Assembly: GCA_001769275.1 (NCBI GenBank)
Contig: MEOQ01000020.1
Span: 1 to 64,000 of the forward strand
Origin: Bacteroidetes bacterium GWF2_43_63
Lineage (GTDB): Bacteria; Bacteroidota; Bacteroidia; Bacteroidales; DTU049
Direction: 5' to 3'
Length of the DNA: 64,000 nt
Part shown: in pieces, positions 1-64,000 of the stretch
Numbering within the stretch: position 1 is the stretch's first letter
Layout of the letters: every line of letters begins with the position of its first letter
Translations under genes and position numbers: made by a program
The notes under the pieces: generated by a model
The model's input: the letters and a program-made list of their open reading frames with translations, nothing else
Told to the model about the DNA's origin: nothing
Database searches by the model: none

Positions 1-185
1 CTTTGTTTAAGTTGAACATTTAAAAATTTGTAGCAAATATAATTTGACTACTTGTTGCAACTTCTTCAAAGACCTTTTTTATTACATGGATACTCCTGAA
101 AAAACAGACGAAGCAATTGTTCCTTTCTCCAGTAATGGGGCATAATGATTTTGCGACGCACAAAAATAATTAGCGGCATGGTTAT

Positions 186-1194
186 CGCAATGCGCCCCGT
201 CTAAAAATTTTTTTTGATCATCCCTTTTTATGCCAGTCACCTACTGCGATTGCAATTGCAAGCCTGTCGAATAGCCGATCTCCGAAATACCTGCGGTTTA
301 GTTTGTAGCAGAACTCATCAAGATATGCCTGGAGATATTTGCCTTTGATTTTATGATAGATACCCAGCAGCGTACGTTTTGCATTACTAATTGCCACATG
401 TACCCATTTAAGAGTGCTTGTTGTGACTTCTTCTGAGGATTTTTCCACGATATGTACTTCAACATATTCTGAAATGTTGACATAGCTTGTACTCTTATCT
501 GAGAACACAATGCTTTTTTCATCAATGCTTTGTTCAACCATCTGATCTATATTTTCGGCCTTGTGATTTTCCAAAACTTTCATCTTGAAAAAGCGGCACT
601 GATTGCTTTTCTTGCCTGTATTCAAGTCTTCAAGCGGTGTTGACTCTGCCATTACTCCAACATTCTTTTTCTTTTTGCTGCCACGGCCACGCTTTTGATT
701 TTCTTTATCCTCTTTGCTTGTTTCGGTTACAAAGTATCCTTCATCAATTTCTATCATGCCCTCAAGCTGATACAGTTCTTCTCTCTGACCCATTGCCGCA
801 CGAATCTTATGCATCATTGCCCAAACCGGCTCATATCGTTTATGTCCCAACTGCCGCTGTAACTCGGTTGCGGATATTCCTTTCTTGCTATGAGTCATAA
901 ATGCCATAGCCAAATACCATGTACGAATTGGCAGATTCGAATTTTCCATCATGGTTCCACTTCGCAACGTAGTCCTGAACTCACATTCAGAACATTGCCA
1001 CATGTCTTTTGCTTTTAACCAATAGTGTTTTTCGCATCCACAGCGCTTACAAACTATGCCTTCTTTTTCACGAACATGCCTGAAATGATCTCTGCAGCTT
1101 TGTTCATCAGGAAAGTTTTCAATGAATTTGATTATTTTCACGTCAAATAATTTCCCTATAAGGTACAGGAATTTTTTAATCTGGCATTATTGCG
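186..1194. mobile_element. Possible IS1595-type insertion sequence, ends uncertain
   Basis: The transposase gene at 218-1141 is flanked by a weak inverted similarity. Left bases 186-211 and the reverse complement of 1169-1194 both begin CGCAAT and both carry a TAAAAAnTT block at the inner end; about 17 of 26 positions agree. This would make an element of about 1.0 kb, a normal size for the family. No target-site duplication is seen outside these ends, so the boundaries are a guess and the element may be decayed at its tips. Confidence 0.3.
218..1141 (-). CDS. IS1595-family (ISXO2-like) transposase
   Basis: This is a DDE-type transposase that would move its own insertion sequence. The 307-residue product is full length for the family. 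An N-terminal zinc ribbon is visible (C31/C34 and C50/C53), followed by the catalytic core: D133 in EIDEGYF, D215 in FSDKSTSY, and the C-terminal block WVHVAISNAK to YLDEFCYKLNRR (N253, E276), which is the family signature. The gene reads leftwards, away from the lipoprotein gene 78 bases to its right. No internal stop, frameshift or passenger gene is seen, so the gene looks intact. The element ends are poorly defined, so current mobility is uncertain. Confidence 0.93.
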   Translation of the reverse strand: MKIIKFIENFPDEQSCRDHFRHVREKEGIVCKRCGCEKHYWLKAKDMWQCSECEFRTTLRSGTMMENSNLPIRTWYLAMAFMTHSKKGISATELQRQLGHKRYEPVWAMMHKIRAAMGQREELYQLEGMIEIDEGYFVTETSKEDKENQKRGRGSKKKKNVGVMAESTPLEDLNTGKKSNQCRFFKMKVLENHKAENIDQMVEQSIDEKSIVFSDKSTSYVNISEYVEVHIVEKSSEEVTTSTLKWVHVAISNAKRTLLGIYHKIKGKYLQAYLDEFCYKLNRRYFGDRLFDRLAIAIAVGDWHKKG

Positions 1195-1219
1195 GAGATA
1201 CAAAAAATTTTTTAATAAA

Positions 1220-1576
1220 ATGAAAACATTCAAATTAACAGCAGCGCTTTTTTTAGCTGCAACAATCATTCTTGGATTCAGTAGCTGCAAAAAATGCAAC
1301 GGCGAAGATCCGGCAGCACGCATCGTTAACGAGGGCAGCGAAAAAGCCAGTGTTCAGATAAAGACATCGGGTGGAAATACCGAAAACATAAACAACATTG
1401 AGCCGGGCACGTCTTCGGCTTATGTGTCCTATGCACCGGGCGAAGTTGTATTCACTGCAACGGTTGACTCCGTGCTGTTTGTTGATACCGTATTTATGAG
1501 CGAATGCTTCGATTACGACATCATTATCAACGAAAACAACACCATCTCTGCCACTGCTGTTGACAGGAATGATTAA
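1220..1576 (+). CDS. Small hypothetical lipoprotein
   Basis: The 118-residue product begins with a lipoprotein signal peptide: a charged start, a hydrophobic stretch and the lipobox LGFSSC, so Cys23 would be lipidated and the protein anchored in the envelope. The mature part starts KKCNGED and looks like a single small beta-rich domain; no family is recognised. An in-frame TTG at 1190 would add ten residues ahead of the signal peptide, so the ATG at 1220 is preferred. The gene is monocistronic, lying between the transposase gene and a clear terminator at 1618. Function is unknown. Confidence 0.75.
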   Translation: MKTFKLTAALFLAATIILGFSSCKKCNGEDPAARIVNEGSEKASVQIKTSGGNTENINNIEPGTSSAYVSYAPGEVVFTATVDSVLFVDTVFMSECFDYDIIINENNTISATAVDRND

Positions 1577-1617
1577 TTAAAGTCATCCTCTCTTACTGGC
1601 ACGGCCTGGTAAAAACT

Positions 1618-1653
1618 AACAGGCGCGGAAATGAAATTCGTGCCTGTTTTTTT
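1618..1653 (+). terminator. Rho-independent terminator after the lipoprotein gene
   Basis: AACAGGCGCG at 1618-1627 pairs with CGTGCCTGTT at 1639-1648 (ten pairs, one of them G-U), followed by a run of seven T that overlaps the end of the stem. It lies 42 bases past the stop codon at 1576. Confidence 0.85.
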
Positions 1654-1727
1654 ATTGCACATACATTAAAACGCTTGCATTGGCGTGGGTTAATTAGTCG
1701 TTGCAAAAACACAAAATCCGAATGCTT

Positions 1728-1788
1728 AGTTCCCGGTCCCTTACTGAGTTTTAGCTATACTGACTCAATCGGGATCTCCCCGAAAACC
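1728..1788 (+). repeat. Copy A of a 61-base two-copy intergenic element
   Basis: AGTTCCCGGTC at 1728-1738 and an 18-base block at 1771-1788 (GGGATCTCC, then CGAAAACC) recur at 48304-48314 and 48347-48364 with exactly the same 43-base offset; the middle 32 bases have diverged. The element lies in the 274-base gap 1654-1927, between two genes that converge. No gene is supported in this gap. Confidence 0.6.
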
Positions 1789-1927
1789 GCCAGACTCCTT
1801 TCTTCTGCGAATTACGCAAATGAACGCGAAAGATTTTGCACCCCCTCAGCAGGTCTTATTGACGCAAATGCGAATCAACATTCATCTGCGATGTATGCTG
1901 ATTCAGCGTTTTCAATAAAACTCCCCA

Positions 1928-3283
1928 TTAAAAATACACCACCTCATCCCCCACCAGAATCTTGTATTTTTTCTTTTCAAGATTGAAAAAGATGACAATC
2001 CGCACATTGCGCGCGTCGTACACAGCAATGAAGGCATCGACGGGAGATTCGTACAAATTGATTTTATTAGATTGCTGCTTTAGTGCCACTTGCTGTCGTA
2101 ATGCGGCTTCACGTAGTGTCATATAAGTTTGATCAATCATGTATTTCCAGACGGTGTCGCGTGACGAAGCATTCAGAACCTCATATTCCATGCGTAACGC
2201 AGTGGTATCAAAGGCCGGAAAGCGATGTTTGAATTCATCAATGGTTTTCACATAACGATAGGCGCCAACCTGTACAAACGCCCGGTAAGGCTTGAACGCA
2301 ATGGTATCGAGTCTCTCTTCGAGTTCAATCAGTTTCTGCTCGAATTCAGTTACAACCGGCACGGTGTCTATTACTTCTACTACAACGGTATCCGGTTTGA
2401 TAACCGGAATGGTGTCTTTAATTATTTCGCAGGAATAAATATCATAATTTCCACTGAGGTTGCTGCTAAAATAAAACACGGTGTCATACACCACCAGATC
2501 GCGCACATCGCTTGCAATAAAGCTGTCCGGGATGAATGATACCGCTTTGGGTGCAGACCATTTTGAGCCGTCAAATGTAGAATAATACGGTTTGAATTTT
2601 CCGTTGCGGTTGCTGCTGAAAAGCAAAGTGCCGTCGTCCATTACACGAACATCCGTCTCATCGGAAACGGCATTAACACTATCGATCGACAAAACATCTG
2701 ATAATTTCATTTTCTCATCCGCCAAGCCGAAATACAGATCAAATCCACCTTGTCCGCCACTTCGATCCGATGAAAAAATCATCCAATTGTTAAATGAAGA
2801 CGCTGACTGTTCCTGACTTTCGTCCGTATTCAGCGGAAACGGAATGCGTTTGAAATGATTGTATTTTTCTTTTCCGGATAATCCGGCGGTTGAATAAATG
2901 TCGCCTCCATTCCAGGCACGGAATAGAAAGACCGCCTTCTTATCAGCGCTGATGCCGGACACCGCTGTATGATCATCGGTGTTGTAGAAATAGCTGTATT
3001 TTGTTTTACCATTTTTCGGATTGTATTCATACACGTTCTGATTGCCTGCCAGCGACATTTCGCGCGTTTCGGGATTCACCCGCTCCGAAGTAAAAATCAG
3101 TTTTCCCGAATTCAGCAATACAGGTGCATAATCGCCCTGAGGACAATTAAGCTCGCTGACCGGTTTTATTATCAGCTTGCCGGCTGCATACAGACTATCG
3201 ATCCGCAACAACGCTTGTTGTGCAAAACCCGCATCAGCTGCGTATATCAGAAACGTCAATATAAAAAACAGCGAACGTTTCAT
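1928..3283 (-). CDS. PD40-repeat exported protein, type IX secretion partner
   Basis: The 451-residue product has a Sec signal peptide (about residues 1-21, ending GFAQQ). Residues about 40-290 hold PD40/WD40-like beta-propeller repeats of the TolB type; the repeated core is seen in KLIFTSERVN, WMIFSSDRSGGQGGFDLYF and LLFSSNRNGK. A C-terminal segment starting near residue 340 (AFVQVGAYRYVKTIDEF) resembles the beginning of a SPOR-like domain. The gene is last in a three-gene unit after a type B cargo and a PorP/SprF protein, and overlaps the latter by one base (TAATG). This order recalls PorE/PorP-type modules, but no OmpA peptidoglycan-binding domain is present. Periplasmic or outer-membrane placement is inferred. 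Confidence 0.8.
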   Translation of the reverse strand: MKRSLFFILTFLIYAADAGFAQQALLRIDSLYAAGKLIIKPVSELNCPQGDYAPVLLNSGKLIFTSERVNPETREMSLAGNQNVYEYNPKNGKTKYSYFYNTDDHTAVSGISADKKAVFLFRAWNGGDIYSTAGLSGKEKYNHFKRIPFPLNTDESQEQSASSFNNWMIFSSDRSGGQGGFDLYFGLADEKMKLSDVLSIDSVNAVSDETDVRVMDDGTLLFSSNRNGKFKPYYSTFDGSKWSAPKAVSFIPDSFIASDVRDLVVYDTVFYFSSNLSGNYDIYSCEIIKDTIPVIKPDTVVVEVIDTVPVVTEFEQKLIELEERLDTIAFKPYRAFVQVGAYRYVKTIDEFKHRFPAFDTTALRMEYEVLNASSRDTVWKYMIDQTYMTLREAALRQQVALKQQSNKINLYESPVDAFIAVYDARNVRIVIFFNLEKKKYKILVGDEVVYF

Positions 3284-4200
3284 TAGCGTGCTGCTTTTTG
3301 TTCGTTGAAAATCTTACGAATAAAAATCGCATTACTCACACCGGCATAAGTGGCATTGTTCTTCACTGCATCGGACATACCATAGGCAAAGGCATAACCG
3401 AAACTGAAGCTCTGTGCAGTGATTCCGGCGTTGAAAATAATTGATGAATTATTTCTGTACCCTGCGCCCACCCAAAATATCTTGCGGTATTTGAAATCGG
3501 CGCCAAGCTGAAATCCGAAAATTTTATTGCTCATTCCTGCAGCAGCCCAGCCCTGCAGCGAAGCATTTTCATTGAGCGAATATACATAGGCCCCCTGCAA
3601 TCCGATGACCGGTTTCATCTGGTTGTCTACAACATTATTCATGAATCCGTAACGGACAGGGATCAGCTGCGAAGCATTAAGTCCAATATAAAATTTATTC
3701 TGGCTCACCAGCGCTATGCCCGCAGATGCATTTCCTGCCGGCTGATGCATAGTTCCGCCTGCAAGTATGGGATCATCGTACTGATTGACTACCGCATCAT
3801 CTATATTGAATGTCATCTGATTGAAGGAGCCGGTCCCGTGAAACACCAGCTTCATGGCCTTTTCAGGAGCCAGATTCAATGAATATAAAAAAGAGAAATC
3901 GGCGGACAGCATCGTTGTAAGTCCTGCTTTTTCGCGGTTTATAACAAATGCAGCACCGGTGTTGTTACCAGTCGGCGCCGAGAGTGCGAGTGTTTGATAG
4001 ACAGGTCTGTTGCCGAATCCGTCGATGCGCGATCCGGTCGAGAAACTGAGTTGCGGAACACCGTACCACGCCGACAAGGCCTGATTCTGTGTTTCAGGCG
4101 CAACATTCTGAAAAGGGCTCAGGCTCTGGCCTACCTGAAACTGTGCAAAAAGAGCTGTGCAGATTAGCAGCGATATGCTGAAGATTATAATTCTTTTCAT
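3283..4200 (-). CDS. PorP/SprF family type IX secretion outer-membrane protein
   Basis: The 305-residue product starts with a signal peptide (MKRIIIFSISLLICTALFAQ) and has the alternating beta-barrel pattern of the PorP/SprF family. Family-like features are the early segment SLSPFQNVAPETQNQALSAW, a repeated strand pattern with Gly-aromatic turns, and a late FSFGYAFAYGMSDAV strand. In known systems such proteins sit in the outer membrane and attach or export a specific type B cargo encoded next door. Here the gene lies between the type B cargo (3 bases upstream) and the PD40 protein (1-base overlap), so a dedicated export partner role is the natural inference. Confidence 0.87.
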   Translation of the reverse strand: MKRIIIFSISLLICTALFAQFQVGQSLSPFQNVAPETQNQALSAWYGVPQLSFSTGSRIDGFGNRPVYQTLALSAPTGNNTGAAFVINREKAGLTTMLSADFSFLYSLNLAPEKAMKLVFHGTGSFNQMTFNIDDAVVNQYDDPILAGGTMHQPAGNASAGIALVSQNKFYIGLNASQLIPVRYGFMNNVVDNQMKPVIGLQGAYVYSLNENASLQGWAAAGMSNKIFGFQLGADFKYRKIFWVGAGYRNNSSIIFNAGITAQSFSFGYAFAYGMSDAVKNNATYAGVSNAIFIRKIFNEQKAAR

Positions 4201-4203
4201 GGC

Positions 4204-5502
4204 TTAGTATTTTACGTCAATACTGTTCTTGTATTCCTTTTCGATGATGCCGTCGTTCAGACGCACAACATAATAATAGACGCTGTTCGCAGGAGCATCA
4301 TTGTCGAGCGGATTCCACGCGCCTGCACAATCGGTGGTTTCAAACACCAGCTTGCCCCACGAATCGTAAATCTGCATGAAGAAACTCACGTAATTACAAG
4401 CGCCTTCTACATAGTAGGTATCGTTGAATCCGTCCCCATTGGGCGAAACAAGATTCGGCAACGTGAAGCAATCGCCCAGTTCGCTGTGAATAACAACGGT
4501 CGTTGTATTTGTACACGCGCTGTCGTCAGTAGCGGTATAATTATACACACCAGATACAAGGCCCGAAATCATCGTTCCTCCCGTAGCAGTAAATCCGTTC
4601 GGTCCTGCCCATGTGATATCGTAGTCCGGCTTCGGATCACCTCCTGTGATAAAAAGTGAAATGGAACCATAAGTGTCGTTGTCACAAATGTTGTGAACAA
4701 CAGTTTCAGACACCACCATGGGCGTTGCCGATTGATTAATGACAAAATCATAATATCCCTGGCAGGCAGTCTGGTTGTCGGTGATTGTAATGGTATAAGT
4801 TCCTGCAAGAAGCGCTACCCCACCCTGATAAATAGTATCGTTGGTTGTAAAGGAACCATCAACAAATTCTGTGTCCCATGTGTAGGAGTAATAATACCCG
4901 GTATCAGCCAACAGAGCTGTAACACTTGCATTTCCTTTGAGCCCGTTGCAAACATAACCAACCAGGTTTGATGTGTACGGAATCGTATCCACATTCGGAA
5001 TTACAATAGTGTCGAACACCATGCAGTTCCAGCTGTCTGTTACTTCAATTCGATAGGTTCCTCCGCGCACTCCGGAAATATCTTCAGTATAAAAGGTGGA
5101 ATCGAAATTTACATCACGCCAGAAATAGCTATATGCCGCAACACCGCCACTGACGCCGATATCGATAGCACCATTGTTGAAGCCGTCACAGGTGCTGGGG
5201 GTGATTGTCACTGTGGAAATGGCTATTTGTGCTGGCTGCGTGAGATCGTAGGAATAAACTGCAGTAGCCGCAAGCGCGTCGGTAACAGTGACACTGTAGG
5301 TTCCGGCACTCAGATTGTGAATGGCCTGGGTGGTCTCAGTTGTGTTCCACAAATAGGTATGCGGAGCAGTACCAAAGCCAGGCACGGCAATGACAGCACC
5401 GTCGGTATCACCAAAGCAGGTGAGGTCGTGGACTACCTGAATCTGCGCCTGCAACGGAAACAGGGACACTAAAAAGGCTATAAAAAACAAATACTTTCTC
5501 AT
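4204..5502 (-). CDS. SprB-repeat protein with type B T9SS C-terminal domain
   Basis: A secreted surface protein of 432 residues. It has a signal peptide (MRKYLFFIAFLVSLFPLQAQ), then about four SprB-like repeats of 75-90 residues, each with a T-C-x-G/N start and an LSAGTYSVTVTD-like end (near residues 20-95, 96-180, 181-265 and 266-345). The last 85 residues, from FTLPNLVSPNGDGFNDTY onwards, are the gliding-motility-associated (CHU-C, type B) sorting domain. An in-frame ATG seven codons upstream is less likely because it would put a polar extension before the signal peptide. It is the first gene of a unit with a PorP/SprF and a PD40 protein, so export by the type IX system through that partner is inferred. 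Confidence 0.88.
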   Translation of the reverse strand: MRKYLFFIAFLVSLFPLQAQIQVVHDLTCFGDTDGAVIAVPGFGTAPHTYLWNTTETTQAIHNLSAGTYSVTVTDALAATAVYSYDLTQPAQIAISTVTITPSTCDGFNNGAIDIGVSGGVAAYSYFWRDVNFDSTFYTEDISGVRGGTYRIEVTDSWNCMVFDTIVIPNVDTIPYTSNLVGYVCNGLKGNASVTALLADTGYYYSYTWDTEFVDGSFTTNDTIYQGGVALLAGTYTITITDNQTACQGYYDFVINQSATPMVVSETVVHNICDNDTYGSISLFITGGDPKPDYDITWAGPNGFTATGGTMISGLVSGVYNYTATDDSACTNTTTVVIHSELGDCFTLPNLVSPNGDGFNDTYYVEGACNYVSFFMQIYDSWGKLVFETTDCAGAWNPLDNDAPANSVYYYVVRLNDGIIEKEYKNSIDVKY

Positions 5503-5538
5503 GGTGTTGGAATTCGAACTCAATTAGGCCTCCAAGAT

Positions 5539-5599
5539 ACACAATTGTTAAATAAGGGCTGATGAATGACCTATCACTTTAACACAATTGTTAAAATAA
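5539..5599. promoter_or_regulatory. Two direct copies of an ACAATTGTTAAA box
   Basis: ACACAATTGTTAAATAA at 5539-5555 is repeated as ACACAATTGTTAAAATAA at 5582-5599, a 43-base offset or about four helical turns. Each box holds the palindrome ACAATTGT. They lie between the divergent genes starting at 5502 (leftward) and 5763 (rightward). Operator function is inferred only from repetition and position. Confidence 0.35.
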
Positions 5600-5762
5600 A
5601 AACTTCAGCAACCTGGCGGGTTATGTTTGCATTTTAACGTTATCTGAAAATCCAACTAATCGATTTATCAGGTTTTACCTGGCCAATAAAAATCAGTCAA
5701 AATAAATGATCAGATTTTTAATCAATATATTTACTATTTTTACCTCTGTAAAAAGCCATTTT

Positions 5763-6557
5763 ATGCAACAGTTTGATCAGATAATATCAATAATGCCTTT
5801 GCTGATATCAGTGGTTGCCATTGTGATGCTGCTCTTAAGATATCTGCTGCTTCGAAAAATTCATCATTTATTCCTGTTACTGGTTTTTGTACTTCTTGCA
5901 TTCAGTTATCTCTACATCTGGCTTTTCTGCCAGGCAGAATATGAGATCATCGCATGGCTATTCCCATTACGACAGCCAGTGAAGATGCTGCTTATTCCAG
6001 CCTGTTATTTTTTTATGATTTCGACCTTTCTGGGTAATAAAATGCAAGCCGGTATCGCAATGCTTCATATCCTTCCTGCCATTTTTGTATTTGTTGGCTT
6101 CATTCCATTCTGGTTCGTGCCGCAGGAAATTCAACTTGGGTACCTGTCACAGGATTACACGAACACCACAAACAATTTTGTCATTACAAATGTGCAGATT
6201 CTCCGATTAGTGTCAGTATTCATTATATTCAATGCAATGCTCCTTGTTTATTCACTTCTGGCCATCCGTGAATTCAACCATTATAAAAAAACACACGCCC
6301 ATTCACTTTTTCTGATTAAGGGAACCAGCACATTTACTGTCACTTTGGTGTTTCTTACTTTATTGCTGGTGCTGGTCGACAACGCCTATTTCCTTGGTAT
6401 CTCACAAATGCAGAATTCAAGAATAATGTTCAGCCTGCTTTCTACTGTCATATTATTGCTGATATTCATTTATGGGTATTTGCGAAAAGAATGTATTTCG
6501 TTCGAAACAATAGAAACAATGTTGAATGCTAAAACGCCTACAGAAAAGCAACGATAG
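5763..6557 (+). CDS. Seven-helix membrane protein, first of a tandem pair
   Basis: The 264-residue product is almost entirely membrane segments, with about seven helices and short loops. It is a clear paralogue of the next gene: shared stretches include an early LLRYxxLxKxHHL region, FPLRQPV, HILPAIFVFVGFIPFWF, FNAMLLVYS, a DNAYFLGIS region and a final ILLLIFIYGYLRKE helix. The layout resembles the N-terminal membrane part of some Bacteroidota AraC-type regulators, but no DNA-binding helix-turn-helix follows. The ATG at 5763 is preferred over one at 5706 because it aligns with the paralogue's start. Sensing or transport is possible; function is unknown. Confidence 0.7.
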   Translation: MQQFDQIISIMPLLISVVAIVMLLLRYLLLRKIHHLFLLLVFVLLAFSYLYIWLFCQAEYEIIAWLFPLRQPVKMLLIPACYFFMISTFLGNKMQAGIAMLHILPAIFVFVGFIPFWFVPQEIQLGYLSQDYTNTTNNFVITNVQILRLVSVFIIFNAMLLVYSLLAIREFNHYKKTHAHSLFLIKGTSTFTVTLVFLTLLLVLVDNAYFLGISQMQNSRIMFSLLSTVILLLIFIYGYLRKECISFETIETMLNAKTPTEKQR

Positions 6558-6806
6558 AATTGTAGCGACTTTCATTAGCCAGCTTTATTAATGGCACTGA
6601 CACCGTCACTACAGCGATCGGGAAATAATTCGTGACAATGAGTAGTTTTTATATAGCCTCTAAACATCTGTCAAAGAGACTTCATAAAATAAGTAATGTG
6701 GCATGGCTGCAGCAGTTGAGATCAAAACGAAAACAAATCGAGGAAACATACCCTTGTGAAATCAAATATTTTTAGACAAGTACTAACAAATTGCCAAAGA
6801 ATGACA

Positions 6807-6814
6807 TATATTTG
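6807..6814 (+). promoter_or_regulatory. -7 promoter box TATATTTG before the second 7-helix gene
   Basis: TATATTTG fits the Bacteroidota -7 consensus TAnnTTTG and ends 22 bases before the ATG at 6837. No TTG is found at the expected upstream distance. The 279-base gap 6558-6836 shows nothing else, so the second paralogue may have its own promoter. Confidence 0.5.
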
Positions 6815-6836
6815 CATTCAAGGTAAATCATGAAAT

Positions 6837-7625
6837 ATGAATTATTTCGATCTGGCTCTTTCAGTTCTGCCACTGGCGATTTCTTTTTCAGCTTTTATAC
6901 TGCTGCTAAAAAGGTATTTTCAACTTAAACAGCTGCATCACTTGTGTCTGTTCATCGTTTTCGGATTGTTGACGTTTACCTATTTATATTTCTTTATATT
7001 TTGTATAAAACTGAACAGTGTTGCTACAATTCTGTTTCCGCTCAGGCAGCCGGTCAGCTTGTTGCTGATCCCGTTCAGCTCATGCTTCGGCTTTGCCTTA
7101 TTTCTGGGAGCATCGGTTCCTTTCAGAAAAGTGTTCATTCATTTGTTGCCGGCCCTGTTTGTCTTTATCTGCTTCATCCCTTTCTGGTTTCTCACGCCTG
7201 CACTTCAGGTTGAATATCTGTCCGGTGCATTGCCAGACAATTTTGATAATATGATTGTTAGAAATACCGACACACTTCGTCTGACTTCCATCTACGTTCT
7301 CTTCAACGCTCAACTGGTTTTATACAATATTTATTTGGTTTTGAAATTCAGAAACTACGATAAAAAAAGTCCAGTATCGCTGCATGCTCATCACGATGCA
7401 GGAACAATTGCCATTATACTTGTTCTTTTCACCTTTCTGTTGGTTTTAATCAACAACGCATATGTTTTGGGAGTGTCAATGTATCTGGGTTCAAGAATTT
7501 TTTTCAACAGTACATCAGCCGTCATTTTACTGATGGTTTTCCTGGCCGGATATTTAAAAAAGCAAAGTCTTGCCAGCGAAAAGCTGCCTGGAATTGACGA
7601 GGAAGACACTAATCCGGGCATATAA
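6837..7625 (+). CDS. Seven-helix membrane protein, second of a tandem pair
   Basis: The 262-residue product aligns over its whole length with the preceding gene. Matching blocks are MNYFDLALSVLPLAIS with MQQFDQIISIMPLLIS, then FPLRQPVSLLLIP, HLLPALFVFICFIPFWF, FNAQLVLYN, NNAYVLGVS and a final hydrophobic helix before a short acidic tail (GIDEEDTNPGI). Both paralogues keep an LRL motif before the fifth helix and an Asn-Ala-Tyr motif in the sixth, which may mark a binding site. No catalytic or DNA-binding domain is attached. The tandem copies suggest duplication with divergence; the role is unknown. Confidence 0.72.
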   Translation: MNYFDLALSVLPLAISFSAFILLLKRYFQLKQLHHLCLFIVFGLLTFTYLYFFIFCIKLNSVATILFPLRQPVSLLLIPFSSCFGFALFLGASVPFRKVFIHLLPALFVFICFIPFWFLTPALQVEYLSGALPDNFDNMIVRNTDTLRLTSIYVLFNAQLVLYNIYLVLKFRNYDKKSPVSLHAHHDAGTIAIILVLFTFLLVLINNAYVLGVSMYLGSRIFFNSTSAVILLMVFLAGYLKKQSLASEKLPGIDEEDTNPGI

Positions 7626-8022
7626 ATTCGAATATTTTAAGTTGCCACAAGGCAAAAAGGCTCTAAATCAGTGAACTTAGCTCGCTGCCTGCTACTTGGT
7701 TTCAGCCCCAGCCAACTGGCGCGTATAAGATTTCCGGGACAGTGTTTTTGCCGCAAAAAGCGAGTAATTCACACCTGATTTCATATCGCATTGTCGCATC
7801 ATCGCCCCCTCGAATTATCGCATCATCGCACCATTGCCCCATCGCATTTCGCATTATCGAACAATCGCATCTTGTGTTTTCACATCTCCACATTCGCGAC
7901 CGTGTCACGTTTCACGTGAAGCGCACATCTTCACATCATAACGGCATCATCGCTACACGATTTTATCGTCTCTCTTTTTCCCACATACGCGCAGCGTCAC
8001 ATTTTCACATTCATTCGCATTT
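7626..8022. repeat. 397-base gap rich in short word-like repeats
   Basis: No gene is supported here. Bases 7784-7871 are a degenerate run of CGCATCATCGC-like words (for example TATCGCATTGTCGCATCATC), recurring at 15548-15584. Bases 7908-7923 (CGTTTCACGTGAAGCG) match the ParB-binding parS consensus at 13 of 16 positions, and part of this sequence recurs inverted near 31660. CACAT-type words follow up to the HD-domain gene. The open frames across this stretch are low-complexity artefacts. Confidence 0.6.
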
Positions 8023-8574
8023 CTACATAAGCTCCGCCTCAATCTCGCTCATAGCCTGCAAAGCCATCGTGGCAAAAGCCTCAATCGGCAAGTCGATTTT
8101 TTCGCATTCAAGAATGTTTTCGCGCTTCACGGAAGCAGCAAAATTCACTTCCTTCATGCGCTTCACAACCGACTTCGGCTTCACACTGCTGATTTTTTTA
8201 TCCGGATAGACCAATGCTGTGGCCATAATCAGACCTGTGATGGTTTCAGCTGCTGCCAATGCATGATGAAACCGCGTGCTGCGAGGCTTCGGAGCCGACA
8301 TTTCGTTGTGCAGGCTGATGGCCTCAATGGCATCTTCGTGAAGGCCTGCTTCGCGCAAAATGGGCACACAGACTTGTCCGTGCGTCATCGCATCGGCGTT
8401 GGTGATTTCGACATCAATGTCGTGCAGTAGTCCGGCCAGTCCCCACAATTCTTCATCTTCGCCAAAATGGTCCGCCACTGCGCGCATCACTACTTCCGAG
8501 GCTAGACAATGTGCTTTCATACGAGGATTCTTAATGTGCTGGTCAAGTAATTCGAGTGCGGTGGTGCGTGTCAT
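8023..8574 (-). CDS. HD-domain phosphohydrolase-like protein
   Basis: The 183-residue product carries an HD domain, the metal-dependent phosphohydrolase fold. Visible elements are the leading His in KAHCLASEVVM (about residue 22), the HD pair in LAGLLHDIDVE (residues 51-52), a following THGQV and a SLHNE motif, as in small HDIG-type proteins that remove phosphates from nucleotides or similar substrates. The exact substrate cannot be read. An ATG at 8640 is in frame, but a -7 box (8587-8594) lies between the two starts, which favours 8574. The protein has no signal peptide, so it is cytoplasmic. It stands alone between long gaps. Confidence 0.8.
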   Translation of the reverse strand: MTRTTALELLDQHIKNPRMKAHCLASEVVMRAVADHFGEDEELWGLAGLLHDIDVEITNADAMTHGQVCVPILREAGLHEDAIEAISLHNEMSAPKPRSTRFHHALAAAETITGLIMATALVYPDKKISSVKPKSVVKRMKEVNFAASVKRENILECEKIDLPIEAFATMALQAMSEIEAELM

Positions 8575-8586
8575 TGGATTTTTTTG

Positions 8587-8594
8587 CAAAGGTA
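8587..8594 (-). promoter_or_regulatory. -7 promoter box TACCTTTG of the HD-domain gene
   Basis: On the minus strand TACCTTTG matches TAnnTTTG and lies 12 bases before the ATG at 8574. It would give a very short leader and rules against translation from the upstream ATG at 8640. A -33 TTG at the usual spacing is not evident. Confidence 0.5.
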
Positions 8595-8640
8595 AAAAAT
8601 CGTGAAATCGAAGAAATGTAATACCATCAATAACGGGCAT

Positions 8641-9186
8641 CTAAGCGAATATTCCGCCGCGCTTCGGACGAATTTTCCCATTTGCCGGATTAAACATGTA
8701 AAGAACCTCGTGATTTGTTATCAAATTGAATATCAACAACTTCATATTGCTGATAATTAGACAGAACCCCAAGGTAAGTCTATCGGAAAATGAAATCTAA
8801 TGCCATGCTGATATTAAAGAGTCAATTGCTTGAAAAATAAAATATTAACACCAACCTCATAGAGTATGAGTATCCACATATATATACATGGTGCATGCAT
8901 TGGTTAATACGGAGTCAATTGTTCTTACTTGTTAATTGTCAAATATTTATTTTTAGAATTAGAATAAATAAGGCGTAATTTTGCAATACGGACCGAGCGA
9001 CAAATAAAATGCTCAAGGTCGAAATATTTTTTCGTGCAACCTGTTTAGAATAGAATTTCTCAGGAACTGCAAAAATAAAAATTCCGGGTTACTTTTTTCA
9101 TGATTAAAGTACATGTTTGCTCACCAACGCGAGTTCAACAACAATTCTACATGCTTTTCAACCCAAACTTTAATTAAACGACTTTT
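8641..9186. other. 546-base AT-rich gap with one promoter-like box
   Basis: No coding sequence or RNA gene is recognised. A box TAATTTTG at 8976-8983 fits the -7 consensus for the rightward gene at 9187 and would leave a leader of roughly 200 bases. The leader contains no riboswitch that I can recognise. AT-rich partial palindromes near 8880-8900 are not convincing. Confidence 0.4.
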
Positions 9187-10971
9187 ATGAAATTTATTTC
9201 TGTTTTTTTCTTCTTCTTTTTTCTGACATTATTGACCCGGGCTCAGGTCAAAATTGGTGACAATCCTGGCTCCATCAATTCCAACTCTATGCTCGAAATT
9301 GAGAGCGGTAGCAAGGGGTTTCTGGGGCCAAGAGTCGCAATCAATGATATAACAAATGCGTCACCTCTAAGTGCACCCGTTCCCGAAGGCATGCTGGTGT
9401 ATTCCGACGGAGGCGCAGTAGCTGATGGTTTCTACTATTGGGACGGCAGTCAATGGGTGAAACTAATTACCGGCGCTGACAAGCCACAGATCTATTCAAA
9501 AACCACATCCAGCACACTAACCAAATCGGAGACCTTTGTAGTGGCCAGCAATGACATAACAGTGACATTACCTGCAGTGACGGCAACCGACGATGGAATA
9601 AAAATCACCATTAAGAATATAGGCAGCCATATGGACCTTGTTGTTGTGAAAGGCAACAGTGGTGCTCTGATTGATGGTTTGGACAGCTGCAATATGAATC
9701 GCTTCATCTCTCGAACCTATGTAGCTTACAATGGCAACTGGATTGTTCAGGGACGCGAACCGCACCTCGAAGACATCCTGGATGTATCGCCGGATGATAG
9801 CTGGCAAAGCTTAAACGAAGTCTTTGAATACCTGGAAGAACACATGTCGGTTCCTACCATTGTCAGACTGAGTGGAAGCGACTATGAAGTTAGCAACACC
9901 ATCACCATTGACCTGCCGTATCCGGTAACAATACAGGGGGCTTCGTATGGCTCTGCTGCAATTATTCCGGCTGCTTCACTCAGCGGAAAACCCATGTTTC
10001 GCTGCGTATCGGAGACGTATTTCAAAATGCTCGACTTTGTCGGAAATCCGGCGCTGGCTGGTTATGGAACCAATGTGGGCGAAGATGCCATCCGCTTTGT
10101 GGGACCTGATACTTATAATGAGATAAAAGACTGCGTTTTCGATGGATTTTACAACACTATCCTAGATTCCACCAATGCCGAGCTCTGGATTTTCGAATGC
10201 GATTTCTATGATGCTACAAATAATGGATTGCTCATTCATGGAAATGTTCCGGGTGTGAAGATCCGCATTTCGGAAACCGATTTCATGAATTGTACACGTG
10301 GAATTAATTTGGATAAAGGTTCGGCAGCTGCCTTTCATGCTGGTTCAATTGTATTTGAATGCGTCAATGCAACAGACACCGCCCTTGTCTATCACCCGGC
10401 CGGGTTCACGTTCTCAACCATTATTATCAAAAACACTGCGTGGAACCATCTTGGATATTATATTGAAGGGTTTGATTTTTCACGTACCGATGGACGTGAT
10501 GCAGATGCTGAAATTGCCAACAATTTAGGGATAGAGGATAAAACGCCGCATGCGAAAATCAACGTTGTGAATAATGGAACAACAACTCCGATTACAAATG
10601 CGTCCACATGGTACAAATGTGTATGGACAAATACTTCAAGCATTTCCTGCAAATGGAAAGTTGAAAACAATAAAGCCACTTACCTGCCAACGAATAAACG
10701 CGATGCATATGTGATCATCACCGGCAATCTGACGAGTAGTTCAAGCAACAGAGTTGTGACAATTGGTCTGGTAAAAAACGGAAATCCATCTGTACTCTTT
10801 GGCGAAACAAATCTCAGAATAACCACTGCTGCACAACCCTTCCAGTTTTCAACCGTCATTTATCTCGAAGACATTTCAAAAGCAGACTATTTCGAATTGT
10901 ATTGCTCCGTTAACAGCAGCGGGCTGAATGTCACCTTTCAGGATGTGCAATGGTATATGAACACACAATAA
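9187..10971 (+). CDS. Secreted parallel beta-helix protein
   Basis: The 594-residue product has a signal peptide with a run of seven Phe (MKFISVFFFFFFLTLLTRAQ). The N-terminal 80 residues contain a motif often found in Bacteroidota surface fibres: NSNSMLEIES, GFLGPRVAIND, then VPEGMLVYSDGG and GFYYWDGSQW. Residues about 210-420 look like a right-handed beta-helix (pectate-lyase-like) with short repeats such as IRFVGPDTYNEIKDCVFDGF and AELWIFECDFYDATNNGLLI. The last 130 residues form a separate beta-sandwich-like domain. There is no type IX sorting signal at the C-terminus. The next gene, 22 bases on, is a type A cargo. A surface or carbohydrate-binding role is inferred, not shown. Confidence 0.72.
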   Translation: MKFISVFFFFFFLTLLTRAQVKIGDNPGSINSNSMLEIESGSKGFLGPRVAINDITNASPLSAPVPEGMLVYSDGGAVADGFYYWDGSQWVKLITGADKPQIYSKTTSSTLTKSETFVVASNDITVTLPAVTATDDGIKITIKNIGSHMDLVVVKGNSGALIDGLDSCNMNRFISRTYVAYNGNWIVQGREPHLEDILDVSPDDSWQSLNEVFEYLEEHMSVPTIVRLSGSDYEVSNTITIDLPYPVTIQGASYGSAAIIPAASLSGKPMFRCVSETYFKMLDFVGNPALAGYGTNVGEDAIRFVGPDTYNEIKDCVFDGFYNTILDSTNAELWIFECDFYDATNNGLLIHGNVPGVKIRISETDFMNCTRGINLDKGSAAAFHAGSIVFECVNATDTALVYHPAGFTFSTIIIKNTAWNHLGYYIEGFDFSRTDGRDADAEIANNLGIEDKTPHAKINVVNNGTTTPITNASTWYKCVWTNTSSISCKWKVENNKATYLPTNKRDAYVIITGNLTSSSSNRVVTIGLVKNGNPSVLFGETNLRITTAAQPFQFSTVIYLEDISKADYFELYCSVNSSGLNVTFQDVQWYMNTQ

Positions 10972-10993
10972 AATGCAGATTGGAAAATACACT

Positions 10994-12421
10994 ATGAAAA
11001 CTCTCATCTTTATATTATCAACTCTATTAATTGTTCCCCTTCTGCAGGCACAATTAACCAACAATGGCAACCTGCAGTTTCACGATGAAACCACTGTTGC
11101 AATCAAGGGCGATTTTGTAAACAATGGGGTCTTTGCCGACTCCAGCCAGACGGTAATTATGAACGGCAATACGGTTCAGAGCATTAGTGGCAGTGCTGCT
11201 ACAGGCTTCAATAATCTAACGCTTATAAATGCTTCGGGCGCACAACTCCAACGAAATGTTTTCGTTACAAAGACACTGGTTCTGGAAAATGGCCCACTGG
11301 AAATAAACTCAAATACGCTCACCATTCTCAATGATCAGACAACGGCCATAAGCCGTACCAATGGATATATTGAGTGTGAGAAAACAGACAACAGTAGTAT
11401 TGTGGCGTGGCAAATCAGCTCAACAGTTGGAAGTCATATCATACCGCTGGCAACTTCAACTGGCGAATACATTCCGTTTACCGTCAATGTCACATCTGGC
11501 GATGTTGGACTGTTCACTCTTTCGACGTACCCTACAGCCAGCGACAATATGCCACTGCCAGTGAGTCCGGTGACAGTGACACATTTGTTCGATTATAATT
11601 ACATTGATAATAGCAGCAATGTTGCGGATCGCTTCTGGCATTTGACAAAAAGCGGCGCAGGTGGCGTTGCGACACTCACTTTCACCATTTCTACGACCGA
11701 AGCAGCAGGCGTCAGCACCATGATTGCGCAACGTTGGAACGAGTCAGTCCAGGGATGGGACGCACCCCTTCCGGAACAGACTGCAACTGCGACCTCTGTG
11801 ACCGTACCCGACGTTAGTTCATTCTCGACATGGGCATTGGCCTCATCCGACAATCCACTGCCCGTAGAACTGCTTACATTCACTGCCGAAAAAAACGACG
11901 AGACCGTGCTTGTGTCATGGGCTACTGCCACTGAAACAAACAATGATTACTTTGTGATTGAAAAAACCTCCGATTTCGTTCACTACAACGAAGTGACTCA
12001 AATTGATGCAGCTGGAAACTCCAATATGCTTATTAATTATTCAGTAACAGATTATCAGCCATTTTCAGGAGTTAGCTATTACAGGCTTCAGCAGACCGAT
12101 TTCTCCGGCCAAACAGAATACAGCCAGTTTGCAGCGGTGAATTTTGACCCGGCCAATCAGACCAGTGTTATGGTTTACCCTATTCCTGCCACTGCCGGCG
12201 AATTGAATATCCGCTTAAACAATTTCAGTGATGGCCCTGTCCTGATAGAAATCACGGATATGCAGGGGCGTTGCAGATACAGCAAAATGTTTGAAGTGAA
12301 CAGTCCGGATATGGATTTTTGGCTTCCTGATACTGAATTTCTGGGCGAGGGACCAATGCTGATAATTGTTTCCGGTTTTGATGGTATGACAACCCAAAAA
12401 ATCCTGATTCGCAAAAAATAA
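10994..12421 (+). CDS. T9SS type A sorting domain protein
   Basis: A secreted protein of 475 residues. It has a signal peptide (MKTLIFILSTLLIVPLLQAQ), an N-terminal beta-rich region starting LTNNGNLQFHDETTVAIKGDF, a middle domain, a linker with the typical LPVELLTFTAEKNDETVLVSW fibronectin-like segment (about residues 290-380) and a C-terminal type A sorting domain of about 80 residues (VYPIPATAGELNIRL to QKILIRKK). Export through the type IX pathway and cleavage of that domain follow from the family. The ATG at 10994 directly precedes the signal peptide; an earlier in-frame ATG at 10973 adds seven polar residues. The gene is probably co-transcribed with the beta-helix gene. Confidence 0.85.
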   Translation: MKTLIFILSTLLIVPLLQAQLTNNGNLQFHDETTVAIKGDFVNNGVFADSSQTVIMNGNTVQSISGSAATGFNNLTLINASGAQLQRNVFVTKTLVLENGPLEINSNTLTILNDQTTAISRTNGYIECEKTDNSSIVAWQISSTVGSHIIPLATSTGEYIPFTVNVTSGDVGLFTLSTYPTASDNMPLPVSPVTVTHLFDYNYIDNSSNVADRFWHLTKSGAGGVATLTFTISTTEAAGVSTMIAQRWNESVQGWDAPLPEQTATATSVTVPDVSSFSTWALASSDNPLPVELLTFTAEKNDETVLVSWATATETNNDYFVIEKTSDFVHYNEVTQIDAAGNSNMLINYSVTDYQPFSGVSYYRLQQTDFSGQTEYSQFAAVNFDPANQTSVMVYPIPATAGELNIRLNNFSDGPVLIEITDMQGRCRYSKMFEVNSPDMDFWLPDTEFLGEGPMLIIVSGFDGMTTQKILIRKK

Positions 12422-12577
12422 AAATGGTTAGTCTGGAAGACCTTACCGTTTTCGAAGAATCAACATAAAGCATTTGTGGCAGGATCAATGAGTTCACGTA
12501 ATAGCTCAGAAAGTCAGATGTTTCAAGTCCCTGCATACGAGGTGTTTATTCTTTACAAAAATAAATTTCCCCAATCA

Positions 12578-12609
12578 TTTGGTCAGTTCAAATAAATTTT
12601 CTACTTTTG
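12578..12609 (+). promoter_or_regulatory. Consensus Bacteroidota promoter of rpmG
   Basis: TTTG at 12578-12581, a 20-base spacer and TACTTTTG at 12602-12609 match the full -33/-7 consensus (TTTG-N20-TAnnTTTG). The ATG of rpmG follows 19 bases after the -7 box. This is the best promoter match in the window and fits a highly expressed ribosomal gene. Confidence 0.85.
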
Positions 12610-12628
12610 CAACCCAAAATTCACGGAA

Positions 12629-12817
12629 ATGGCAAAGAAATCAAAAGAAGCGCGCGTTCAGGTTATCCTTGAGTGCACCGAGCACAAAAATAGCGGTGTT
12701 CCCGGTACTTCGCGCTACGTTACCGTTAAAAACAAGAAGAATACGCCTGAGCGTATGGAGCTGAAGAAATACAACTCTATTCTCAAGAAAGTTACTGTTC
12801 ACAAAGAAATTAAATAA
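12629..12817 (+). CDS. rpmG: 50S ribosomal protein L33
   Basis: The 62-residue product matches L33: a start [20 protein letters not shown], a central [21 protein letters not shown] and the end [10 protein letters not shown]. It binds 23S rRNA in the large ribosomal subunit near the E site. It lacks the four-Cys zinc motif, so it is the zinc-free type. It is the first gene after a consensus promoter and is followed eight bases later by the DUF4295 gene. In many Bacteroidota L28 (rpmB) precedes it; here it does not. Confidence 0.97.
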
Positions 12818-12825
12818 GCTGAGTC

Positions 12826-12978
12826 ATGGCAAAGAAAGTAGTTGCAACCCTCAAAACCGGCCAGACACGTGGATACACCAAGGCCATCAAAATGGTGAAA
12901 TCGGAAAAAACCGGCGCCTATTGCTTCAAACAAAGAATTCTGCCTGCTGACGAAGCACAGTCTTTCTTCAAGAAGTAA
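12826..12978 (+). CDS. DUF4295 family small basic protein
   Basis: A 50-residue protein beginning MAKKVVATLKTGQTRGYTKA and ending EAQSFFKK, matching the small DUF4295 family that follows rpmG in Bacteroidota. It is Lys-rich and is usually encoded with ribosomal proteins, which suggests binding to the ribosome or rRNA; its biochemical role is not established. It lies eight bases after rpmG in the same transcript. ftsY, the usual next gene, is absent; the next gene is murB on the other strand, ending 15 bases away. Confidence 0.85.
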   Translation: MAKKVVATLKTGQTRGYTKAIKMVKSEKTGAYCFKQRILPADEAQSFFKK

Positions 12979-12992
12979 AAAAAATATTGTCT

Positions 12993-13997
12993 TTACAAAT
13001 AAATGACTTCGGGATGCAATTGTATTCCGAAGTTATTTTTTATGCTGGTCTGAATCTCTTCGGCCAGCATTTTTATTTCCTGTCCACTCGCTCCACCCAG
13101 GTTGATCAATATTAAAGGCTGCTTATCGTGCACACCGGCATGAAACCCCTGAAACCCTTTCCAGCCGCTCTTTTCAATCAGCCATGCAGCTGGAATCTTA
13201 AACTTTTCATCTGCTTCAGCATAAAAAGGCATTTCGGGAAACTTTTTATGTAATTGGTCAAACACCTTTTTCTCAACCACCGGATTCCGGAAAAAACTTC
13301 CGGCATTACCAATCTGCTTATAATCTGGCAATTTGCTTTCGCGAATGGCAATGACAGCTTTGCGCACCACCATTGGATCGCTTCCATCCAGATTATTTTC
13401 TTGCAGAAATGTTTCTACCGCTTTATAATGCGTGCTGGTTGCGGCAACAGATTTCAGGCGATAATCAACCGACACCACAATCCAGGCGGGTTTTGATTTA
13501 AAGATGCTGTGCCGATAGCCAAAGTCGCAATCCTTGTTTTCGATATCAAAGAATTTCTGCGATTCGCGATCGAATGCATGTACGCTTACAATAAACTGCG
13601 AAGCTTCAGCGCCATAGGCACCAATGTTCTGAACCGGCGTGCTGCCAACCGTTCCGGGGATATGCGATAAATTTTCAAATCCGAAATATCCCTTAATCAA
13701 TGTCTGCTCAACCAGTTCATCCCAGATGCAGCCAGCGTTTGCGCGAATAGTCACCTCATCTCCCTGCGACGAAATTACTCCCCAGCCTGTATTATTCATG
13801 CGGATCAGCGTACCATTAAAGTCCCTCGTGAAAAGCAGATTGCTGCCCTGACCTATGCAGAATAACGGCTCCGGCAATGAGGATTCGGAAAGCGCGATCA
13901 AATCATCAGCATTCTCAATTTCAGCCATGCATACGGCCTTCACATCAATGCCAAAAGTATTGTATTGTTTTAGCGAAATATCGTACGAGATTCTCAT
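12993..13997 (-). CDS. murB: UDP-N-acetylenolpyruvoylglucosamine reductase
   Basis: MurB reduces UDP-GlcNAc-enolpyruvate to UDP-MurNAc with NADPH and FAD, the second committed step of peptidoglycan synthesis in the cytoplasm. The 334-residue product has the FAD-binding motifs IGQGSNLLF (about residue 49) and IPGTVGSTPVQNIGAYG (about 113-129), the catalytic Ser in GNAGSFFRNP (S234) and the conserved Glu near the end (HPEVIYL, E330). Length and motif order match the type I (E. coli-like) form. It overlaps the upstream RseC-like gene by four bases (ATGA), so the two are co-translated. Confidence 0.96.
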   Translation of the reverse strand: MRISYDISLKQYNTFGIDVKAVCMAEIENADDLIALSESSLPEPLFCIGQGSNLLFTRDFNGTLIRMNNTGWGVISSQGDEVTIRANAGCIWDELVEQTLIKGYFGFENLSHIPGTVGSTPVQNIGAYGAEASQFIVSVHAFDRESQKFFDIENKDCDFGYRHSIFKSKPAWIVVSVDYRLKSVAATSTHYKAVETFLQENNLDGSDPMVVRKAVIAIRESKLPDYKQIGNAGSFFRNPVVEKKVFDQLHKKFPEMPFYAEADEKFKIPAAWLIEKSGWKGFQGFHAGVHDKQPLILINLGGASGQEIKMLAEEIQTSIKNNFGIQLHPEVIYL

Positions 13998-14407
13998 ACG
14001 TGGGTCACTTTAAACGAAAATGGTTTTCTAAATTGTTTGCGTGTTAGAAACAGGAACAAATAATAAACAAAAGCCAAACCCAGTCCCAAACCCGAAGCCT
14101 GCAACTCATTCAAACCTGCAGAAATTCCACCCAGAACTCCCGCCAGCAGCAAAATAACCGGAACTATATATCCAAGAACCGCTGCAAGCAAACCCATTCC
14201 TTCCGAAATAGACAACTTGACAAGTTCGCCGGGTTTGTAGTTCTGTGGATCCTGTACAAGAACTTCAAATACTTTTTCTTTCATATCCGACGGGTTACAC
14301 ACCTTTTTCATCTGACAGGAAACACATGCAGCAACAGTTACAATGCGCACTTTAAGTGTACTTCCAGTCACTTCATCTACCACCCCATCGTGTTCTATTT
14401 CATTCAT
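13994..14407 (-). CDS. RseC/MucC family membrane protein
   Basis: The 137-residue product has a short cytoplasmic N-terminal beta domain with a Cys cluster (CVSCQMKKVC, the likely metal or redox site), then two membrane helices (about residues 72-92 and 105-122). This matches the RseC/MucC family, linked to SoxR reduction and sigma-E control in proteobacteria and in Bacteroidota usually placed beside rnf electron-transport genes. Here no rnf genes are near; it lies upstream of murB with a four-base overlap. The family is clear, but the role in this organism is not. Confidence 0.82.
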   Translation of the reverse strand: MNEIEHDGVVDEVTGSTLKVRIVTVAACVSCQMKKVCNPSDMKEKVFEVLVQDPQNYKPGELVKLSISEGMGLLAAVLGYIVPVILLLAGVLGGISAGLNELQASGLGLGLAFVYYLFLFLTRKQFRKPFSFKVTHV

Positions 14408-14451
14408 CTTTTACAGATTTCATATGAACCAAAGCAACTCGTTTCAACTGC

Positions 14452-15351
14452 TTACTCTTCAAGATTTGCAAGCTGTTTTCCGGCTTTGCGTCTGGCTTTC
14501 ATCGTATTCATAAGTAATGCAGCAATGGTTGTCAAACCAACGCCGCCCGGTACCGGTGTAATCCACGAAGCTTTTTTGGATACTTCCGGAAAATCAACAT
14601 CACCCGTCAGTCGGAAACCGCTTTCCTTCTTCGCGTCTTCAATGCGGTGCATTCCAACATCAATAACGACTGCGCCTTCTTTGACCATATCTGCCGTAAC
14701 GAAATTTGGTTTGCCGATGGCAACGATCAGAATATCCGCCGAAGCCGCAATTTCTTTAAGGTTCACCGTCTTGCTGTGACAGAGAGTTACCGTGGAATTG
14801 CCGGGATTGGTAGTGCGCGACATGAGAATGGACATCGGAGTGCCGACGATATTGCTTCGGCCTATCACCACACAGTGTTTCCCAATGGTCTCAATCTGGC
14901 ATCTGCGCAGCATTTCCATAATGCCATAAGGTGTTGCGGAAATGAAAGTATCCTGACCAAGCACCATTTTACCAAGATTCTCCGGATGAAATCCATCAAC
15001 ATCTTTCTCAGGATTTATAGCTGCGATAACTTTATTTTCATCAAGATGCTCCGGAAGCGGCAACTGGACAATAAATCCGTCAACTTCAGGATCTCTGTTC
15101 AGAAACTCAACCACATCCATAAGCTGCTTTTCAGTAGCATTGGATTCCAATCTGTAAATAGTCGAAATGATTCCAACCGAAGTACAGTTTTTTTCTTTGC
15201 TTGCGACGTAAGTCTGACTGGCCGGATCTTCGCCAACCAAAACAGCAGCCAGATGTGGCGCGCGTTCACCGCGGTCGATCATCGCTGCAACTTCTTTTCT
15301 TATTTCTTCTTTGATCTTTTCGCTGATCAGTTTTCCATCAATCAGATTCAT
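14452..15351 (-). CDS. folD: Methylenetetrahydrofolate dehydrogenase/cyclohydrolase
   Basis: FolD is a cytoplasmic bifunctional enzyme. It oxidises 5,10-methylene-THF with NADP and hydrolyses the methenyl form to 10-formyl-THF, feeding purine and formyl-Met synthesis. The 299-residue product has the active-site pair Y48 and K52 (SQTYVASKEKNC), the VDGFIVQLPLP motif, the cofactor loop GRSNIVGTP and the PVPGGVGLTT signature near the end. Length is normal. It lies 44 bases upstream of the RseC-like gene on the same strand and downstream of ffh across a repeat-rich gap. Confidence 0.97.
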   Translation of the reverse strand: MNLIDGKLISEKIKEEIRKEVAAMIDRGERAPHLAAVLVGEDPASQTYVASKEKNCTSVGIISTIYRLESNATEKQLMDVVEFLNRDPEVDGFIVQLPLPEHLDENKVIAAINPEKDVDGFHPENLGKMVLGQDTFISATPYGIMEMLRRCQIETIGKHCVVIGRSNIVGTPMSILMSRTTNPGNSTVTLCHSKTVNLKEIAASADILIVAIGKPNFVTADMVKEGAVVIDVGMHRIEDAKKESGFRLTGDVDFPEVSKKASWITPVPGGVGLTTIAALLMNTMKARRKAGKQLANLEE

Positions 15352-15590
15352 ATTTATATTTTTTCTAAAACCTTTTTCGTTACAATCGTGACAGCCGTTA
15401 CACGTTACAAATTTTCTTCACAAATATGTCTTCACACATTTTCACATATCCACATTTTCACATCAGGAAACCGTTACAATCGTGACAAGGTGACAAGGTG
15501 ACAAGGTGACAAGGTGACAAGTTAACGAAATTCATTTTCAAATCTGCTCATCATCGCCCCATCGCATCATCGCATTATCGCATCAACAAA
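15352..15590. repeat. Repeat-filled gap with a perfect 8-base tandem array
   Basis: GTGACAAG is repeated five times without error at 15482-15521. Before it are CGTTACA/CGTGACA words (15385-15410) and CACATTTTCACAT words (15425-15465). After it, 15548-15584 is a run of ATCGCATC words also found at 7784-7871. No coding sequence is seen. Similar words occur in other gaps of this window. Confidence 0.75.
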
Positions 15591-16925
15591 TTATCTTCTC
15601 TTCATCTGTTTCATTTGCTTCATCGCATTGCGTGCCCCGCCAGTGGTAACCATCTTCATCATTTTTCTTGTATCCTCGAATTGTTTGACAAGCTTGTTTA
15701 CATCAGCAACTGTAGTTCCGGAGCCATTTGCAATTCGCTGACGGCGCGATCCGTTCAATAAAGCAGGATTAGTCCTTTCGTCCTGCGTCATCGAATATAT
15801 GATTGCTTCGATACTTTTAAAAGCATTGTCATCAATCTCAACGTCCTTCATCGCTTTGCCCATACCTGGAATCATTCCGATCAAATCCTTCATGTTTCCC
15901 ATTTTCTTCACCTGATGAATCTGTTTCAGAAAATCATCAAATGTGAACTGGTCTTTGGCAAGTTTCTTCTGCAGCTTGCGCGCTTCATCCTCATCAAACT
16001 GTTCCTGCGCTTTTTCAACCAACGACACAATGTCGCCCATGCCCAGGATCCGGTCAGCCATTCGTTGTGGATAGAACACATCAATGGCATCCATTTTTTC
16101 GCCAATACCAACAAATTTGATCGGCTTATTGACAACAGCTTTTATGGAAATGGCCGCACCACCGCGGGTGTCACCATCAAGTTTTGTAAGAATAACACCG
16201 TCAAAATTCAAAACATCATTGAAGGCTTTGGCCGTATTCACTGCATCCTGACCGGTCATGGCATCAACCACAAACAAGGTCTCAGCCGGATTTACAGCGT
16301 CATGGATATTGCGGATTTCCTTCATCATCTCCTCATCCACGGCCAGACGACCAGCAGTATCGATGATGACCGTATTTATTCCATACTGCTTTGCGTACGC
16401 AACAGCATTTTTTGCAATTCGAACCGGATCAGTCACGCCTTCTTCGGTGTAAACCTGAACGCCGATCTGCTCGCCTAAAACTTTAATCTGATTAACCGCA
16501 GCTGGTCGATAAACGTCGCAGGCAACCAGTAAAATCTGGCGTCCTTTTTTGCTTTTCAGATAGGCTGCCAGCTTTGCTGAGAAAGTGGTTTTACCTGAAC
16601 CCTGTAAACCCGACATCAGGATTACAGCCGGACTGGGTTTCAGATTAATCTCGACTTTGTCGCCGCCCATGAGGGCTACAAGTTCATCGTGAACAATCTT
16701 CACCATCATTTGACCTGGAGAAACCGACGACAAAACATCCTGCCCCAGCGCCTTTTCTTTCACCGTGTCGGTGAATTGTTTGGCAGTGGCATAATTAACG
16801 TCGGCATCCAGCAATGCTTTGCGGATTTCCTTCACCGTTTCAGCAACGTTGATTTCAGTAATCCTGCCCTGCCCTTTGAGCATCTTAAACGCGCGATCTA
16901 ACCTGTCGCTCAGACCTTCAAACAT
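15591..16925 (-). CDS. ffh: Signal recognition particle protein Ffh
   Basis: Ffh binds signal sequences and 4.5S RNA and, with FtsY, targets ribosomes to the membrane. The 444-residue product has the N domain, the GTPase G domain with P-loop GLQGSGKTTFSAK, the DTAGRLAVDEEMM and TKLDGDTRGG motifs, and the Met-rich M domain (from about residue 325), including LIGMIPGMG, GSRRQRIANGSGTTVADV and a tail with repeated KQMKQM. A -7 box TATTTTTG lies at 16943-16950, 17 bases before the start. The gene stands alone; the downstream repeats separate it from folD. ftsY is not in the window. Confidence 0.97.
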   Translation of the reverse strand: MFEGLSDRLDRAFKMLKGQGRITEINVAETVKEIRKALLDADVNYATAKQFTDTVKEKALGQDVLSSVSPGQMMVKIVHDELVALMGGDKVEINLKPSPAVILMSGLQGSGKTTFSAKLAAYLKSKKGRQILLVACDVYRPAAVNQIKVLGEQIGVQVYTEEGVTDPVRIAKNAVAYAKQYGINTVIIDTAGRLAVDEEMMKEIRNIHDAVNPAETLFVVDAMTGQDAVNTAKAFNDVLNFDGVILTKLDGDTRGGAAISIKAVVNKPIKFVGIGEKMDAIDVFYPQRMADRILGMGDIVSLVEKAQEQFDEDEARKLQKKLAKDQFTFDDFLKQIHQVKKMGNMKDLIGMIPGMGKAMKDVEIDDNAFKSIEAIIYSMTQDERTNPALLNGSRRQRIANGSGTTVADVNKLVKQFEDTRKMMKMVTTGGARNAMKQMKQMKRR

Positions 16926-17039
16926 AGCTATTCAATTTTGCGCAAAAATAGTCATTTTTTTGCATTTTTCCGAACCATTTCTCCTAAGCTATACTGGTGA
17001 TAATTGTCATTTTGCCTTCAATAAAACCTCATGCAGGAC

Positions 17040-17047
17040 TATCTTTG
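17040..17047 (+). promoter_or_regulatory. -7 promoter box TATCTTTG of the peroxidase gene
   Basis: TATCTTTG matches TAnnTTTG and ends 21 bases before the ATG at 17069. A TTG lies 25 bases further upstream, slightly beyond the normal spacing. The box supports the start at 17069 over an in-frame ATG at 16997. Confidence 0.55.
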
Positions 17048-17068
17048 TACATCAAAAAATCAAACTAC

Positions 17069-17608
17069 ATGAAAACTTCAATAATAATTCTATCGGTTTT
17101 GTTAAGCAATATAGCTTCGGCACAAACAGGAACAATTCATCAATTCAAAGTCAAAACCCTGGAAGGAGCGGATTTTGATTTGGCATCACTGAAAGGCAAA
17201 AAAGTGATGATCGTAAATGTGGCCAGCAAATGCGGACTTACTCCACAATATGAAGAATTACAAAAATTATACGATCAGTTTAAAGACAAAAACTTCGTCA
17301 TCATTGGTTTTCCGGCCAACAATTTTTTAAGTCAGGAGCCAGGAACGGCCGAAGAAATCAGGGAATTCTGCAGCCGGAATTATGGGGTATCGTTTCCGAT
17401 GATGGAGAAAATCAGCGTGAAAGGCAATGGCACACATCCGCTCTACAAGTGGCTTACGACCAAAGAACTCAACGGAGTTCTGGAGTCAGATGTGCAATGG
17501 AATTTTCAGAAATATCTGATTGACGAAAACGGAAATCTGGTTGACATGATTCCTCCAAAACAAAGTCCAATGAGCGAAGAAATCATTAAATGGATTGAAG
17601 AAAAATAA
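17069..17608 (+). CDS. Periplasmic glutathione peroxidase-like protein
   Basis: A thiol peroxidase of the glutathione peroxidase family, 179 residues, reducing hydroperoxides, probably with thioredoxin-like donors. A Sec signal peptide (MKTSIIILSVLLSNIASAQ) predicts export to the periplasm. The catalytic Cys is C55 in VASKCGLTPQY. The second motif reads FPANNF instead of the usual FPCNQF, so the active-site Gln is replaced by Asn (N85). The Trp motif is kept as WNFQKYLID (W144, N145). A -7 box at 17040 supports this start. A shared hairpin terminator separates it from typA. Confidence 0.9.
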   Translation: MKTSIIILSVLLSNIASAQTGTIHQFKVKTLEGADFDLASLKGKKVMIVNVASKCGLTPQYEELQKLYDQFKDKNFVIIGFPANNFLSQEPGTAEEIREFCSRNYGVSFPMMEKISVKGNGTHPLYKWLTTKELNGVLESDVQWNFQKYLIDENGNLVDMIPPKQSPMSEEIIKWIEEK

Positions 17609-17640
17609 TATGTAAAATCTATGAATCAGGAATAATATGC

Positions 17641-17682
17641 AAAAAAAAATGGCTGAATTTTTTGATTCAGCCATTTTTTTTT
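17641..17682. terminator. Bidirectional terminator between the peroxidase gene and typA
   Basis: AATGGCTGAAT and ATTCAGCCATT form an 11-base stem around a TTTTTTG-type loop, flanked by a run of A on the left and a run of T on the right. It can serve both converging genes. Confidence 0.88.
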
Positions 17683-17692
17683 GCAAAGCAAA

Positions 17693-19501
17693 TTATTTAT
17701 CTGCACGTTTGCGCTCTGTATGATCGAGAATAATTTTCCTCAAACGTAACGCCAACGGTGTAATTTCGAGATATTCATCTTCGGCCAGATATTCCATGGC
17801 TTCTTCGAGCGAAAATTTACGGGACGGAGCAAGAGTCACTTTGTCATCGCTACCGGACGCACGCATATTACTGAGCTTTTTGGTAACAACCACATTCACC
17901 ACCAGGTCGTCCTGACGGATTTGCTCACCGATTACCTGACCGGCATATATATTGTCAAACGGCTCGACAAAGAAGCTGCCACGGTCCTGCAAACGATTGA
18001 GTGAATATGCAATTGCCTGCCCGGTCTCCATTGCAATCAGGGCACCGTTGCGGGTCACCGGAAAGTCGCCCTTCCATGGTTCAAATCCTTTAAAACGATG
18101 GGAAATAACTGCTTCACCTTCAGTGGCGGTAAGTACAACATTTCTCAGACCGAACAATCCACGGGCAGGAATCGAAAATTCAAGCTTGGTGCGGTCTCCA
18201 CGATTTTCAATATCCACAATATCACCTTTGCGCTGCGTGACAATATCAATCACCTTTCCGCTGAAATCGGATTTCACATTCACAGTCATCCATTCAATCG
18301 GCTCGCATTTTACTCCGTCTACTTCTTTAAGAATGACCTTCGGCTGTCCGACTTGCAGCTCATATCCTTCGCGGCGCATAGTCTCGATAAGAATACTGAG
18401 GTGAAGAACACCACGTCCAAACACCAGCCATGAATCGGCTGAAGGAGTGTCTTCAACACGAAGAGCCAGGTTCTTTTCTGTTTCTTTGTACAGCCGGTCT
18501 CTCACATGACGCGAGGTTACAAACTTTCCATCCTTTCCATAAAACGGCGAGTTGTTGATGGTGAACAACATTGAAATTGTTGGTTCATCCACATGAATTG
18601 GTTTGAGCGGCTCAGGATTTTCAGCATCGGCAATGGTGTCGCCGATTTCAAATTCCTGCGGACCAAAAACAGCACAGATTTCTCCGGCCGGAACTTCAGT
18701 CTTAATGCGCTCTTTGCCCAAGCCTTCAAAAATATATAATTCCTTAATTCTCGATTTGACAATACTTCCGTCTTTTTTGCAGATGGCAATTTCGTCGGTA
18801 AACCTCAGCGTTCCGCGCAGTACGCGACCTACAGCTATTCGACCCGTATAGGTAGAATAATCGAGCGATGTGATCATCATTTGCAGATTACCTGGTGGAA
18901 TTATTGGTTCGGGAATACGCTCAATAATCAAGTCAAGAAGGTAACTTACATCTTCGGTTTGGTTTTTCCAGTCAGGCCCCATCCATCCATTCTTAGCTGA
19001 ACCGTACACAACCGGAAAGTCAAGCTGGTCGCTGTTGGCGCCCATCGAAAACATAAGGTCGAACACGGCTTCCATAGCGTGATCCGGATTACAATTGGGC
19101 TTATCAACTTTATTGATAACCACAATTGGTTTCAGATTCAATTCCAAGGCTTTCTCAAGCACAAAGCGTGTTTGCGGCATCGGGCCTTCAAAGGCATCAA
19201 CCACAAGCAAAACTCCATCGGCCATATTGAGAACCCGCTCAACTTCGCCGCCAAAATCGGAGTGACCCGGAGTGTCGATGATATTAATTTTAAAACCCTT
19301 GTACCGTACAGATACGTTCTTTGCGAGAATGGTAATTCCGCGCTCGCGTTCGAGATCATTGCTGTCGAGAATCAAATCGCCCATGTCCTGATTGTCACGG
19401 AACAATTTTACCTGATGTAGCAAACGGTCTACCAGTGTGGTTTTCCCGTGATCAACGTGCGCAATGATGGCAATATTCCTGATTTTTACTTTGTCGTGCA
19501 T
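17693..19501 (-). CDS. typA: Ribosome-associated GTPase TypA/BipA
   Basis: TypA (BipA) is an EF-G-like GTPase that binds ribosomes and helps large-subunit assembly and growth under stress. The 602-residue product has the P-loop [15 protein letters not shown], the switch region [29 protein letters not shown] and NKVD, then EF-Tu domain 2, the EF-G-like domains and the BipA-specific C-terminal domain ([20 protein letters not shown]). Length is typical. A -7 box TACCTTTG lies at 19522-19529. It ends beside a terminator shared with the peroxidase gene. Confidence 0.97.
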
Positions 19502-19699
19502 CCTGTTTTCAAATAAGGGCGCAAAGGTACGATTTTTTTCGCAGCAGAGTAGTTAAATGTTCAAAATCGGGATGGGAACTGTCTTAAACGTGTCAGGTTA
19601 CACAACTTTGCGACCTGTTAAATGAATTTTTCTCACAGGAAAATCACGAAATAAAGACACAAGACCTTCATTGCGAAATTGCTACAACAAAGAACTCAA

Positions 19700-20971
19700 T
19701 TACCTGTTCAGGTTGCGGATATCGGAACCTGAAGCTGTCTGGAAAATATCAAGGTCGAAATAGCGCGTGGCAGCCAGAATGTGATCGAAAATATCTGCAA
19801 TGACAACTTCATATTTTTCCCAGTCCTTTTCAACCGAGAATGCATAAATCTCAATTGGAATACCGTTGTCGGCCGGAGACAACTGGCGAACCATTGTAAT
19901 TTCTTCGTGATTAATGGTCGGTATACTTTTCAAGTATTCGAGCAGGTAGACGCGATAAATTCCAATATTAGTCTGCTGCTGAATATTGATCAGAGAATCC
20001 GGTACATTGGTCTGCATGCTGTTGTATTCATCGAGCTCCAGCTGTTTCGAGCCAATATAATTACTGATCAACGCAATCTTCCGGTATTTCTGCAATTCTT
20101 CTTCTGTTACAAAATGCACACTGCTGACATGAATATTCACTGCGCGCTTAATTCGTCTGCCAGGGCTTTCCTGCATCCCGCGCCAGTTTTGGAAAGAATC
20201 AGTCAACATTCCATAGGTAGGAACGTATGTGTAGGAGTTATCGAAATTGCGCACCTTCACACTGGAAAGGGTAATTTCAACCACATCGCCGTCCGCTTTA
20301 AATTTATCAACAGTGATCCAGTCGCCAAGCATAATCATTTCGTTGGAAGACAACTGAACTGAAGCTACAAATCCAAGAATGGTATCCTTGAAAACCAACA
20401 GCAGTACAGCAGAAACAGCACCAAGACCGACAAGAAGATTTCCTGGTGTTTCGCTAAGCAAAATAGAAAGCATGAGAATGGCAGCGATAAAACCTGCAAC
20501 AATTTTCACAACCTGCAAATAGCCTTTAACCGGCTTGAAACGCGACTTTTCAGTATTGAGATATTTTTCGTAAAAGCTGTCCAGCAAGGCAAAACCGCCC
20601 GTTACAATAAAAAGAATCAGAATGACCTCTGACAATTTTCTGACTGTAATAATCCATCCGGGATAATGCGGAATCGCAAAAGGGATAAGCTGATAGATAA
20701 TTATCATCGGAATAACATAGCTGATACGCCGGAGAAATTTTCTATTTACAAAAACATCGTCATAGTAGCCAGGGGTGCGCTTAACAACAGACCTGATGAT
20801 TCTGAACAAAATAAACTTTCCGATAAAATAAAACACCAATGCGAGTACGCATAGAACCAGCAATAGCACAATCGTTGTCAATGCCCCAATCGGCAGCCAG
20901 TCAATATCTATCGAGGCCATCTTCTGTGATGCCCAGACAAACAAATCGGCGAAGGCGGTGAAGTCTTTCAT
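19700..20971 (-). CDS. MscS-family mechanosensitive channel (YbdG-like)
   Basis: An inner-membrane channel protein of 423 residues that would release solutes on hypo-osmotic shock. The N-terminal half has about five membrane helices. The pore-lining MscS segment is GLGAVSAVLLLVFKDTILGF (about residues 182-201), followed by the beta domain with MLGDWITVDKFKADGDVVEI and VRNFDNSYTYVPTYGMLTD. The long C-terminal part and sequence resemble E. coli YbdG rather than MscS. It overlaps the upstream peptidase gene by one base (TAATG), so both are one transcript. Confidence 0.9.
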   Translation of the reverse strand: MKDFTAFADLFVWASQKMASIDIDWLPIGALTTIVLLLVLCVLALVFYFIGKFILFRIIRSVVKRTPGYYDDVFVNRKFLRRISYVIPMIIIYQLIPFAIPHYPGWIITVRKLSEVILILFIVTGGFALLDSFYEKYLNTEKSRFKPVKGYLQVVKIVAGFIAAILMLSILLSETPGNLLVGLGAVSAVLLLVFKDTILGFVASVQLSSNEMIMLGDWITVDKFKADGDVVEITLSSVKVRNFDNSYTYVPTYGMLTDSFQNWRGMQESPGRRIKRAVNIHVSSVHFVTEEELQKYRKIALISNYIGSKQLELDEYNSMQTNVPDSLINIQQQTNIGIYRVYLLEYLKSIPTINHEEITMVRQLSPADNGIPIEIYAFSVEKDWEKYEVVIADIFDHILAATRYFDLDIFQTASGSDIRNLNR

Positions 20972-22353
20972 TATTTATCCTCCATAAACATTGGATCCCA
21001 TGGCGGCAGCATAATGGCTTTCTGCTTCAGAACATCCAGCACTTTGGCCGGAACATATTTTTTATTTATCACCAGTCGGAACATGTATTCATCAAACCAC
21101 TCATCGGTCATAATCAGATGACCACCATCGAATCCAATGTTGCCCCATGAATTCTCTATCAGCCATTTCACCGGCTTTTCCGACGCATCGACATCAACGC
21201 CGACCAAAGTCATTCCATGCGTGCTGCCACTTTCGAAAGTCTGAATCCGCTGCTTCTTGTTCATTGAGAAATCAATCCCATACACACTTTCATAATCATA
21301 GTTCTTTATATCAAGCGTGCTCGAAGTCTTGTCATACTGCTTGCCTACATCGCATGAAAAATACATGGGCTCATTGCTCTTGATACTCTCAATAGCCATT
21401 AGCTTGATTTCCGAAGCAGGGATATTAATGTATTTCCAGTTTATACCTTCCTGAACATTGCGGTCGTACTGAATTTCATACAACTTGTAATATTCACGGG
21501 AGGGATCATCCATAAACATAATGTAATCTGTCGCATTAAAAGTGACCGTTTCTTTGTAGAATGAAAGAGGTGTGTAATCCTTGTATTCACCCGCGGTTTT
21601 GTTCTTGTCAATGAAACGGTATTTGAATGCTGTCGGGGGTTCGCCGAGATTATAAACAAGCACTTTGTAAATATTCGATAACATTTTTATTTTCATCTGC
21701 TGCAATTCAGCCATCGGTTTTTTGGCGTTGAAAGCTTCGCGCAATGCCAGTGCATTTTGACGAAGCAATGTAGTAAGCACCGACGACATGTAGCGGGTGT
21801 CAGTACTGCTTTTGGTTTCCGGCATAATTTCAGCGGGAACAAGACCATATTTGTCCACAAGATTTGCAAATCCGCCCCAGACGCCACCATCACCCATCGC
21901 ATTTTTCATAAGCCATTCAACACGCCTGTCGTCTAGCGGCTTGTCAGCGGTTTCAAGAATTCCTTCCAAAAACAGATTTGCTTTTTCAAGCTGATCATAG
22001 AAAAACAAGTAATTCTGTGAAAACTCGAAATCAGAAAGATTGTATTTCTCAATAACCTGAGGTCTGTACACATTCAGGCTGGCAAATAACCAGCAGCGGC
22101 CAGAATTTTTCTGATCCGTTATTCCGGCCGTTTTCACACGATATTTGAAATATCCATCTGGTTTCACCGAATTCGAATAATCGAGTGTCAGTGACTTAAG
22201 GTCGTTATTCATCAAAGCATTGATCATGGCCTTGTCGGGGCCAGACGCCTTATAGCTTTCCTGAATTTTTTTCAACACTTCCGGAGTGATGTTCTGTGCC
22301 GAAAGTGAAAACAATAATAACACTGCAAGCAGAAAAGTAAAACAGGTTTTCAT
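20971..22353 (-). CDS. Exported C1B cysteine aminopeptidase (bleomycin hydrolase-like)
   Basis: A papain-fold aminopeptidase of the PepC/bleomycin hydrolase family, 460 residues. Catalytic residues are visible: Q81 and C87 in TDQKNSGRCWLFA, His in GSTHGMTLVG and Asn in IENSWGNIG. Unlike the classic cytosolic enzymes, it has an N-terminal signal peptide (MKTCFTFLLAVLLLFSLSAQ), so periplasmic action on peptides is expected. A promoter on the minus strand (TTTG at 22396-22399, 19-base spacer, TACTTTCG at 22369-22376) drives it. The mscS-like gene follows with a one-base overlap. Confidence 0.92.
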   Translation of the reverse strand: MKTCFTFLLAVLLLFSLSAQNITPEVLKKIQESYKASGPDKAMINALMNNDLKSLTLDYSNSVKPDGYFKYRVKTAGITDQKNSGRCWLFASLNVYRPQVIEKYNLSDFEFSQNYLFFYDQLEKANLFLEGILETADKPLDDRRVEWLMKNAMGDGGVWGGFANLVDKYGLVPAEIMPETKSSTDTRYMSSVLTTLLRQNALALREAFNAKKPMAELQQMKIKMLSNIYKVLVYNLGEPPTAFKYRFIDKNKTAGEYKDYTPLSFYKETVTFNATDYIMFMDDPSREYYKLYEIQYDRNVQEGINWKYINIPASEIKLMAIESIKSNEPMYFSCDVGKQYDKTSSTLDIKNYDYESVYGIDFSMNKKQRIQTFESGSTHGMTLVGVDVDASEKPVKWLIENSWGNIGFDGGHLIMTDEWFDEYMFRLVINKKYVPAKVLDVLKQKAIMLPPWDPMFMEDK

Positions 22354-22368
22354 TTGAAAAGGTTTTTG

Positions 22369-22399
22369 CGAAAGTATAAATAATCTGATTTATTTCAAA
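22369..22399 (-). promoter_or_regulatory. Promoter of the peptidase-channel operon
   Basis: Reading leftward: TTTG (22399-22396), a 19-base spacer, then TACTTTCG (22376-22369), one mismatch from TAnnTTTG. It ends 15 bases before the ATG at 22353. Confidence 0.6.
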
Positions 22400-22420
22400 A
22401 AATATACGAGATAACTGACA

Positions 22421-22462
22421 GAAAATAAAAAACCAGAGTCCATGTAAAGACATAGACTCCGG
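22421..22462 (-). terminator. Terminator of the small basic protein gene
   Basis: CCAGAGTCCATGT at 22433-22445 pairs with ACATAGACTCCGG at 22450-22462, with mismatches in the stem. On the minus strand it is followed by TTTTTTATTTT, so it terminates leftward transcription from the gene at 22482-22664. Confidence 0.75.
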
Positions 22463-22481
22463 TCAGTATTGTTTAAGAAAA

Positions 22482-22664
22482 CTATACGCGCCTTCTTCTT
22501 TTTTTACGTGAAACTGGCAGTGGTTCCTCTACCACATCCTTTTCGTTCATGTAAACCCTTTTCCACATTTCATATTCGCTGTGCGAAATTTGTTTCTCTG
22601 CGTAAGCGCGCTCAAGTTTGTTCAGTTTGTCAGTTTTTTTCTTTGGACTCTCTTTCGCTTTCAT
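22482..22664 (-). CDS. Small highly basic protein, unknown
   Basis: A 60-residue product rich in Lys and Arg, starting MKAKESPKKKTDKLNKLERA and ending SRKKRRRRV. The middle (KLERAYAEKQISHSEYEMWK) should form a helix. The charge suggests nucleic-acid or ribosome binding, but no family is recognised. Support for a real gene: a -7 box TATCTTTG on the minus strand at 22731-22738 and a good terminator at 22421-22462. An in-frame ATG ten codons upstream (22694) is a possible alternative start. Confidence 0.55.
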   Translation of the reverse strand: MKAKESPKKKTDKLNKLERAYAEKQISHSEYEMWKRVYMNEKDVVEEPLPVSRKKRRRRV

Positions 22665-22694
22665 TTGAATACTTTTTTTGAGGTAATAATCCAA

Positions 22695-23067
22695 CTAAAT
22701 TGTTAATTTTCAAACCTTTTCATTGGTTTACAAAGATAATTCAAAATATTACATCTAATTTTCTTTATATGTTTTTTAAATCTTTTGTTTTATCGATGTT
22801 TTCTCAATTTAATAATAAAAACCCGATTTCTGTTCTTCAAATCACTCTTAAAACAAGCTAAGTGAAAGCATTTGTAGGCATGAATCTGTACTTATCTTTC
22901 AAATCAATATTTCTGTTGAACCCTGCCTGATGTATTTGCCCCCCTTTTCATTCGTTTACGTATAAATCAATTATTAACAATTTCAAGGCTTGCTAGCGCT
23001 GTTAACGATTTTTAAAAACAAATATGGTTTGTCAGGTTTTGTAACTTTACAACAAATTTAATTAACA
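22695..23067. other. 373-base AT-rich gap between divergent genes
   Basis: Nothing coding is seen. A leftward -7 box TATCTTTG lies at 22731-22738 for the small basic protein gene. TAACTTTA at 23042-23049 is a weak rightward candidate for the lipoprotein at 23068. No RNA gene or repeat family is recognised. Confidence 0.4.
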
Positions 23068-24117
23068 GTGAGAATCACCATTGCCATACTTATATTGCTG
23101 CAAATTAGCAGTTTGATAGGCTGCGCGAGTAAAGATTTTAAAGAAGATTCAAGACCTGATAGTAAGAAAGAAATACTTGTCTATTCATCTGACAGTGCAA
23201 GCATTTTCACTTATGATCCTGAAAACGGGGAAAGCAAACAGATTCTGGCATTGAATAAAGAAATTGTTCCGGAAACGTTCCGACTAATCAATGATTCGCT
23301 GCTGACTTTTACTACCCTGGAAAACATGCTGCTTGACTCTGTTTTGAAGGAGCGAAAATATACCGACTCAAACAATGTGGTGCAGTCATATTTATCAACC
23401 ACAAATTACTATGTTGTCACTGAAAAAGTGCACCTGATAAGCCTTTCCGACGGCCGGCATTACATTCCTCAAGTGAATGAATATTATGTCCACGAGTTTC
23501 AATCGCAGAAATTTTCAACTTATGGTTTTCCGGGAATTTTGACCTTTTGCGTCTCTGATACAATTACTGATCATGGCAGATATTACGTGAATGATGACTC
23601 TTGTGAGAGATATATACTAACAAAAGAGTTTTTTGATAATTATGAATTCATGTATTCCGAATCAAAAACAATCAATGGCGTAAAGCTGGTGACTTTCCGG
23701 GGGAATCTCATTCTTATACATGAAAATCGTATTGCAGGAATTCATCATTATGACGGAACATTCAGTCAGAAAGCAGGAATGATTGGATATTACACCCCTG
23801 ATATTTCTGGCAACGGGTTTTTGTGTGCATGGTATTACAAATCTCACATCATTTTAGACATTTTTCATTCAAAAGAATATCCAGATAATGGTATTTTTAT
23901 TTGTAACAAAAGAACCGGAAAGCAAAAACGAATTGCCGGTCTGGAATACAATTCGCCGAAACTTTCGGCAGAAGGGGATTTTATTGCTTGTGGCAGTAAA
24001 AAAGAATATTATGAATACAACTACACAGAATCTGAATTGATAACAGTTTTTGATTTATCAGACAACACTCACGTCTGCATTGGTGAAGGACATTATTATG
24101 AATGGGCAAATAAATAA
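23068..24117 (+). CDS. Hypothetical lipoprotein, GTG start
   Basis: The 349-residue product begins with a lipoprotein signal peptide; the lipobox SLIGC places the lipidated Cys at 19. The mature part has repeated short beta motifs such as ILVYSSDSASIFTYDPENGE, FRLINDSLLTF and the late FICNKRTGKQKRIAGLEYNSPKLSAEGDFIACG, which suggests a beta-propeller related to TolB/PD40 folds. No catalytic motif is seen. GTG at 23068 is chosen because it directly begins the signal peptide and no ATG is available nearby. The phosphatase gene follows 67 bases later. Function is unknown. Confidence 0.72.
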   Translation: MRITIAILILLQISSLIGCASKDFKEDSRPDSKKEILVYSSDSASIFTYDPENGESKQILALNKEIVPETFRLINDSLLTFTTLENMLLDSVLKERKYTDSNNVVQSYLSTTNYYVVTEKVHLISLSDGRHYIPQVNEYYVHEFQSQKFSTYGFPGILTFCVSDTITDHGRYYVNDDSCERYILTKEFFDNYEFMYSESKTINGVKLVTFRGNLILIHENRIAGIHHYDGTFSQKAGMIGYYTPDISGNGFLCAWYYKSHIILDIFHSKEYPDNGIFICNKRTGKQKRIAGLEYNSPKLSAEGDFIACGSKKEYYEYNYTESELITVFDLSDNTHVCIGEGHYYEWANK

Positions 24118-24184
24118 CCAAATCATAATACTGCTTAGTCTGAATTTTTCTGAAAATAAGTACATTTACTGCAAATTTCCACTT

Positions 24185-25711
24185 ATGCGTTTTCTCACAT
24201 TTATACTGATCTCCTTTCTGTTTCTGACAACTTCAGCTCAGCAACAGACCCCGAAAAACATCATCATTTTCATTGCCGATGGCGGCGGATACAACCAGAT
24301 AATGTGCACCGATTATTATCTCTATGGTGACTCAGGTAAATCCCCCATGGCTTCATTTCCTGTGCAGCTGGCCATGAGCACTTACAACGGTTCGTTGCAA
24401 TCTACCGGGGCGACCTGCTACAACAGTAAAAAATTCTGGACGGACTTCAGCTACGGCATGGCCGGCTTCACAGAATCGGCTGCTTCGGCAACGGCCATGG
24501 GAACGGGTTTCAAGACACACAACAGCATGATCGGCATGAACCTCGATGGAAATCCGATGACCAACATAATGGAAATTGGTAAAGCTAAAGGCAAGAAAAC
24601 CGGCGTTGTCACTTCAGTTCCATTTTGTCACGCTACTCCCGCAGGTTTTTCGACGCATTCAAAATCGAGACACGGGTTCTCTGAAATAACCGACCAGATG
24701 CTGTTTTCAGGGACACTTGATGTGGTTGGCGGATCCGGACATCCATGGTTCGACAACGACGGAAATGCAGTATCGGTGCCGTTTACAAAATACATCGACA
24801 CCGTTTCATGGAACAAAGTAAAGTCCGAAAACATCTGGAAATACACTGAAAGCCGCAATGAAATCCGTTTGCTGGCCTCTGAAAAAAATGCACCTGAAAA
24901 ACTTTTCATGCTGGCGCCCGTTTCAGGCAATCTGGCCGAAGCCCGGGAAGGCAAATCCATTGTTCCGTATGATATTCCGGTAAAACAAACCATACCTACA
25001 CTTGCCGAAATGTCGCTTGCAGCGCTGAACACACTCAGTTCAGATCCTGACGGTTTTATCCTGATGATTGAAGGTGGCGCCATCGACTGGGCCAATCACG
25101 ACAACGATCTTCCGCGTATGATCGAAGAATACAGCTGGTTTTACAACACCGTTGACTCAGTGCAGCAATGGCTTGGTGCAAAAGGAATTCTTGATGAGAC
25201 TTTAATTATTGTAACCAACGATCACGAATGCGGCTACCTCTGGGGCCATGGAAGCGGCGGAGCAACATTTGTACTGCCGGCGAACAATGGCAAAGGCAAG
25301 CTGCCAGAATATAAATATTACAGCACCAATCACTCAAACACGCTTGTACCATTCTTTGCCAAAGGTCCATCCTCGGAAATATTTTATTCGCTTGCCGATG
25401 AGAACGACAGTGTACGCGGCCCTTTTCTAACGAATTCGGAAATTGCAATTGCAGTGAAAATGTTGTTGGGAAATACTACACACATTTACAGGAGCAATCC
25501 TTCAAGCACTAAAGGCGTTTTTCTTACTGCAACACTTCCCTGCCCTGACGCAAAAATTCAATGGAAAGCCGATGATAAAACGATTGCCGGAGCTAATTTG
25601 GTACAATTTTTTATTGACCCGGCCGTTTTTAAAAAGCCTGTAACTATCAGCTGCGAGGTGACCTGCGGAGAAACAAAATTCACATCACAAAACTATGAGT
25701 ACAAACCTTAA
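24185..25711 (+). CDS. Exported alkaline phosphatase family protein
   Basis: A 508-residue metal-dependent phosphatase of the alkaline phosphatase superfamily. It has a signal peptide (MRFLTFILISFLFLTTSAQ). Metal and catalytic motifs are: D32 in IIIFIADGGGYNQI, the nucleophile S98 in FTESAASATAMGTG, HATPAGFSTHSKSRHG, MIEGGAIDWANHDND, IVTNDHECGYLWG and YSTNHSNTLVPFFA. The last 70 residues (from GVFLTATLPCPDAKIQWK) look like an Ig-like domain rather than a sorting signal. The start at 24185 is chosen because it begins the signal peptide; longer in-frame starts overlap the previous gene. It probably frees phosphate in the periplasm. Confidence 0.92.
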   Translation: MRFLTFILISFLFLTTSAQQQTPKNIIIFIADGGGYNQIMCTDYYLYGDSGKSPMASFPVQLAMSTYNGSLQSTGATCYNSKKFWTDFSYGMAGFTESAASATAMGTGFKTHNSMIGMNLDGNPMTNIMEIGKAKGKKTGVVTSVPFCHATPAGFSTHSKSRHGFSEITDQMLFSGTLDVVGGSGHPWFDNDGNAVSVPFTKYIDTVSWNKVKSENIWKYTESRNEIRLLASEKNAPEKLFMLAPVSGNLAEAREGKSIVPYDIPVKQTIPTLAEMSLAALNTLSSDPDGFILMIEGGAIDWANHDNDLPRMIEEYSWFYNTVDSVQQWLGAKGILDETLIIVTNDHECGYLWGHGSGGATFVLPANNGKGKLPEYKYYSTNHSNTLVPFFAKGPSSEIFYSLADENDSVRGPFLTNSEIAIAVKMLLGNTTHIYRSNPSSTKGVFLTATLPCPDAKIQWKADDKTIAGANLVQFFIDPAVFKKPVTISCEVTCGETKFTSQNYEYKP

Positions 25712-26243
25712 ATACATCTTTGCCCTTCTAATCACGCTCGCAGCGCTTAATACAACTGCACAGAACGATGAAATCGGCAGCGGACTGAAAAATCATTTAT
25801 TCACCGGAGGCTCGCTGGGGCTGGCATTTGGAAATGAAACCAATATTGAAGTTTCTCCGCTTTTTGGATACCACTTGTCGAACATAGTGAGTGTTGGCAT
25901 TGGCGGGACTTATCAGTATCAACATTCCAGATATTACAATTCGAGTCTTGATGTCTTCGGAGGTCGTGCATTCTTGCGCATACAGCCGCTGAAGCCGGTT
26001 TTCGTGCATGCGGAATATCAGGTTCTAACATATAATACCAATATTTATAACGCACCAACTTATCAGAATCAGCAGATTGTCAGCGAAGGTCTATTAGTAG
26101 GAGTGGGCTACCGCGAATATTTTTCAGAACGCTTAAGTTCGGTTATCATGCTGCTGTACGATTTGAATTACACCATTTATTCTCCTTACGCCAATCCGGT
26201 TTTCCGCTTCGGCATCGAATATGCGATACCGCTTAAAAACTGA
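25695..26243 (+). CDS. Small outer-membrane beta-barrel protein
   Basis: The 182-residue product has a signal peptide (MSTNLKYIFALLITLAALNTTAQ) and about eight amphipathic strands, for example SLGLAFGNETNIEVSPLFGYHL, VSVGIGGTYQYQ and the last strand VFRFGIEYAIPLKN, ending as outer-membrane barrels do. It resembles small OmpA/OmpW-size barrels. It overlaps the end of the phosphatase gene by 17 bases in another frame, so the two are translationally coupled. Its role is unknown. Confidence 0.78.
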   Translation: MSTNLKYIFALLITLAALNTTAQNDEIGSGLKNHLFTGGSLGLAFGNETNIEVSPLFGYHLSNIVSVGIGGTYQYQHSRYYNSSLDVFGGRAFLRIQPLKPVFVHAEYQVLTYNTNIYNAPTYQNQQIVSEGLLVGVGYREYFSERLSSVIMLLYDLNYTIYSPYANPVFRFGIEYAIPLKN

Positions 26244-26284
26244 TTTTTTCGTTGCACGTGACAATCGTGACAATACTTTCACTG

Positions 26285-26339
26285 GCGCGGATTTGTAATC
26301 CGTGACTGTGAACCCATAGCACGGATTACAAATCCGCGC
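26285..26339. repeat. REP-like element: perfect 20-base inverted repeat with nested hairpins
   Basis: GCGCGGATTTGTAATCCGTG at 26285-26304 is exactly complementary in reverse to 26320-26339, with a 15-base loop. Each arm is itself a mini-hairpin (CGGATT-TGT-AATCCG). This nested form is typical of REP/BIME elements used by REP-associated tyrosine transposases. Related single arms occur at 54639-54662 and 54676-54699. It lies between the barrel gene and the TonB plug gene. Confidence 0.85.
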
Positions 26340-26500
26340 TATGAGAGCTGTGCATTATGCCCTGCGCCCGCGCCGTTGGCTGCACTATTCCGACCGTAAA
26401 CTGACCAAAACCGACCTTTCGTCAAAAAATTGCTATTTTTACACTTCAGAAGTGTGGAAAAACCTCAGCACAGCATCTTGAATGACAAATTAACCGAGTC

Positions 26501-27244
26501 ATGAAAACACAAATTCTATCTTTAGCCATTATGCTCGTGCTGAGCATCGCCACCATAAGCCCTGTTTTTTCACAGGCCGGCGGCACCATTAAAGGGACGC
26601 TGATTGACGCCGAAACAAAAGCTCCTATCCCAGTAGCCAATGCATACGTAAAGTATGGGGAAAATATGATTGGCGGAGTCACTGATTTCGACGGCAACTT
26701 CACAATTAAACCTGTGCCACCTGGAACATATGTTGTTACTTTTACAATGTTAGGTTACGGCGAAAAACAATTGGCAAATGTCAAAGTAGAGCAGGATAAA
26801 ATTACTTTCGTCAACAATATTGAACTCATGCCCGGTATTATTATCGGAGGTGTTGATATTTTCCCAGATCAGATTATTGATCCTGAAAAAACCGGAATGA
26901 AATCGCTCGGCGCCGAAGAAATTATGGTGATGGCCAATAATGACAACATCAATTTATTATTGGCTGCCACAACAAGTGACATACAGGTGAGTGACAACGG
27001 TGACGAAATTTATTTTCGAGGCTCCCGCTCTGGTGATGCACTTTACATTATCGATGGTATGCGGATGCTTAATCCCTCTGCATTATGTCCTTCTATCGCT
27101 ATTGGCAAAATGCAGGTTTATACTGGTGGTGTACCGGCCAAATACGGTGATTTCACGGGTGGTGTAGTTGTTATTGAAACACAAAGTTATTTTGAATGGC
27201 TGGCTGCTCAGGAATCGGAAAGACTAAGAAATGGTGGTTATTAA
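26501..27244 (+). CDS. CarboxypepD_reg and TonB plug protein without a barrel
   Basis: The 247-residue product has a signal peptide (to about residue 25), a CarboxypepD_reg-like domain (about 28-105; TIKGTLIDAETKAPIPVANAYV, GGVTDFDGNFTIKPVPPGTY), then a TonB receptor plug domain (about 125-225; DEIYFRGSRSGDALYIIDGMR, VYTGGVPAKYGDFTGGVVVIET). It ends 20 residues after the plug, with no 22-strand barrel. No frameshifted barrel follows: the next gene is an ECF sigma factor 10 bases on. So this looks like a genuine short form, perhaps a periplasmic signalling or adaptor protein, though decay of a receptor cannot be excluded. Confidence 0.8.
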   Translation: MKTQILSLAIMLVLSIATISPVFSQAGGTIKGTLIDAETKAPIPVANAYVKYGENMIGGVTDFDGNFTIKPVPPGTYVVTFTMLGYGEKQLANVKVEQDKITFVNNIELMPGIIIGGVDIFPDQIIDPEKTGMKSLGAEEIMVMANNDNINLLLAATTSDIQVSDNGDEIYFRGSRSGDALYIIDGMRMLNPSALCPSIAIGKMQVYTGGVPAKYGDFTGGVVVIETQSYFEWLAAQESERLRNGGY

Positions 27245-27254
27245 AAACTGAAAT

Positions 27255-27821
27255 ATGCAATTTCTGTTAAACAGAACAAATAAAAACATGCCGGACGAGG
27301 AACTGGTTGCAAGCTTTGCCGAAAATGGCAATCCCTCCGTCATTGGTGTTCTGTTCGACAGATACGCAAGACTGGTCATGGGGGTATGTCTGAAATATCT
27401 GAAAGACGAAGATGAAGCAGCCGATACCACCATGACCATTTTTAAAAACCTGCTCGAAACTCTGGGCAATTACGAGATACGGACATTCAAACCCTGGCTT
27501 TATACCTACGCGAAAAACGAATGTCTGATGAAGCTCCGCAAAGTGAAACCAATAGTATGCTCCATCGACAAAGTGGCATTTGGTCTGGCCGGAGAAGAAG
27601 AGGATGAAGAAAGAATTGAGCTTCCGATCGAGCAACTGCAGAGTGCCATCGCGGCTTTGAAAAACGATCAGCAGATGTGCATACAAATGTTCTATCTTGA
27701 TAATCTTTCGTACAATGAAATCAGCGATAAAACGGGATATAGCTGGAAAGAGATCAAGAGCCATATACAGAACGGTAAAAGAAATTTACGAAACATATTA
27801 ATCAGCACCGGAAATGAATAA
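27255..27821 (+). CDS. ECF-family RNA polymerase sigma factor
   Basis: The 188-residue product has sigma region 2 (about residues 33-95; LFDRYARLVMGVCLKYLKDEDEAADTTM, then FKPWLYTYAKNECLMKLRK) and region 4 (about 125-180; ALKNDQQMCIQMFYLDNLSYNEISDKTGYSWKEIKSHIQNGKRNL). It should direct RNA polymerase to a small regulon. A second in-frame ATG at 27288 starts right before region 2 and is equally possible. It follows the plug gene by 10 bases and overlaps the next gene by 8 bases; the downstream membrane protein is the likely anti-sigma partner. Confidence 0.92.
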   Translation: MQFLLNRTNKNMPDEELVASFAENGNPSVIGVLFDRYARLVMGVCLKYLKDEDEAADTTMTIFKNLLETLGNYEIRTFKPWLYTYAKNECLMKLRKVKPIVCSIDKVAFGLAGEEEDEERIELPIEQLQSAIAALKNDQQMCIQMFYLDNLSYNEISDKTGYSWKEIKSHIQNGKRNLRNILISTGNE

Positions 27822-28926
27822 CAAGACTTACACATCGCCCCCGGAACAAGAGGACGATCCTTTCCTGAGAGATGCTCAGGAGGGCTGGGCCCAGTTCCCC
27901 GGCGCACAGTCGCGGTGGTGGAAGAAAAAACTACAGTTCAATCTGTTCCTCTTCGGAAAATCGTGGAGTGTGCTGCCTGCCGCAGGCAAACTTGCCATAG
28001 GAACGCTCTCTTCGGTTGCCATAATTACTGTGGCAGCTGTAACCATACCATTCAATTTCAACAACGACAAACAAGAACTGGCTCAACAAGAAAAAACAAC
28101 TCAAACAGTAGCTCCCGCAGAAGAAGTTAACAACAGTGAAGACTTATTACAGGAACCGGCTTTGGCCGAAGAATCGACTGGAAAAACCACGCCTGAACAG
28201 ACTATTTCTGGCGAATCGGAAAATCAAATGCCTGTAGTATATGACAGAAGCGAAAATCTGGGGTTCTATTCTATCGAAGACAACGATCTTGAAGCAGATC
28301 AGATGATGGCCGGCGACAAAGATATGGAGTCGACAAACCGCATGAATCCGTTGCAGGCTAAGAAAGTGAAAGCAGATGCTGTTGATGAATTCACCGATGC
28401 ATTGCCATATATCTGGATAAATCAATACCGATTTTTGGATTACGATGCGCTAAATGCTGACATTCCTCAAACCACTGTTACATCAACCACCGGAAGCCTG
28501 GACACCCGATTCAGCAATCATGAAGAGAAAAAGGAAATGGCCGCATCCGTAGCAATGGATACGATTCCCTATAAAACTTTTGTTAGTGATGCAGTAGTAA
28601 AAGTCAAAGAAGGGAATTTTCCAGTGGCGGAGTATCAATTCAAAAAACTGCTTATTCAAAGGCCGGCAGACGAAAACGCACTTTTCTATCTCGGATATTG
28701 CTCCTATCAGCAAGGCAATTACACGCAAGCCCTGAGCTATTTTGATAAGACAAAAAACACAACCTTCATGGCTTTTGCATCCGATGCAGACTGGTACACA
28801 GCGCGCATATACCTGCTTACCGGAGAACGAAGCAAAGCAAAAACGCTGTTGAGAAAAATAGAAAGATCGCACGGAGATTATACCGAAGAAGCACAGGAGT
28901 TGTTGCAAAAAGAGTTTGATGATTAA
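27814..28926 (+). CDS. Single-span membrane protein with TPR repeats, likely anti-sigma
   Basis: The 370-residue product has an N-terminal cytoplasmic segment (DDPFLRDAQEGWAQFPGAQS), one membrane helix (about residues 58-80; KLAIGTLSSVAIITVAAVTI), a long Glu/Gln/Thr-rich linker (about 85-230) and C-terminal tetratricopeptide repeats (about 255-365; FPVAEYQFKKLLIQRPADENALFYLGYCSYQQGNYTQALSYF). The N-terminal part resembles proteins found beside ECF sigma factors in Bacteroidota. Starting inside the sigma gene (8-base overlap), it fits an inner-membrane anti-sigma that senses through periplasmic TPRs. The anti-sigma role is inferred from position. Confidence 0.72.
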   Translation: MNNKTYTSPPEQEDDPFLRDAQEGWAQFPGAQSRWWKKKLQFNLFLFGKSWSVLPAAGKLAIGTLSSVAIITVAAVTIPFNFNNDKQELAQQEKTTQTVAPAEEVNNSEDLLQEPALAEESTGKTTPEQTISGESENQMPVVYDRSENLGFYSIEDNDLEADQMMAGDKDMESTNRMNPLQAKKVKADAVDEFTDALPYIWINQYRFLDYDALNADIPQTTVTSTTGSLDTRFSNHEEKKEMAASVAMDTIPYKTFVSDAVVKVKEGNFPVAEYQFKKLLIQRPADENALFYLGYCSYQQGNYTQALSYFDKTKNTTFMAFASDADWYTARIYLLTGERSKAKTLLRKIERSHGDYTEEAQELLQKEFDD

Positions 28927-30145
28927 ATGGCTTATCACCGGATTTCTGCTCAGCTTCGGGCTGATGGCCACCGCACAGACAATCAGTGGAACCATTAAAG
29001 ATGCTGACGGAATGCCGGTTTCAGGCGTTCATATTTTTTGTGAGGGCGAAAATGTTGGTGAAGTTTCGGATGCGAAAGGACAATACAGTTTCGATGTCAA
29101 CGGCTGCTCACAAATTGTAATCAGGCATATCAGCTACGAGCAGAAAATAATTTCTGCAACTGAGTTGCAAAAAAATCCCAATATCTTTCTGAATGATTTT
29201 GCGTTTCTGAAGAACGGCATCGATATTTATTCAAAGCCAATCATAGCGCTGCTTCCCGATACACCATTGTTTGTTCATGATTATGAAATTTGCGATGGCA
29301 AAATTTTCATGTGCGCATTTTTTCAGCGAAAACTAAATCAGTCTGTACTTCTTTACACCGATCTGAACGGCCGCATCATAGATTCAGAGTCGCTTTCCGA
29401 AACCGGCGATTTATACCGCGATCCTGAAGGAGCTATTTATATAGCGCAGAAAAACTATGCTTATCAATTATTCACGGACAATAACCGCATCAGTTTTTCT
29501 GAATCGTTTGAATCAAAACATGTGTACGCAGCACGGGAACACTGGACACATTCGGTTGGAGACAGCCTTGTGCTGCAGTATTATTATTTCAGAAATCAGG
29601 GCGTAGGCTACTTTATAAAACAGCTTCCCGACGACAGCGCCCGATTATTTCTCGAATTCATAGATGAAGCTTCCTATGATAGGATGGCTATGGGGCCGTA
29701 TTTTGACGGCAATGAATTCGATCAGCGATTCGAAGAAATGATTGTTTACAAACCGGTTCAGATTCCTATTTTCTTCAAAGAAAACGACATTGTTGCATTC
29801 AATTTCATTTCATGGAAAATCCAGTATTTCGATTTGCAGGGGAATTTGCTGAGTGAAACCGACATGCAATACGGTGATAAAAACAAGCTCCGGAAAGAAA
29901 TTTATTTTGATGCTGAAACGGGGAGATATTACGGGCGCGAAATCAGAAATGGCCTCAATAGCCTGATTGAGATAGATATCAATACCGGTAAAATGATCCA
30001 GTATTTTTCATTCAAAGGATATCCGCACATCGAAAAGCTTTGTGTTTCGAACGGAGTTTTGTACTTTATTTACAAGGACTACAGCGGCGATGAATACAAG
30101 CGATTGTATAAGAGTCCGCTGAATAATATGGTTGCAGGGCGGTAG
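28916..30145 (+). CDS. CarboxypepD_reg-like protein with propeller-like C-terminal region
   Basis: The 409-residue product has a signal peptide (to about residue 20), a CarboxypepD_reg-like domain (about 21-95; ISGTIKDADGMPVSGVHIFC, GQYSFDVNGCSQIVIRHISYEQ) and a long region of short beta repeats (about 110-400; for example FVHDYEICDGKIFMCAFFQRK, then LLYTDLNGRIIDSESL) that looks like a six-bladed propeller. No sorting signal or membrane helix follows. It overlaps the preceding TPR gene by 11 bases, so it belongs to the sigma operon. It may be a sensor input or a target; function is unknown. Confidence 0.7.
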   Translation: MMIKWLITGFLLSFGLMATAQTISGTIKDADGMPVSGVHIFCEGENVGEVSDAKGQYSFDVNGCSQIVIRHISYEQKIISATELQKNPNIFLNDFAFLKNGIDIYSKPIIALLPDTPLFVHDYEICDGKIFMCAFFQRKLNQSVLLYTDLNGRIIDSESLSETGDLYRDPEGAIYIAQKNYAYQLFTDNNRISFSESFESKHVYAAREHWTHSVGDSLVLQYYYFRNQGVGYFIKQLPDDSARLFLEFIDEASYDRMAMGPYFDGNEFDQRFEEMIVYKPVQIPIFFKENDIVAFNFISWKIQYFDLQGNLLSETDMQYGDKNKLRKEIYFDAETGRYYGREIRNGLNSLIEIDINTGKMIQYFSFKGYPHIEKLCVSNGVLYFIYKDYSGDEYKRLYKSPLNNMVAGR

Positions 30146-30204
30146 GCGCAAATGGCATGCGGCATGGACATCGATCGGCGGAGCCTTTATTAATATATGA
30201 CTTA

Positions 30205-30241
30205 GGATGTTTCAAAAAAATCAGGTTGTTTTGAGACATCC
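30205..30241. other. Thirteen-base stem-loop between operons
   Basis: GGATGTTTCAAAA at 30205-30217 pairs with TTTTGAGACATCC at 30229-30241 (one G-U) around an 11-base loop. It lies 60 bases after the sigma operon. It may terminate that transcript, but no T run follows. Confidence 0.55.
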
Positions 30242-30321
30242 TCAATAGTTTATTCTGTTTAGACTACTCCGAACGGATTCAATCGCGCAGAATTCGTATT
30301 TTTGTGGTATAAAACATCTGA

Positions 30322-31605
30322 ATGGCCTTTATCATTTTATTGTTGTTGCTGCTTAACGGCGTGTTTGCCATGTTTGAAATCGCCATGGTGTCGTCGCGGC
30401 GTGCACGTTTGCAGGAGCGGGCTTCGAGAGGAAGCAACGGTGCAAAAACCGCACTAAAATTGCTGAACGACCCCGACAAAATGTTCTCTGCCATTCAAGT
30501 TGGAATCACGCTCATTGGAATTGTCAATGGGGCACTCAGCGGTATTTCCTTTGCCGATGATCTGGCTCCGCATATTGCATCCATTCATGGATTGGAGAAC
30601 TATGCGCCGACACTTTCCATGTTGATTGTTATTGGCCTAATCACCTATTTGTCGTTGATTATCGGAGAGCTGGTGCCGAAGTCGCTGGCTATGAACAATG
30701 CCGAACCAATTGCAATATTTCTTTCGCCTCCCATGAATCTGCTGCGGCGCGTGATGTATCCAGTTGTGATGCTGCTTTCAGTTTCCACAAAACTTATACT
30801 CAAACTAGCCGGAGTAAAAAACCGAAATGAGCCTCCCGTTACCGATGAAGAGTTGCGGTTTATGCTGAAAATTGGTTCTGAGAGCGGCGTTTTTAATAAG
30901 GAAGAATCCGTACTCATGAATGAGGTATTACGGTTCGGCGATAAAAAAGCTTCGCAGGTAATGACGCAACGACGTGATATTGATTATATCGATCTGAAAG
31001 CGTCTGTGGAAGAGATCCTTGAAGCAGCTGAGAAAACAGTGTTTTCAAGATTGCTCGTCATCGATAAAACCATCGACAACATCGCCGGTGTAGTTTCGGT
31101 GCGCGATATTCACACGCAGTATATTTCAAAAAAAATCGTGCTGCTCAATGATTTGATTACAGACCCGGTTTTTATTCCTGAACAAATGCTGGCGATACGA
31201 GTCATTGATCTTTTTCAGCGTTTGAAAAATCACTTTGGTGTTGTTGTAGATGAATATGGAACCATGTCGGGGATTGTGACTTTGCATGACCTGATTGAAA
31301 ATATTATGGGTGATCTCCCGTTGCTGGATGATGTGTATGAACCCGAACTCATTCAGCGCGAAGATGGCTCCTGGCTTGCTGATGGAGCAATGTTGTGGAG
31401 CGAGCTTGCTGAAAAGCTCAATGTAAAAGTTCCATCCGGCGAAGAAGAATTGCTTAGTGGAATCAACACCCTTGGCGGGTATGCGATGGTGAAACTTAAT
31501 AAAATTCCATCAGCAGGAGACGTGTTTCACGCAGCCGGCTTCCGTTTTGAGATCATGGATATGGACGGGAAGAGAGTTGATAAGATGCTTATCAGTAGTC
31601 AGTAG
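30322..31605 (+). CDS. CNNM/CBS/CorC_HlyC domain membrane protein
   Basis: The 427-residue product is of the HlyC/CorC (hemolysin-related, CNNM) family linked to Mg2+ or other divalent cation handling. The N-terminal CNNM domain (DUF21, about residues 1-180) has three or four helices. A CBS pair follows (about 200-325; VMTQRRDIDYIDLKAS, FGVVVDEYGTMSGIVTLHDLIENIMGD), then a CorC_HlyC domain (about 340-425; DGSWLADGAMLWSELAEKLN). The start is preceded by a -7 box TATTTTTG at 30297-30304. It is monocistronic. The transport substrate is not decided by sequence. Confidence 0.9.
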   Translation: MAFIILLLLLLNGVFAMFEIAMVSSRRARLQERASRGSNGAKTALKLLNDPDKMFSAIQVGITLIGIVNGALSGISFADDLAPHIASIHGLENYAPTLSMLIVIGLITYLSLIIGELVPKSLAMNNAEPIAIFLSPPMNLLRRVMYPVVMLLSVSTKLILKLAGVKNRNEPPVTDEELRFMLKIGSESGVFNKEESVLMNEVLRFGDKKASQVMTQRRDIDYIDLKASVEEILEAAEKTVFSRLLVIDKTIDNIAGVVSVRDIHTQYISKKIVLLNDLITDPVFIPEQMLAIRVIDLFQRLKNHFGVVVDEYGTMSGIVTLHDLIENIMGDLPLLDDVYEPELIQREDGSWLADGAMLWSELAEKLNVKVPSGEEELLSGINTLGGYAMVKLNKIPSAGDVFHAAGFRFEIMDMDGKRVDKMLISSQ

Positions 31606-31897
31606 CCAGTTAAGGTTAAAGCTGAGGTTAAGACTAAGGTTGAGGTTGAGCACCTTCACGTGAAACGTGATAAATCGGTGAGCGGCGAGCAAAATACGAA
31701 TCGGCCGCGGCGGACGAGATACGAAAGGCAAGTTGTGAAATACGAACAAATGTGACGCTCATGTAAATCGTTGCAAGCGGGCAGACGCGCGCCAACATAG
31801 TGGTGCGTGAACAGTTTGTAAATATCAGGCCATTAAGGCTGATGGTGATGTAACAAAAAGCCATATGATTGAGTCTTATTCAAAAATCAACAAAAAA
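31606..31897. repeat. 292-base gap with word-like repeats
   Basis: Bases 31626-31647 (GGTTAAGACTAAGGTTGAGG plus two bases) recur with a single change at 40952-40973. Bases 31655-31670 are the reverse complement of 7905-7920, and 31652-31667 match the parS consensus at 12 of 16 positions. No gene is seen up to the serine hydrolase start. Confidence 0.6.
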
Positions 31898-32989
31898 ATG
31901 AGATCATCACTACTTCTAATATTCTGTTTCGTTTTATCTTGCGTTGCGTATTCGCAGGACATTGCAGGAACAGCCGATTCTATCAGACAAGCAAACAATA
32001 TTCCTGCAATTGGATTTGCGGTAATCCGCTGCGACAGCATTTTGCTGGAAAAAACAATGGGTGTGCGAAAAGTCAATACAACCGATTCGGCAGGGCCTGA
32101 TGACCGCTTTCATTTAGGATCGAATACCAAAGCCATTACCAGCTTCATAGCAGGGACGCTTGTTGAAGAAAGAAAAATACAATGGACAACAAGAGTGTTT
32201 GATCTGTTTCCGGAATGGGAAAAGCAAAGCAGAAAAGAATATTCAAAAATCACCTTACAGGATTTATTGTCGCACCGGGCCCGCATTCAGCCATTTACCA
32301 ACGGAAACGAGTTTACCAAACTACCTGTTTTCGAAGGATCGACGGGTGAACGAAGATTGGCTTTCAGTCAGTGGTTGCTGCAGCAAAAGCCGGTCAAATT
32401 AAAAGGCAAACGCTATATATATTCAAACGCAGGTTATGCAATTGCTACAGCCATGTTGGAAAAAGTATCCGGGAAAAGCTGGGAAACACTCGTAACCGAA
32501 ACACTCAAAACAAAGCTTAATATTGATCCTGCTTTTTCGTGGCCCAATCTGGTGAACACAAATCAACCCTGGGGACATGAGAAGAGCAGCGGAATTCAGA
32601 CAGCCACACCGCCGGAAAATCCATATAAACTGGATCCGATGATTGCATCAGCAGGCGATATAAATATGACCGTGCACGATTATGCCTTGTTCATTCAGCA
32701 AAACCTGAGGGGTCTGCGAGGCAAAGAAAGTTTTCTTTCGCAAAGTACACTGGAATTCATTCATTACGGGTCTCCGGAATATGCCATGGGTTGGGGATGG
32801 GGGGAGAAAGACGGACAGCACATTTCTACTCACGACGGGTCTGCCGGAACGTTTTATTGCCACACGTGGATTATGAGAGAAAAAGACCTGGCCATCATCG
32901 TTGTGGCCAATGCCGCCGATGAAAAAACGATCAAAGGCATTTACGAATTACGCGAATATTTGATGACATTATATGGTCAAGTAAAATAA
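31898..32989 (+). CDS. Exported beta-lactamase family serine hydrolase
   Basis: A penicillin-binding-protein-like serine hydrolase (class C beta-lactamase fold) of 363 residues with a signal peptide (MRSSLLLIFCFVLSCVAYSQ). The nucleophile motif SxxK is S75-N-T-K78 in HLGSNTKAITS, the second motif is Y175-S-N177 in YIYSNAGYAIAT, and the third may be HDGSAGTF near residue 310. Such proteins are esterases, D-aminopeptidases or beta-lactamases; substrate cannot be told. The ATG at 31898 begins the signal peptide. It converges with the small membrane gene nine bases away. Confidence 0.9.
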   Translation: MRSSLLLIFCFVLSCVAYSQDIAGTADSIRQANNIPAIGFAVIRCDSILLEKTMGVRKVNTTDSAGPDDRFHLGSNTKAITSFIAGTLVEERKIQWTTRVFDLFPEWEKQSRKEYSKITLQDLLSHRARIQPFTNGNEFTKLPVFEGSTGERRLAFSQWLLQQKPVKLKGKRYIYSNAGYAIATAMLEKVSGKSWETLVTETLKTKLNIDPAFSWPNLVNTNQPWGHEKSSGIQTATPPENPYKLDPMIASAGDINMTVHDYALFIQQNLRGLRGKESFLSQSTLEFIHYGSPEYAMGWGWGEKDGQHISTHDGSAGTFYCHTWIMREKDLAIIVVANAADEKTIKGIYELREYLMTLYGQVK

Positions 32990-32998
32990 ACGTCACAA

Positions 32999-33304
32999 CT
33001 ATTCAATCTCCGCCTTCTTCAACTCCAGCTGGCGCTTGTTGTCGCCGATGTAGCGGAAATAAATTACAAGGTCGATTGCAACAAGGCACATATTAAAAGC
33101 ATACAGGTAAGTAACGATATCGTAGTGGTAAAGCACCTTGTGGGTGATGCCCATGGCATAGCCGATGATGAGCAGAATAAGAAAAATGGGGCTTTTGCCG
33201 ATGACTATTTTGGTACGAAGACCTTTCATGATTGAAATTGGCCAGCTGCATGCAAAGCAGAGGAGCATGAGGACTTCGAATATACTGAATGTGGTTGATT
33301 GCAT
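32999..33304 (-). CDS. Small three-helix membrane protein
   Basis: The 101-residue product has about three membrane helices (near residues 5-22, 37-55 and 61-82) with motifs such as FEVLMLLCFACSWPISIMKG, then KSPIFLILLIIGYAMGITHK and YLYAFNMCLVAIDLVIYFRY. The Pro-containing first helix and size recall a PQ-loop (SemiSWEET-like) half transporter, but the PQ motif itself is not exact. It ends with a charged tail. ATG at 33304 is preferred over an upstream TTG at 33337. It may be a small transporter; function is unproven. Confidence 0.65.
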   Translation of the reverse strand: MQSTTFSIFEVLMLLCFACSWPISIMKGLRTKIVIGKSPIFLILLIIGYAMGITHKVLYHYDIVTYLYAFNMCLVAIDLVIYFRYIGDNKRQLELKKAEIE

Positions 33305-33338
33305 GGGATTGATTGTGATTTCAATAATTGCTTTCAAA

Positions 33339-33487
33339 TCTTCAATGAAGTTTACCCCGCTGTTTCGATTGAGTATGTCCTTCTGTCGACTCTTCGATGG
33401 AGTTTACCCCGCTGTTCATACTTCGACTCCGCTCAGCATGACAGCGGCGGGGCTCAGTGTGACAGCGGTGGGACTCAGGATGACAGC
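33339..33487. repeat. Compound repeat block upstream of the small membrane gene
   Basis: A 26-base unit containing AGTTTACCCCGCTGTT occurs at 33339-33364 and 33391-33416. It is followed by three degenerate tandem units of the form CTCAGnnTGACAGC(GG) near 33432-33487, starting with the sequence ACTTCGACTCCGCTCAGCAT. The last type of word is widely dispersed in Bacteroidota genomes. No gene is supported here. Confidence 0.7.
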
Positions 33488-33501
33488 AATTAGCATTAAA
33501 G

Positions 33502-34596
33502 TTAAACATTGAAACGAATGTGCAGAATATCGCCGTCCTGGACGATGTAGGTTTTTCCTTCAACGCGCATTTTGCCGGCGTCTTTGCAGGCAACCTCGGT
33601 TTTATACTGAATCATGTCGTTGTAGGCTATCACTTCGGCGCGGATAAAACCACGTTCGAGATCGCTGTGAATTGCGCCCGCAGCCTGAGGTGCAGGAGTA
33701 TTGCGCGGCACGCTCCATGCGCGGTTTTCAATACCACCTACGGTGAAAAACGAAATCAGATTCAGCAACGAATAGGCAGCGCGCGTAATGCGGCGAACAC
33801 CAGGTTCGGTAAGATTAAGATCCTTCAAAAAATCAACGCGGTCGGTCTCGTCCAACTCCGCAATCTCAGCTTCGGCGCGGCCTGCAACAATGATCACTTC
33901 GGTGTTTTCGTCTTTTACTGCTTCTGTAAATTTCGCAGAATAGGCATTGCCAGCCGAAGCCGATGCATCATCGACATTACAGACATACATCACAGGTTTT
34001 GCGGTCAGCAGAAAAAGTTCGCGAATCACTTTCATATCATCATCGGTAAGATCAAGCGAACGGATGTTGCCAAGATTTTCAATCTGGGTTTTAAATTTCA
34101 CAAGACTGTCGAACGCCGGCTTTACTGATTTGTCGCCGGTTTTGAAAGCTTTTTCCACTTTCTGCAATTTGCGATCGATCTGTTCAAGGTCTTTAACCTG
34201 CAATTCGAAATCAAGATTTTCTTTATCGCGAACGGGATCAATACTGCCGTCCATATGAGGCAACAAGGGATCGTCGAAGCAACGCACCACATGAATCAGT
34301 GCATCGACATTACGCACATCGTTCAGAAATGAATTACCGATGCCTTCGCCCTGCCCTGCTCCCTTGGCCAATCCCGGGATATCGACCAGTTCGATTGTTG
34401 CCGGAATAACTTTGTCGGCTTTGATGAGTTTATCCAGTTCATACAAGCGCGGATCGTGAACGTGAGCCGTTCCCAGATTGCTCTTGGTGGTGCTGAATGC
34501 AAATGTGCTAACTTCGGCTTTTGCATCCGAAATGCAATTGAATATTGTTGTTTTGCCGCAATTGGTCAATCCTACGATTCCTACTTTCAATGCCAT
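33502..34596 (-). CDS. ychF: Redox-regulated ATPase/GTPase YchF
   Basis: YchF is an Obg-family nucleotidase that prefers ATP and binds ribosomes or the proteasome-like machinery in stress control. The 364-residue product has the P-loop GLTNCGKTTIFN, the switch DIPGLAKGAGQGEGIGN, the altered G4 motif CNVDD (instead of NKxD, as expected for ATP preference), a central coiled coil and a C-terminal TGS domain (IRAEVIAYNDMIQYKTE to YIVQDGDILHIRFNV). Length is typical. It follows the porin gene by nine bases on the same strand, so it may share its transcript. Confidence 0.96.
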   Translation of the reverse strand: MALKVGIVGLTNCGKTTIFNCISDAKAEVSTFAFSTTKSNLGTAHVHDPRLYELDKLIKADKVIPATIELVDIPGLAKGAGQGEGIGNSFLNDVRNVDALIHVVRCFDDPLLPHMDGSIDPVRDKENLDFELQVKDLEQIDRKLQKVEKAFKTGDKSVKPAFDSLVKFKTQIENLGNIRSLDLTDDDMKVIRELFLLTAKPVMYVCNVDDASASAGNAYSAKFTEAVKDENTEVIIVAGRAEAEIAELDETDRVDFLKDLNLTEPGVRRITRAAYSLLNLISFFTVGGIENRAWSVPRNTPAPQAAGAIHSDLERGFIRAEVIAYNDMIQYKTEVACKDAGKMRVEGKTYIVQDGDILHIRFNV

Positions 34597-34605
34597 ATCA
34601 ATTGT

Positions 34606-36429
34606 TTAATTTAAAAAACTCCATGTAACGCCAAACCGGAAAGCCCTGTCTTGGAGCGGATATCCGGGTATTTGCCAGTAATTCACCTTAGTGAATCCGG
34701 CCGTAAAATTTGCAAGCTCTGCAAAAACAACCGCCCGCTTAATCTGAGCCCGAACAAACACAGTCGGATAAACGAAGCCGCCTGTTTTAATATCGCGCTG
34801 CATATAAAAAATCTGAAGAGCAGGATTGTATGCGTCGGCAAAATAAGCACCATTGATCCACGCGCTGAGACCGGTCTGCAGGGTAAGCGCCTTTTTGAAA
34901 ACACTGTTTCGCATCGCAATTTCAGCTTTGGCAAACCATGGCGGAAGATTAATATAATTCGCATGACCAACATCCTGAACACCTGCAATGCCAGTTAATC
35001 GAAATCTTCCAAACTCCACATCAGCAGCCAATTTCAGCCCGGCAGCAGATCCTTCGCCCCCTTGAGCAAACGATGTTCCGTTGAAATACATGTAATCGGA
35101 AAACTGTGCGAAATATCCGGAAATGCTGAGTCCGCCAAAATCAAGACCACCAACGCCCATCAATGTTTTTGTCTGATTCCAGTTATGATTCCAGCTAATG
35201 TGATTACCGTGATATTTGAAATAGTAAATCTGAGGGCTAATCAAACAATAGCTGAAACGAAGGTATGGCCGCCATTTCAGGGAATCGTTACTAACAAATT
35301 CAATATGCAGATCGTGATCGCTGATTCCCTCAGACTCAAATTCAACCGACGCGTTTGCCACCAGTAAGTGCCCTTTTATCAAATTCACCGACAGTCCACT
35401 TTTCAGGATTTTCTGAGAAAGTACAGTATCAGAGCCGGCGTTATACAGATGGTCATCCGAAATAAAAACGCCAGCATGCCAGCGAAGCAGCTTAGAATGC
35501 CGATTTCCAACCATCAACGTGTTTTCGAATGCATAATGGTTAACGCTGTCGGCGGTTGCAGCCGCTGTCCATGCAGTATAATAACTGCTGTCGGGATCGA
35601 AGCTGTCGGAATAGATATGCCGCTCGCGGCGCAGATTGAAAGTATGCTGAAGAAATAAACGATGGTCGCCGTCCTTCTTTCCGCCAAAGCGAATTTCGTT
35701 GGTCACAAAATAATCGTTCTGGCGAAAACGGTTTTGAGCCGACAACAGATTTATTTCGGTCAGAGCCCGGTCATAGACCGTAGTATCGATAAATTCGTAG
35801 TTATACTTTACGCCGCCGTTTTCCTGCTGGTAAATACGGTTAAGAATGAAACCAGCATTGAGATGATACACTTTCGATTTCGTCGTAAATGAGGTGACAG
35901 CAAAAAAATTGCTCAGACTGTTCTTCTGATTCTTATATGCTCCGGGCGAATTGATAAGCCGGTAATTGAGCGTCAGCCGCCATGAATCAGTCAGTGGCTG
36001 TGAGTGTAAGAAATCGAAATACTGCTCACGTTTATAACCGTTGGAATAGGACGCAACTGAAAATGGCAGAGTGTCTAAAAAAATCGGAATATTTTCTCTG
36101 AAAAAAAGATATTCATCGGGCCGGTGAAAAAAAGCAAAAAAATCAGGGTGAAGTTCATCGACATGTTCCGGGAACCACAGTAGCTGATAAGGCGCGCCCA
36201 TACTACCGTTGCTGGCAGTCCACGTTAATGCATTCAAGGGATTTAAGCCGGTAAAGGATTTCAGATCTGCAGTGAACTCAACAGAATCTTCAGTTAGAAA
36301 AAAATCGGGCGACAGCGTTGTGAAATGGACCAGAAGCGTATCGCGGGTCAGAGAATCGTGCTTGTGTTCCTGTGCTGAGAGCAGCACCGGGAAAAACAAA
36401 AGAACAAACAGGCCTCGAAATATTCGCAT
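34606..36429 (-). CDS. Putative porin (Porin_10-like outer-membrane protein)
   Basis: The 607-residue product has a signal peptide (MRIFRGLFVLLFFPVLLSAQ), a short periplasmic-like N-terminal region and then a long series of amphipathic strands to the end, where the last strand closes with FRFGVTWSFLN, as outer-membrane barrels do. The general pattern and conserved parts such as YSNGYKREQYFDFLHSQPLT and GGLDFGGLSISGYFAQFSD fit the Bacteroidota putative porin family. A general diffusion or substrate pore is inferred. It lies just upstream of ychF and has no known-operon partner. Confidence 0.78.
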   Translation of the reverse strand: MRIFRGLFVLLFFPVLLSAQEHKHDSLTRDTLLVHFTTLSPDFFLTEDSVEFTADLKSFTGLNPLNALTWTASNGSMGAPYQLLWFPEHVDELHPDFFAFFHRPDEYLFFRENIPIFLDTLPFSVASYSNGYKREQYFDFLHSQPLTDSWRLTLNYRLINSPGAYKNQKNSLSNFFAVTSFTTKSKVYHLNAGFILNRIYQQENGGVKYNYEFIDTTVYDRALTEINLLSAQNRFRQNDYFVTNEIRFGGKKDGDHRLFLQHTFNLRRERHIYSDSFDPDSSYYTAWTAAATADSVNHYAFENTLMVGNRHSKLLRWHAGVFISDDHLYNAGSDTVLSQKILKSGLSVNLIKGHLLVANASVEFESEGISDHDLHIEFVSNDSLKWRPYLRFSYCLISPQIYYFKYHGNHISWNHNWNQTKTLMGVGGLDFGGLSISGYFAQFSDYMYFNGTSFAQGGEGSAAGLKLAADVEFGRFRLTGIAGVQDVGHANYINLPPWFAKAEIAMRNSVFKKALTLQTGLSAWINGAYFADAYNPALQIFYMQRDIKTGGFVYPTVFVRAQIKRAVVFAELANFTAGFTKVNYWQIPGYPLQDRAFRFGVTWSFLN

Positions 36430-36585
36430 GATTCAGATTGAGATGCAAAGTTAGGAAGAAATGATTTAAGAACAAGGATTTGAGATATGTGATTTTTGAT
36501 GTCAGGGATGAATGCAAAAAAAGCTTCTTATCATATCCAGCATAGCTCACTAATCACCGCTCGCTGCACCCGCTGCAGAAAGAGT

Positions 36586-37323
36586 TCACTTCACCTTCAC
36601 CACCACCTCTTTTACAATCTCCAGCGCAGTTGAATGTCCGGATACATCTGAAAAAAGTTCACCGGAGGCACCTGAATGATGGCCATGTCCGATGAGTTTC
36701 AATTCGTATTTTTCAGCCGGAGATTTCAGATCAATGGCCTCAGAAGCATATACCAGCGAAGGCTGACCAGAGGTTGCATAATAAGCATCATCCGGAAAAC
36801 GGGTTGTAGTCCAGCTTCTGTTGAAGTCGAACGCCTGATTGATTTCAAGAAATACCCGAACTGATTGTTTCAGCGTTGAATCACTTTTCGATTTCAATAC
36901 AAAATTGTTAAGTGGTGTTGGCCCTGTGTAGGCATCGGCAATGGATGTTGCTGCGGTGGGAACATAAAGTCCATCGGACTCAATTACATTGCGCTTGTGC
37001 GACCAGTAAGGCACCGTGGCAGGCCTGCGGCGAGGGCCTGGAGACCATTTCCCGCTTTTCGTATCGCCATGCTGAAAATATCCGGTTGCCACCGATTTGC
37101 TTATATACAAAGTCTGAATGTAATCTCCTTCTGATGTTTCGAGCCACAAAGCAATTACAGGATGACTGAATTCCCTGCCTTTCTGAAAAGAAATTTCGAA
37201 TGTCTGTCCAACGCCTTTTACGTTGGTGACCATCTGCACCGGTTCAGTATCTCGCCTGTCGGAATGACGACAAGAAGTGAATACTAAGACTGAAATCACG
37301 GATAAAAATATGATCTTTTTCAT
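36586..37323 (-). CDS. Lipoprotein with DUF2271-like domain
   Basis: The 245-residue product has a lipoprotein signal (lipobox VFTSC, Cys18). The mature part (from about residue 40; TFEISFQKGREFSHPVIALWLETSEGDYIQTLYI) resembles the DUF2271 family of periplasmic proteins, which tend to occur near iron, flavin or PepSY genes. A later segment GHGHHSGASGELFSD contains a His cluster that could bind metal. It lies 12 bases after the TonB receptor gene and is surely co-transcribed with it. A role in metal uptake is inferred from this; the DUF assignment is moderately sure. Confidence 0.65.
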   Translation of the reverse strand: MKKIIFLSVISVLVFTSCRHSDRRDTEPVQMVTNVKGVGQTFEISFQKGREFSHPVIALWLETSEGDYIQTLYISKSVATGYFQHGDTKSGKWSPGPRRRPATVPYWSHKRNVIESDGLYVPTAATSIADAYTGPTPLNNFVLKSKSDSTLKQSVRVFLEINQAFDFNRSWTTTRFPDDAYYATSGQPSLVYASEAIDLKSPAEKYELKLIGHGHHSGASGELFSDVSGHSTALEIVKEVVVKVK

Positions 37324-37335
37324 GGGTTTTTCAGT

Positions 37336-39723
37336 TTAAAATTCAACAATAATACCGACCGTTGGCAAAAGTGTTCCCGAAGCATTTTCAATTCTCTTCA
37401 TTTCATAGCGCTGCAATGCAACCGGATCTGACGGGTTGGTAATTATATAATTCCCGGACGCATCGGAAGCAGGGAGAAAAATATCCTGCGACTGCGCTTT
37501 GAAACTATATGCATTTTGAATATCCATATATATAGTCAGACTCCATTTATCAAAAAAGTATTCTTTGTCCACGCGCACATCGAGCTGATGAAATGGTTTG
37601 AACCGAAGCGTGTTGTAAGCATCGAAATCGAGATAGGGCCGTCCTTGTGCTTCCCAGGCCTGCACCAGCGATGACGTGTATTCATCATAAGGAGTGTAAG
37701 GAGCACCTCCAGAAAATTTCCATTTTATTCCAAGAGTCCAGTGTCGTTTGAAATTTTTGCTGCCAAGCACGTTTATTATGTGGCGCGCATCCCAGGCCGA
37801 AGGGATAAAGTTACCGTCCAGGCCGGAAAATTCGCTGCGCACAAAAGTGTATGTAAACAGCATGTTTAATTTATCTACAACTTTGCGCCGATACTGAACC
37901 TCAAAGCCAAATGCACGTCCCTTTCCCGACGATTGAACCGGTTCGTCACCCACTACACCAAAGTCGCCGCCTTTATTCGCAAGACTTATAGAATCGCGCA
38001 GAGAGACCGGATACTTGTTGTATCCTTTATAAAAAGCTTCCATCGTGAATTTGCTATCCGCATCCGGATTAAACTCAACGCCGGCGATATAATGTGTAAC
38101 GCCGATGGCCGAAAGATTATTTTCTTTGTTAACCAACACGCCTCCATCGCGATAGCCAAGTGTGGTATAGGCCGGCAATTGAGTATAACGAGCCGCCGAC
38201 AAAGTGGCATACCAGCGCTCAGTCAGACTGTAATTGAGACTCAGTCGGGGAGAAAGCTGGTTCAACGGATTCAGCATCTCTGAATCGTACGTGTTGGCAT
38301 CCGTTCTCAAGCCAATATTTACTCCAAGGCGGCTGTTCATCAGTTTACCGCTCACCTGGCCAAATGCAGCGAATCTGAAAAAAGTGAGCTCCGAGCTGTA
38401 GTTAAGGGTCAGGGGATTTCCTGCAGTAAAGAACTTCTGAAAAGTAGTATTTGAATACTTGTCGTATTCGGCCGAAGCCCCGGTGAGCCAGCGCCAACCT
38501 TTGGTAAAAAATACATTTTCAAAACGGAATTTGTTCTCAATTTCATCCGAAGTATAATCCTGGATTTTCAATGAATCGGTCTCAACATTATCCTGATATT
38601 TGTAGGAGGAATTCCGGAACATATTGCGCGACAAGATGTAATTGATATAACCGTTTTTCTTGAAATGGCGGTAAGTCGCACCAATAGTGTAATTCCATTG
38701 ATTGGTTTCGGGCAGATACGACAAAATGTACCGTTGTTCTTCAGTTTCATTTTGCTTTAGATTCAACCGATTCACATCGTATGCACCAAGACTGATGAAC
38801 GTTATTTCGTCGGAGTTTTTGAGTGTTGTTTTGGTTTTTATCAAATAATCGTTGTATGTCGGCAGAAAAGGCAACCCAATGGCCGAAAACAGAAACTGCA
38901 AATAAGAGCGTCGGTAGCTTATGAGCAATCCGGTATTTTCGGTCAGCGGCCCGTTGTATGACAAAGCAAGATCTGAAGCACCAACAGCAAAGCGATGTAC
39001 CGCTTTATCCTTGCTGGGAGTAATTAAACTCATATCAAGAACAGAGCTCATGGCATTTCCTGTATTGGTCTGAAAAGAACCGGTATAAAACTTTGCTTCG
39101 CGAATAAAGTCGGCATTGATGATACTTGCCGGCCCGCCCGAAGCGCCCTGCGTGGCAAAATGATTCAAGTTGGGAAATTCGATACCGTCGATGAAAAAAC
39201 GATTTTCGTTGGCGCCTCCGCCCCTAACTATCAAATCATTACGCTGAGCAGGCGTTTGACCAACTCCCGGAAAAGACTGAACAATTTTCGAAATATCGCG
39301 GTTTCCGCCCGGGTTTTTCTCAATTTCGCTGATGCCGATTGTTTGCAAAGCCACTGGACTTTCGATGTTTCTTTCGAAGGTTTTGGCAGTCACAGTGACT
39401 CCGCTTAGGGTGGTAATATTCTCCGAAATGAAAATTTCAATATAAGATTCATTGGAGTTTGTCACCATCAGTTCAGGGGTTATTTTTGAAGAATAACCGA
39501 CCGAGGACACTTGCAGCTTCACAAAACCTGTTGATATTCCGGTAATAACAAAGTTCCCATCAAAATCGGTCACGGAACCCACGGTAGTATTTTGAATAAC
39601 GACATTGGCAAAAGGAACCGGCTGATTTGTTTTTTCATCACGCACAACACCGCGAACAACGCCATTTTGGGCAAAAGAAATATGTGCGAGGACTATCAGG
39701 ATAGTAAATATGTATTTTTTCAT
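37336..39723 (-). CDS. TonB-dependent receptor
   Basis: The 795-residue outer-membrane receptor has a signal peptide (to about residue 18), a CarboxypepD_reg-like domain (about 20-105; VVRGVVRDEKTNQPVPFANV, GSVTDFDGNFVITGIS), a plug domain (about 115-235; IVQSFPGVGQTPAQRNDLIV, then RGGGANENRFFIDGIEFPN) and a 22-strand-type barrel to the C-terminus. Length fits a siderophore or metal-type receptor rather than a SusC protein, and no SusD gene is near. Two -7-like boxes lie upstream on the minus strand (TAATTTTG at 39743-39750 and TATATTTG at 39755-39762). Its substrate is unknown; the downstream His-containing lipoprotein suggests a metal. Confidence 0.9.
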   Translation of the reverse strand: MKKYIFTILIVLAHISFAQNGVVRGVVRDEKTNQPVPFANVVIQNTTVGSVTDFDGNFVITGISTGFVKLQVSSVGYSSKITPELMVTNSNESYIEIFISENITTLSGVTVTAKTFERNIESPVALQTIGISEIEKNPGGNRDISKIVQSFPGVGQTPAQRNDLIVRGGGANENRFFIDGIEFPNLNHFATQGASGGPASIINADFIREAKFYTGSFQTNTGNAMSSVLDMSLITPSKDKAVHRFAVGASDLALSYNGPLTENTGLLISYRRSYLQFLFSAIGLPFLPTYNDYLIKTKTTLKNSDEITFISLGAYDVNRLNLKQNETEEQRYILSYLPETNQWNYTIGATYRHFKKNGYINYILSRNMFRNSSYKYQDNVETDSLKIQDYTSDEIENKFRFENVFFTKGWRWLTGASAEYDKYSNTTFQKFFTAGNPLTLNYSSELTFFRFAAFGQVSGKLMNSRLGVNIGLRTDANTYDSEMLNPLNQLSPRLSLNYSLTERWYATLSAARYTQLPAYTTLGYRDGGVLVNKENNLSAIGVTHYIAGVEFNPDADSKFTMEAFYKGYNKYPVSLRDSISLANKGGDFGVVGDEPVQSSGKGRAFGFEVQYRRKVVDKLNMLFTYTFVRSEFSGLDGNFIPSAWDARHIINVLGSKNFKRHWTLGIKWKFSGGAPYTPYDEYTSSLVQAWEAQGRPYLDFDAYNTLRFKPFHQLDVRVDKEYFFDKWSLTIYMDIQNAYSFKAQSQDIFLPASDASGNYIITNPSDPVALQRYEMKRIENASGTLLPTVGIIVEF

Positions 39724-39930
39724 TAAATTCGATTTGTAATTGCAAAATTAGTCACAAATATACAAGAAAACGAAACACTGTGATATGTATCATGCGTACA
39801 ACCGACTCGAATCAAAACCGTTGCTGATTTACAAAACATTACCTGATTCACGAATATTCCCTGAGATATCAAGAATCGTTGGTTGATAAATAATTCACAT
39901 CTTAACGATGAAAATTTGGGAATAATATTG

Positions 39931-39938
39931 TAAATTTG
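39931..39938 (+). promoter_or_regulatory. -7 promoter box TAAATTTG of the outer-membrane protein gene
   Basis: TAAATTTG matches the -7 consensus and ends 42 bases before the ATG at 39981. The gap 39724-39980 is shared with the divergent receptor gene. Confidence 0.55.
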
Positions 39939-39980
39939 CAACATTAAGAACGAACAAAGTCTAAACTAAAAACGACTGTT

Positions 39981-40868
39981 ATGAAAAAAATCCTCATCTC
40001 TTTAACAATGGTTTTCGGAATCATTGTCATGGTTAACGGACAGGAACTTGTAAGCAAGAAAGGTTTTACCATTCTTCCTGAAACCGGTGACTATGTAATT
40101 GGTTTCAATGCTGTTCCCGTTGTTGACTTTTTCCTGAACGCAGCTGACATCATGACCAACGCCGGCACAACTGCTCAGCATCCTGGTTATGTTACAGGTT
40201 ACAATCAGGTTCTCGTTGGTAAGTATTTCCTGGACGACACAAAAGCAATTCGTGGAAAACTGGCCATCAACAGTGGCTCTGCTACAACAAAAACCTATTA
40301 TGACGATCCTTTCGACATCACTGCAAACCCGCTCGATCCGACACAGTGGGGCGAACTGGAAGACGTCAACAAAGTAGGAGCTACAAACATCATTCTTGGT
40401 GGCGGTTTGGAATTCCGTCGTGGTCACAACCGCGTTCAGGGATTCTATGGTGGTGAACTCCTCCTTGGATTCATGAGCAACTCAACTCATAACACCTGGG
40501 GTGTTGAAATGAACAACGAATCAATCACCAATGGTTACACCAACGGTGACGGTTCAGCTCTTGCTGGCCGTACTCTTGATCAAAGCAGCGGCATGGCCAT
40601 TACTTTTGGTCTCCGTGGTTTCGCCGGTATTGAGTATTTCTTCGCTCCGAAAATTTCTATTGCAGCTGAATTCGGTTGGGGCTTTGGTATGACTACCAAC
40701 CCACGCGGCTCAGTTACAGTTGAAAACTGGGATGCAGCAGCAGTTGCTCCTGAAGAAGAAACAAACGAAGGTGCAAACGGTGGCAGCGCAATGGGCTTCC
40801 AGGTTGACAATGGCGTTGGCCAGACCCTGATGCCTTCTGCAGCTCTGATGATGTATTTCCACTTCTAA
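39981..40868 (+). CDS. Outer-membrane beta-barrel protein, probably abundant
   Basis: The 295-residue product has a signal peptide (MKKILISLTMVFGIIVMVNG) and alternating strands with Gly/aromatic turns (LGGGLEFRRGHNRVQGFYGG, FGLRGFAGIEYFFAPKISIA), ending LMPSAALMMYFHF as a barrel does. Codon choice is noticeably C/T-ending and regular, and a strong terminator follows at once, so high expression is likely. It is divergent from the TonB receptor. No specific family or function is recognised beyond outer-membrane protein. Confidence 0.8.
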   Translation: MKKILISLTMVFGIIVMVNGQELVSKKGFTILPETGDYVIGFNAVPVVDFFLNAADIMTNAGTTAQHPGYVTGYNQVLVGKYFLDDTKAIRGKLAINSGSATTKTYYDDPFDITANPLDPTQWGELEDVNKVGATNIILGGGLEFRRGHNRVQGFYGGELLLGFMSNSTHNTWGVEMNNESITNGYTNGDGSALAGRTLDQSSGMAITFGLRGFAGIEYFFAPKISIAAEFGWGFGMTTNPRGSVTVENWDAAAVAPEEETNEGANGGSAMGFQVDNGVGQTLMPSAALMMYFHF

Positions 40869-40886
40869 GTCATAGAAGATCCTATT

Positions 40887-40919
40887 ACAAAAAAAGCCGG
40901 CATTAGCCGGCTTTTTTTG
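40887..40919 (+). terminator. Strong rho-independent terminator
   Basis: AAAAAGCCGGC and GCCGGCTTTTT form a stem around the loop ATTA, followed by a T run. It lies about 20 bases after the stop of the outer-membrane protein gene. The A and T runs extend the pairing, so it could also work leftward. Confidence 0.9.
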
Positions 40920-40920
40920 T

Positions 40921-41232
40921 TTTAAGAAACTGAGGTCAAGATCAAGAAAAAGGTTAAGACCAAGGTTGAGGTTAAGGAGCGAAGCTCAAAAACAATTAAA
41001 AAAACTCCTTTGAAGGAACTGCTCCGCCCCAGAGGGAATAAACTCCGCAGTTCAAAATCAATTACCCCGAGTGAAAAACCTATAGAAAAGCTCCAATAGC
41101 ACTTAGAGCACAACAACTGTTAACCCGGTACAGCGTTCCGGAAGCTCAATAAAACGCCCCGTGAAGCGACCTGACAACAATAAAAAAATAATCCCAACTC
41201 CCTCTCAGAGCTGACAACTGGCAACTGGCCAC
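40921..41232. repeat. 312-base gap with GGTTAAG-type words
   Basis: No gene is seen. Bases 40930-40980 are a run of GGTTAAG/GAGGTCAAG words; 40952-40973 repeats 31626-31647 with one change. Near 41210-41232 is a short CAACTGGCAACTGGC word repeat before cysN. Confidence 0.6.
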
Positions 41233-42510
41233 CTAAATAATCATCCCCGCACCAACGGTTTCATTGGTTCCTTCGTCAATAAGGATGACGCTGCCGGTAA
41301 TTCTGTTCAGACGGTATTTGTCATAAAAGACAGGCTGAGTCGTACGCAGACTTACACGAGCGATTTCGTTCAGGCCGATATTCTTGTCTTCAATATTACG
41401 GTGAAGCGTATTGATATCAACTTTATACTTCACTTCCTTCACAAGGCATCGCAAGTCTTTTGAAGTGTGCTTAAGTCCATATTTGCCACCGATTTTCAAT
41501 GCTTTCTCATTCATCCAAACCATCATAACATCGAGGTCCTGACCTACCTGCGGCACATTGTTTTCGCGAACAATCATATCGCCGCGGCTAATATCAATTT
41601 CATCTTCCAGTATCAGCGTAACCGATTGTGGAGGAAAAGCTTCTTCAACCGGGCCTTCAAACGTATCAATTCTTTTTATTGTAGTTGTAAAGCCTGATGG
41701 TAGTGCCATAATTTTGTCACCGGGCTTGAAAACTCCACCGGAAATCCGACCGGCATAGCCACGATAATCATGGTATTCATCTGAAAAAGGACGGATAACA
41801 TACTGAACCGGAAAACGACAATTAATGAGATCATAGTCCGATGCAATATGAATAGTTTCAAGCATATACAACAACGTAGGGCCCTGATACCAGTTCATGT
41901 TTTCTGACCGATCGACAATGTTGTCTCCTTTTAAGGCAGAGATTGGAACAAAACGAATATCGTTTATTTCGAGTTTGGAACTGAAGTGTTTGAAATCTTC
42001 AAGAATCTTGTCGTATACGTCCTTGCTATAATCAACCAGATCCATTTTATTAATACAAAAAATAACGTGCGGAATACGCAACAATGAAGCAATGAAAGCA
42101 TGACGTCGTGTCTGCTCAAGAATGCCTTTGCGGGCGTCAACCAGAATAAGCGCCAGGTTTGCCGTAGAAGCGCCAGTGACCATGTTGCGTGTGTACTGAA
42201 TATGACCCGGAGTGTCCGCAATAATAAACTTACGCTTCGGAGTGCTGAAATAGCGATATGCTACATCGATGGTAATGCCCTGCTCGCGCTCAGCTCTCAG
42301 CCCGTCGGTGAGAAGGGCCAGATTGACATACTCCTCTCCTCTTTTTTCGGAGGCGGATTTCACTGCTTCGTACTGATCTTCGAAAATCGCCTTCGAATCG
42401 TACAGTAAACGTCCAATGAGTGTACTTTTTCCATCATCGACACTACCCGCGGTTGTAAACCGCAGCAATTCCATGTTGAAATATTCGTCGCTATTAAATT
42501 CTTCGTTCAT
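41233..42510 (-). CDS. cysN: Sulfate adenylyltransferase subunit 1 (GTPase)
   Basis: CysN hydrolyses GTP to drive the synthesis of APS from sulfate and ATP by CysD. The 425-residue product has P-loop GSVDDGKSTLIGRLLYD, the switch DGLRAEREQGITIDVAYRYF, DTPGHIQYTRNM and NKMDLVDY, then EF-Tu-like domains 2 and 3. It is the stand-alone CysN form with no fused CysC. It is third in the cysC-cysD-cysN unit, 9 bases after cysD. Confidence 0.96.
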   Translation of the reverse strand: MNEEFNSDEYFNMELLRFTTAGSVDDGKSTLIGRLLYDSKAIFEDQYEAVKSASEKRGEEYVNLALLTDGLRAEREQGITIDVAYRYFSTPKRKFIIADTPGHIQYTRNMVTGASTANLALILVDARKGILEQTRRHAFIASLLRIPHVIFCINKMDLVDYSKDVYDKILEDFKHFSSKLEINDIRFVPISALKGDNIVDRSENMNWYQGPTLLYMLETIHIASDYDLINCRFPVQYVIRPFSDEYHDYRGYAGRISGGVFKPGDKIMALPSGFTTTIKRIDTFEGPVEEAFPPQSVTLILEDEIDISRGDMIVRENNVPQVGQDLDVMMVWMNEKALKIGGKYGLKHTSKDLRCLVKEVKYKVDINTLHRNIEDKNIGLNEIARVSLRTTQPVFYDKYRLNRITGSVILIDEGTNETVGAGMII

Positions 42511-42519
42511 GATATTTGA

Positions 42520-43422
42520 TTAAAAATAGCCTTCTTTTTTCCTGTCTTCCATTGCGCTTTCAGAGCGTTTGTCATCGGCCCTGTTTCCGCGTTCTGTCTC
42601 GCGCGATGCGGCCACTTCGGCCACAATTTCGTTCAGATTGTGGGCTTCAGAAAGCACCACTCCTGTGCAGGTCATGTCGCCAATGGTACGGCAGCGCACG
42701 GTCCTTGTTTCAAGAATTTCTTCGTCTTTCATGGCCATAAAAGGAGCCCATGCAAGCCACATTCCATCGCGTTTGAACACTTTTCGATCGTGACTGTAAT
42801 ACAACGACGGAATCTTGATATTATCGCGGCGGATATACATCCACACATCGAGTTCGGTCCAGTTCGAAAGCGGAAAAACACGAAAGTGTTCCCCCATTTT
42901 CTTTTTACCATTAAAAAGATTCCAGAGTTCTGGCCGCTGATTTTTTGGATCCCACTGCCCGAATTCATCTCTGTGGCTGAAGAATCGCTCCTTTGCACGT
43001 GCCTTTTCCTCGTCACGTCTTCCTCCGCCAAGCATGGCGTCAAATTTATTTTTCTCGATGGTATCGAGCAGGGTTATCGTTTGCAAGATGTTTCGACTCG
43101 ATCCAATCCCTTTTTCTTCCACAGATTTACCTTTGTCAATTGACTCCTGAACACTGCCGACAATAAGTCTGGCGCCAAGTTCCTGCGCAAGATCGTCGCG
43201 GAAAGTAATCGTTTCATCAAAATTATGTCCGGTGTCGATGTGGACCAGTGGAAAAGGAATTTTCGAAGGCCAAAAAGCTTTTCTGGCAAGATGTACCATG
43301 ACTATGGAATCTTTTCCACCGGAGAAAAGTAAGCCCGGATTTTCAAACTGAGCTGCTACTTCCCGCATGATAAAAATGGATTCTGCCTCCAGTTCCTGAA
43401 GGTGATTCAAACTGTAGTTCAT
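42520..43422 (-). CDS. cysD: Sulfate adenylyltransferase subunit 2
   Basis: CysD is the catalytic subunit that makes adenosine 5'-phosphosulfate (APS) from ATP and sulfate. The 300-residue product has the PP-loop LLFSGGKDSIVMVHLARKAF (about residues 32-51), the VHIDTGHNFDETI and LGGGRRDEEKARAKERFFSH motifs, WNLFNGKKKMGEHFRVFPLSNWTELDVW and the usual C-terminal Arg-rich tail. Length is typical. It overlaps cysC by four bases (ATGA) and precedes cysN by nine bases. Confidence 0.97.
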   Translation of the reverse strand: MNYSLNHLQELEAESIFIMREVAAQFENPGLLFSGGKDSIVMVHLARKAFWPSKIPFPLVHIDTGHNFDETITFRDDLAQELGARLIVGSVQESIDKGKSVEEKGIGSSRNILQTITLLDTIEKNKFDAMLGGGRRDEEKARAKERFFSHRDEFGQWDPKNQRPELWNLFNGKKKMGEHFRVFPLSNWTELDVWMYIRRDNIKIPSLYYSHDRKVFKRDGMWLAWAPFMAMKDEEILETRTVRCRTIGDMTCTGVVLSEAHNLNEIVAEVAASRETERGNRADDKRSESAMEDRKKEGYF

Positions 43423-44063
43423 TTTTCCTTTCTGTATTTAACCTGTTTTAAAACCTGACGAATCAGGTATCGGGTGCTTTTATTTATATCCCAGAGATCG
43501 GTTCTGATCTCAACGGTTGGATGAGTCGGTGGTTCATAAGGGGAATCAAATCCGGTCATGTTCTTTACCAGACCCAGCCGGTATTTTTTGTACAAGCCCT
43601 TCACATCGCGAAGTTCGCAGATTTCAATCGGGCAATTGACAAAGACCTCAACAAAGCGGTCTTCACCAATGATCTTTCGGGCCAGATCCCGGATTTCATG
43701 AGTAGGGCTAATAAAGCTACATAAGACAATAAGACCTGAATCGCTGAACATTTTAGCCACTTCCGCAGTCCGGCGGATGTTTTCGTGTCGGTCAGCATCG
43801 GTGAAACCCAGGTCGGAGCAAAGTCCGGTACGGATCACATCGCCATCAAAAACCTTGGTGAAATATCCCTTTTGCAGGATTGCAGTGTTAAGACTATCCG
43901 AAAGTGTTGTTTTACCGGATCCGGAGAGACCTGTAAACCAGATTACCAAAGGTCGCTGTCGGTTTAAGAACCGGCTTCTGTTGCGTCGGATAAAGCTATT
44001 GAAATCCGTCCATTGAGTTGGATTTGCATAGCGTTCAGCACTGCTTCTTCTGAATTTAATCAA
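43419..44063 (-). CDS. cysC: Adenylyl-sulfate kinase
   Basis: CysC phosphorylates APS to PAPS, the donor for sulfation or for PAPS reduction. The 214-residue product has the P-loop WFTGLSGSGKTTLSDSLN (about residues 41-58), the APS-binding block FDGDVIRTGLCSDLGFTDADRHENIRRTAEVAKMF and the FVEVFVNCPIEICELRDVKGLYKK motif. The only usable start is TTG at 44063: an in-frame stop lies five codons upstream and no ATG follows before the P-loop. It is first in the unit and is preceded by a consensus promoter. Confidence 0.95.
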   Translation of the reverse strand: MIKFRRSSAERYANPTQWTDFNSFIRRNRSRFLNRQRPLVIWFTGLSGSGKTTLSDSLNTAILQKGYFTKVFDGDVIRTGLCSDLGFTDADRHENIRRTAEVAKMFSDSGLIVLCSFISPTHEIRDLARKIIGEDRFVEVFVNCPIEICELRDVKGLYKKYRLGLVKNMTGFDSPYEPPTHPTVEIRTDLWDINKSTRYLIRQVLKQVKYRKEK

Positions 44064-44079
44064 TTGTTGAAGTTTTCAG

Positions 44080-44110
44080 CAAAGATAAATATATCCACGC
44101 ATACCGCCAA
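44080..44110 (-). promoter_or_regulatory. Consensus promoter of cysCDN
   Basis: Reading leftward: TTG (44110-44108), a 20-base spacer, then TATCTTTG (44087-44080), a full match to the Bacteroidota consensus. The TTG start of cysC lies only 17 bases past the box, so the leader is very short. Confidence 0.8.
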
Positions 44111-44195
44111 GCTGATATTTATCAGGCAAAATATTTACAAAATCGTATTCTCAAACTTGCGGTTAAATACCATTTCCCGGATTTCGGAATTTTAT

Positions 44196-44203
44196 TAGCT
44201 TTG
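44196..44203 (+). promoter_or_regulatory. -7 promoter box TAGCTTTG just before an ATG
   Basis: TAGCTTTG matches TAnnTTTG and ends 15 bases before the ATG at 44218, so transcription would begin a few bases before the start codon. No -33 TTG is visible at normal spacing. Confidence 0.5.
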
Positions 44204-44217
44204 CAAAAACCTTACTG

Positions 44218-44724
44218 ATGAGATACATTGCTGCTGTCGTTTTTACCCTATTTTGTTTCCAGCTGTTTGCCCAGCAATCAAGTGTTCTGAAACTGACCAA
44301 CATAGACAAGCCCGAAAAAATGGCCGAGTTCAGAACCGGAGACCGGATTATCGTATATTTTGGCGATACAAGTGAAGTTTGCGGCAATATCAAATCCATT
44401 GATAAATTAAATCTGGTGGTTGATTCAGTAACGATCCCAATCAGCAAGGTGCAGATTATTGTTGACAGGAAACCAAAATCGGCCATGTTCAAGCTTGCTG
44501 GTGCAGGAATGGTCCTTGGTGGAGCTGCTCTCACCGTTGGAGGTTTTGCATGTCTGGCAGCCGGATTGTTGCCTCCGTCAGTCGAATCATTATATTATGT
44601 ACCAGGAGGCCTTGTGCTCGATTATTTTGGTATTCATTTCATCATTCAGGGGATTAATAAACTGGGCGGAAAAGGGAAGCAGTACGATATTGGGTACAGA
44701 TATACCATTGAAGTATTTGAATAA
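44218..44724 (+). CDS. Hypothetical exported membrane protein
   Basis: The 168-residue product has a signal peptide (MRYIAAVVFTLFCFQLFAQ), a short beta domain (about residues 30-80; FRTGDRIIVYFGDTSEVCGNI, then VTIPISKVQIIVDRK, which looks like a small SH3-type barrel) and two membrane helices (about 92-112 and 127-146; AGAGMVLGGAALTVGGFACL). No family is recognised. It is monocistronic, and its promoter leaves almost no leader. It may act in the envelope. Confidence 0.65.
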   Translation: MRYIAAVVFTLFCFQLFAQQSSVLKLTNIDKPEKMAEFRTGDRIIVYFGDTSEVCGNIKSIDKLNLVVDSVTIPISKVQIIVDRKPKSAMFKLAGAGMVLGGAALTVGGFACLAAGLLPPSVESLYYVPGGLVLDYFGIHFIIQGINKLGGKGKQYDIGYRYTIEVFE

Positions 44725-44900
44725 CAGATTATTACATCCGTTATTAGGTAATTTTCAAGTTTTTTCTTTCATCCGTTAACAAATATATTTCAACCTTTAA
44801 CTTATTCAGTATTGACATATGCAGGTATTTATATTCATTTTTACTTTACCTTTACATTACGGGATTAAAATCGTTTCATGCAACCCATCGATTGCAAATA

Positions 44901-45488
44901 ATGTCTGATATTCAACAAACAAACAAAGAACGCTCCCTTGCGGAGGCCCAGCTGGTAAAGAATTGTCTTGCCGGCAGAGCCGAATCTCAGGAGTTGCTTT
45001 ACAGGCGCTATGCCTCGAAGATGTTTGGCGTTTGTTTGAGATATGCCAAGAATAAAATGGAGGCAGAAGACATTATGCAGGAGGGTTTTATTAAAGTATT
45101 CCAAAATCTGAAAAATTTCAGATGCGACGGCTCGCTCGAGGGCTGGGTGCGCCGCATTATGGTGAATACTGCCATAAACTATTACAAATCCAATCTCAAA
45201 TATCTTCAGACACTCGATATCGATGATTGCTCCAACAGAGAAAATGTTTCGGTTGAAGCAACTGACAATATAAGTCTGAAAACTTTGCTGACGCTCATTC
45301 AGAAATTGCCCGAAGGATATAGAATGGTCTTTAACCTTTATGTTATTGAGGGGTACAGCCACAAAGAAATTGCAAACTCTCTCGGGATCAGCGAAAACAC
45401 TTCCAAATCGCAATTATCAAGAGCCCGCAAAGTTCTGCAGGAAAAGCTTAAAACGATAAACGCCGTGTGCTATGAACAGATTGCATGA
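44901..45488 (+). CDS. ECF-family RNA polymerase sigma factor
   Basis: The 195-residue product has sigma region 2 (about residues 30-100; LLYRRYASKMFGVCLRYAKNKMEAEDIMQEGFIKVFQNL, then LEGWVRRIMVNTAINYYK) and region 4 (about 128-182; LPEGYRMVFNLYVIEGYSHKEIANSLGISENTSKSQLSRARKVL). The spacing and sequence are typical of Bacteroidota ECF factors. ATG at 44901 is preferred over an upstream TTG at 44892. It overlaps the next gene by 17 bases, so the membrane-barrel fusion encoded there is the probable anti-sigma partner. Confidence 0.94.
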   Translation: MSDIQQTNKERSLAEAQLVKNCLAGRAESQELLYRRYASKMFGVCLRYAKNKMEAEDIMQEGFIKVFQNLKNFRCDGSLEGWVRRIMVNTAINYYKSNLKYLQTLDIDDCSNRENVSVEATDNISLKTLLTLIQKLPEGYRMVFNLYVIEGYSHKEIANSLGISENTSKSQLSRARKVLQEKLKTINAVCYEQIA

Positions 45489-46770
45489 CAATGATCTGGA
45501 CCGGCTTTTCGCTGAAAAGCTTGATGATCTGCGGGTTGAACCACCCGAAAGGTCGTGGAAAAAAGTGGCCGCGGGAGTTGCTATAACAACCACTGTTTCG
45601 ACCACTGTTTTATCGAATCTTATTCGTCCCGTTGTTTGGTCGCTATCTACTATTGCAACTATTGTTTTAGTGACGGTGACCAATCCATCTTCAAACAATG
45701 AGTTTACAGCATCTCCGATTGCCTCGGGCAACGAACCAGCTCTGGATATTGAAATTGAAAGAATTTCTCCGCTGAGTGCCGCTGAAGAAATTCCGGCAAT
45801 CTACAGACAAGAAACTCCGGATTTAATGCCTGTCAACATTCTGCCTGCTGCTGAAGAAACCTCAACAGACCTGGCTGAGAATGAACTACTGCCGATTTCA
45901 AATGAAATTAAGCCCGTAGTTTTCGACAGCATGGACTATCTGACATCGCTGAACGCAGCACAACTAAACGTTCCGCAACTGACCTGGAATCCTGAAAAGC
46001 TCAATTCGCCCGATTTGCTCCAGCCAGACAAAAGTATAATTCCGGCATGGTTCGATCTGAGTTATCAGACTGGTCCTGATATTTTTGATTTCGGCACGCA
46101 GGATGAAAACAGAATAACTTCACTTGCAATCAACAACGGAGTAGATCTTTCGTTTCATTTCTCCGATTTTTATCTTCGCACCGGTATTAATTCATTGAAC
46201 CTCTTCCAGCATAATCAGTACAATTATGCAATGAATGAATATCAGCAGGTTGGCGTATATACAATGGTAGATAGCATGTCATTCACTCAAGGCGTTGATA
46301 CTGCCGGAAATCCGGTGGTTATTCCTCAGTATTATACCAGTGCGCATCCTGTTTATGATTCTGTTGCTGTAGCACATTCAACCAAAGCTTCAGACCGTTA
46401 TCATTATCTTGAAATTCCAATGGCTCTGGGATTCCAGAAAGATATTCGTCGTTTTTCAGTTTACGCTCAGGGTGGATTTACCTATACATTTTTGCTGAAT
46501 GCATCCGAAAAAACACAAGCTGACTTCTACGAAGAAACCGGAAATCAGCCATTATCGTGGCAGACACAATCGTTGTCGCGCAACAAAGACTTCTGGTCAT
46601 TCACACTTGCAGCCGGAGTGATTTACAATACAAATTCACGTCTTTCATTCGGCGTTGAACCAACATACCGTTATTGTCTGAGCCCGTTCTATGCAGGCGA
46701 TGAACGTCTTGGGAAAGCCCCGGTGAGCTATGGAGTAAAACTCAGACTCGTTTATAAGTTGTCATACTGA
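45472..46770 (+). CDS. Inner-membrane/outer-membrane barrel fusion, likely anti-sigma
   Basis: The 432-residue product begins with a cytoplasmic segment (MNRLHDNDLDRLFAEKLDDL, then PPERSWKKVAAG) like those of anti-sigma proteins, then one membrane span (about residues 50-70; RPVVWSLSTIATIVLVTVTN), a long acidic, Pro-rich linker (about 72-190) and a C-terminal beta-barrel (about 195-432; LSYQTGPDIFDFGTQDENRI to APVSYGVKLRLVYKLSY). A single chain would thus reach from the cytoplasm to the outer membrane. It overlaps the sigma gene by 17 bases. Anti-sigma function is inferred from position and the N-terminal segment. Confidence 0.78.
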   Translation: MNRLHDNDLDRLFAEKLDDLRVEPPERSWKKVAAGVAITTTVSTTVLSNLIRPVVWSLSTIATIVLVTVTNPSSNNEFTASPIASGNEPALDIEIERISPLSAAEEIPAIYRQETPDLMPVNILPAAEETSTDLAENELLPISNEIKPVVFDSMDYLTSLNAAQLNVPQLTWNPEKLNSPDLLQPDKSIIPAWFDLSYQTGPDIFDFGTQDENRITSLAINNGVDLSFHFSDFYLRTGINSLNLFQHNQYNYAMNEYQQVGVYTMVDSMSFTQGVDTAGNPVVIPQYYTSAHPVYDSVAVAHSTKASDRYHYLEIPMALGFQKDIRRFSVYAQGGFTYTFLLNASEKTQADFYEETGNQPLSWQTQSLSRNKDFWSFTLAAGVIYNTNSRLSFGVEPTYRYCLSPFYAGDERLGKAPVSYGVKLRLVYKLSY

Positions 46771-48230
46771 TGAAATTATTTCTATCACTCATATTTTCAA
46801 CTGTCATTGTTTTTGCAGTTTGCGGGCAGAAAGGAATCGGGCTGGAAGGCCGCATCTTTGCTTCGGACAATAACATGCCGGTGGTCGATCAGAAAGTCTT
46901 TGTAGTCTTCGAATCGTCGGCTCAGCCTTATGTTCAGAATCTGAATAATTTAATTACAACTGCTTCCGACGGATCCTTTTCATTACACGCACCCAGTATC
47001 CCGACTTCGATCATTCCCCTTAAAGTAATGGTGTATACGTATGATTGCGATTTTCAACGAAAGGGTTATCTGATTACTTTCAATCAGAATGATGTGTGGG
47101 CCAGCGATGTGGATATTTCAATTTGTATGGGGGTGATTGATATGCCTTCAGAACCATTGCAGATTTCTCCATCAGATAACACCTGCCCTGCTTTTTTCGG
47201 AGCTGAAGTCAATGACAGTCTTAAGCGGAAATATCTGATTGAGGATTACAAGTGGACAATCAACAACCAGTTTGCGGGACAAGATCAATCAATTTCAACA
47301 TTGCTTACAGAATCTGTCAGCAACATCAAAGTCACTCAAACATTTACAGATTCTTTAACCGGCTTTGTTTTCGACTCCATTCAATTCACAAAATCTATAA
47401 CGACTCCAGCGACTGATTTCCATATTTTAGGAGGTACTGTTTTCTCGGGCTCAGTCCCAACAACCACCGGAAAGGCAGTGCTTTTAGGGCACAGCAACAC
47501 CAGCTATTTCGCCATTGATACCTGTTATTACTCACAATACGGATATTTCTATTTTTCATCTGTACCCCGCTGCAACTATTCGGTTCGCATAATCGAAGCT
47601 GATAATATTATGCAGAGCACGGCCATTCCAACATATCTGGGTTCAGAACTCAGCTGGGAATCGGCAGTTTTCGCAAACCTGACGGATGATAATTTTAATG
47701 CCAATATTACACTGGCTCAACAGCAGTTCGGTGCAGGCATTTGCGAAATAAGCGGATATATCAATGACGCCAACCCGGCTGAATTTGATATTTTGTTGTA
47801 CAATGAAAATATGATTCCTGTTTCATTTCGTCATTGCGACCCTAACGGGAATTTTCATTTCAACGGTATACCTTATGGTACTTATCGGGTTTTTACAGAA
47901 AAATTTGGAGTCGCATCTATGTCCGAAACGGTTCTACTTTCTATGTCCAACCCTTCTGCCTACATTTCGTTGAATACCATTACGCAAATTGATGAGTCAG
48001 CCAAAGTGAATTTCGCAATTTACCCCAATCCCGCCGCAGATTATCTGCAACTAACTCCCGCACCGGAAGGAGAAATTCATATTACATCGGTTGAAGGAAA
48101 AGAAGTAATGACGACATCAGCCACAGATGGAGTTGTTGACGTAAGACAACTAAGTGCCGGTATGTACTTCCTGCAAACCAGTCTGGACGGACAACCCGTT
48201 ACGGTTCAATTCGTGATTTCCAGATATTAA
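46770..48230 (+). CDS. T9SS type A sorting domain protein in a sigma operon
   Basis: The 486-residue product has a signal peptide (MKLFLSLIFSTVIVFAVCGQ), several beta-sandwich domains with carboxypeptidase-regulatory-like repeats (for example LEGRIFASDNNMPVVDQKVFV and ISGYINDANPAEFDILLYNE, then GNFHFNGIPYGTYRVF) and a C-terminal type A sorting domain (about 410-486; FAIYPNPAADYLQLTPAPEG to VTVQFVISRY). It should be exported through the type IX system. It shares one base with the preceding gene (TGATG) and so belongs to the sigma/anti-sigma operon. It may be the ligand or output of that circuit. Confidence 0.87.
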   Translation: MKLFLSLIFSTVIVFAVCGQKGIGLEGRIFASDNNMPVVDQKVFVVFESSAQPYVQNLNNLITTASDGSFSLHAPSIPTSIIPLKVMVYTYDCDFQRKGYLITFNQNDVWASDVDISICMGVIDMPSEPLQISPSDNTCPAFFGAEVNDSLKRKYLIEDYKWTINNQFAGQDQSISTLLTESVSNIKVTQTFTDSLTGFVFDSIQFTKSITTPATDFHILGGTVFSGSVPTTTGKAVLLGHSNTSYFAIDTCYYSQYGYFYFSSVPRCNYSVRIIEADNIMQSTAIPTYLGSELSWESAVFANLTDDNFNANITLAQQQFGAGICEISGYINDANPAEFDILLYNENMIPVSFRHCDPNGNFHFNGIPYGTYRVFTEKFGVASMSETVLLSMSNPSAYISLNTITQIDESAKVNFAIYPNPAADYLQLTPAPEGEIHITSVEGKEVMTTSATDGVVDVRQLSAGMYFLQTSLDGQPVTVQFVISRY

Positions 48231-48303
48231 AAAGGTTCTACGAGTTTTTGTGTGGAATACTTCGCAATGTTTGCAGGAAAACTACTAAAACAAAGGCGCA
48301 GTA

Positions 48304-48413
48304 AGTTCCCGGTCAAAGTATGAGATAAAGCATCTACTTCGGTGCCGGGATCTCCTCGAAAACCATTGGAGCCCTTGCTGAATCAATATTTCAGGAGACC
48401 CCGGAACTGAAGT
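48304..48413. repeat. Copy B of the two-copy element plus a 21-base inverted repeat
   Basis: Bases 48304-48314 and 48347-48364 repeat 1728-1738 and 1771-1788 with the same 43-base offset. In this copy 48336-48356 also pairs with 48393-48413 (18 of 21 positions; arms near CTTCGGTGCCGGGATCTCC and its partner), enclosing a 36-base loop. It lies in the gap 48231-48547 between genes that converge; no coding sequence is seen there. Confidence 0.6.
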
Positions 48414-48547
48414 CCGGGGACGTGGTTGTCTTGGCTGGGATTGCTGATGTGAAAACAAATTCGTGTATCATTTTGCGATTGATAATGATACAAACTACTT
48501 CATTATTAAAATTGAAAAATTTACCACTCAAAAAATCGTATCACCAA

Positions 48548-48572
48548 CAAAAAAGCTCCGTTTCCGGAGCTT
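48548..48572 (-). terminator. Terminator of the small exported protein gene
   Basis: AAGCTCCG and CGGAGCTT (48553-48560 and 48565-48572) form an 8-base stem with a TTTC loop. On the minus strand a TTTTTTG run follows. It lies 26 bases past the stop at 48598. Confidence 0.85.
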
Positions 48573-48597
48573 AAATATTCATCATTTTTTAATGTGA

Positions 48598-48912
48598 CTA
48601 TTCCTCTTTCAGCACTTCGTAGTGGCGGAATTGAGTAATCAGCGCGTAGTCGACTTTTATGTGATAGATAGCAGGCTCCCAGGTACTAATATCAATTGTG
48701 AACGGATTTTTGGTTACTCCGTATTCATTAATTTTGATATCCTCGTACGTTTTGTAAATCAGCAAATCATACTTCACGGCCTTAGGATCATCAATTTTAA
48801 TGGTCAGTGTCTTTCCATCAGAATTGATTTGAATGTCATCGACCACTTGCTCCTGAGAAAATGCAGCACAGGAAGCAAAAAGCATTACGATAAAAACGAA
48901 ATTTCGTATCAT
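48598..48912 (-). CDS. Small exported hypothetical protein
   Basis: The 104-residue product has a signal peptide (MIRNFVFIVMLFASCAAFSQ), which may also be read as a lipoprotein signal, followed by an 80-residue beta domain (IQINSDGKTLTIKIDDPKAV, then YDLLIYKTYEDIKINEYGV). No family is recognised. A -7 box TATATTTG lies on the minus strand at 48933-48940 and a terminator at 48548-48572, so it is a well-bounded single gene. The function is unknown. Confidence 0.7.
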   Translation of the reverse strand: MIRNFVFIVMLFASCAAFSQEQVVDDIQINSDGKTLTIKIDDPKAVKYDLLIYKTYEDIKINEYGVTKNPFTIDISTWEPAIYHIKVDYALITQFRHYEVLKEE

Positions 48913-48994
48913 ATTTCAGTGTTTTTCACAGGCAAATATACAAAAATTGCACAATAGGATAATGCAGCAAATTTCATCATCGCGCAAAAAAGAA

Positions 48995-49231
48995 CTACTC
49001 AGCAAGAACCAGAATTCTGTTTTTCTGAACTTCGACAATCCCGCCTTTTACTTCAATTGACTCTTCAGCTCCGCTTTCAGTTCTTACGCGGATTATACCA
49101 GCGCCAATAGTGGCAATCATAGGAGCATGGTTGTTCAAAACCTGAAACGAGCCCTCGGTACCGGGGAACTGAGCCATACTGACTTCGCCCGCATAGAGCT
49201 GTTTTTCAGGACTGACAATTTCGATGCGCAT
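48995..49231 (-). CDS. atpC: ATP synthase F1 epsilon subunit (short form)
   Basis: The epsilon subunit of F-type ATP synthase couples rotation and can inhibit ATP hydrolysis. The 78-residue product holds only the N-terminal beta-sandwich (MRIEIVSPEKQLYAGEVSMA, FPGTEGSFQVLNNHAPMIAT, IEVKGGIVEVQKNRILVLAE). The C-terminal two-helix inhibitory domain of longer homologues is missing, as is usual in Bacteroidota. It follows atpD by eight bases. The other atp genes are not in this window. Confidence 0.95.
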   Translation of the reverse strand: MRIEIVSPEKQLYAGEVSMAQFPGTEGSFQVLNNHAPMIATIGAGIIRVRTESGAEESIEVKGGIVEVQKNRILVLAE

Positions 49232-49239
49232 AGGGCAGA

Positions 49240-50796
<1,557 letters not shown>

Positions 50797-50929
50797 TTAT
50801 CTGTTGAAAAAAATATTACTCATCTGTCAATCCTTTATGAATGCGGTAAATATTCGGATAAACGAGAGCTGAAAATTGTCAAAACTCAAAAAGGCATTTA
50901 CAAATCTTTCAATTGTTGGAACAAAATAT

Positions 50930-50937
50930 TATATTTG
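50930..50937 (+). promoter_or_regulatory. -7 promoter box TATATTTG of the radical SAM operon
   Basis: TATATTTG fits TAnnTTTG and lies 35 bases before the ATG at 50973. TTG at 50914 is at a spacing of 13 bases, too short for a normal -33 box, so only the -7 box is supported. Confidence 0.5.
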
Positions 50938-50972
50938 CTATTGGAACGTTCCGCTTTTAAACCCCGCTTGCT

Positions 50973-51341
50973 ATGAAATTTCAAATAAAAAATCTGCGTC
51001 GAAAATTATTCGGATTTCTAAGTTTTTCAACTGCATTATTTGTGTTCCAGGCCTGTTATGGAGCGCCACAGGATGAAAGCACCGATGTGCTGTTTCATGG
51101 AACCATTGTTTCTGATTCAACCGATTTTCCGGTTCCCGGAATAAAAGTCAACGTAAACAGCGACCAATACGCTTTGACAGACTCAACCGGAACCTTCAGT
51201 TTTTATGTTCCTGCGGCTTCGCAATATCATTTGATTCTGACTGACGCAGACACATTGACGGACGGACATTATCTTGACAAGGACACCGTGCTGAGCGATA
51301 TTTCAACCTCTGGAATTACGATCAGAATTGATCCCAAGTAA
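50973..51341 (+). CDS. Radical-SAM-associated lipoprotein
   Basis: The 122-residue product has a basic N-terminus (MKFQIKNLRRKLFGF), a hydrophobic stretch and a lipobox-like FVFQAC, so Cys28 should be lipidated. Right after it comes YGAPQDES, then a small carboxypeptidase-regulatory-like domain (LFHGTIVSDSTDFPVPGIKV, YALTDSTGTFSFYVP, ILTDADTLTDG). This matches my recollection of a Bacteroidota family of lipoproteins always encoded beside a radical SAM/SPASM enzyme; the enzyme gene starts 12 bases downstream. It may be the substrate of that enzyme. The modification, if any, is unknown. Confidence 0.82.
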   Translation: MKFQIKNLRRKLFGFLSFSTALFVFQACYGAPQDESTDVLFHGTIVSDSTDFPVPGIKVNVNSDQYALTDSTGTFSFYVPAASQYHLILTDADTLTDGHYLDKDTVLSDISTSGITIRIDPK

Positions 51342-51353
51342 ACTATAATTCCA

Positions 51354-52406
51354 TTGTTCAAGCGCTTCAGACAAAAAAATCACGTTCGCTTTCGGCACAA
51401 CGAAGCGGCAATTCATGAACTTTCGTATCTGTTCTGGGAATGCACCCTGCGCTGCAATCTCAATTGCCGTCATTGCGGAAGCGATTGTTCGGTCAGCAGT
51501 CAGTTGCCCGATATGCCTTTTGCCGATTTTCTGAATGCAATCAAACCGCTGCAAAAACAATATAAAAAGGACTCCATCATTGTAATAATGACCGGCGGGG
51601 AACCACTGCTGCGAAGCGACCTGGCTGAATGCGGCATGCAGCTCAGACAAAACGGATTCCGATGGGGAATTGTTTCGAACGGTGTTTTGTATAACAAAGA
51701 CATGCACCACAAACTGCTGAATGCCGGCATGGGATCCGTAACAATCAGTTTAGACGGGATGGCCAAAACCCACGAATGGATGCGGAATTCACAACACAGC
51801 TTCGATGCCGCGCTGAATGCCATTAAGCTGATTTCTTCCAATCCACGACTCAACGCCGATGTGGTCACTTGTGTGAATCAGAAAAATATCGGCGAACTTG
51901 ATGAAATACATCAGACGCTTTTACAAACAGGCATTAAATCCTGGCGTCTGTTCACAATCACACCGATCGGGCGTGCAGCCACTGACAGAGACCTTTCGCT
52001 CACCGATGAACAATTGAAATTTCTGATGGAATTTATTGTGGAAAAGCGAAAGGACAAACGCATGAAAACCTCCTTCAGCTGCGAGGCCTGGACTGGTGTA
52101 TACGAAGAAAAAGTGCGTGACGGATTTTTCTTTTGCCGCGCGGGCATACACATCGCCTCTATTCTGGCCGATGGCAGCATATCAGCCTGCCCCAATGTTG
52201 ATCGAAGCCTTGCGCAAGGCAACATTTATAAAGATGAGTTTCTTGATGTGTGGAATAACAAGTTTGACATCATGCGAAACCGCAGCTGGACAAAAACCGG
52301 CACCTGCGCCAATTGCAAAGACTATTCAATCTGCGAAGGCAGCGGACTGCACTGGTGGCACGGCGAGCGGACAGAGGTGCTGCGGTGTTTGGGGAAGGTG
52401 AAATAA
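51354..52406 (+). CDS. Radical SAM/SPASM domain protein with partner lipoprotein
   Basis: The 350-residue product has the radical SAM cluster motif CNLNCRHC (C34, C38, C41), the GGEP motif (81-84), a TIM-barrel-like body and a SPASM-type C-terminal region with Cys at 261, 279, 318, 321, 327 and 345, which should bind extra Fe-S clusters. The family matures peptides or proteins by radical chemistry in the cytoplasm. The start is TTG at 51354, which gives the expected short leader before HELSYLFWECTLRC; no ATG is available. It forms a unit with the lipoprotein gene 12 bases upstream. What it modifies has not been shown. Confidence 0.9.
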   Translation: MFKRFRQKNHVRFRHNEAAIHELSYLFWECTLRCNLNCRHCGSDCSVSSQLPDMPFADFLNAIKPLQKQYKKDSIIVIMTGGEPLLRSDLAECGMQLRQNGFRWGIVSNGVLYNKDMHHKLLNAGMGSVTISLDGMAKTHEWMRNSQHSFDAALNAIKLISSNPRLNADVVTCVNQKNIGELDEIHQTLLQTGIKSWRLFTITPIGRAATDRDLSLTDEQLKFLMEFIVEKRKDKRMKTSFSCEAWTGVYEEKVRDGFFFCRAGIHIASILADGSISACPNVDRSLAQGNIYKDEFLDVWNNKFDIMRNRSWTKTGTCANCKDYSICEGSGLHWWHGERTEVLRCLGKVK

Positions 52407-52486
52407 AAGTACTTATCAAAAATAATAGTAATTTTAATTTCTCTTTTTGACGCCTTTAAAGTAGGAAAAGAGAATAATTTTCAGTC

Positions 52487-53335
52487 ATGAAAAACGAAAT
52501 CATTATATACCAGCCCAATGAGCTTGCTTCACATATTGAAGTGAGGGTTGATGAGGATACGGTATGGTTGTCTCTTAATCAAATTGCGCAACTTTTTGAA
52601 AGGGATAAATCAGTCATATCAAGGCACTTACGAAATGTTTACAAAGAAGGAGAACTTTCCATGGAAGCAACTGTTGCAAAAAATGCAACAGTTCAAATTG
52701 AAGCAGGAAGGGAAGTGAAAAGAGAAATAGAATTTTATAATCTTGATGCCATTCTTTCGGTGGGTTATCGGGTAAATTCAAAACAGGGAACTCAATTTCG
52801 TATGTGGGCAAATAAAATACTGAAAGATTATCTGCTTAAAGGTTATGCCCTCAATAACCGAATGAACCGCATCGAAGAAAATGTTGATTCGCTGGCGAAA
52901 AAAGTGAAAGGCATCGATTTGCAAATTAAAGCAGCATTGCCTCCAAGCCAAGGTCTTTTTTTCGACGGACAAATTTTCGATGCATACACTTTTGTGTCTG
53001 AACTGATAAAATCGGCAAAACAGAGTATTGTTCTGATTGATAATTATGTTGATGAAACTGTTCTGACATTACTTTCCAAGCGAAAAAAGAGTGTTTTCGC
53101 TATTATTTATTCTTCGCAAATTACAAAACAACTGAAACTCGATTTGCAGAAACACAACCAACAATATGCGCCCATTGAATTGCTGGAATTTTCAAAATCG
53201 CACGACCGCTTTCTGATTATTGATGAGGTGGTTTATCATTTCGGTGCTTCGCTCAAAGACCTTGGCAAAAAATGGTTTGCGTTTTCGAAAATGGAAATGA
53301 CCTCCGGGGAAATTCTTTGCAAATTGAGGATTTGA
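52487..53335 (+). CDS. RhuM-like N-terminal domain fused to a PLD-like domain
   Basis: The 282-residue product has an N-terminal RhuM-like region (about residues 1-120; IIIYQPNELASHIEVRVDED, then TVWLSLNQIAQLFERDKSVISRHL, a helix-turn-helix, and YNLDAILSVGYRVNSKQGTQF), a short coiled segment (122-140) and a C-terminal region (about 160-282) with IVLIDNYVDETVLTLL and HDRFLIID (H249, R251, D256), the H-x-R-x4-D variant of the phospholipase D motif. Such a pair suggests DNA-binding plus a nuclease or phosphodiester activity, as in some mobile or defence-linked genes. It lies 80 bases after the radical SAM gene and has no clear terminator before it. Function is not known. Confidence 0.75.
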   Translation: MKNEIIIYQPNELASHIEVRVDEDTVWLSLNQIAQLFERDKSVISRHLRNVYKEGELSMEATVAKNATVQIEAGREVKREIEFYNLDAILSVGYRVNSKQGTQFRMWANKILKDYLLKGYALNNRMNRIEENVDSLAKKVKGIDLQIKAALPPSQGLFFDGQIFDAYTFVSELIKSAKQSIVLIDNYVDETVLTLLSKRKKSVFAIIYSSQITKQLKLDLQKHNQQYAPIELLEFSKSHDRFLIIDEVVYHFGASLKDLGKKWFAFSKMEMTSGEILCKLRI

Positions 53336-53745
53336 GAGGTGGAATGAGAGTGTTGGTGGAGTGATTGCTCAAAACTTGCTGTCTTTGAATTTTAGAATCC
53401 AGAGCAATACCCGACGACATCAGTATGAAGACTTACAGAACAATACTTACAGGTCAACTCCACGAAATAAACTGAATGCCGATATTTTCAAAGACCACGG
53501 AGATATTGAAAAACATCCCCGACGATTCCACGTCAGCGATAAAGCGACTCAAGCCACAGCTGCTGACGGTAGAATGTCGGGAAACACACAACATTCTGTC
53601 GTCCGGATGACATTAATTTGCGAAAGGGAACGGACACGGAATTCCGCCGGCAGGCGGACAAGCTGTTGGGTGCATTGCAAAATCTTTGTTGTTAGTTTCG
53701 ATATCTCGGTCTGATATTTCAACTTAATAAAGGACTCAAGTAAAT

Positions 53746-53772
53746 CTTGAAATCACAATTTGAGATTTCAAG
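53746..53772. repeat. Nine-base perfect stem-loop
   Basis: CTTGAAATC at 53746-53754 pairs exactly with GATTTCAAG at 53764-53772 around a 9-base loop. No T run follows, so a terminator is not clear. Confidence 0.55.
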
Positions 53773-53843
53773 TTCAGAGCATGGAGGCGCAAAAACTGCC
53801 TTTTGCATTTACCGGACAGGGTTTTTCAATGCTTAGTTCATTT

Positions 53844-53894
53844 CTTCTCCAGCGCACTCAGGTCGCCTATGGCGACGCAGAGAGGCTGGAGAAG
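53844..53894. repeat. Symmetric 51-base stem-loop with an internal loop
   Basis: CTTCTCCAGC (53844-53853) pairs with GCTGGAGAAG (53885-53894), all ten bases. Inside it, GTCGCC (53862-53867) pairs with GGCGAC (53871-53876) around a TAT loop. The two 8-base internal strands between the stems are equal in length (GCACTCAG and GCAGAGAG). The symmetry suggests a structured RNA or a cruciform; the function is unknown. Confidence 0.6.
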
Positions 53895-53955
53895 ATGCAA
53901 ATTACAATCTCAAATCAAATCGCAATTCAAAAATCACAAATCTAATTTCTAAAAT

Positions 53956-54477
53956 CTACAGCCCTTCGTCGTACCAGCTGGCATACATCATATAGTTTTC
54001 CGAAATGCGCATCACTTCTCCTTCGAGGAGCGATTGGTCAATTGATTTAATCTTTTTTGCAGGCATGCCACCATACACAGAACCGCTTTCAATGCGGGTT
54101 CCCTTGGTGACAACCGCTCCGGCCGCAATGATACAGTTGCTTTCCACCACCACATCATCCATTACGATTGCGCCCATTCCAATCAAGACATTATCGTGAA
54201 TCGTACATCCATGAACAATAGCGCCATGTGCGATGGAGACGTTGTTTCCGATCGTAACCGGACTTTTCTGATAAGTGCAGTGAACGACCACATTATCCTG
54301 GATGTTTACATTATTTCCGATCCGGATGGAATGCACATCGCCACGAATAACCGCATTGAACCACACGCTGCAATTGTTGCCCATGACCACATCGCCTGTA
54401 ATGGTGGCATTTTCAGCAATCACACATTCAGAGCCAAATTCGGGCAAAATTCCTTTCACTTTTTTGATCAGTGCCAT
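53956..54477 (-). CDS. Gamma-class carbonic anhydrase family protein
   Basis: A trimeric left-handed beta-helix protein of 173 residues. It has the hexapeptide repeats (ATITGDVVMGNNCSVWFNAV, RIGNNVNIQDNVVVH, TIGNNVSIAHGAIVHGCTIH, NVLIGMGAIVMDDVVVESNC). The zinc ligands of the gamma-carbonic anhydrase family are kept (His in VVHCT and the two His in AHGAIVHG). It probably handles CO2/bicarbonate or acts as an acyltransferase-like enzyme (PaaY/YrdA type). The start at 54477 gives MALIKKVKGILPEFG; upstream in-frame sequence is repeat-derived. A -7 box TATCTTTG lies at 54493-54500, just before it. Confidence 0.92.
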   Translation of the reverse strand: MALIKKVKGILPEFGSECVIAENATITGDVVMGNNCSVWFNAVIRGDVHSIRIGNNVNIQDNVVVHCTYQKSPVTIGNNVSIAHGAIVHGCTIHDNVLIGMGAIVMDDVVVESNCIIAAGAVVTKGTRIESGSVYGGMPAKKIKSIDQSLLEGEVMRISENYMMYASWYDEGL

Positions 54478-54828
54478 CGGTGTAGTTTTTTGCAAAGATA
54501 TAAAAGCATGCGGCATAGGGCATGCGGAGCTCAACTCACAACGCGCAATGCTTGGGGCATGGGGCGCAAAGCTTGCGGCATGAAGCAAAGGGCATGGCGG
54601 CTTTCGACAGAAGGCGCTGAGCTCATGAACTTCACTGTCACGGATAACATATCCGCGCCAGTGAGGGGCATTGGGCACGGATTGCAAATCCGCGCCAGTT
54701 ACTGTAACGCGTAACGACTGTAACGTGTAACGAAAAAAGTTAAAAAGATAAAGGGATAATGATAAAAGCACACAGGGCATTTTACCAAATCAGGCAAAAT
54801 TTGTACTTTTACGGAAAATATAATCATC
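54478..54828. repeat. 351-base gap with GCATGGGGC words and REP-like arms
   Basis: Bases 54507-54600 are runs of GGCATGCGG/GGGGCATGGGGC words. Bases 54639-54699 hold two REP-like arms. Bases 54700-54735 are CTGTAACGCGTAACG words. A -7 box TATCTTTG (54493-54500) belongs to the carbonic anhydrase gene. No gene is seen. Confidence 0.65.
54639..54699. repeat. Two REP-like arms in direct order
   Basis: Bases 54639-54662 and 54676-54699 are 24-base copies (starting CACGGAT and ending TCCGCGCCAGT) set 37 bases apart. Each has a hairpin core, CGGATA-ACA-TATCCG and CGGATT-GCA-AATCCG. The differing bases of the two stems keep pairing, which supports conserved structure. The same arm occurs, inverted, at 26281-26304. 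Confidence 0.8.
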
Positions 54829-55488
54829 ATGAAAAGATTCCTATTGATATTAGCAGCGGCAGCTATCATGTTGCCCGCACAGGCACAGAAAACGAAAGTG
54901 TCAGAAAGCATCGAAAAAATCGGTGACGGAAAAAATAATTGTCTGGTAGTGACCATTACCGGCGCCAGCGAAGATGATGTTGCCAAGGCATGGAAAGATA
55001 AAATGAAAGACACCGGCGGAAAAGTTTCCGGAAAGAAGGAAATGTTTGTTGATGATGCATCGTTGCCCTCCATTTCTTCAAACGCAATTGATATTTACTC
55101 TGTTATTGATGAGAAAGGCGGAGATGTTCGCTTTATGGTCGGATTCAATCTGGGCGGCGCCTATCTGAATTCAAAAGAACACGCTACTGGTTATAAAGTA
55201 GCCGAAAAAATGATTTATGATTTCGCTGTTGAACAGGCCAAGCTTGCGGTACAGAAAAAAATTGACGAGCAAAAAGATGTGATTGGTAAAACAACAAAAA
55301 CCGTTGAAGGTCTGACTAAAGACAACGAAAAACTCGCAAAAGACATTGAAGATTACAAAAAAAGAATTGAAGATGCCGAGAAAAATATTGAAGACAATAA
55401 ATCAAGCATTATTACCGGCAACCAGAATCTCGAAGATCAAAACAAAGCTCTGAAGGAGCTTGAAAAGAAACTCAGTGAGGTGGATTAA
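54829..55488 (+). CDS. Exported protein with C-terminal coiled coil
   Basis: The 219-residue product has a signal peptide (MKRFLLILAAAAIMLPAQAQ), a 100-residue folded domain (NNCLVVTITGASEDDVAKAW, GKKEMFVDDASLPSISSNAI, VRFMVGFNLGGAYLNSKEHA) and a long coiled coil (about 130-219; VQKKIDEQKDVIGKTTKTVE to LKELEKKLSEVD), which could form a filament or dimer in the envelope. A -7-like box TACTTTTA lies about 10 bases before it. It precedes surE by five bases, so it may be its co-transcribed neighbour. Family and function are unknown. Confidence 0.75.
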   Translation: MKRFLLILAAAAIMLPAQAQKTKVSESIEKIGDGKNNCLVVTITGASEDDVAKAWKDKMKDTGGKVSGKKEMFVDDASLPSISSNAIDIYSVIDEKGGDVRFMVGFNLGGAYLNSKEHATGYKVAEKMIYDFAVEQAKLAVQKKIDEQKDVIGKTTKTVEGLTKDNEKLAKDIEDYKKRIEDAEKNIEDNKSSIITGNQNLEDQNKALKELEKKLSEVD

Positions 55489-55493
55489 TACGT

Positions 55494-56255
55494 ATGGAAA
55501 AAACAATTCTTATTACAAACGACGATGGTATTGATGCGCCTGGCATCAAATTTCTCATTTCATTTCTAAAACCGCTGGGAAAGCTGGTAGTCGTAGCTCC
55601 CGAAACAGGAATGTCGGGCATGGGGCATGCCGTAACCATTAAAAACCCGCTGCGCATCCAACATCTGCCAAACGATGGCGATGTAGAAAGATACACCACC
55701 AGCGGCACGCCGGCTGATTGCGTAAAACTTGGACTCAACCAGGTTTTAAAATGCAAGCCTGATCTTATCGTCAGCGGCATCAATCACGGCAGCAACCATT
55801 CCATCAATGTGCTGTACAGCGGAACCATGGCTGCGGCGATTGAAGGAGCCATGCAAAATATTCCGTCAGTTGGGTTTTCGATGTGTAATCCAAGTACAAA
55901 AGTTGATTTCAGCTTCATGGAATCGTACGTCCAGAATATATGTACACGACTGCTGAAAACCGGACTTACAGCGGGAACCTGCATCAATGTGAATTTTCCG
56001 AATACCGACAAACCCGCTGGAGTGAAAGTCTGCCGCCAGAGCATTGGCTATTGGAATGAAGAATTTGATTCACGTCTCGATGTGCACCACCAGCCCTATT
56101 ACTGGCTTAAAGGAGATTTCATTATTCCTGAAGTGCAGGAAGACACCGATGAAAATGCGCTGCAGCAAGGTTTTATAAGCATCGTTCCTGTCACCATAGA
56201 TCTCACAGCTCATACCGTACTCGATATCACCAGAAATCAATTTCAGGGTTTATGA
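55494..56255 (+). CDS. surE: 5'/3'-nucleotidase SurE
   Basis: SurE removes phosphate from nucleoside monophosphates and is linked to survival in stationary phase. The 253-residue product has the metal motif ILITNDDGIDAPG (about residues 5-17), TTSGTPADCVKLGL, SGINHGSNHSINVLYSGTMAAAIEG and the usual C-terminal part. It is cytoplasmic. It starts five bases after the coiled-coil gene and overlaps the next gene by four bases (ATGA), within a surE-small protein-lpxB order common in Bacteroidota. Confidence 0.96.
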   Translation: MEKTILITNDDGIDAPGIKFLISFLKPLGKLVVVAPETGMSGMGHAVTIKNPLRIQHLPNDGDVERYTTSGTPADCVKLGLNQVLKCKPDLIVSGINHGSNHSINVLYSGTMAAAIEGAMQNIPSVGFSMCNPSTKVDFSFMESYVQNICTRLLKTGLTAGTCINVNFPNTDKPAGVKVCRQSIGYWNEEFDSRLDVHHQPYYWLKGDFIIPEVQEDTDENALQQGFISIVPVTIDLTAHTVLDITRNQFQGL

Positions 56256-56536
56256 AAGAATTTTTCAGAAGAGATAATTTCTGGCTTGGGATGGGCATAG
56301 CCATCATTTTGCCCGTACTCACGTGGTTGCTCATTAAGGGACTGACTGAAATTTTTGCAGGAAGTAATGGTAATATGTTTCAGCAAAGTACAGAACAATT
56401 GCTGGCTATCTGTTCCAACCTGATACCGTTCAGATATTATCTCGTAAAATTAAAAGCAGATAAAACCGGAAAAGGAATCATGCTTGTCACTTTTCTTTTC
56501 GCGATGTTGTATTTTTATTTCAACTGGGCTGCATGA
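56252..56536 (+). CDS. Small membrane protein between surE and lpxB
   Basis: The 94-residue product has two membrane helices (about residues 12-32 and 74-92; LGMGIAIILPVLTWLLIKGL and GIMLVTFLFAMLYFYFNWA) and a short loop with a possible helix (LLAICSNLIPFRYYLVKLKA). It overlaps surE by four bases and lpxB by four bases (both ATGA), so its synthesis is coupled to both. The coupling with lipid A synthesis suggests an envelope role; no catalytic motif is seen. Confidence 0.78.
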   Translation: MKEFFRRDNFWLGMGIAIILPVLTWLLIKGLTEIFAGSNGNMFQQSTEQLLAICSNLIPFRYYLVKLKADKTGKGIMLVTFLFAMLYFYFNWAA

Positions 56537-57642
56537 AGTATTTCATTATAGCCGGCGAAGCATCCGGCGATCTGCATGGCTCCAATCTGGTCAGGCATCT
56601 CAAACTAAAGGATGAAGCCGCTGAAATTCAGGCCTGGGGCGGCGATCGGATGATTCGACAAGGCGCTTATGTAAAAAAGCACATCCGGGAGCTAGCGTTC
56701 ATGGGCTTTGTAGAAGTGCTGATGAATTTGCGTACAATCATGCGAAATTTTAAACTTTGCAAATTGCAGGTTGAAGATTTTAATCCCGACGTACTAATAT
56801 TAATCGATTATCCCGGATTCAACCTGCGAATGGCCAGGTGGGCGCATGAAAGAAATATCAGAGTTGTTTATTACATTTCGCCGCAGGTCTGGGCCTGGAA
56901 AAAATCGCGTGTGAAAACAATCCGGCGCAACGTAGATGAGATGTTTACCATACTTCCTTTCGAAAAAGAATTCTACGCCAATCATGGAATGACCGTGAAA
57001 TACGAAGGACATCCACTCATTGACGCCATCGAAGGTTTTAAAAATAATGGCGCTCAATCCGATTTTCAGAATCACGAAAAACCAATACTGGCGATACTTC
57101 CGGGCAGCCGAAAGCAGGAATTGAAAAAAATGTTTCCGGTCATGCTCGAAGCATCGGATGCTTTTGCTGATTCGCATAAAATTATAATCGGTGCTGTCAG
57201 TCTGCTTCCCAAAGAACTATACAACACCGGTGGTCGCGACATTGAAATAGTAACCGATCAGACCTATGCGTTGCTATCGAAGGCACAGTGCGCATTTGTG
57301 ACAAGCGGCACCGCTACACTCGAAACAGCATTGTTCCGCGTCCCGCTTGTGGTCTGCTATAAGGCCAATGCAATATCATACATGATAGCGAAAAGACTTG
57401 TCGGGAAAAACATACTTTTTATTTCGCTGGTAAATCTGATTGCAGGAAAAGAAGTCTGCAGGGAGCTTATACAGGGAGATCTGACAAAAGACAATATGGT
57501 CGAAGAAATGAAAAAGCTCATTCCACCAAATTCGGCGCGAGAAAAAATGCTTTCGGAATACGATTTGCTATACGCGAAACTTGGCGGATCTGGCGCATCA
57601 GAGCGGGTTGCCTCGCAGATTGTCAATATTTGTAAGTCCTGA
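56533..57642 (+). CDS. lpxB: Lipid-A-disaccharide synthase
   Basis: LpxB joins UDP-diacyl-GlcN and lipid X to make the disaccharide of lipid A, acting at the inner membrane face. The 369-residue product has the N-terminal motif IIAGEASGDLHGSNLVRHL, the segment ELAFMGFVEVL, YYISPQVWAWKKSR and the C-terminal LPGSRKQELKKMFPVMLEA, TSGTATLETALFRVPLVVCYKA and QNI-type tail. Length and motifs are typical. It overlaps the small membrane gene by four bases and is followed within two bases by the SpoIID-like gene. Confidence 0.97.
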   Translation: MKYFIIAGEASGDLHGSNLVRHLKLKDEAAEIQAWGGDRMIRQGAYVKKHIRELAFMGFVEVLMNLRTIMRNFKLCKLQVEDFNPDVLILIDYPGFNLRMARWAHERNIRVVYYISPQVWAWKKSRVKTIRRNVDEMFTILPFEKEFYANHGMTVKYEGHPLIDAIEGFKNNGAQSDFQNHEKPILAILPGSRKQELKKMFPVMLEASDAFADSHKIIIGAVSLLPKELYNTGGRDIEIVTDQTYALLSKAQCAFVTSGTATLETALFRVPLVVCYKANAISYMIAKRLVGKNILFISLVNLIAGKEVCRELIQGDLTKDNMVEEMKKLIPPNSAREKMLSEYDLLYAKLGGSGASERVASQIVNICKS

Positions 57643-57643
57643 T

Positions 57644-58795
57644 ATGAACACAAAATTCCTGTTGTTTTTTTTCATCGCAATTCTGAATGCCTCATTAACA
57701 CAGGCACAACAGGATATTAAGGTGCGCATTCATTCTGATAAAAGTGTTCATTCTCTTGATTTAATTGTTTTTTCCGGAACCTACCAATTGCAGGATACCG
57801 CTGGAAACACAGTGAAATTATTCAACAAAGGAGATTCGCTCCATATTGCTCCGTTCAATTACGACCTTGTTATTTTTACTAAAACCGACACTATCTTTTG
57901 TGGAAAACAATTGATATTGCGAAGTGTCGGTTTTCTGAATATTTTTCAACTGACAACGGGTAAGTCAACCCGGCTCTACGACGACGACCTCATTGTTTCG
58001 CTCAGGATTGACAAGTCGTTATGGTTGCTCAACGAAGTCAAGCTTGAGCATTATGTTGCAGGTGTTGTCCAGTCCGAAGCCGGCATCGCAAAGAACAATG
58101 AATTTTACAAAGTACAGGCAGTAGCGGCGCGCACGTATACACTTAAAAATATTGAGAAACATGCGGCGGAAGATTATCAGATGTGCGATCAGACATGCTG
58201 TCAGGTTTACAAAGGGCGCTGTGCCAATACGGAGATTATGATTGCAACTTCGCAAACGGCAGGCGAAATAATTATTGATTCGACCTCAAAACAACTCATC
58301 ATTGCAGTATTTCATTCCAATTCAGGTGGCCAAACCTGCAACTCCGAAGACGTGTGGGGAAGACCGCTTCCGTATCTCCGATCGGTTAATGATCCGTACA
58401 GTGTTTCACAAACCAGCTACAGCTGGCAGAAATCAATGCCCCGCAGCGAATGGCTCGATTACCTGAAACGAAATTTCAATTATCCCATCAGCGATCCGTC
58501 TTCGGCAGCCAAAGTAACAAGTTTCACGCAAGCCAATCGACAAGTGTATCTGACAGGTAATATCGGACTCAGGAAAGTTCGTGAAGATTTGAAACTACGC
58601 TCGACATTTTTCAGCATTAAAGAAGACGGGAGCAATGTTGTATTCACCGGTCGCGGCTTCGGACATGGCGTTGGGCTGAGTCAGGAAGGCGCCATCAACA
58701 TGGCAAGACAAGGTTTTTCATATACCGATATTCTGAAGTTTTATTACCTTGGTACCGAAATTACTACCATCGAATCTCTTTCAACCTCTGAATAA
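57644..58795 (+). CDS. SpoIID/LytB domain exported protein
   Basis: The 383-residue product has a signal peptide (MNTKFLLFFFIAILNASLTQAQ), an N-terminal region, and a SpoIID/LytB domain (about residues 125-375) with LNEVKLEHYVAGVVQSEAG, KVQAVAARTYTLKN, HSNSGGQTCNSEDVWG and the catalytic-type FTGRGFGHGVGLSQEGAINM. In sporulating bacteria SpoIID is a peptidoglycan lytic enzyme; here it probably acts on the wall or on septal peptidoglycan. The start at 57644 lies just past the lpxB stop. Lipidation or membrane attachment is not seen. Confidence 0.9.
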   Translation: MNTKFLLFFFIAILNASLTQAQQDIKVRIHSDKSVHSLDLIVFSGTYQLQDTAGNTVKLFNKGDSLHIAPFNYDLVIFTKTDTIFCGKQLILRSVGFLNIFQLTTGKSTRLYDDDLIVSLRIDKSLWLLNEVKLEHYVAGVVQSEAGIAKNNEFYKVQAVAARTYTLKNIEKHAAEDYQMCDQTCCQVYKGRCANTEIMIATSQTAGEIIIDSTSKQLIIAVFHSNSGGQTCNSEDVWGRPLPYLRSVNDPYSVSQTSYSWQKSMPRSEWLDYLKRNFNYPISDPSSAAKVTSFTQANRQVYLTGNIGLRKVREDLKLRSTFFSIKEDGSNVVFTGRGFGHGVGLSQEGAINMARQGFSYTDILKFYYLGTEITTIESLSTSE

Positions 58796-58805
58796 AAATA
58801 CAATC

Positions 58806-60866
58806 ATGAATTCCTGGTCAAAAGCACCCTTTGTCAGGATATTAATTCCATTTATTGCCGGCCTGCTCGTCTATCGCAGCGGCTGGGCTTTTGCTGACCC
58901 TTCGTGGATAATGCCGTCATTGCTGGCCTTGCTGATTGCTTTAGCAGCCTGGATGTTTGTTTTCAAATCGCTCAACACTTATAAAATAAGATTTATTCAG
59001 AGCATCATAATAATTTACTGCGTTCTCTCATTCGGATGGCTGACTGCCCATTACGGCGACTTCCAAAACAAAACCGATTTCATCGGCGATCTGCCGGCAA
59101 ATCAACAAGCCGAACTTATAATAAAAATTGATAATACTGTTGAGCAGAAGAACAGCAACATGAAAACTACGGCATCGACCCTTGCTGTAAAAACCGACTC
59201 TGGCTGGTCGAGATGCAGTGGAAAAATACTGCTGTATATTTCAAATCCAGACACGGTTGCTACGCTGGAATATGGCGATGTCATTGCTGTTAAATGCTAT
59301 CTCAACGAAGTGCAGAACCCTCTCTTCAATTCGGATTTCAATTATAAAAAATACCTGGCCGATAAAAACATTTTTCATCAGACTTATGTGCGAGACGATC
59401 ATTACACCGTCCTTGAAAATAAACAGGGAAACGCGGTCATGACTTTTGCACTGGGAGTGCGTGATAAAATGGTCAGGATTCTACAGAAACAACTCGGCGA
59501 TAATGATGAATTTGGTGTGGTATCAGCCATGCTCACCGGATACAGAGCCGATATCAGCGCCGATATGATGAATGCCTATTCCAAAGCAGGCGTGATTCAT
59601 ATCATGTCTGTTTCGGGTTTACATGTCGGAGTCATCTACATCATGATTACCGCATTCATAGGCCTTTTTGGATGGTTCAAAAAGAAAAAATGGCTGAATG
59701 TTTTGCTAGTCCTTTCACTCATTTGGTTCTATGCATTTCTGACAGGATTGTCGGCGTCGGTGCTACGCTCTGCAGTCATGATCACCTTTGTCGTAGTGGG
59801 TACTGCCATGCAACGCTCCATAAGTCCATACAATAGTTTGGCGGCGGCCGCATTTATTTTGCTCGCTTTCAATCCGGGCAGTCTGGGCGAAATCGGCTTC
59901 CAGCTTTCGTTTGTGGCAGTATTAGGCATACTGCTTTTTCAGCGACCACTGTACAATCTGTGGCATATCCGCAACAAATGGCTCGACAAAATATGGCAGC
60001 TGGCCTGTGTTTCACTGGCAGCCCAACTAATCACACTGCCATTTATTCTATATTATTTCGGACAATTTCCTGTGTATTTTCTGATATCAAATCTTTTGGT
60101 TGTACCACTCTCAAGTCTCGTTCTGTACGCAGGAATGGCCGCCGTATTGCTGTCGTGGATTCCCTTTGTTAATATTGCCGTTTCATTTGCAACAGTATGG
60201 CTTACCAAGGCAATGAATTTTATCGTAACCACCATAGAATCATGGCCGGGATCGGTTGTAAGCAACATCTATATTTCCGCATGGCCGGCATTGATACTTG
60301 TTGTAATAATTGCGTTGGGTTATATGTTGTTTTACCACCGAAAAATCAAAATTCTTTACGCTATACTTTTTCTCGCAATTATTGCCACATTGTTTGAGTG
60401 GAATTTCAAGTCGCAAATAGAAAAAGAAAAAGAAGCGTTTTTTATTAAAGACGGTAAGGAATTTATTGTAGGCATTAAACAGGACAAGTCGGTTTACCTC
60501 ATGCTGCCTTCGGATACATTCACGTTGTCGCAATATCTGAAAACAAGACTGGAAAGGTTTGCCGACAGAAATTCGCTTCAGACCATCACTGCTGGTGAAA
60601 TGTTCAATGATAAATTGGTTTTCCGCCACGAGAATTTCATCGGCTGGAATCAATTTCGCATGCTTGCATGGAACGAGCGCAAAATGCCACCGGGCACACC
60701 TGATCTGCCTCCTGTAGATTTGATGCTGGCTCCAATGCTGAGCAAGTATTATTTTGAAAAATATCAGGAATCATTGCCAACAAAAATTGTTTTCTCGAAA
60801 ATGAAAACAAATAATCCGCAATTCGTAAATATTTCAGGAAAAAAAGAATGGAGTTTTAAGAAATAA
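58806..60866 (+). CDS. comEC: ComEC/Rec2-type competence membrane protein
   Basis: ComEC forms the channel that takes single-stranded DNA across the inner membrane. The 686-residue product has N-terminal helices, a DUF4131-like part (about 90-210), the competence domain with many helices (about 230-520), including SKAGVIHIMSVSGLHVGVIY, then SVLRSAVMITFVVVGTAMQRS and GEIGFQLSFVAVLGILLFQR, and a C-terminal 140 residues without the His-rich motif of a metallo-beta-lactamase domain. It is therefore the short form, frequent in Bacteroidota. It lies 10 bases after the SpoIID-like gene. Natural transformation is possible but not shown. Confidence 0.9.
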   Translation: MNSWSKAPFVRILIPFIAGLLVYRSGWAFADPSWIMPSLLALLIALAAWMFVFKSLNTYKIRFIQSIIIIYCVLSFGWLTAHYGDFQNKTDFIGDLPANQQAELIIKIDNTVEQKNSNMKTTASTLAVKTDSGWSRCSGKILLYISNPDTVATLEYGDVIAVKCYLNEVQNPLFNSDFNYKKYLADKNIFHQTYVRDDHYTVLENKQGNAVMTFALGVRDKMVRILQKQLGDNDEFGVVSAMLTGYRADISADMMNAYSKAGVIHIMSVSGLHVGVIYIMITAFIGLFGWFKKKKWLNVLLVLSLIWFYAFLTGLSASVLRSAVMITFVVVGTAMQRSISPYNSLAAAAFILLAFNPGSLGEIGFQLSFVAVLGILLFQRPLYNLWHIRNKWLDKIWQLACVSLAAQLITLPFILYYFGQFPVYFLISNLLVVPLSSLVLYAGMAAVLLSWIPFVNIAVSFATVWLTKAMNFIVTTIESWPGSVVSNIYISAWPALILVVIIALGYMLFYHRKIKILYAILFLAIIATLFEWNFKSQIEKEKEAFFIKDGKEFIVGIKQDKSVYLMLPSDTFTLSQYLKTRLERFADRNSLQTITAGEMFNDKLVFRHENFIGWNQFRMLAWNERKMPPGTPDLPPVDLMLAPMLSKYYFEKYQESLPTKIVFSKMKTNNPQFVNISGKKEWSFKK

Positions 60867-60878
60867 AGTTCAGACTGT

Positions 60879-61532
60879 TCACAAACTTATTATTTCTTCT
60901 TTGATTGCATATCGAATCATGTCGGCAAGTGAATGCAGATCCAGTTTTTTCATGATGTTTTCTTTATGCGTTTCGACAGTTCTCGGGCTGATAAAAAGTT
61001 TGTCGGCAATTTGCTTATAACTATTTCCTTCGGCAAATCCCTTAAGTACTTCGGTTTCGCGATCGCTCAAAACCGCATTAATGCTGTCTGATTGAGCACC
61101 CTGCTGCTGCTTTTTAACATAGCTTTTGTACAGGATTTGTCCTATACTCATACTGAAAAACTGCTCAAAAGAAGCAACAGAAGCAATGGCATTGCGCAAT
61201 TCGGCCATGGAAGCATCTTTTGAAACATAGCCGTAAACTCCTTTTGTAATCGCTTTCAAAACGGTGTCTTCATCCATCATTCCTGAAAAAACCAGAAGAC
61301 GCGCATCGGGAAGCTTGCGAAGGATTTGATCGGCCAGATCAATGCCCGAACCATCCGGGAACTGAATATCAATTACAGCCACGTCAAACGGATTTTTCTC
61401 CATCAATTTAATAAATCCATCGATGGTAGCCGATTCAAAAACAAGCTCCAGTTCGTCATCTGCAAGACACATAAGCCGGATACCATCTCTTACAATGGTA
61501 TGGTCATCAGCAATGGCAACTCGTATTTTCAT
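60879..61532 (-). CDS. NarL/LuxR-type response regulator
   Basis: The 217-residue product has a receiver domain (about residues 1-122) with the phospho-acceptor D55 (VAVIDIQFPDGSG), acidic pair D9-D10 (IADDHT) and VSKDAS, and a C-terminal LuxR-type helix-turn-helix (about 150-210; LSDRETEVLKGFAEGNSYKQIADKLFISPRTVETHKENIMKKL). It is a DNA-binding regulator. It lies immediately after the histidine kinase gene (one base apart), so the two form a two-component pair. Confidence 0.95.
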   Translation of the reverse strand: MKIRVAIADDHTIVRDGIRLMCLADDELELVFESATIDGFIKLMEKNPFDVAVIDIQFPDGSGIDLADQILRKLPDARLLVFSGMMDEDTVLKAITKGVYGYVSKDASMAELRNAIASVASFEQFFSMSIGQILYKSYVKKQQQGAQSDSINAVLSDRETEVLKGFAEGNSYKQIADKLFISPRTVETHKENIMKKLDLHSLADMIRYAIKEEIISL

Positions 61533-61533
61533 A

Positions 61534-63261
61534 TCAAGAGCTATGGGCTAAAGGTAAAATAATTCTGAAAACACTCCCTTCTGACGATGTAGAAGCCAGA
61601 TGAATATTGCTGTTCATTTTTTTCAGCAATTCAGCGGAAATAAACAAACCAAATCCGCCTCCACGCGAAGGCGCATCGGGAGCCATTTCCCCGAATAAGC
61701 GAGCGGCGACTTCATCCTTAATCCCAGGACCCTGATCGCGTATATCAACAAAACAACTGCTATTTTCGGTAGTAACGCAGACAGATATTTCATTGCCGGC
61801 ATTGGAGAATTTTACTGCGTTCGATAAAACATTGCGAAATGCAATATGCAGCAATCCCCGATCGGTCATCACATTTATTTTTTCAGGGATATCCGTTTTC
61901 AGTAATATCTGCTTTTCATTCATTGCGCCATGACAGTCAGCAACAGCTTCATGAATGCAATCCGACAGAAGTACCGGAGCTGTTACTACTTTTGCACCAC
62001 TTTGTTGTGTAAGAGACCAGTGCAACAACCCGCGCAACATGTTTTGCAACTCGGTTGCTGAGATTTCAATATCGTTCAGATATTTCTTGATTTCCTGCGG
62101 CGGAAGCTTATCAACAGCCGTATTCAGCGCAGAAGTAATTCGACTGAAAGAAGTGACAGGCGAACGCAGATCGTGCGAAATAATAGCAAATAAGCGGTCT
62201 TTGAAAGCATTGACTTCTTCAAGTTGCTTGTTTTTCTCATCCAGCAGGCGATTAATTTTTTTACGTGTACTAATTCTGTACACAAAAAACAATGCTATCA
62301 CAACCGCAAAAACAAACAGGAAAATAAGGATATTTCTGGTATTGCGTATTGATTTTATGCGGCTTTCCTTTTGCAGCAAATCGGTTTTTTGCTCCTGTAT
62401 TTTACGTTCTTTTTCCGAAGTCTGGTAAAGAGCTTCATACTTTACCATGGATTCGTTTTTTTGCTGATTAAAAATAGAATCATTGTATCGGATATACAAC
62501 AATTGATTTTCATAGGCCTGTTTCCAGTCACCCATCATGGCATAGGTTTCACCAAGGTTTTTGTACCCCTGCCTGAGCTGATTGATCAGCCCGCTGCTGT
62601 CGGCAAGTTCAATTCCGCGGCTGACATATTGAATGGCTTTACTATGATTTTTCTGAGCATTGAAAAGAGCTCCCAGATTGATGTACATGAAAGATTCGGC
62701 ATCGGTATTTCCGGCCAGCCTGTAATATTTCAACGACTGCTCGGCATAAAATGCCACCGAATCAAGATTTTGCTCAACATAAAACATCGCTGCAAAGCCA
62801 TTGTACACATCGGCAAGGCCGGGGTAATAATTATTTTTCCTGAAAACAGCCACGGACAGACTATACTTCTCGCGGGCAAAATCCATTTTCCCCTCATCCA
62901 CATCGAGCGACCCCAATTTGTAATACTGATCGCCAATATTGATAGTGTCGCGCAACTGTCTGTATATTACCAACGCTTGTTCATAATAGGATCGGGATTT
63001 TTTCAGATCGCCAATGCGCATATAATCTGTTGCTATTCCATTATTGGCTGCAGCAAGCATTGCTTCATTACCCATCTTTTTTGCTAAGGCAAGAACTGTG
63101 AAATCAAGATTCAGAGCTTTGTCATAAGCCCCATTGCGGCGCTCTTCGGCGGCCTGTTCAAGCAATGAATCAAGCGCAGCATCATTCTGTCCAGTTCCGG
63201 CAAACGAAAATATGATTGTCAACCATACTGCAAAAACAATCCTGTTTATCAGCTTTGTCAT
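61534..63261 (-). CDS. TPR-containing sensor histidine kinase
   Basis: The 575-residue product has a signal-like first helix, a periplasmic array of about five tetratricopeptide repeats (about residues 40-260; MGDLKKSRSYYEQALVIYR-like units), a membrane helix (about 310-330; NILIFLFVFAVVIALFFVYRI), a HisKA domain with H in FAIISHDLRSPVTSF (about 365) and an ATPase domain with N box NVLSNAVKFS, G1 IRDQGPGIKDE and G2 GGGFGLFIS. It phosphorylates the partner regulator encoded next. ATG at 63273 would add four residues and is also possible. A promoter with TTG at 63312-63314, a 22-base spacer and TATATTTG at 63282-63289 drives it. Confidence 0.92.
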   Translation of the reverse strand: MTKLINRIVFAVWLTIIFSFAGTGQNDAALDSLLEQAAEERRNGAYDKALNLDFTVLALAKKMGNEAMLAAANNGIATDYMRIGDLKKSRSYYEQALVIYRQLRDTINIGDQYYKLGSLDVDEGKMDFAREKYSLSVAVFRKNNYYPGLADVYNGFAAMFYVEQNLDSVAFYAEQSLKYYRLAGNTDAESFMYINLGALFNAQKNHSKAIQYVSRGIELADSSGLINQLRQGYKNLGETYAMMGDWKQAYENQLLYIRYNDSIFNQQKNESMVKYEALYQTSEKERKIQEQKTDLLQKESRIKSIRNTRNILIFLFVFAVVIALFFVYRISTRKKINRLLDEKNKQLEEVNAFKDRLFAIISHDLRSPVTSFSRITSALNTAVDKLPPQEIKKYLNDIEISATELQNMLRGLLHWSLTQQSGAKVVTAPVLLSDCIHEAVADCHGAMNEKQILLKTDIPEKINVMTDRGLLHIAFRNVLSNAVKFSNAGNEISVCVTTENSSCFVDIRDQGPGIKDEVAARLFGEMAPDAPSRGGGFGLFISAELLKKMNSNIHLASTSSEGSVFRIILPLAHSS

Positions 63262-63281
63262 ATATAAGGGCAACTATCTGG

Positions 63282-63314
63282 CAAATATAACATAATTGTT
63301 AAACCAACATCCAA
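63282..63314 (-). promoter_or_regulatory. Promoter of the two-component pair
   Basis: Reading leftward: TTG (63314-63312), a 22-base spacer, then TATATTTG (63289-63282), matching the Bacteroidota -33/-7 consensus at the wide end of spacing. A further AATTGTTAAA box, like those at 5539 and 5582, lies between them. Confidence 0.6.
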
Positions 63315-63330
63315 ATTTAACAGCCCGGAA

Positions 63331-63369
63331 TATAAAACCGGAATCTTCTGCCTAAACAAAAGACTCCGG
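63331..63369 (-). terminator. Terminator of the partial cargo gene
   Basis: CCGGAATCTT (63338-63347) pairs with AAGACTCCGG (63360-63369), with one G-U pair, around a 12-base loop. On the minus strand TTTTATATTC follows. It lies 21 bases past the stop of the gene ending at 63390. Confidence 0.75.
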
Positions 63370-63389
63370 TCCAAAATTATCAAAATCAA

Positions 63390-64000
63390 CTATTTTTTGA
63401 TGAACTGTCCGGTTTTGACGGCATCAGCGTCTGAACATTGAATAAAATAATTTCCCGGTGCCAGTGAACTGATTTCAATTGTTTCATGAGATTTATATCC
63501 CGACTGAACCAATCGTCCTGACTGATCAAAAATATTATACCAATGGCTTCTGTCTTCATCAATACGAATAAAATCATCGGCCGGATTCGGATAAATGATC
63601 AATGTGTTTTCAGGTTCTGATTCCCGGCTTTCAAATCCAACACTTTGCAACTCGCCACGATAAAGAATCGCGCTGTTGTAACCAACCGCATACATTTTGC
63701 CCGAGGTCGTTTTCGTCAGATCTCCAAGCAGCCACCAGGTGTGATGCTCCATCTGATTCCAGTTTTGTCCATAATCAGTCGAATAAGCAATCAATCCCTC
63801 CATTCCGCAGGCAAACACTGTATCTGCCGAAGGACAATACAACCGGGATATCCCCAATGTCATGTTGGTTACTGATTCTGACCAGGAAAGGCCTCCATCG
63901 GATGAATACAGAAAACCTTCGTTATTCGTTCCCACAACTACATGCAAGCTATCAATGAAACAAACTGCTTTCAGATACATGCTGGTACCGGACGCAATAC
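63390..64000 (-). CDS. T9SS type A cargo with propeller repeats, partial
   Basis: The reading frame is open to the window edge, so the N-terminal part and start codon are missing. The visible 203 residues carry Ycf48/BNR-like beta-propeller repeats (YLKAVCFIDSLHVVVGTNNE, GFLYSSDGGLSWSESV, MEGLIAYSTDYGQNWNQM) and a C-terminal type A sorting domain (about the last 75 residues; IIYPNPADDFIRIDEDRSHW to VKTGQFIKK). It is a secreted type IX cargo. A terminator follows at 63331-63369. The full-length function cannot be judged from this part. Confidence 0.85.
   Translation of the reverse strand, partial: IASGTSMYLKAVCFIDSLHVVVGTNNEGFLYSSDGGLSWSESVTNMTLGISRLYCPSADTVFACGMEGLIAYSTDYGQNWNQMEHHTWWLLGDLTKTTSGKMYAVGYNSAILYRGELQSVGFESRESEPENTLIIYPNPADDFIRIDEDRSHWYNIFDQSGRLVQSGYKSHETIEISSLAPGNYFIQCSDADAVKTGQFIKK

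Follow-up and report, generated by a model that had tools for sequence, protein, structure and literature searches.

A Tyr-Gly tag on secreted proteins as the likely target of a Bacteroidota radical SAM/SPASM enzyme family related to spliceases

What does a radical SAM enzyme encoded directly behind a small lipoprotein do, and on which residue does it act? The question is raised by two adjacent genes in the window, as we call the whole stretch of 64,000 nucleotides analysed here (positions 1 to 64,000 of contig MEOQ01000020.1, Bacteroidetes bacterium GWF2_43_63). All features of the unit lie on the + strand. The lipoprotein gene (50973–51341) encodes 122 residues, and the enzyme gene (51354–52406), which starts with TTG 12 bases 3' of the lipoprotein ORF, encodes 350. 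The two-gene unit described in the initial annotation, including the CNLNCRHC motif and the six tail cysteines of the enzyme, was confirmed in the sequence. The −7 box then credited to the unit is also present, as a possible Bacteroidota −7 element (TATATTTG, 50930–50937, +), but it was given no weight as evidence, since TANNTTTG is no commoner in the window than chance would make it (57 occurrences against 57.2 expected). Upstream, on the other strand, lies a gene reading as ATP synthase beta, and downstream a RhuM-family gene (52487–53335; Virulence_RhuM, 8.6e-24). Both are outside the unit, and no conserved link of the RhuM-family gene to the enzyme family was seen within 400 bp downstream among the 120 related loci described below.

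The lipoprotein begins with a signal peptide (residues 1–27, 50973–51053; predicted helix 5–29) that ends in FQA before the lipobox Cys28, which is followed by YGAPQDES. The stretch Cys28-Tyr29-Gly30-Ala31-Pro32 (51054–51068), at the mature N-terminus, is an X-Tyr-Gly-x-Pro tag and the proposed modification site. The remainder (51078–51338) is a transthyretin-like or carboxypeptidase-regulatory-like β-sandwich in the AlphaFold2 model (pLDDT 89), for which Foldseek returns the transthyretin-like domain of carboxypeptidase D; the only Pfam matches are to CarboxypepD_reg, all of them sub-threshold. This sandwich is a common carrier. Against the NCBIfam model TIGR04134 (lipo_with_rSAM) the protein scores 21.6 bits, below the cut-off of 39.8. 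It is thus the equivalent of TIGR04134 in position and motif without being filed as a member.

The enzyme passes the cut-off of TIGR04133 (rSAM_w_lipo) with 457 bits against 425, and Pfam finds both Radical_SAM (9e-18) and SPASM (4.8e-08). CNLNCRHC (residues 34–41, 51453–51476) is the CX3CX2C motif for the SAM-binding [4Fe-4S] cluster; the next two residues are the GS of HCGS, which is specific to the clade. A Y250-E251-x3-R255 motif (52101–52118) is common to the families TIGR04103 and TIGR03913, whereas NirJ, MftC, PqqE and other families rarely have it or lack it. The SPASM-type tail (52134–52388) carries Cys261, 279, 318, 321, 327 and 345 together with an invariant His333. Both hallmarks of radical SAM/SPASM peptide maturases, CX3CX2C and a SPASM domain, are therefore present, the latter with six of the seven usual cysteines. 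The AlphaFold2 model (pLDDT 93) is closest to the solved folds of SkfB, SuiB, BlsE and CteB. No export signal was found in the enzyme sequence, so it should act ahead of Sec export, as had been proposed.

The pairing itself is not undescribed, as had first been supposed. It is named in NCBIfam as the 'hypothetical equivalog' pair TIGR04133/TIGR04134, with no function assigned, in agreement with the initial annotation, which spoke of protein families for this pairing in Bacteroidota; the literature searched held no paper for TIGR04134 or for the NCBI product name. Among 393 genomes of the window's order, TIGR04133 is found in 97, TIGR04134 in 80 and both in 69 at E 1e-5 (Fisher p 7e-42), and with TIGR04134 counted above its cut-off 55 of 58 genomes also have TIGR04133 (p 1.5e-36); these p values overstate independence, the sequences being related. 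In a phylum-wide sample the enzyme occurs in only 3 of 392 genomes; it is mainly in the window's order that the family is found. A single-sequence scan of genome contigs returned one locus. Some pairs are plasmid-borne, on records assigned to Parabacteroides and Phocaeicola as well as in the spirochaete Treponema saccharophilum, where the lipoprotein carries SCYGMP. At 120 TIGR04133 loci there is mostly no space between the Tyr-Gly-containing ORF and the enzyme gene (median gap 0 bp), and the two genes are neighbours far more often than expected by chance. The neighbouring lipoprotein is almost certainly the substrate of the enzyme.

The neighbours were surveyed at 120 non-redundant TIGR04133-type enzymes, with three very divergent enzymes set aside, at which no tagged neighbour was found. 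The adjacent upstream ORF contains Tyr-Gly at 108 of the 120 loci. YGxP is present in 93 of 118 adjacent ORFs, compared to 2.0 expected by residue shuffling, and in 61 of 706 control ORFs of the same loci. Most exceptions are explained by tagged ORFs in other arrangements: AQYG in a downstream type IX-like secreted protein (three loci), a downstream ACYGMPP lipoprotein (two loci), a short upstream ORF with ACYGSP (one locus), and a signal-less protein overlapping the enzyme gene with the repeat ECIYGPPPGFDDDYREIDDV (ECIYGPPP; one locus). The residue before Tyr is variable (E, C, K, V, M, A or L), while Gly after it was fixed by the search definition. A small residue (T, V, S or A) follows, and then Pro in 139 of 184 sites.

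When tag and signal peptide were masked, the 147 candidate ORFs fell into 26 single-linkage clusters. Several small clusters are passing neighbours, but a dozen or more are plausible as substrates unrelated to one another. The tag is carried by transthyretin-like lipoproteins, by coiled coils, by disordered YGVP-repeat lipoproteins in which it occurs up to three times (three YGxP tags at L014), by type IX-secreted proteins (AQYGAP) and by the signal-less repeat protein. The lipoprotein partner of the initial annotation holds for the window, but a lipoprotein nature is not essential to the system, whose substrates extend beyond TIGR04134. Across 40 window-type lipoproteins only Cys28, Tyr29, Gly30 and Gly73 are invariant, with Pro32 present in at least 90%; as these proteins were chosen for CYG, the invariance of the triplet is partly due to selection, which does not apply to the looseness elsewhere. 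From this looseness outside the tag and the diversity of scaffolds, the shared element is the tag and not the fold. The comparison of conserved lipoprotein residues that had been recommended thus makes Tyr29 of Cys28-Tyr29-Gly30 stand out as the candidate target, and we consider it very probable that the X-Tyr-Gly-x-Pro tag is what TIGR04133 enzymes act on.

Further loci of the same genome and its relatives show related arrangements. TIGR04133 is encoded once more in this genome, on a different contig, where the enzyme gene is preceded by four short lipoproteins with the tags TKYGVP, TKYGPP, TDYGV, TLYGVV and CYGVV and with no scaffold in common with the window lipoprotein. On contig C18 a 268-residue protein (3770–4576 of locus L163) scores above the TIGR04134 cut-off away from any enzyme gene. 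It has a signal peptidase I-type signal ending in AQYGAP and a C-terminal tail of the Por secretion system (4.8e-11), and from its sequence it is likely a further substrate, encoded in trans. A different radical SAM/SPASM enzyme, assigned to no family, is encoded on contig C22 (about 61380–63913; L216 20–2547, also L004), with GeoRSP_rSAM as its best NCBIfam match (87.9 bits, cut-off 400). Five short lipoproteins precede it, and in each of them Cys-Tyr tags are present, from one to three in number (TCYKPAP, SCYDMPA, MCYEIAV, DCYEIAA, MCYLPVI, TCYEPVA, PCYVPVK and TCYAPVR). Enzymes of this type occur in 11 of 148 relatives, with CYxx-tagged secreted or TonB-like neighbours at 8 of 10 loci examined; this appears to be a second system that modifies lipoproteins, parallel to the first but directed at a different motif. 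In genome G033 (L200, 1896–2846), an ACYGTP lipoprotein is intact and the next enzyme gene is internally deleted and frameshifted, owing to either gene decay or faulty assembly.

Two further lines of analysis were set aside. Loss of the tag along with the enzyme, considered as a natural experiment, is too thin, with one clean case and two contrary ones. In G701, which has lost the enzyme, VAGNGSPYAKF stands where relatives carry YGSPYAKF; G624 retains ACYGSP and AQYG with no enzyme detected, and G528 has the enzyme and a TIGR04134 homologue that lacks Tyr-Gly. The other line took the signal peptide as a leader for the enzyme. A position-specific score separating substrates on other scaffolds from background lipoproteins gave an AUC of 0.45, and then 0.79 only with a filtered background, spurious ORFs being present in the background.

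The closest known chemistry acting on such a tag is that of the splicease PlpXY, whose published site is X-Tyr-Gly. It acts on MYG and LYG, can use the tags PIRPLYGLPI and AVAAGYGVVFPG, and excises tyramine with a loss of 135.0757 Da to leave a ketoamide (PMC10533398, PMC11002830). The PlpXY product has been labelled by means of ketone or tetrazine probes (PMC10533398). The splicing reaction is reported to be broad in bacteria (reviews, PMC10373908). PlpX has been assigned to IPR026482 (PMC11002830). To tie splicease chemistry to sequence families, homologues were traced through plasmid records. A Nostoc enzyme above the TIGR04103 cut-off (853 bits) follows a nif11-leader precursor ending in GRGSIALYGLPPELF, with the core IALYGLPPELF, and precedes a 71-residue ORF. 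We take TIGR04103 to be the model behind IPR026482, which is supported by this Nostoc core. A link between TIGR04133 and splicing may already have been made in the principal survey of spliceases, by Scott et al. (2022; doi 10.1016/j.chempr.2022.09.017). An Agathobacter (Bacillota) homologue is preceded by a 68-residue ORF ending in GPVMYGTGVRM. X-Tyr-Gly sites are likewise found in the TIGR04133 neighbours, often with Pro three residues past Tyr as in LYGLP and with several sites per precursor, and one TIGR04133-linked lipoprotein (L077) contains IIALYGVPSSKF, which is nearly the Nostoc core.

The two systems also differ. TIGR04133 substrates have no nif11 or nitrile-hydratase leader, being secreted and mostly lipidated instead. 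The enzymes are about 350 residues long rather than 420, some 70 residues shorter, and have one SPASM cysteine fewer, CxGGC being replaced by CxGNGxH. No PlpY-like partner gene is conserved within 400 bp downstream at the 120 TIGR04133 loci, though a partner may be encoded at another place in the genome. With this cysteine missing and no conserved PlpY-like gene downstream, the reaction could differ from that of PlpX. A third family of the same enzyme clade, TIGR03913 (GDL motif peptide-associated maturase), also has several substrates in a row upstream. Its enzymes are preceded by DUF1843 peptides with a Tyr-centred motif (LYGG, PYGV, MYMA or LYAA), but these are small non-secreted peptides in which Gly after Tyr is not constant. 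DUF1843 peptides with YG, YM and YA stand by TIGR03913 enzymes at L172 2153–2866, L173 2028–2743 and L180 1037–1737, which suggests that Tyr-Gly is not the only site accepted in this branch.

Enzyme ancestry was then evaluated by scores, trees and shared residues. The window enzyme scores 108.8 bits against TIGR04103 (cut-off 725) and is not a member of that family. Among other NCBIfam models NirJ2, TIGR04053, NirJ and AhbD score best, with TIGR04103 only sixth, so that profile scores do not decide ancestry. In the tree, 17 TIGR04133 sequences and six PlpX-clade enzymes group together with 99/97 support against 12 others, a limited family sample that includes NirJ, a NirJ2-type enzyme, TIGR04347, TIGR04053, MftC and PqqE. 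A smaller tree gives the same grouping (99/96). The AU test rejects placement of TIGR04133 with the heme-type enzymes (p 0.0055) and with MftC (p 0.01). In the reverse comparison, each of the four PlpX-clade enzymes examined has TIGR04133 as its third- or fourth-best model, and for the outgroups this model ranks far down. Gly42 of HCGS, Trp197, Glu251 and Arg255 of YExxxR, and Ile291 are common to TIGR04133 and the PlpX clade and nearly absent elsewhere. The phylogeny shown here places TIGR04133 in a shared ancestry with TIGR04103, to the exclusion of the other radical SAM/SPASM families sampled.

By analogy with PlpX, the window enzyme is probably a splicease-like radical SAM/SPASM maturase dedicated to secreted proteins, which would excise tyramine at Tyr29. 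In the cytoplasm, it would recognise Cys28-Tyr29-Gly30-Ala31-Pro32 of the neighbouring prelipoprotein. Cleavage of SAM would generate a 5'-deoxyadenosyl radical that attacks Tyr29, from which a tyramine equivalent (about −135.07 Da) would be removed, and the carbonyl of Cys28 would be fused to the leftover carbonyl of Tyr29. Once the protein has been exported by Sec, Cys28 would receive its lipid from Lgt, and LspA would cleave in front of this residue. The proposal requires that both enzymes tolerate splicing at the lipobox Cys. The mature protein would then start with a lipidated, Cys-derived α-keto-β-amino acid (a ketoamide), followed by Gly30 and the transthyretin-like domain. Such an electrophile is best guessed to be a reversible covalent protease inhibitor or a reactive group at the envelope. 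Spliceotide products have been reported as protease inhibitors (PMC11117315, PMC10373908), from which an envelope-anchored protease inhibitor is our guess at the simplest role; inhibition of proteases by the spliced product is nevertheless a doubtful part of the proposal.

The chemistry is the step at which the most serious alternative enters. Tyr29 could be modified by another radical reaction, such as a C-C, ether or thioether cross-link (for example Cys-Tyr within CYG, or Tyr to a nearby residue), an epimerisation or an oxidative change, and the product would not be a ketoamide. Conservation of the tag fits any Tyr-directed reaction, SPASM enzymes catalyse many, and three of the nearest solved folds, SkfB, SuiB and CteB, are thioether or C-C formers; the SPASM cysteine of PlpX that TIGR04133 lacks points the same way. 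However, the residue before Tyr varies like the X of XYG with Gly fixed, a side-chain cross-link has no obvious need for this Gly, and the enzyme groups with PlpX-type families. We regard such other chemistry as a minor possibility, and tyramine excision as the probable reaction.

In a different reading the tag would serve to sort the lipoprotein or to be recognised by a partner protein or by the enzyme, and the chemistry would take place at another site of the lipoprotein or on a different protein. Bacteroidota lipoproteins have their sorting signals just after the lipobox Cys, where the tag lies in the window subfamily. But the tag also occurs deep inside other substrates or at their C-terminus, can be repeated up to three times, and is found on non-lipoproteins and on a protein with no signal peptide, and no other residue is conserved across the scaffolds, which makes this reading improbable. 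Least credible of all, and in our view very improbable, is a reading of the enzyme as a radical SAM protein of the cofactor type (heme d1/NirJ-like) with the lipoprotein as an unrelated operon partner. The window enzyme does match the NirJ2 and NirJ models slightly better than TIGR04103, but both tree and AU test put it in the PlpX-type clade, and the position beside tagged secreted proteins is near-universal.

What we add here is a target residue and a probable chemistry for the TIGR04133/TIGR04134 pair. With both named, a 'hypothetical' enzyme-lipoprotein pair becomes testable by one mass value. We lean slightly towards a broader picture, in which TIGR04133 enzymes would act alone, as spliceases that edit the backbones of secreted proteins in Bacteroidota and a few spirochaetes, the window subfamily acting at the lipobox Cys itself to give a lipidated α-keto-β-amino acid start, a ribosomal β-residue warhead on the envelope of anaerobic and gut bacteria. 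If the proposal is true, the family would provide a compact splicease for protein labelling that works with no partner protein. Backbone splicing would extend beyond small natural products to Bacteroidota proteins that are folded, lipidated or secreted by the type IX system, also in gut species, and these bacteria would have a new route to display electrophilic protease inhibitors.
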